A stretch of DNA of 21,301 nucleotides, taken from contig LSSN01005056.1 in the NCBI GenBank assembly GCA_001970855.1, positions 1 through 21,301 on the forward strand, given 5' to 3'. Under the pieces are notes generated by a model. The model had not been told where the DNA came from, ran no database searches, and saw only the letters and a program-made list of their open reading frames with translations. The translations under genes were made by a program, and so were the position numbers. Below are positions 1 to 21,301 of this stretch, in pieces; within the stretch, counting starts at the first letter, position 1; every line of letters begins with the position of its first letter. The DNA comes from Smittium culicis. Taxonomy: Eukaryota > Kickxellomycota > Harpellomycetes > Harpellales > Legeriomycetaceae.

Positions 1-2
1 TC

Positions 3-323
3 GCCAACATTCCGTGCCCAAGACCCCACGAGAACGATAAGACTGTCACTATAAACCACCTGTTCCGATTTTTGAAGGACCACTCAAAACCGTTGTCGGT
101 GGATAGCATCTCTAGGAACGTAAAATCTATTACTAAGATGATTATAAATAAGGGGAATCGTTTACCTAAGGCTAGAGCGATCGGAGCAACATTAGCAGCC
201 AACGCGGGAATCCCGGCAGATGTCATCATAGCACAAGCAAATTGGTCCGGCTTAGTGATGTTTGATAATTATTACAGGTTGAACAGGAATCCCGATATAA
301 ATATTACTGATTCCATACTTTGA
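3..323 (+). CDS. Tyrosine recombinase, C-terminal part (DIRS-like element), 5' truncated by window edge
   Basis: The frame is open from base 3 to the TGA at 321-323, giving 106 residues with no start in view, so only the C-terminal catalytic part is seen. The end reads like the terminal block of a tyrosine recombinase: PKARAIGATLAANAG (Arg58 of the visible part as the second catalytic Arg), then IIAQANWS (Trp81 where simple recombinases have the His of GHSS), then FDNYYRL with the candidate nucleophile at Tyr90 or Tyr91. The NWS form and lack of a canonical HxxR histidine (Pro55 instead) recall eukaryotic DIRS/Ngaro/Crypton recombinases rather than phage or Xer enzymes. In DIRS-like elements this enzyme integrates circular cDNA. 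GC content is clearly higher than in the surroundings and no stop interrupts the frame, so the element is young or recently active. Inverted repeats start five bases after the stop, which favours DIRS over Crypton. Family is known; exact clade is inferred. Confidence 0.82.
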   Translation, partial: ANIPCPRPHENDKTVTINHLFRFLKDHSKPLSVDSISRNVKSITKMIINKGNRLPKARAIGATLAANAGIPADVIIAQANWSGLVMFDNYYRLNRNPDINITDSIL

Positions 324-327
324 AGTA

Positions 328-428
328 ACTTATATATATCTCCTATATGAGATATAATGTAAATATTAATCGAGCTCAGAGAGCGAGTATTAATTAATAT
401 TATACGATTGTAGGAGATATATATAAGT
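328..428. repeat. Imperfect palindrome just after the recombinase stop (possible DIRS internal complementary region)
   Basis: The outer 18 bases at 328-345 (ACTTATATATATCTCCTA) are perfectly complementary to 411-428. The inner arms are diverged but still pair in part, around a centre near 375-383. Two opposed half-sequences fused head to head directly after the recombinase gene is the arrangement expected of the internal complementary region of DIRS elements, which templates circle closure. The left end of the element is outside the window, so the assignment is inferred from position and structure. Confidence 0.7.
361..428 (+). repeat. Inverted repeat, left copy (partner 593-660)
   Basis: The reverse complement of these 68 bases matches 593-660 at 66 of 68 positions with no gap (differences at one base in CCTA[C/T]AATCG and one in CTGA[G/T]CTCG). 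Near identity in otherwise diverged AT-rich DNA implies a recent, structurally maintained pair. Confidence 0.93.
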
Positions 429-592
429 CCCACACACCCAGTGCCCATTTAACCTATGCGAAAAGATAATAAGGATATAATATTATGTACTTTACTACAT
501 ATATATGAAAAATTTTAGGCTATTTTAGATTTTAAAAATTTTTTTTTTTATAATTTGTAATTTCGTTTATTTTATCCAATAAAGATGGTAAC

Positions 593-660
593 ACTTATAT
601 ATATCTCCTATAATCGTATAATATTAATTAATACTCGCTCTCTGATCTCGATTAATATTT
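593..660 (-). repeat. Inverted repeat, right copy (possible right terminus of the DIRS-like element)
   Basis: This is the reverse-complement partner of 361-428 (66/68). Its first 18 bases are also a direct copy of 328-345, so the same 18-mer occurs three times, in two orientations. The GC-richer, ordered sequence stops here, so the element probably ends near 660. The 164-base spacer (429-592) holds no reading frame; it contains an AATAAA at 578-583 that could serve as a polyadenylation signal. Confidence 0.85.
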
Positions 661-2110
661 AAAATTTATATTCTCAAAGAGTGAATTAAGATAAAAATGT
701 ACTTTAAAAAATTTCACAAAAAAAAAACGATTTATAAAATAAATCCAAATTATATTATCTCCAATAATAAGTGTACAGTAATTGAAGGTGTATTATCACA
801 CTTGCAAAAAACCTAATATTCAACAATTTCCTAAAATTTTATAGTATTTCACTTACTAAAATTAATTTTATTATACATTTTCTATAATGATTCAAATAAA
901 AGCATTCTAAAATACCTTGAATTGGACTGAATATAGTCAGTCATGAACCTTAAATAAATATATGTTTTAACTGAAACTCTTATTGCTTCTTAATCTAATA
1001 AATTGGAATTTTTATTTTTATAAATTACATCCATAACATAAAAAACTCAGCATAAAAAACAAGCTTATTATTTAAATATATATAACTTTTTTTCTAAATT
1101 AAGCTTCTAAAAAGATTAAATCGTAGTTATTTACTGAATTTATCTTTTAATATATTTTCATCATCCCTGATTTCGAATTTTATAGCTGTAGTATATTATT
1201 TTTTTTTATAGAATAAAAAGCATTATACATTATCCATATGTATTTAAAAAAAATATGAAAATTGGTTGTCTAGAAAAAAAAATTTTTTTTTCGTGTTTTT
1301 GTTCATGAATTTCAGTTAAATACGCCAATTTACACTTTTTTAATATTTAATAGTCAAATAATAATCAAAAAACACTTTAATCTGAATAATAATATTTTTA
1401 TTGCCAGAGATTCAACAAAAAATATAGTGTATAATTTCGCCACAATAATTTATATTCAAGCTACAACTATATCACCAAATATTTTTTAACTAATAAAATT
1501 ATATGTGCAGAATTTTTTTTAGAAATCACAAATTGATTTATTGGCTATTTTGACTTGTACATAAATTTTACGCTATATAAAAATAATAATATCGTGGAAT
1601 GGCTCCTTTTTATTTCATTAATGCTTTTCTATTTCAGTTTTGCATATTCATTTTTTTAAAACATTTATTATGTTTATTTAAATGAATTTTATATGGGTAT
1701 ATTTAATTATATGATACCTATTATAATTCCTGAAAAAAAATTAGTTATGAGGTTCATTACTGCATAATAATTAAACTCACGTGTAAGCATTTTATACTAG
1801 GATGACCCTTTCCTCTCGAAAACTTTTGAGTCAGCAGAAGCAGAAAGGGCATCTAAGAATATTTTAGTATTATAACTCTGAAATGATTCTATAGTAGTGG
1901 TTTTTTTAGTAAAATTTTAAACTAGGTGTGGTTTTTTTTCTTACTTTTTACAAAGTTAGTTTTTTTTCTATACTTTAATAAAAATATTTCAATATTTAAT
2001 GCTTTCAGATTTTTTTTTAATCTCGAAATTCTATTGTTACGATAAAAATTTAAGAAACTATGCTGTAAAGTAAACTAAAAAAATAGTAAAGTTGGTGCAA
2101 GGCATAAAAA
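661..2110. other. AT-rich intergenic stretch without recognisable genes
   Basis: Homopolymer-rich A/T sequence with stops in all frames. Two items stand out: a lone TTGGTTGTC followed by an A-run at 1262 (resembling the terminal repeat at 16152 but without a partner nearby), and the foldback at 1801-1853. Confidence 0.7.
1801..1853. repeat. 53-base foldback of higher GC in AT-rich DNA
   Basis: GATGACCCTTTC at 1801-1812 pairs with GAAAGGGCATC at 1843-1853 with a single bulged A. Inside lies a second small hairpin (CTCGAAAA against TTTTGAG, 1814-1830). No family is recognised; it could be a foldback remnant or a structured transcript segment. Confidence 0.5.
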
Positions 2111-2480
2111 AACTAATTCTCTAATACTAATAAATCCCTATTCCGGTCTACCATCTGCGTACCTAAAGGGAAATGGGATCAATCTACCAACCGAAAGATC
2201 CACCCAGGTATTGCTTCAAGTAGGCTGGATGACTGAAGTTACAAGCAGTCATGGAATTAAGCTTATACCAACAAAATTGAATTCGTTGAGATTGTTGAGC
2301 TCCTAGTCAGAGCCTACATCTAACAGGATTAGTAAAAAATAGACTCCTACCCAAACGTCAGAATGATGTACCTGGCACTCCTACAATAAGCTGCTAAACA
2401 GCTTAGATTCGGAATGCTGTCGAACGTTGGACTTGTGCACAGATAATTTCTCAGACTGTGCTAAACGAATCGAATGCTTT
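2110..2480 (+). pseudogene. GC-richer island, probable broken coding fragment, unidentified
   Basis: Base composition jumps to near balance for about 370 bases and then falls back abruptly. One plus frame is open to the TAG at 2304-2306 and reads protein-like (GLPSAYLKGNGINLPTERS, then QVLLQVGWMTEV). A different plus frame reads protein-like further on (KIEFVEIVELLVRAYI, then SYPNVRMMYLALL and KQLRFGMLSNVGLVH) but is broken by stops. The minus strand also has short open pieces, so even the strand is not certain. No start, domain or catalytic motif is recognised. A decayed transposon or host-gene fragment is the likeliest reading. Confidence 0.42.
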
Positions 2481-2489
2481 CACATAAAT

Positions 2490-4330
2490 AAAAAACGATA
2501 AATTTATAAATTGGTACTGCAGAGATAAAAAAGGTAATAAAAAAATTACATAATATAAATTGACTGAGAAGATCCCAAAATAATTTTCTTTTTATAATAA
2601 CAAAGTTATAGGTTATATTAGTAAAATATTTGATAGAAAAAAGTAGGTACTCTAAATATTAAATAAATTTGTACATTATTTTCAAAGTGGATATTTTTAA
2701 GACGCATTATTTAGTAATAAAATAGCTAGGATTATAGGATGAATACACATATTATAGCAGTATAATCTAATATGAGAATTAGTATGCTGTCAATATACAC
2801 GATTTGAAAGGGTGTTTAGATCAGCTAAGAAATTTTTTGGATGGGAAAGCGATGTGTTATTGATTGTTGGGACATTGAAAGATCGCAATTAGGCAGTAAA
2901 TTGTTCCATTATATATGGGATTAAGATAATGTTAATGAATATCATTTAATTTTATTTACACCTATCTTTAGATTCTATCATTAAGAGCCATGATTATACT
3001 GACAATAATTCTAATGATATTTTTTTTTGTAATAAATATCTATATTTATTTCGACATTTATCGCTTTTAATTAATTTTCAGCTATAAATTGTCAAATTTA
3101 TAATAAAAACACTAGCGATAAAATTTTTTACATTATTTTATAAGTTAAATGAAGTTTTGAAAATATTTTATAAAATAGACATTAATATTTATGACAATTA
3201 AGCGTAATACCATTCTGTTTAAAAGATATAATTAATTTTTTTATACTTAGATATAAATTTATTTTTAATTTTTAGTTCAAATATCATAAATATAAATGGA
3301 TTGTACGGCCCTCAACACTCAAAATGGGATTTTTGGAGTGTCAATAAAGTTCTGGATCAGAGTTAAAGTTAGTTACATTAGTATAATTTTGGGGAAAATT
3401 TAGATATATTTATATGATGAGGTTTATTCAAATGGTTTTATTTCTAGTTTATCAGATATGAACATGATTAGAAAATTGATAATTTAGCTATATTTAATAT
3501 TAAGATTAAAAGTTATATTGAATACTTTATTTCTTTTATCTTTTATTATATGTCATTTGAGTATAAAATTTTGAAGAAGTTCAAGATTAAAGATATCAGA
3601 AGATTGATATAGATTTATTATAACATTATCAAAAGGAATTATAAATAGTTTTTAAAACGATTTTTAGTTTAGTTTAGCTTGTATAAATATACAACATTTA
3701 AAAAAATTAGTAATATATTATCAAAGCATATCTTAATATGTATTCAATTAGTAGAAATGATTTTGATATTAATATCCTTCAATAAGCACTAGAAAACTAT
3801 TAATAAATTATCAATAACAGTAAGGAACTATTTTTAGATATAAATATAAGATCCACATTTACATCTATATAGATATGCGCAGATAAAAACAAAACAATAA
3901 GAAAATAAGAAAAGCAAAAAACTATAAAAAAAATTATAAAATGCAAGAAAAAAGATAACTTTTTTTAACATATATTTTCTCATTATTAACATACTTTTTT
4001 TTTTGCTTCTTTAAATCTATTCAAATAAAATTGAAATTTAAAAGAACCTTATAGCACATAGCTCACTGAGGTTATGATTTAGTTTAATTTTTTCTATTAT
4101 ATTTTAGAATTAGCCGTGCTCTAATTTGTGAAAATTAATACATATTTTAGGAGTACACCAGAAATATTAAGCATACAGCCTTATTTTTCAAAACTAAACT
4201 TAAATTTAAAAACCAATAAAATAAGCCAAATATTACAAACTAGCAAAAAAGTTATAAATAAATTGTAAATTGAGTTATTGTTTTATTGTTTTATCGTTAT
4301 CAAATTCGACAATAGAAAATTTGAATAAGT
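2490..4330. other. AT-rich stretch, no genes seen
   Basis: All frames are closed at short intervals and no terminal repeats, tandem repeats or RNA genes were found. The composition changes at the right end, where the decayed minus-strand block begins. Confidence 0.65.
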
Positions 4331-4339
4331 GAACAGGAT

Positions 4340-7300
4340 TTGATACTTTTCTACTCCTCGTATTATATTTATCAGACTTTTCTCATAGGTCTTGATTAAT
4401 TCTAACATTATTATTCAGAGAGGAGATGAATTAACTTAATAAAAATTTAAAATCGACCAGCTAAGACATTCGAAGAATTTAATATGAATCTATAATATGT
4501 ATCAAAGATAGAATATTTCGACTAAAATAAGTGAGAAAATAAATGACTAGCAGCTATACTGGCGTCTTTTGATAATTCACAACAAATTGCTCTCCCCTTG
4601 GTGATTGCGCTTAAAGGTTTCGGTGTATTACATCAGATGTTGAGTGGATATTTCGTGTAATATTATCAACTGATAGAGTCTTTTATGTATTAATTACACA
4701 TTTTACAATCCTATGAACAATCCAATTTATATTATTTGGTTGAGGTTGAGAAGGAAATATATACCGCTTTTTCTTTGTAGACAGCGTATTAAAATACTAG
4801 ATATATAATTGGATATATTTTCGATTAATTTTGGAGTAGTTTTTTAAGTTTCCTACCAGCTCGATTATATTTTGGATATAAAATGACTAAATGAAGAATT
4901 AATTGTATTTTATGGCCTTTTTCATCATACACTCTGTGAATTTCGCTGGCCTGTAGAAATCAGTTAGTACTCAGTAAAATTAACTTGGAAGACAATTTCA
5001 TAACGGTAATATCGGCTGTGGATCCTGTTTACTTGAAAATTTTTATTGCTGGCGATATTTCAATAATATATTCTGAATAACAGTTTAATATATGAATCAA
5101 TCTATGATTTTATGAATTCAGAAAGAATTGGGGAATTTTCAAGTTCTGAGGAGTTTGGAATTAATTTTTTCAGAGTATATTTTTAGGATTTAAATTATTC
5201 TTCTTTTTGTATTCCTAAATTATAGAAATCGACCAATTAGCCTATAATTTGCGCGGCTAAGATATTAATGTTCATCTCATTTGAGATTACCAGTCTAAAA
5301 AGAACTTTTTGACAGAGCTGTTTCCGATTCGACGCAGTAAACCTCAATCATTAATAAATATACATTCAACGGAGTAAGTACCGGTATCTTTTGATTTGAG
5401 AAAACTTTACTGACCCTCTATGTTGCCAAGATCAACCTATTGAATTTCGAGAGAGGAGAAATTCCGCTTTTTAGATCTGGAATAACCATGTGCCTCAATA
5501 ATATGGTTTCGGGATGACAGAATCATGAATTCAGAAGAATTGATAGTAAATATTCATTTAGATTTCATAAGAATTATTTAAAATTGTTCTTGTCCAAATT
5601 CTGGAATATTTGCAAGATCATTCTTCATCACGGGCAGCAAATAGTGCTGCTGAACTGAAGACAGTAATATGTAAGTACTTTATAGGCTAAAATCTTCATA
5701 TCTTCCAACCAGCTGAATTAGTATTTCACCTTGTTGTTTAGCTATTATGTAAAAGGATTCAAATAATGATGCCCGAGTTCTAATTTCGGGTATTTTAATG
5801 TATTTTTCAAAGATAATATTCGGTTTATGCAGCCAATATTATCAAAAAAATCTGCTTTATTATACATATTTAGAACATATGTGACTAGGACCCTGATATT
5901 TGTCTTCAAAAAGCGATTCTATATATGCAATTATATTAAATGCAGTTCTGTGGAAGAATTTCATTCAAAATTTTTTACATTGGAAAATTCTGTCGTTTTT
6001 TCTCAATTTAAATATGGCTGGGAGACTGAAAAAACCCCTCATTATGAGTGTTTACATTACTGGGAGAAGTTCGTTGGCGTTTAATTAAATCTTGGACCCA
6101 TATTTACTCGAAAATATAATACCTGTGAGAAAATGCGACTAATACTAAAGCTATGCCGTTGAATTACGTGAAAAAAAAATCCAATTAGCGAGTTTTGGGC
6201 GGGTGGGAGTGGTTGAGATGCCTATTATGATATCAGTTTGGTCATACAGAAAATTAGGCTCTATTTGGAAGGATTCGTCTGAATGATTGCGATAGAAAAT
6301 TATTAAACATCTCATTGAGTGATTATTGAACTCGAGAATTCGGCTGAAAATAAGGTGCCCCAGAATTAGAGCATCTGAATTTGATTGAAATTTTCCTGTG
6401 AATGGAGATAAAAATTAAAATTTAGTTTTTAATCATTCATTAGTCTTCTATACTCTCTTTGAAGGCCTCGTATCATAGATTAATAAAAATTTAGTGTAAA
6501 TTTATTGGTATTAATCACCATCCCCAGGTGAGGTAATCAAAGTAATGAAGAATTATTCAAAATATCTCCATTTGCTGAATCCTAGCACCTAAGCTTCTAG
6601 TATATAATTAAACTGTTACTTAGAAGCGCTAATTTAATATATCCGATAACTATAATTTCCTTTGGATTAGCTTTTTACTGATCTCTATCGAGCTCGAGTA
6701 TTTACTAATGATCGCATAATATTCGTTAATATCAGAGTAATCGCTGTCTATTAAAATTATAGCACGTTTAATCGTGATTTTCGAAAATTCTAGTAGATGA
6801 GGAGATGTTTTCTGCGAAAAATATAAACAAAATTGTGCTTTTTTGAGCTCTGAAGATAAAATGAACTCAGATGATCTTAGAATAGGATCATTCCGAGATA
6901 GAATTGAGAAATCCACCTTGAAGTTTTCCTTTTCGAAATATAGGTTCAGAGTGAGCAAGTATAGTACCATTATCCGATTCCAAGTAATCTACTGGATCGA
7001 AAATAGATAGCTGTAGTAGCCTGGGATACTCGGCTATACCTATTCGATAATACTCTTTGATAGATATAAAAACACTTCCTTCGATAAGGTATTCAAGCCT
7101 CCAAACTGAGCTTATTTTTGTATGGTTTTAGTACGTGTTACAAATGCGAATCTGAGTATTTTATTCATTATTATTGGAGCCCATTGACTGTCCCTCAACT
7201 TGGCCCATGAAAATTTGAAAACTGAAAGTTGAATTTTGAGCTCCTAATATGTAAATAATATTTCAAACTTTAAGGTGTAGCTCCTTGTGTATAAATTTGA

Positions 7301-8101
7301 TTTGATGTTGGTAGAATTGTTGCTTGTTGATTATTTAACAGAAAATTCAGCAATGATTATCCGCGTTGTAACAATATTGAAACTTTAGGAATCTTATGAG
7401 ATTGAATTCTTTGGTGATTAGTCACAAAATTTATGTCCATAAGAATAAAAATCGCCTCATAATACACTGGGTGCTTTAAATTAAATTCGGTGATTTGAAG
7501 ATTTTTCCTAGGATCTGCAATCATTTTTTAGGCTATCCATTCTAGCTTGATTCAATGCGGAGGAAATATCCCTAGAAATACCCTCATAATTAAGAGGAAA
7601 ATTCTCTCGAAATTATATGTAATTTCGACTACAGGACTTTATTTAATCCTTTTTTTGGCAAAATATTAGATAGTTCTAGAAAAAAGTATTCAGCTAACTG
7701 AATTCCACAGAGAGATGAACCAATTATCTTCACAGCTCTTGATTATGATTCATTCAGAGGCGTTCGGATTTATTTCATTAGACAAGTATTTTTGCAAGAC
7801 AGAGTAGCAACAAATCACTATTATTCGGTCATCAGCAATTGGAAGAAGTCTTCTTCAATCGACGGAAGCGATTTAGTAAGCTCAGGATATAATCTCAAGT
7901 TTTTAATTGGATGACAGTTGGATCATAATGATCCTCTGATCCTTGGATAAACTCCAATTAATGTTTGATCTGATGAAAAAAATATTTTTTACCCTGAATT
8001 TGTCTTTGCTTGTGGTAGCTTGAGCCCCAGTTATTTGGTTCATCGTGTAGGTGTTTGATGGAATATGTATTTAAATATTCATGAATATAAAAATTTTCCA
8101 T
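4340..8101 (-). pseudogene. Large decayed protein-coding gene, unidentified, possibly leucine-rich-repeat-like
   Basis: This 3.8-kb block is visibly less AT-rich than either flank, with sharp edges, and its minus strand reads as protein in successive short pieces that jump frame. An ATG at 8101-8099 starts MENFYIHEYLNTYS, open for 47 codons to a stop at 7958. Further pieces: CHPIKNLRLYPELTKSLPSI near 7900-7810; 7524-7357 (55 codons, with NLKHPVYYEAIFILMDINF), the same frame then continuing to about 7198 with few stops; 7201-7115 (WAPIIMNKILRFAFVTR); 7127-6888 (79 codons, with GIAEYPRLLQLSIFDPVDYL); 6970-6650 (106 codons, with SSEFILSSELKKAQFCLYF); and a 36-codon piece near 4640-4525. Frame changes often fall near A or T runs, as expected of indel decay. 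Phrases such as YPRLLQLSIFD recall leucine-rich repeats, but no family can be named. Several segments resemble each other (SSEF-(I/M)LSS near 6870 and 5540, and PILSEFIKS near 5130), suggesting internal repetition. Confidence 0.52.
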
Positions 8102-10086
8102 TATAAGTAATTATGCTGGTATAGTATTTTTTCGAATAAAAAATGATTCAAGTATAAAATAGTTGTGAATTTAACATTCTAATCGTTAAAAAAATTATAT
8201 TTTTTTAATTTATTTTGTTGGTTTTTAATATTAATTTTAGAATTATATAAAAGCGAGGAAACGCTTAATAAATCCCCTTAAAGAAGTATAATTATTTAAA
8301 ATAAAATCAAAGTATCAAAATTGGAATTTTTGAGTGAACATAAATATAATATAATTCTGATAAATTTTCTACTATATAGTTGTATTTAACTATAGTTAAA
8401 GCTAATTATATGATTTTATTTTAGATAATTATAATATTATTATCAAATTTATATTATTATACGAAAAGATTGCGTATGTGTATTTATTGAAGATTATTAT
8501 TTTATAACTCATAGATTATTTATAAATAATTATAATTTTTTTTTTGTTTTGGTTAGTTCTTGAAATTAAAATTAAAATTAATTATTATAATTGAATATAT
8601 GTAGTTAGATTTTATAATATAGAGTTTCAAATTTTCTTTGAATCTTTATTTATCTGGTTAAATTTTTCTACTATTAATTTCTTTTCTTTACATTATTAAT
8701 AATTAAAATTATTTAGTTTTTAATTATTTACCCACATTTGTATAGAACGAATGATAACGAAGATTGATATTTACTCATACACTTCTAAAAATATTTTGGA
8801 GTATCTGTGAAACGTAAATGTATTTAGCACACAATTTTTAGTCTGTAGTCAATAATTTATCTTGATATGCAAAGTTAGCCCATTGATTATACTGCATTAA
8901 TGTTTTTGCCTCTTTTTGAGATATTTTGGTGTAAAATATTTAAGTCCAAGATTATAGTAATCTTGGTATATATTCTCGTTAACTTATGTGATTATATTAA
9001 TATTTTTATAACATTATTTTATAATTTAACGCCATCAAGTTATTTTTCTTGGGAACAACTACTCTACTCAGCAAGCAATTTTTTTTCTGTTATCACACCA
9101 TTATTATTACTCAAAAGCTGTGTAACTCGAATAATCTGAATAGAACTTTTTTTCCTAATCAAATATGACTCCCAATACTTGAGGATAATTGTGATCGTAA
9201 AATATATCTCATCAAGAATTATTAATCTGTATTTAAATTTGAATTGTTGCGTCAGATTAAGTAGGCAAAGTGTGTATTATTTTAATTTTTCTTATAATTT
9301 TCCACAATGAGGAATCTGTGATATGGGTGAGATATATGGAAGAATGAAAGAATATTTTGATATTGAAATTAGAAGAATATTTCTTATTTTAGTTTCATAG
9401 GTAAAATTTACAAAATTAATTTTATTAATTATAAAATATTGTATGTAAGTTTTCGTGCTGTTATTTAAAAAGAAAATAAATGCTCTCCTTCATAGAAATA
9501 TCTTCAACCACCCTTTTTTTTATTAGAAAAATTAAAAGATAATAATTCAAACTTTTTTATTAAAGATACACTTAGTGCGGCGCAAAAGAAATTAATTTTT
9601 TTAATATATCTCCCATACATAAGTATTATATTGTACAATTTTACATTTTTTTTATACTAAAAAGACCTATTATGAAAGCTAAACACTAGATTGAATAATA
9701 TATATATAATTTTTGTGGTTTGATAAATGTTTTATTTCGAATATTTCTTTAAAAAGCTATATGATATATTATATTTATATATTGAAGTAAAAGTTTTAAC
9801 TTTTAAATATTGTATCGATTTCAATTATAAAGTATTTTTGATTATTTTTATTCGAATTCATGACCTTCAAAAACTAGCGGCTTCCAGTGATTTATGTACT
9901 TTCTTATGTTATGTATTGGTTTTATTTCTTTTATTTTCTGTAACTTAATTATTTTAATATTATTTCAGTAAAAATATTTGAAAAAAGGGCATCCATACAT
10001 TGTAAACTATTATTTTTAATTTTATTATTTTTTATCGTTTTTATTTGTAAATAAGTATAAAAATAAAATTTAGGTATTATGTTAAA
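8102..10086. other. AT-rich stretch, no supported gene
   Basis: Two short plus-strand open frames (8900-9139 and 9727-9948) have hydrophobic, low-complexity products typical of AT-rich chance frames. A perfect 9-bp inverted repeat with a 3-base loop (CCAAGATTA ... TAATCTTGG) lies at 8946-8966. The last part, up to 10086, is A-rich on the minus strand and includes AATAAA-like motifs, as expected just downstream of the LINE relic. Confidence 0.6.
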
Positions 10087-11060
10087 TTAATGGTAAAAAT
10101 GGGCTTTAGTAATAAGAGACGGTGGGGAAAAGGGATTTTTACCATTTTTAAAGGTAACTTTTCCGCTTGGCTCAATAGAAAACATGTTGGTTTTTATTTT
10201 ATTCCAGGTGTCTCTTTTAGTAGTATTTTTCGCGTCTCTGATGATTTTTTCTTTTAAATCATTTTTCATTCTAAGGAAAATTCCTTCGGCAGGCAGAATT
10301 GTGCTAGCTAATTTGGTTTCATTTTTAGCTCTGTAGATGTTCCATATGGACAGGCCATACAAAATTTCAATATTAGGGAATTTTTTTATTTAGTTGCTCT
10401 AAAAGATCAAATATTATATCCTCAGTCATTCTACTGGTTAATGCAGTACCTACCGTAGATTTTGCGTTTATAAACCATCTAATTAGTTTCCAGAAACCGT
10501 TAATTCTTTTGGAACTAAAATAAATATGCGGTATATTTTCTTTTCTTGATTAGCATACTTTGCATTCCTGTGATTGGTGAAATCGACCTTTATTCCATAT
10601 TCTTAATTTTTCCCCTGTTACTAAAGCATTGTGAAAGAGCAAATATTGATGACTAGTAGTTTTTGGCTCTAGATCGATTCATGATTTTTCAAATAATTAA
10701 AAATGGATTTTATATTTTTAGACTTGCCAATAGAATCACTTTTAGGTTGAGCTATTGGCACACTTCTATTTTTCAAGTCAATCAATTTTCTTACTGTATT
10801 ATTGCTCCATTTATCTATTGGCTGGTCGATAATTGAAAATGCACCCTTTGGAATTCTGAAGCCTTGGGTTGAGCTTTCATATATACTATTGTTTTTAACG
10901 ATTAATTGAGTATTGTAATCATAATAATATATACCAAGTAAATATCAATCAGAAGAAAATTTCATCATTTCCTCAGATACTGGCCAATGAGATAAAGATT
11001 TCTAATCTGAGTTTGCGAAAAAATAAATTGGACAATAAATATGTTTATCTTTGTATTCAG
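10087..11060 (-). pseudogene. Decayed non-LTR retrotransposon (LINE), C-terminal part of the reverse-transcriptase ORF
   Basis: Reading the minus strand from about 11060 down gives a nearly continuous but broken protein. In order: an upstream segment with TAG and TGA stops (CPIYFFANSD, FRIPKGAFSIIDQPIDKW, RKLIDLKNRSVPIAQ); a frameshift near 10680; HNALVTGEKLRIWNKG; a zinc-knuckle-like CKVC at 10564-10553 followed directly by an in-frame TAA; the pair partner region IPHIYFSS (the final Cys appears replaced by Ser); GFWKLIRWFINAKS; another frameshift in an A-run near 10385-10395; and finally GLSIWNIYRAKNETKL, open to the TAA at 10087-10089. A CxxC...H...C knuckle followed by an IW-IYRA-NE segment near the C-terminus is characteristic of LINE ORF2 proteins. 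The catalytic RT core (YxDD) and endonuclease are not seen, consistent with a 5'-truncated insertion. At least two stops and two frameshifts make it non-functional. The clade is not resolved. Confidence 0.78.
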
Positions 11061-11692
11061 AACTAATTTAATAACGGTTTGGTATATTTTATATACCTCA
11101 GCTGGAGATTAACCCATAAAGGCTCGGTTGAATTTTATTAAAACAATAAATATTCAAAAAAATATCAAAAACATCAATTAATAAATAATATTAATGGTTT
11201 ATTGGCAATAAAATTTAATTAATTTATTATAAATCATTTAATAGGATTATCAAATTATGATTTTTAAATATTTTTAAAAGTGTTGATTGTGGAAAAAGTA
11301 TGCAAAATTTTAATACTAAGAATAAACTAATATTTTTTTGCAATTAAAATATTATTTTGATATTTAAAAACTTGTAAAAGCTTTATATAACTCAAAACAT
11401 TTAAAATATATAAATATATTAATTCTTTTTATATGTAATTAATCAAGTATTAAAAAATATTCAATAAACGTTTAAAGTTTAATTTTTAAATGAATCACTC
11501 CCCCGATATAGCATATCCACACTTTCTGAAAATTTATTCACTTTTAAATGCTGATACATATTTATTTTATCTATAAATCTAGAAATAGACTCCTTTTTGG
11601 TACTAATGTTTATATGATAAAAAGAAAAGTGAATTTAATATGTTTTTATTTAATTTCTATAGTATGCTAGTAATTTGATAAAAAATTATATA
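11061..11692. other. AT-rich stretch, no genes seen
   Basis: No open frame or ordered repeat. It separates the LINE relic from the MITE. Confidence 0.6.
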
Positions 11693-11887
11693 TTAACCCT
11701 TTCGCAGGCGGTAGACTATTTTTGACCGCCAGAAATTACCAAAAATGTCCGATTAAAACACTTTAATTCCGAGACTTTAAGAACTATTGGTGTATTTTAA
11801 ATAACAGCAAATAATAAACCATCTTATAAATCATAAACGAATCATAAAATATATTTTTTTAAAAAGTTTTGGATGGGAAAGGGTTAA
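11693..11887. mobile_element. piggyBac-like MITE (195 bp with TTAA target duplication)
   Basis: TTAA at 11693-11696 and TTAA at 11884-11887 flank terminal inverted repeats that begin CCCTTTC on both sides (CCCTTTCGCAGGC on the left; the reverse complement of the right end reads CCCTTTCCCATCC). TTAA duplication with CCC-starting termini is the signature of the piggyBac superfamily. Just inside the left end is a subterminal inverted repeat, GGCGGT ... ACCGCC, with a 12-base spacer. The interior is AT-rich and non-coding, so it is a non-autonomous element that would depend on a transposase in trans. The family rule is established; membership is inferred from the termini alone. Confidence 0.74.
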
Positions 11888-14800
11888 TCTACCTATATCA
11901 AAATTTTCTTTGAAATAGCGAATAGTATTATTCATATTTAATAGCAAAGTAAAATTTTTGTTTTTTCTACGGATAGCTTATATTTTTTAAGGAAATTAGA
12001 AATTGCTATATTATTTTTGAATTAGTATTGTTGTTACTTTTATTATAAAAAAATTCTACCTCCGGGAATGGATCATAGGAATAAAAGAACAAAAATAATT
12101 TCATTTTATAAATTTTTTTAAACCTAAAAATAACTTATATTATCTCCAAAAAATAGCATCTACATCCTTATTAAAAGCATCTGAGTCAAAAAAACGTATA
12201 ACTTCAGAAAATATCTTTTAAAAGATTTTTAATTCATAATCTTACTAGTATCTTTTTGTATTTAGCAGTTTGATTTTTAAATAGATAAACCTGAAAATAA
12301 AAAAAGAAATAATTATAATTATTATCAAATAGAAATTTCATTGAATAGACAATTGATGTCGATCAAAAAAATCAGCTACTAATAATAATTATGATAAGTT
12401 ATCATTCTAGACATGAATTAAATGTATAAAGTTATTGATAAATCTGATAAAATAGTCAATAATCGCTAGATATTTCTAATCAAATACATTATTCAAGTTA
12501 AATGTATTTGAGATTTTTCTCATGGTAAGTTTTATTTTGGCTTAGATCTAAAGAGTAATAAGATATGCTAAAGAAAAAATGTATTAAAATTAAAATCATT
12601 TTTTATTTTCTCCGATATTTTATTTAGCATAAATAAAAGGTAAACATAAAACTAAAAATATATTTGAAAATTTAAGAAATATTATAATTTTTTTTTTACT
12701 GATTTATTACCGCCATTTAATAACTAAATACTCACTGGTAATTTTTTCAAGGAAAGTGAAAGCGTTTATCAAAAATGATTTTTTCCGAATTTTCTTGAGA
12801 TACTCTACTAGCTCGATACCCGTTAATAATTTTTTCAAGAGGTATATTTATTGTATTTTATAAAGAAATAATGATAAAGAAAACAGTAAGAAGTTACTAT
12901 TTCTAGGTCACATATCGATAAAATAATAAAGACAAGAAATAAGATAGAGTGCCTATGTCGTAGAGGATTCATTCCACGCACTATATTGTATCGAATCCAA
13001 TCAAAATTTTAAATCTCTGCTTTCTCTATTTTTTTTTATCAAGATCTCATATTTTATATATTGCGATAAATAAGAAAATTCCATAGATTTTATCACAAAG
13101 AAAAAAAATTCTTTGTGAGGATTTTATAAGGCAATCCTCAATATAACCAAGGCTTTATTATTTTATATACTATACTTTAGAAGAACTATTAGGGATTCAT
13201 TTTTTTTACATTAATTTATATCCATAATTTACGAATGAAATATATATTAATTGAAGAAATCAATGAAAAAATTGATAACCGGAAAATTTTTAGTGTAAAT
13301 AGTCGTGGATCTTGACTAAAAAAATGACTTGATTTAGGATAATATAAAAAATATATGGTTTCTAAAAAAAAAAATCATATAAAAAAACAACTAAATATTC
13401 AATAATAAAGAAACAGAGTTTAGCTATTTCTTTATTGTTAATTTTTTAATACAAATTTGAACCAAAAAAATACATAAATACAAGCTCTAGGTGGACATTA
13501 TCAATAATCTATGACACCTATATATATATTTATAATAATTTTATATTCTCTTATGGTATAAAATATAAATAAATTTGATGAATTGAAATTTTCTGAAAAT
13601 ATTTACTAATTTATAGAAAAAAAAACATAAAATCGCTGAAACATAATATTTGGAGGAAGTCTAAGAAATAAAAATAGATATCAACGACAATATAAAAATC
13701 TTTAATTTCCTCAAATTAATTAATCAGACACTATCTCATCCCTTTTATAGATACATTTAAATCAATTACGGTTCATTAAAAGATGTAAAAAATTTTTTTT
13801 TCCATTTTTTAATATTATACTTAAACCTTAATATAATCTGTAAATTGAATAACATCGGTGGTATAAGTATATTTATTCGTAGTAAACGCAATTTAATGTA
13901 ATTTATAGAAAAAAGAAATTTCTAGGAATTTTTTTAAAGGGATAAATATTTTTATAAAAGTCATATAAAAATTCTGAGTCAGACGAATTAAGAAAAAACA
14001 AACCCAACAAACTTTAGTGTATGCAATTAGAGAATTATCTTTAATTTGGTATTAATAATTATATTATTTTAATAATTCATCAACAATTTTCATATAAAAA
14101 AAGTACGTTTTGGAGGATACGCTTATAAAATAATATAATTCAGCATTTTATTTTATTAGCCATATCAAAATTAAACTTTGAGTTAAGAAAAACAAATTTA
14201 CTTATTATCACCATTAGTAAACTTTTAGTTTTTATAACATTTTTACGACTTTTATACAAAGTTGACAATATATTATATTTTTTAGATTATAGATAGTAAA
14301 CTTTCTTGAAAAAATATCTTGGAAATAATAGCCAAAATTTAATTAAACTCATCATTTTTTAGCTTTTTTATTGTGTGTATATAATTATTTTCAGAATACA
14401 TAGTATTTCAAGCTGTACAATGAATGGAAATTTTCATATTTAATGTTAAGTAATCGATAAAAAAAACTTGAAATTGTAAAGAAACTCTTTTTTAATGGCG
14501 TGTTTTTAATCACGGTATCGAGTGACTTTGAAAGTAACACGTTAAATAAAGTAAATCACATATAACTATAATCGACCTTATCGAGTTAAAATAAATTCTT
14601 TTTTGGTGTTTTTCTTGTATTTTAAAAAATAAAATAAAAAGCATAAAATAACTTAATAATTGTGGCTACGAAATAATATACTAATACAGACGCAGATAAT
14701 TCGAGCTTGAATTTAGAGATAAGAGTGATAGCTGGTATTGATCATAAAAACTAAATTTGAAACTAGTCAAAATTAATAGCTCTTGTTAGTATTAATTAAT

Positions 14801-16149
14801 CGAAAAATTAAAATTGTGTCTAAAAAATAAGAAAGGTAAAAAAATATAGTTAAAAGGTGGTAAGCTTATTGGATATATAAACTGATACACTAACTAAAAA
14901 TATAGCAAGTTGAAAGTAGTGAGTATAAATAAATTTTCCATACGGTTTTAATTTGTAAACACGAAATATTATATTTATCGATTTCTTCTCTTTAAGCTTT
15001 TTTGAAAATAAAAAACGAGAATTTCAAGTTGATAAATGATATTGAAAAGCTGTAAAAGTTATAGAGTAGCTAGAGAATTATTTTTTATTAAAATTCGCCT
15101 AGTTAAAAAACAGCTTGGAATGAAAGGGGCGAATGTAGATGAAAAAATTAAGAATTTGAATTGACAAATAGATTGTTTGTTTTTTTTTTCCTATAAAGAA
15201 AGGATGTGAGATCTGGTAAACAATTGTTTTAAGCGAAAGGAAGTTAATTTTTTCATTATAAGGTTATAATTTTTTTATAGTCCAAAAAACCCTTTCATTG
15301 TTTGGTATTTCGATAACAATTAAAAAAATCTGTAAACATTTGGAAAAAGGAAAAATGGCGCATTTACCTTGAACAATGAAATTTTAAATAGAGTAAATGC
15401 TAAATGCTATTCTTCATCCCGACTTATCAAATCGAAGTATTTTATTGGCTTATTAATAGTAAAACCTACACCCTGATTTTCCCCTCCCGCTATTTACAGC
15501 CAGATAAAATTTAATAGATTGATAGTTGCATTTCTGTTGTAATAGCTGTTCAACGATCTATGTGTTTATAACGAGCCATTAATGAGTAAAATCTCATTAT
15601 AAAATAACATTCGAGTTTAAAGGTATTGGTATAAAATAATTGAAAAAATTCAATTTATTGATATAGTCTACTCTCGAAAACAGCTTCTACTAATTTATTA
15701 TTCTTTGCGGAAATATGGCTGTATTCAAGTCATAAAATTTTAGTGTACGTCGTATATAGAATAAATAATAAAAAATTACCATAATGACTTTGATAAATTA
15801 TGTATTTGTTATCAAAGTTTTTTTTTTTCTCATTCAAAAGTAAGCACATAAATTATATTGGGTTCATCAATAGCTAGTTTCTAGAAGGATATAAATGTGC
15901 ATCTTGTAATATTATAAAAAATATATTCAACGAGAATTTTTTCGAAGATTTTGTGTATCAGATTAAAACTTTTAAATACTTTTAGCTTTGTGTGCAGTAA
16001 AAATGCGATGGAATGAAAAAGATAAAAAATAAAGCGTTGAATAGTAGGAAAAAATACAATGTTTGAACATAAAAATATATCTTTCATCTGAATATTTGAT
16101 TATTTGAAATATTGCAGTGTGTAAATAACGGTTAAAAATTTCATAAAAT
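11888..16149. other. Long AT-rich stretch, no genes seen
   Basis: More than 4 kb with every frame closed frequently. The only ordered element noted is a perfect 10-bp hairpin (TCACAAAGAA, six-base A loop, TTCTTTGTGA) at 13093-13118. A 68-codon minus-strand open frame (15881-16087) encodes a Phe/Ile-rich low-complexity product and is taken as chance. Confidence 0.62.
13093..13118. repeat. Perfect 10-bp hairpin
   Basis: Stems at 13093-13102 and 13109-13118 are fully complementary with an A6 loop. No gene lies next to it, so no role can be assigned. Confidence 0.6.
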
Positions 16150-16292
16150 TATTGGTTGTTCGAAAAATGTGGCTTATAGATCAAAGATATATAAGGAAAT
16201 GTATTTATTTGGTAATTATAATTAATGCCGGCGTATAAATATTATTCAACAATCAATTAATATCACTGAGTATTGGTTTGAAAAAAAACTAT

Positions 16293-16430
16293 AATTACAA
16301 TTACAATTACAATTACAATTACAATTACAATTACAATTACAATTACAATTACAATTACAATTACAATTACAATTACAATTACAATTACAATTACAATTAC
16401 AATTATAATTATAATTATAATTATAATTAT
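16293..16430 (+). repeat. Hexanucleotide microsatellite (AATTAC)18(AATTAT)5
   Basis: Eighteen uninterrupted AATTAC units (16293-16400) are followed by five AATTAT units (16401-16430), then AATCAT. The C-to-T variant is confined to one end, so it spread by slippage after arising once. In one plus frame the tract spells alternating Asn-Tyr, producing an apparent 68-codon frame that is not a gene. Confidence 0.98.
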
Positions 16431-16433
16431 AAT

Positions 16434-17907
16434 CATTTTTTCAATTTCAATAAAAGGAGGGGTAGTTCAATTGTGCCATTTTAGCGGATAGCTGATAGAT
16501 CTATTGTAAAATTATATTTTACTGATACAATTTTACTTTTAATAAATATCGTATATTATTATATAACGAACGATGTTATTTATGGTATAGTGCTTTGCTA
16601 ATAATAAATTCACAACATGGATATACCAAATCCGATAAAGTTTATTAATATGCCAAGAATAATGATAAATTTGGATATTTATTTCTTGGGACTAGTATGA
16701 TTAGAATATTAAAATTAACTGCTTATTTGGTTGTTTTTTTTAGCTGGTTGATTTTAATAAAGGAAAGAATATAATTTGGAACTATTTTCTAAATAAATAA
16801 AATTAAAAAAAAGAAAAAAAAGTAGGTGATAGAAATCGTATACTTTTATGAAAGCGTTTATTGAATTATCTTGTAAAATTACCCTTACTGAACTAAACAT
16901 TTAGTGGATGATAGTAATATATGCTATTTTTAGTATAAAATTTTCATGATAAAAAACGCCTCGTCATCCAGAATCAAAATAATTTTGATTTGGTTGAAGC
17001 AAGTAATAATCAAGTGATATTAATTATAAAAAGTTCTGGAAAACAATAAAAAAATAAAAGTGATTATTCAAAAAAAAAAAAATTACGGATTATGATGTAA
17101 ATATTGCAATTTAAGAGGCAAGATTTTAAAGAAATAATATATACTTTTTATGTTTATTAATGAATATCTTCATTTATCTAAGCTGGCTTGGATCTCAAAA
17201 CCAAGAATGATATTGTTAACATAACAAAGAACTTAAATGACTGCAATAAAAAAATAATGATAATTGAAATAATTAATTAGATCGATTGATCGCAGAAATC
17301 CACGATTAAAAACGTTCTTGAGTTAAATAAATATATAATTAAAATCTGGATATGAATAAATGCGCTTATTTATCGGCAAATAATATAAAAAGTTATAAAT
17401 AACATCTTTAATATAATTAAAAAAAATTATTGAATAAAGGGAATATAAGGTAAATCAAAACAGCTAGCTGTAGTAAAGTCAGAAATATGTTTTTATAAAA
17501 GACAGTATAAATATAGGCTCAAAAGAAATTCCAATGAAAATTTGAAAATCTAAATAAATTTAATTCCTAGAATTTTATAGTTAACATTATATATCTATAG
17601 CACTCTCTAAAATATTGAGGCAGCTGGAAAATAATTGAAGTATACCTTATATTATATACTATATAGAGTTAATATTAAATATATCTTCATGAATTTATTA
17701 TATGGCAAAAGAAATTTTGCGAGCTTTATTTTATTATAACATTTAAAAGCTGTAAAGCTATTTAGTCACTATACTAATTTAAAAAAAATCTTAGAACCCT
17801 TTTTATATAAATACACTATCATATTTACAACTGACATATACAATGATAAAATTTTAATTATAAAACATATCATTAACATTATTATTTTCAAACACTTCAA
17901 AAAAATG
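16434..17907. other. AT-rich stretch, no genes seen
   Basis: All frames are closed. It forms the interior of the possible TIR element and the left approach to the tandem array. Confidence 0.6.
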
Positions 17908-20900
17908 TAAATTTTTTGGACAACCAATAATACATAAATAAAATCAAAACTGTTATAGTTTCGGGAATAAAATAAAAATTTTTTCTACAAATAATCAATA
18001 CTATACATGCTGAATCGATGGATACTCCAGAAAAGATGCGCTGAGAACCTCATAAGTATCATTCCAATTTGTAAGAATTTTTACAATTGACTAACAATGA
18101 TTATAATTGATATAATCATGATCACCATATAGATCCCAGTCGCCCAACCAGCCAGGTCAGACGAGGTAAGTACCCATAAGATAATATATATTTCATCACT
18201 TTAATAATTATAATTTCGGGCCCGAAATTAATTATTTAGTCACTTACATCCACACTCGTACTAATATAAACTCCAGCTTTATCAGATCACGCACTCCGAA
18301 CAACCTGTAAGTATCATTCCAATTTCTAAGAGTATATTCTAGTTTTTAGCGATGGATTTAATGTTTATTAATTTTAGATCCTGGAATAGGCCCTGTCTAT
18401 CCGATCAGCCATCTTGACGAGGAAAGTGCAGATCATTTATAACTTATGTAAAATATTTAACTATGATAATTTCGGGATCGAAATATCATGCTTTGATCTT
18501 TTATACAAAAATTTACTATCCAAAACACCAAAAACACCAAAAAATCTATGACAGCTACGCTGATAACCCCGTAATTATTATTCCAATATATTAGTATTTT
18601 TACCGTTTACTAAGTATGTATAAATATTAAATATACCTTAGATGATAGTGCAGATCCCTTCAACTCGTGCAGTCAGGCCAGTCATGGTAAGTGCCGTTAT
18701 TTATCTAATATTTCTCATCTATAGCTAATTTAATTTCGGGCCCGAAATTTTATACTTTGAGAATTATATACACAAATTTACTAGCTGGATCGTGAATAGC
18801 CCCAACACAACCACGCTGATCATCCCGTAAGATTCATTCCAATTTATTAGTAAATTTATAGTTCGCTAAAAATGAATTTATTGTAATATCATCTAGATCA
18901 CAGCACAAATCTCATCCACCCGAAATGCAAGATCAGACAAGGTAAGCGCCGTTTTTTTCGCCTATATATCAAATTGTAATCAATTTTAATTTCAGGTCCG
19001 ATATTAAAAATTTACCGCTATTAAACACAAATGATCCGGCCTAAACGACGAAAAATTTAGGTCAGCCAAGTTGCTAATCTTGTAAATATCATTCCATTTT
19101 AAATGTATATATACCGTCCACTAACTAATTATAAAATTTAATTTAATCTTAGATCCCAGCATAGTTCCCTAAAACCAGATCAGTCAAACCAGTCAAGGTA
19201 AGTGTCATTTTTTATTTCATACATCTTTGCTATAAATATTTTAATTTCGGGCCCGAAATTATATACTTTGAGACTTATATACAAATTTTCACTAGACGAA
19301 ACGCTAAAAGCATTTGAAACACTAGCCGATAATCTCGTAAGTATCGTTCCAATATATTAGTATTTTTACTGTAAACTAACCTTGAATTTATTGTAATTTC
19401 ATCTAGATCCCAGCATAGATAACATCCGTCCGAAATGCATGACATACAGGTAAGTTCCCGTTAAATTACTTATATATATCCTCTTAGAAATATATAATTT
19501 CGGGCCCGAAATTTTATACTTTGAGTCTTATATACAAAATTTACTAGTCGATACGCCAAAAATTCCAAACAGCCACGCCGATAATCTCGTAAGTATCATT
19601 CCAATTTTTAAGTATCTTTTCTAGTTCTAACTATGAAATTACTGTTTTATAATCTTAGATCCCAGCATAGGCCCCAGCTACCTGATCAGCCAGACCAGAC
19701 AAGCTAAGTGCCGTTATTTATTTCACATTTTTCATCTATAGCTAATTAAATTTCGGGCCCGAAATTATATTTTTTGCCACATATATTCACAAGTTCAGTA
19801 GCGTAAATGCCGAAAACTCCAAGATTGCCACTCTGATAATCTTGTAAGTATCATTCCAATATACTAGTATTTTTGCCGTTAACTAACTATTTATTAACTT
19901 TAATTTAATCTTAGATCCCAGCAAAGGCCTCTAACACTTGAACTTCAGGCCATTCAAGGTAAGTGCCGTTTATTTTATCTACAAATCTACTCTTAGTCAA
20001 TTTTAATTTCGGGCCCGAAATTTTACACTTTGATCTTATATTCACAATTTCAGTAGCGTAAACGCCTAAAACTCCTGAGCACCTCGCCGATAATCTTGTA
20101 AGTATCATTCCAATATAATAGTATTTTTGCCGTTAACTAACTATGTATTATCTTTAATTTAATCTTAGATCCCAGCAAAGACCTCTAACATTTGAACAGT
20201 CAGGCAATTCAAGGTAAGTGCCGTTTATTTTATCTACAAATCTACTCTTTTTCAAATTTAATTTCGGGCCCGAAATTATATATTTTACCACTTATTTTCA
20301 CAATTACATAAGCAAAAACGCCGAAAAATCCTGAAACCAGCGCCGATAATCTCGTAAGTATCATTCCAAACAAATAGTATTTTTACCTTTTTTTAACTAG
20401 GAATAAATTTTAATTGTATCTTAGATCCCAGCATATATACCTATCTCATTAGCAGCCGGGCAAGTAAAAGTAAGTGCCGTAATTTATCTCACACTTATCA
20501 TCTATATCTAATTTAATTTTGGGCCCGAAATTATATATTTTGATCTAATATATAATATTATTCTAGCCCAAACATCGAAAGCTAATAAAAAGCAACGCCG
20601 CATAAGTCGTAAGCATCATTCCAATATTCAAATATTTATACCGTTAACTAACTATATATCCATTTTTGTTTTTTTAGATCCCAGAATAAACCTCTGCAAA
20701 CCGAACAGTCAGGTCAGTCAAGGTAAGCGATAATACTTATTTCACAATTCTTCTCTATAACTAATTTAATTTCGGGCCCGAAATTATAAATTTTGATCTA
20801 ATATACAATATTTTTCTATCCCAAACACCGAAAGCTCATAATTAGCAACACCGTATAAGTCGTAAGTATCATTCCAATATTCAAATATTTATACCGTTAA

Positions 20901-20975
20901 CTAACTATATATCCATTTTTGTTTTTTTAGATCCCAGAATAAACCTCTGCAAACCGAACAGTCAGGTCAGTCAAG

Positions 20976-21072
20976 GTAAGCGATAATACTTATTTCACAA
21001 TTCTTCTCTATAACTAATTTAATTTCGGGCCCGAAATTATAAATTTTGATCTAATATACAATATTTTACTAT
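20976..21072 (+). other. Representative B-to-A intron-like spacer carrying the palindrome (97 nt)
   Basis: It starts GTAAGCGATA, carries the palindrome at 21021-21038, and ends TTTACTAT where other units have TTTACTAG or TTTCAG. The acceptor AG is therefore missing in this and the previous unit. Other units give 97-99 nt for this spacer. Confidence 0.55.
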
Positions 21073-21114
21073 CCCAAACACCGAAAGCTCATAATTAGCA
21101 ACGCCGTATAAGTC

Positions 21115-21183
21115 GTAAGTATCATTCCAATATTCAAATATTTATACCGTTAACTAACTATATATCCATTTTTGTTTTTTTAG
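21115..21183 (+). other. Representative A-to-B intron-like spacer (69 nt)
   Basis: It starts GTAAGTATCATTCC, contains TTAACTAACTAT about 25-30 bases before the end (a good match to the UACUAAC branch-point type), then a T-rich tract, and ends TTTTTTTAG. The equivalent spacers of the other units are 69-71 nt, apart from 80 nt in the first, and most keep an ACTAAC-like motif. This combination of donor, branch point, tract and acceptor at fixed distances is what makes splicing the leading explanation. Confidence 0.65.
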
Positions 21184-21301
21184 ATCCCAGTATAGACCCC
21201 TGCTATTCGAGTTTTCAGGAAAGCCAAGGTAAGTGCCGTTTACTTAATTTAAATATCTACTCAATGTCAATTTTAATTTCGGGCCCGAAATTATATTTTT
21301 T

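Follow-up and report, generated by a model that had tools for sequence, protein, structure and literature searches.

A tandem array of predicted two-micro-exon cassettes, probably non-coding, in the insect-gut fungus Smittium culicis

Can a tandem repeat be a spliced gene and, if so, does it encode a protein or an RNA? This question is raised by one end of a contig of Smittium culicis, an insect-gut fungus belonging to the Harpellales, an early-diverging fungal lineage. The window, i.e. the whole stretch of DNA that was analysed (21,301 nucleotides), is contig C2100 of an assembly of 56.3 Mb and 2,529 contigs. This assembly is smaller than those published for the species, for which the excerpted text of PMC5954228 gives 71 and 77 Mb, 29% GC and 0.45-0.68% of SNP sites, the fungus being thought to be diploid.

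Extent and history of the array

The initial annotation described tandem units of about 255 bp with a complete splice grammar in every one of them. The tandem organisation is borne out: the tandem-repeat finder TRF recovers a 253-bp unit in 10.8 copies (18,553-21,301) and, by extending this range with a profile and with cuts made by hand from 18,052, we delimited 13 units of 253-255 bp after a part-unit that starts at 17,949; the array runs as far as the contig end (21,301). The regularity was overstated, since units 1-3 are degenerate and signals are lost here and there.

A paralogous array of nine units, complete at both ends, is located on contig C504 (about 12,660-15,060), and no third copy was found in the 56-Mb assembly. 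The units of the window are labelled W1-W13 and those of C504 C1-C9, i.e. 22 units in total. They are 70-75% alike in most comparisons, corresponding to a divergence of about 25-30%. On the tree of the 22 units, cross-contig pairs (W1-C1, W7-C2, W8-C3, W11/12-C7 and W13-C8) follow a shared array order. This common order indicates that the array is older than the duplication of the locus and that it has not been homogenised, except for recent copies such as W11 and W12, which are near-identical. C504 and C2100 are about 90% identical beside the array and 72-76% farther away. Since this divergence is far above the published SNP rate, the two loci are either paralogues or very old alleles. The features of the array in the window, with predicted exons, are as follows.

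17949-18051, + strand: lead part-unit, with half a palindrome and an exon-B-like stretch; the donor position reads ATAAGT on both contigs
18052-18826, + strand: units 1-3, degenerate; exon A at 18133-18165, 18378-18421 and 18642-18686; unit 1 lacks the GT of donor 1, unit 2 lacks the GT of donor 2 and CTAAC
18827-19588, + strand: units 4-6; exon A at 18897-18941, 19153-19197 and 19407-19449; exon B at 19296-19336 (unit 5) and 19548-19588 (unit 6), unit 4 having no AG at that place
19589-20608, + strand: units 7-10; exon A at 19659-19703, 19915-19958, 20169-20213 and 20425-20469; exon B at 19802-19843, 20057-20097, 20313-20353 and 20567-20608; donor 2 position of unit 7 reads CT
20609-21301, + strand: units 11-13; exon A at 20678-20722, 20931-20975 and 21184-21228; units 11 and 12 have lost the exon-B acceptor; unit 13 truncated by the contig end
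20862-20877, + strand: example of the 16-nt donor element GTAAGTATCATTCCAA, exact in 13 of the 22 units
20768-20785, no strand assigned: example of the palindrome AATTTCGGGCCCGAAATT in intron 2; the others start at 18212, 18468, 18732, 18988, 19243, 19496, 19749, 20005, 20260, 20515, 21021 and 21275, with imperfect copies in units 2, 4 and 10

Splice signals and palindrome

In each unit, the order is the donor element GTAAGTATCATTCCAA, a stretch of variable sequence, CTAAC, a spacer (26-28 nt in 18 of 22 units), TTAG and exon A. Then come GTAAG, about 47 nt, the palindrome AATTTCGGGCCCGAAATT, about 35 nt, AG (14 of 21 units), exon B and the donor of the next unit. Donor 1 has its GT in 20 of the 22 units (GTAAGY in 17), both exceptions being the first unit of a contig, and acceptor 1 has its AG in 21. 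The branch position reads YTAAC in 18 units, and the GT of donor 2 is found in 19 units, with a GC in one more. For exon B, 14 of 21 units have an AG where the alignment places the acceptor. Predicted intron 1 measures 69-71 nt in most units and predicted intron 2 about 97 nt; the distance from the branch site to exon A, 26-28 nt in 18 units, reaches 35-48 nt in the other four.

The modules of about 42 and 45 nt at fixed distances that had been reported hold in part. Exon A is 45 nt long in 15 of 22 units, and 44 (three units), 43, 36 or 33 nt (two units) in the others. Exon B is 42 nt long in seven units and 41 nt in seven others, and its acceptor is not fixed. By contrast, the claim of directional signals kept in register holds: these signals are conserved and agree in geometry with three actin introns found in the same genome. 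In the latter, the donor is GTAAGC or GTAAGT, a CTAAC or CTGAC precedes the exon by 24-26 nt and TAG follows. Predicted intron 1 of the array matches U2-type spliceosomal introns of the host by its GT, YTRAY branch, AG and distance. Furthermore, the window contains six GTAAG..CTAA..TTAG triplets, all inside the array and all on the + strand, for 0.82 expected, a number reached by none of 100 shuffles. It also contains 30 GTAAGY motifs for 12 expected; 21 of them lie in the array, 20 of these on the + strand. The genome carries 13 exact copies of GTAAGTATCATTCCAA, all in the two arrays and none elsewhere. Two copies with one mismatch, on C399 and C1908, were rejected as relatives, the surrounding sequence being unrelated.

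Exon B ends with CTC and not CAG, and the adjoining donor has AT at +7 and +8, which, by base-pairing rules, would presumably extend the pairing with U1. From the splice signals as a whole, we infer that the introns of the array would be spliced. Since some signals are lost (donor 1 and donor 2 in 2/22 units each, acceptor 1 in 1/22, YTAAC in 4/22 and acceptor 2 in 7/21), the array may be dead in part. An acceptor AG in two thirds of the units only (14/21) makes it probable that exon B is optional.

Conservation was measured as parsimony steps per column on the tree of the 22 units, using the 254 of 287 columns with at least 18 rows each; p values come from random column sets, a null that ignores dependence among neighbouring columns. 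For an array mean of 2.91 changes per column, the donor-1 element shows 0.75 steps across its 16 columns, with 0.83 for the six donor bases (p 0.005) and 0.70 for the ten bases that follow (p 0.0001). Donor 2 shows 0.80 (p 0.009) and the palindrome 0.72, a value as low being obtained in none of 20,000 random column sets. Acceptor 1 is represented by the two columns of its AG, which show 0.5 and are not significant alone (p 0.06). Exon A (3.16 steps per column) and exon B (4.0) evolve no slower than the introns. Hence, the splice signals of intron 1 (donor, branch site and acceptor), donor 2 and the palindrome are conserved while the letters of the exons drift. As the exons do not evolve slowly, a sequence-specific function of the RNA of the array is not supported.

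The 18-bp palindrome, the array on C504 and the conserved leader upstream had been missed by the initial annotation. The palindrome is exact in 16 of the 22 units, and its 14-bp core has 16 copies in the genome, all within the two arrays. In the minimum-energy fold of intron 2, it is predicted to form a 7-bp hairpin in 19 of 22 units; palindrome copies can also pair with one another, with a computed dimer energy of -28.7 kcal. The variants found in W10, C3 and C7 leave G-U pairs, which is a weak hint of a function in RNA rather than in DNA.

Exon composition and coding potential

The predicted exons have an A+C content of 0.655 versus 0.484 for the introns in 21 of the 22 units (all but W13, truncated by the end of the contig). 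Forty of the 42 exons exceed every intron in A+C, the exceptions being exon A of units 2 and 3, and the break in composition coincides with the predicted exon borders. C accounts for 32% of exon A, 30% of exon B and 12-16% of the introns. Since two coding sequences of the same genome have an A+C content of 0.49-0.50, the exons of the array are unlike ordinary coding exons. When joined, they fold weakly: their first 300 nt (units 2, 3 and 13 being left out of the window set) reach about -40 kcal versus about -73 for a strand-symmetric sequence of the same GC content. Plain shuffles of the joined exons fold alike (-46.8 and -38.9), so that composition alone explains this weak folding.

The initial annotation proposed a coding micro-exon gene, with a non-coding RNA made of dozens of tiny exons as the alternative. 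The latter fits better, as no test of coding gave a significant result. Nineteen of the 22 units keep one frame of exon A open, a number with p about 0.2 in column shuffles. Among the 18 in-frame units, variation is highest at the third positions of this frame (minor-allele frequency of 0.27 versus 0.20 and 0.19). The synonymous fraction amounts to 0.33 for 0.25 expected (p about 0.11). The in-frame test used these 18 units (without W2, W6, W8 and C3), and the full 22 were also run. The length of exon A is a multiple of three in 18 of 22 units, and that of exon B in the seven 42-nt copies and not in the seven 41-nt ones; lengths are thus not kept in threes. Exon B gave no coding signal in column-shuffle tests and is closed in most units. 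With all exons A and B joined, the spliced ORFs (77 and 70 aa) are no longer than chance (shuffle means of 90 and 84 aa), and a dynamic programme covering eight splicing models found no excess of ORF length (p 0.16-0.96). A protein search with 189 residues of exon-A translations yielded 75 candidates and no match at E<=1, and Pfam gave no significant match. On C504, the frame passes by visual reading from the last exon B to the last exon and runs 17 codons up to a TAA, which may be due to chance. Altogether, judging from these tests, the array is unlikely to encode a protein, exon A showing a weak lean only.

Known RNA families were also searched. Rfam 15 yielded no hit in the window when the gathering score was applied and, at E<=1, no hit either in positions 14,500-21,301 or in loci L028, L030, L034, L037, L048 and L049; on the 3' side of C504, mir-7386 appeared at E 3.7 only, i.e. 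at chance level. Small-RNA, snRNA and telomerase-RNA ideas were dropped as there was no match of any kind. A structured 3' exon on C504 (L011:131-241) was rejected: its stability does not exceed that of shuffles (z -1.0), and a dispersed repeat makes up its 3' part. This repeat (L011:171-264, in the presumed last exon, about 84-94 bp) has at least 39 further copies of 80-87% identity, 39 of 146 candidates having been scored. No first exon, promoter or poly(A) site of the array was identified.

The surrounding loci and the nature of the array

Upstream of the array, the window carries a leader that is shared with C504 and includes a block found on other contigs. These features and the bodies found downstream of the block on other contigs are located as follows.

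14679-17948, + strand: leader, homologous to C504:9,611-12,680
15296-15468, + strand: conserved block of about 170 bp with inverted ATTGTT/AACAAT pairs, present on 12 other contigs at 70-75% identity or more
C1681, about 15.0-31.2 kb (L033, L045, L046); C272 (L039/L047); C1063, from about 7,450 (L036): G-depleted tract
C593:43,431-44,341 (L048:1432-2342), to the contig end: second array, with a 292-bp unit, 5.2 kb downstream of the block

The leader is about 72-76% identical to that of C504, rising to about 90% beside the array, and its longest ORF (81 aa) lies within a hexamer microsatellite. An (AATTAC)n microsatellite is located in the leader at 16293-16433 of the window and is absent from that of C504. 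Within the most conserved part of the leader, GCAAAAGAAATTTTGC (17698-17722 of the window) is a perfect hairpin whose loop reads GAAA, and C504 has the identical sequence when compared by eye. Elsewhere in the window, an ORF fragment at 3-320 is 58% identical over 41% to an S. culicis protein and has weak relatives on C504 and C1681; we take it to be reminiscent of a tyrosine recombinase, and it has no Pfam match. On the - strand, positions 6653-6988 have a weak Pfam match to the PBECR4 nuclease (E 0.016, below the cut-off).

The block is found on 13 contigs: C2100, C504, C1681/C272, C2028/C130, C2364, C1063, C842, C1271, C1030 and C2437/C593, C1437 not being counted as its match lies outside the block only. 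Several of these contigs are near-identical pairs (for instance, C1681 and C272 are 99.8% identical across 13 kb), so that the distinct block loci are fewer than 13. The ATTGTT/AACAAT pairs presumably resemble HMG-box binding sites, and the block could be a promoter. The region of the body is covered on six of the 13 contigs (C2100, C504, C593, C1681, C272 and C1063), six others ending sooner; on C842, the 5.2 kb downstream of the block showed no tandem array and no skewed tract. On C2100 and C504, the array starts about 2.3-2.5 kb downstream of the block.

On C1681, C272 and C1063, a G-depleted, A+C-rich tract is found about 5.0-5.3 kb downstream of the block. The tract of C1681, complete over about 16 kb, has one strand with 3-7% G, 22-32% C and an A+C content of about 0.67, and contains few repeats. 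Its 16 kb include 848 G and two GTAAG, the number expected from composition. A 300-nt segment of such a tract folds at -4.6 kcal versus -65 for a strand-symmetric sequence. Up to the tract, C1681 and C1063 share 83-90% identity in their leaders, but the tracts themselves have no blastn match (about 2.2 kb of that of C1063 compared). The array of C593 continues on C648 (L052, reverse strand). Its introns have the form GTAAGTACC..ATACTAACTG..TTTAG (GTAAGT..CTAAC..TAG, 61 nt), and a second intron-like stretch has no clear GT donor. A relationship with the array of the window was rejected (best nhmmer E 3.4, alignment score p 0.39), splice signals alone being common. The exons of the C593 array are not A+C-rich (about 0.50-0.52), which counts against one composition rule for all bodies.

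Tentatively, and with more doubt than confidence, these loci may be viewed as an S. culicis family whose members are long non-coding loci. In each, a control block that is conserved and a leader would be followed by an exchangeable body, the bodies sharing no sequence: either a spliced micro-exon array, of which there would be two unrelated kinds or more, or a tract of about 16 kb nearly without G. The array of the window and the G-poor tracts would keep a character of their RNA, A+C-rich and nearly unfoldable, and not its letters; cassettes would be one way to build such a body.

As for the array itself, we lean, by a modest degree, towards a transcription unit of the + strand, made of a tandemly duplicated two-micro-exon cassette, spliced and probably non-coding. 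The spliceosome would remove intron 1 regularly, and intron 2, its middle folded as a hairpin, less regularly, which would make exon B optional. The product would be a long, poorly structured A+C-rich RNA consisting of A and A-B units. This RNA would probably be a repetitive single-stranded platform for C/A-binding proteins, or matter through its splicing, rather than serve as a message. A multivalent, poorly folded C/A-rich binding platform is our leading guess; CA-rich sequence can bind hnRNP L, according to the excerpted text of PMC3751371. Unequal exchange would have multiplied the cassette, and the duplication of the locus itself would have come later.

Other readings can be weighed against this one. 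The array could be a protein-coding micro-exon gene, alive or decaying, in which exon A (1+42+2 nt, phase 2) codes for a repeated S-Q-x-x-P and exons are skipped in combination. The open frame of exon A, its variable third positions, its synonymous fraction and the last exon of C504, readable in phase, speak for it. However, the exon-A figures are not significant, exon B is closed in most units and 41 nt long in half of its 14 copies, the ORFs are no longer than those of shuffles and neither a database protein nor Pfam matches, so that we consider this reading rather improbable. We give still less weight to the idea that a gene fragment with two introns gave rise to a tandem repeat of low turnover, untranscribed today. 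Such a repeat would account for the degenerate units 1-3, for the scattered losses of signals and for exons that evolve as fast as introns; but the signals and the palindrome change 3-4 times less than the rest despite the 25-30% divergence of the units, and 40 of 42 exons keep their contrast in composition with the introns.

In a further reading, the array would be part of a family of structural loci of the chromosome, centromere-like or of another sort. This would agree with ORF-poor, strand-asymmetric long bodies at which contigs break, with a block present on 13 contigs with few ORFs nearby and with the G-depleted tract of about 16 kb on C1681. As it leaves unexplained both the splice signals in register and a strand asymmetry that follows the exon borders, it appears very improbable. 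Most improbable of all is an ordinary satellite with splice-like motifs arisen by chance. Such a satellite would be tandem, non-coding and of no known family, as the array is, but only two arrays were found and not megabases of the same monomer, their units are not homogenised, the triplets in register exceed those of shuffles and the GT and AG positions do not decay randomly.

The closest known architecture appears to be that of the W repeats (IR1) of Epstein-Barr virus. As described in the excerpted text of PMC3751371, each repeat has exons W1 (66 nt) and W2 (132 nt) and introns of 81 and 2,791 nt, and the repeats, described as identical, encode EBNA-LP. On the basis of this excerpt, both systems have two short exons per tandem unit, one short and one longer intron, and structured or conserved intronic elements. 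Unlike the viral repeats, which are identical and protein-coding and for which serial splicing was shown, the fungal units differ by about 25-30%, have shorter exons, keep no frame and would be spliced according to their signals. Two exons per repeat, as in the W cassette, are predicted in 14 of 21 units, where both acceptors are present; one protein running across all repeats was not found when spliced ORFs were compared with shuffles.

Schistosome micro-exon genes (MEGs) have many very short exons that are coding and symmetric (multiples of three). The likeness to them is in exon size only, the predicted exons of the array being under about 50 nt (33-45 nt for A, 41-42 nt for B); unlike in MEGs, their lengths are not kept in threes and no reading frame is longer than chance. 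In Xist-type long non-coding RNAs, tandem repeats lie within exons. The array resembles them in being repetitive, probably non-coding and in keeping the composition of its exons rather than their sequence, whereas each S. culicis repeat carries its own introns. Among the literature matches listed, none describes a tandem micro-exon array or a G-depleted locus family in Harpellales, which does not prove that none is in print.

The S. culicis array can be read as a tandem spliced cassette and, with moderate confidence, as non-coding. If it is transcribed, it would yield a spliced RNA born from the repeated duplication of a two-exon cassette, with selection acting on the splice signals and not on the sequence of the exons. 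Splicing or the bulk composition of an RNA thereby becomes testable as the selected trait of a long non-coding RNA. Moreover, the putative family with its block, leader and body makes several loci of one genome available for comparison.
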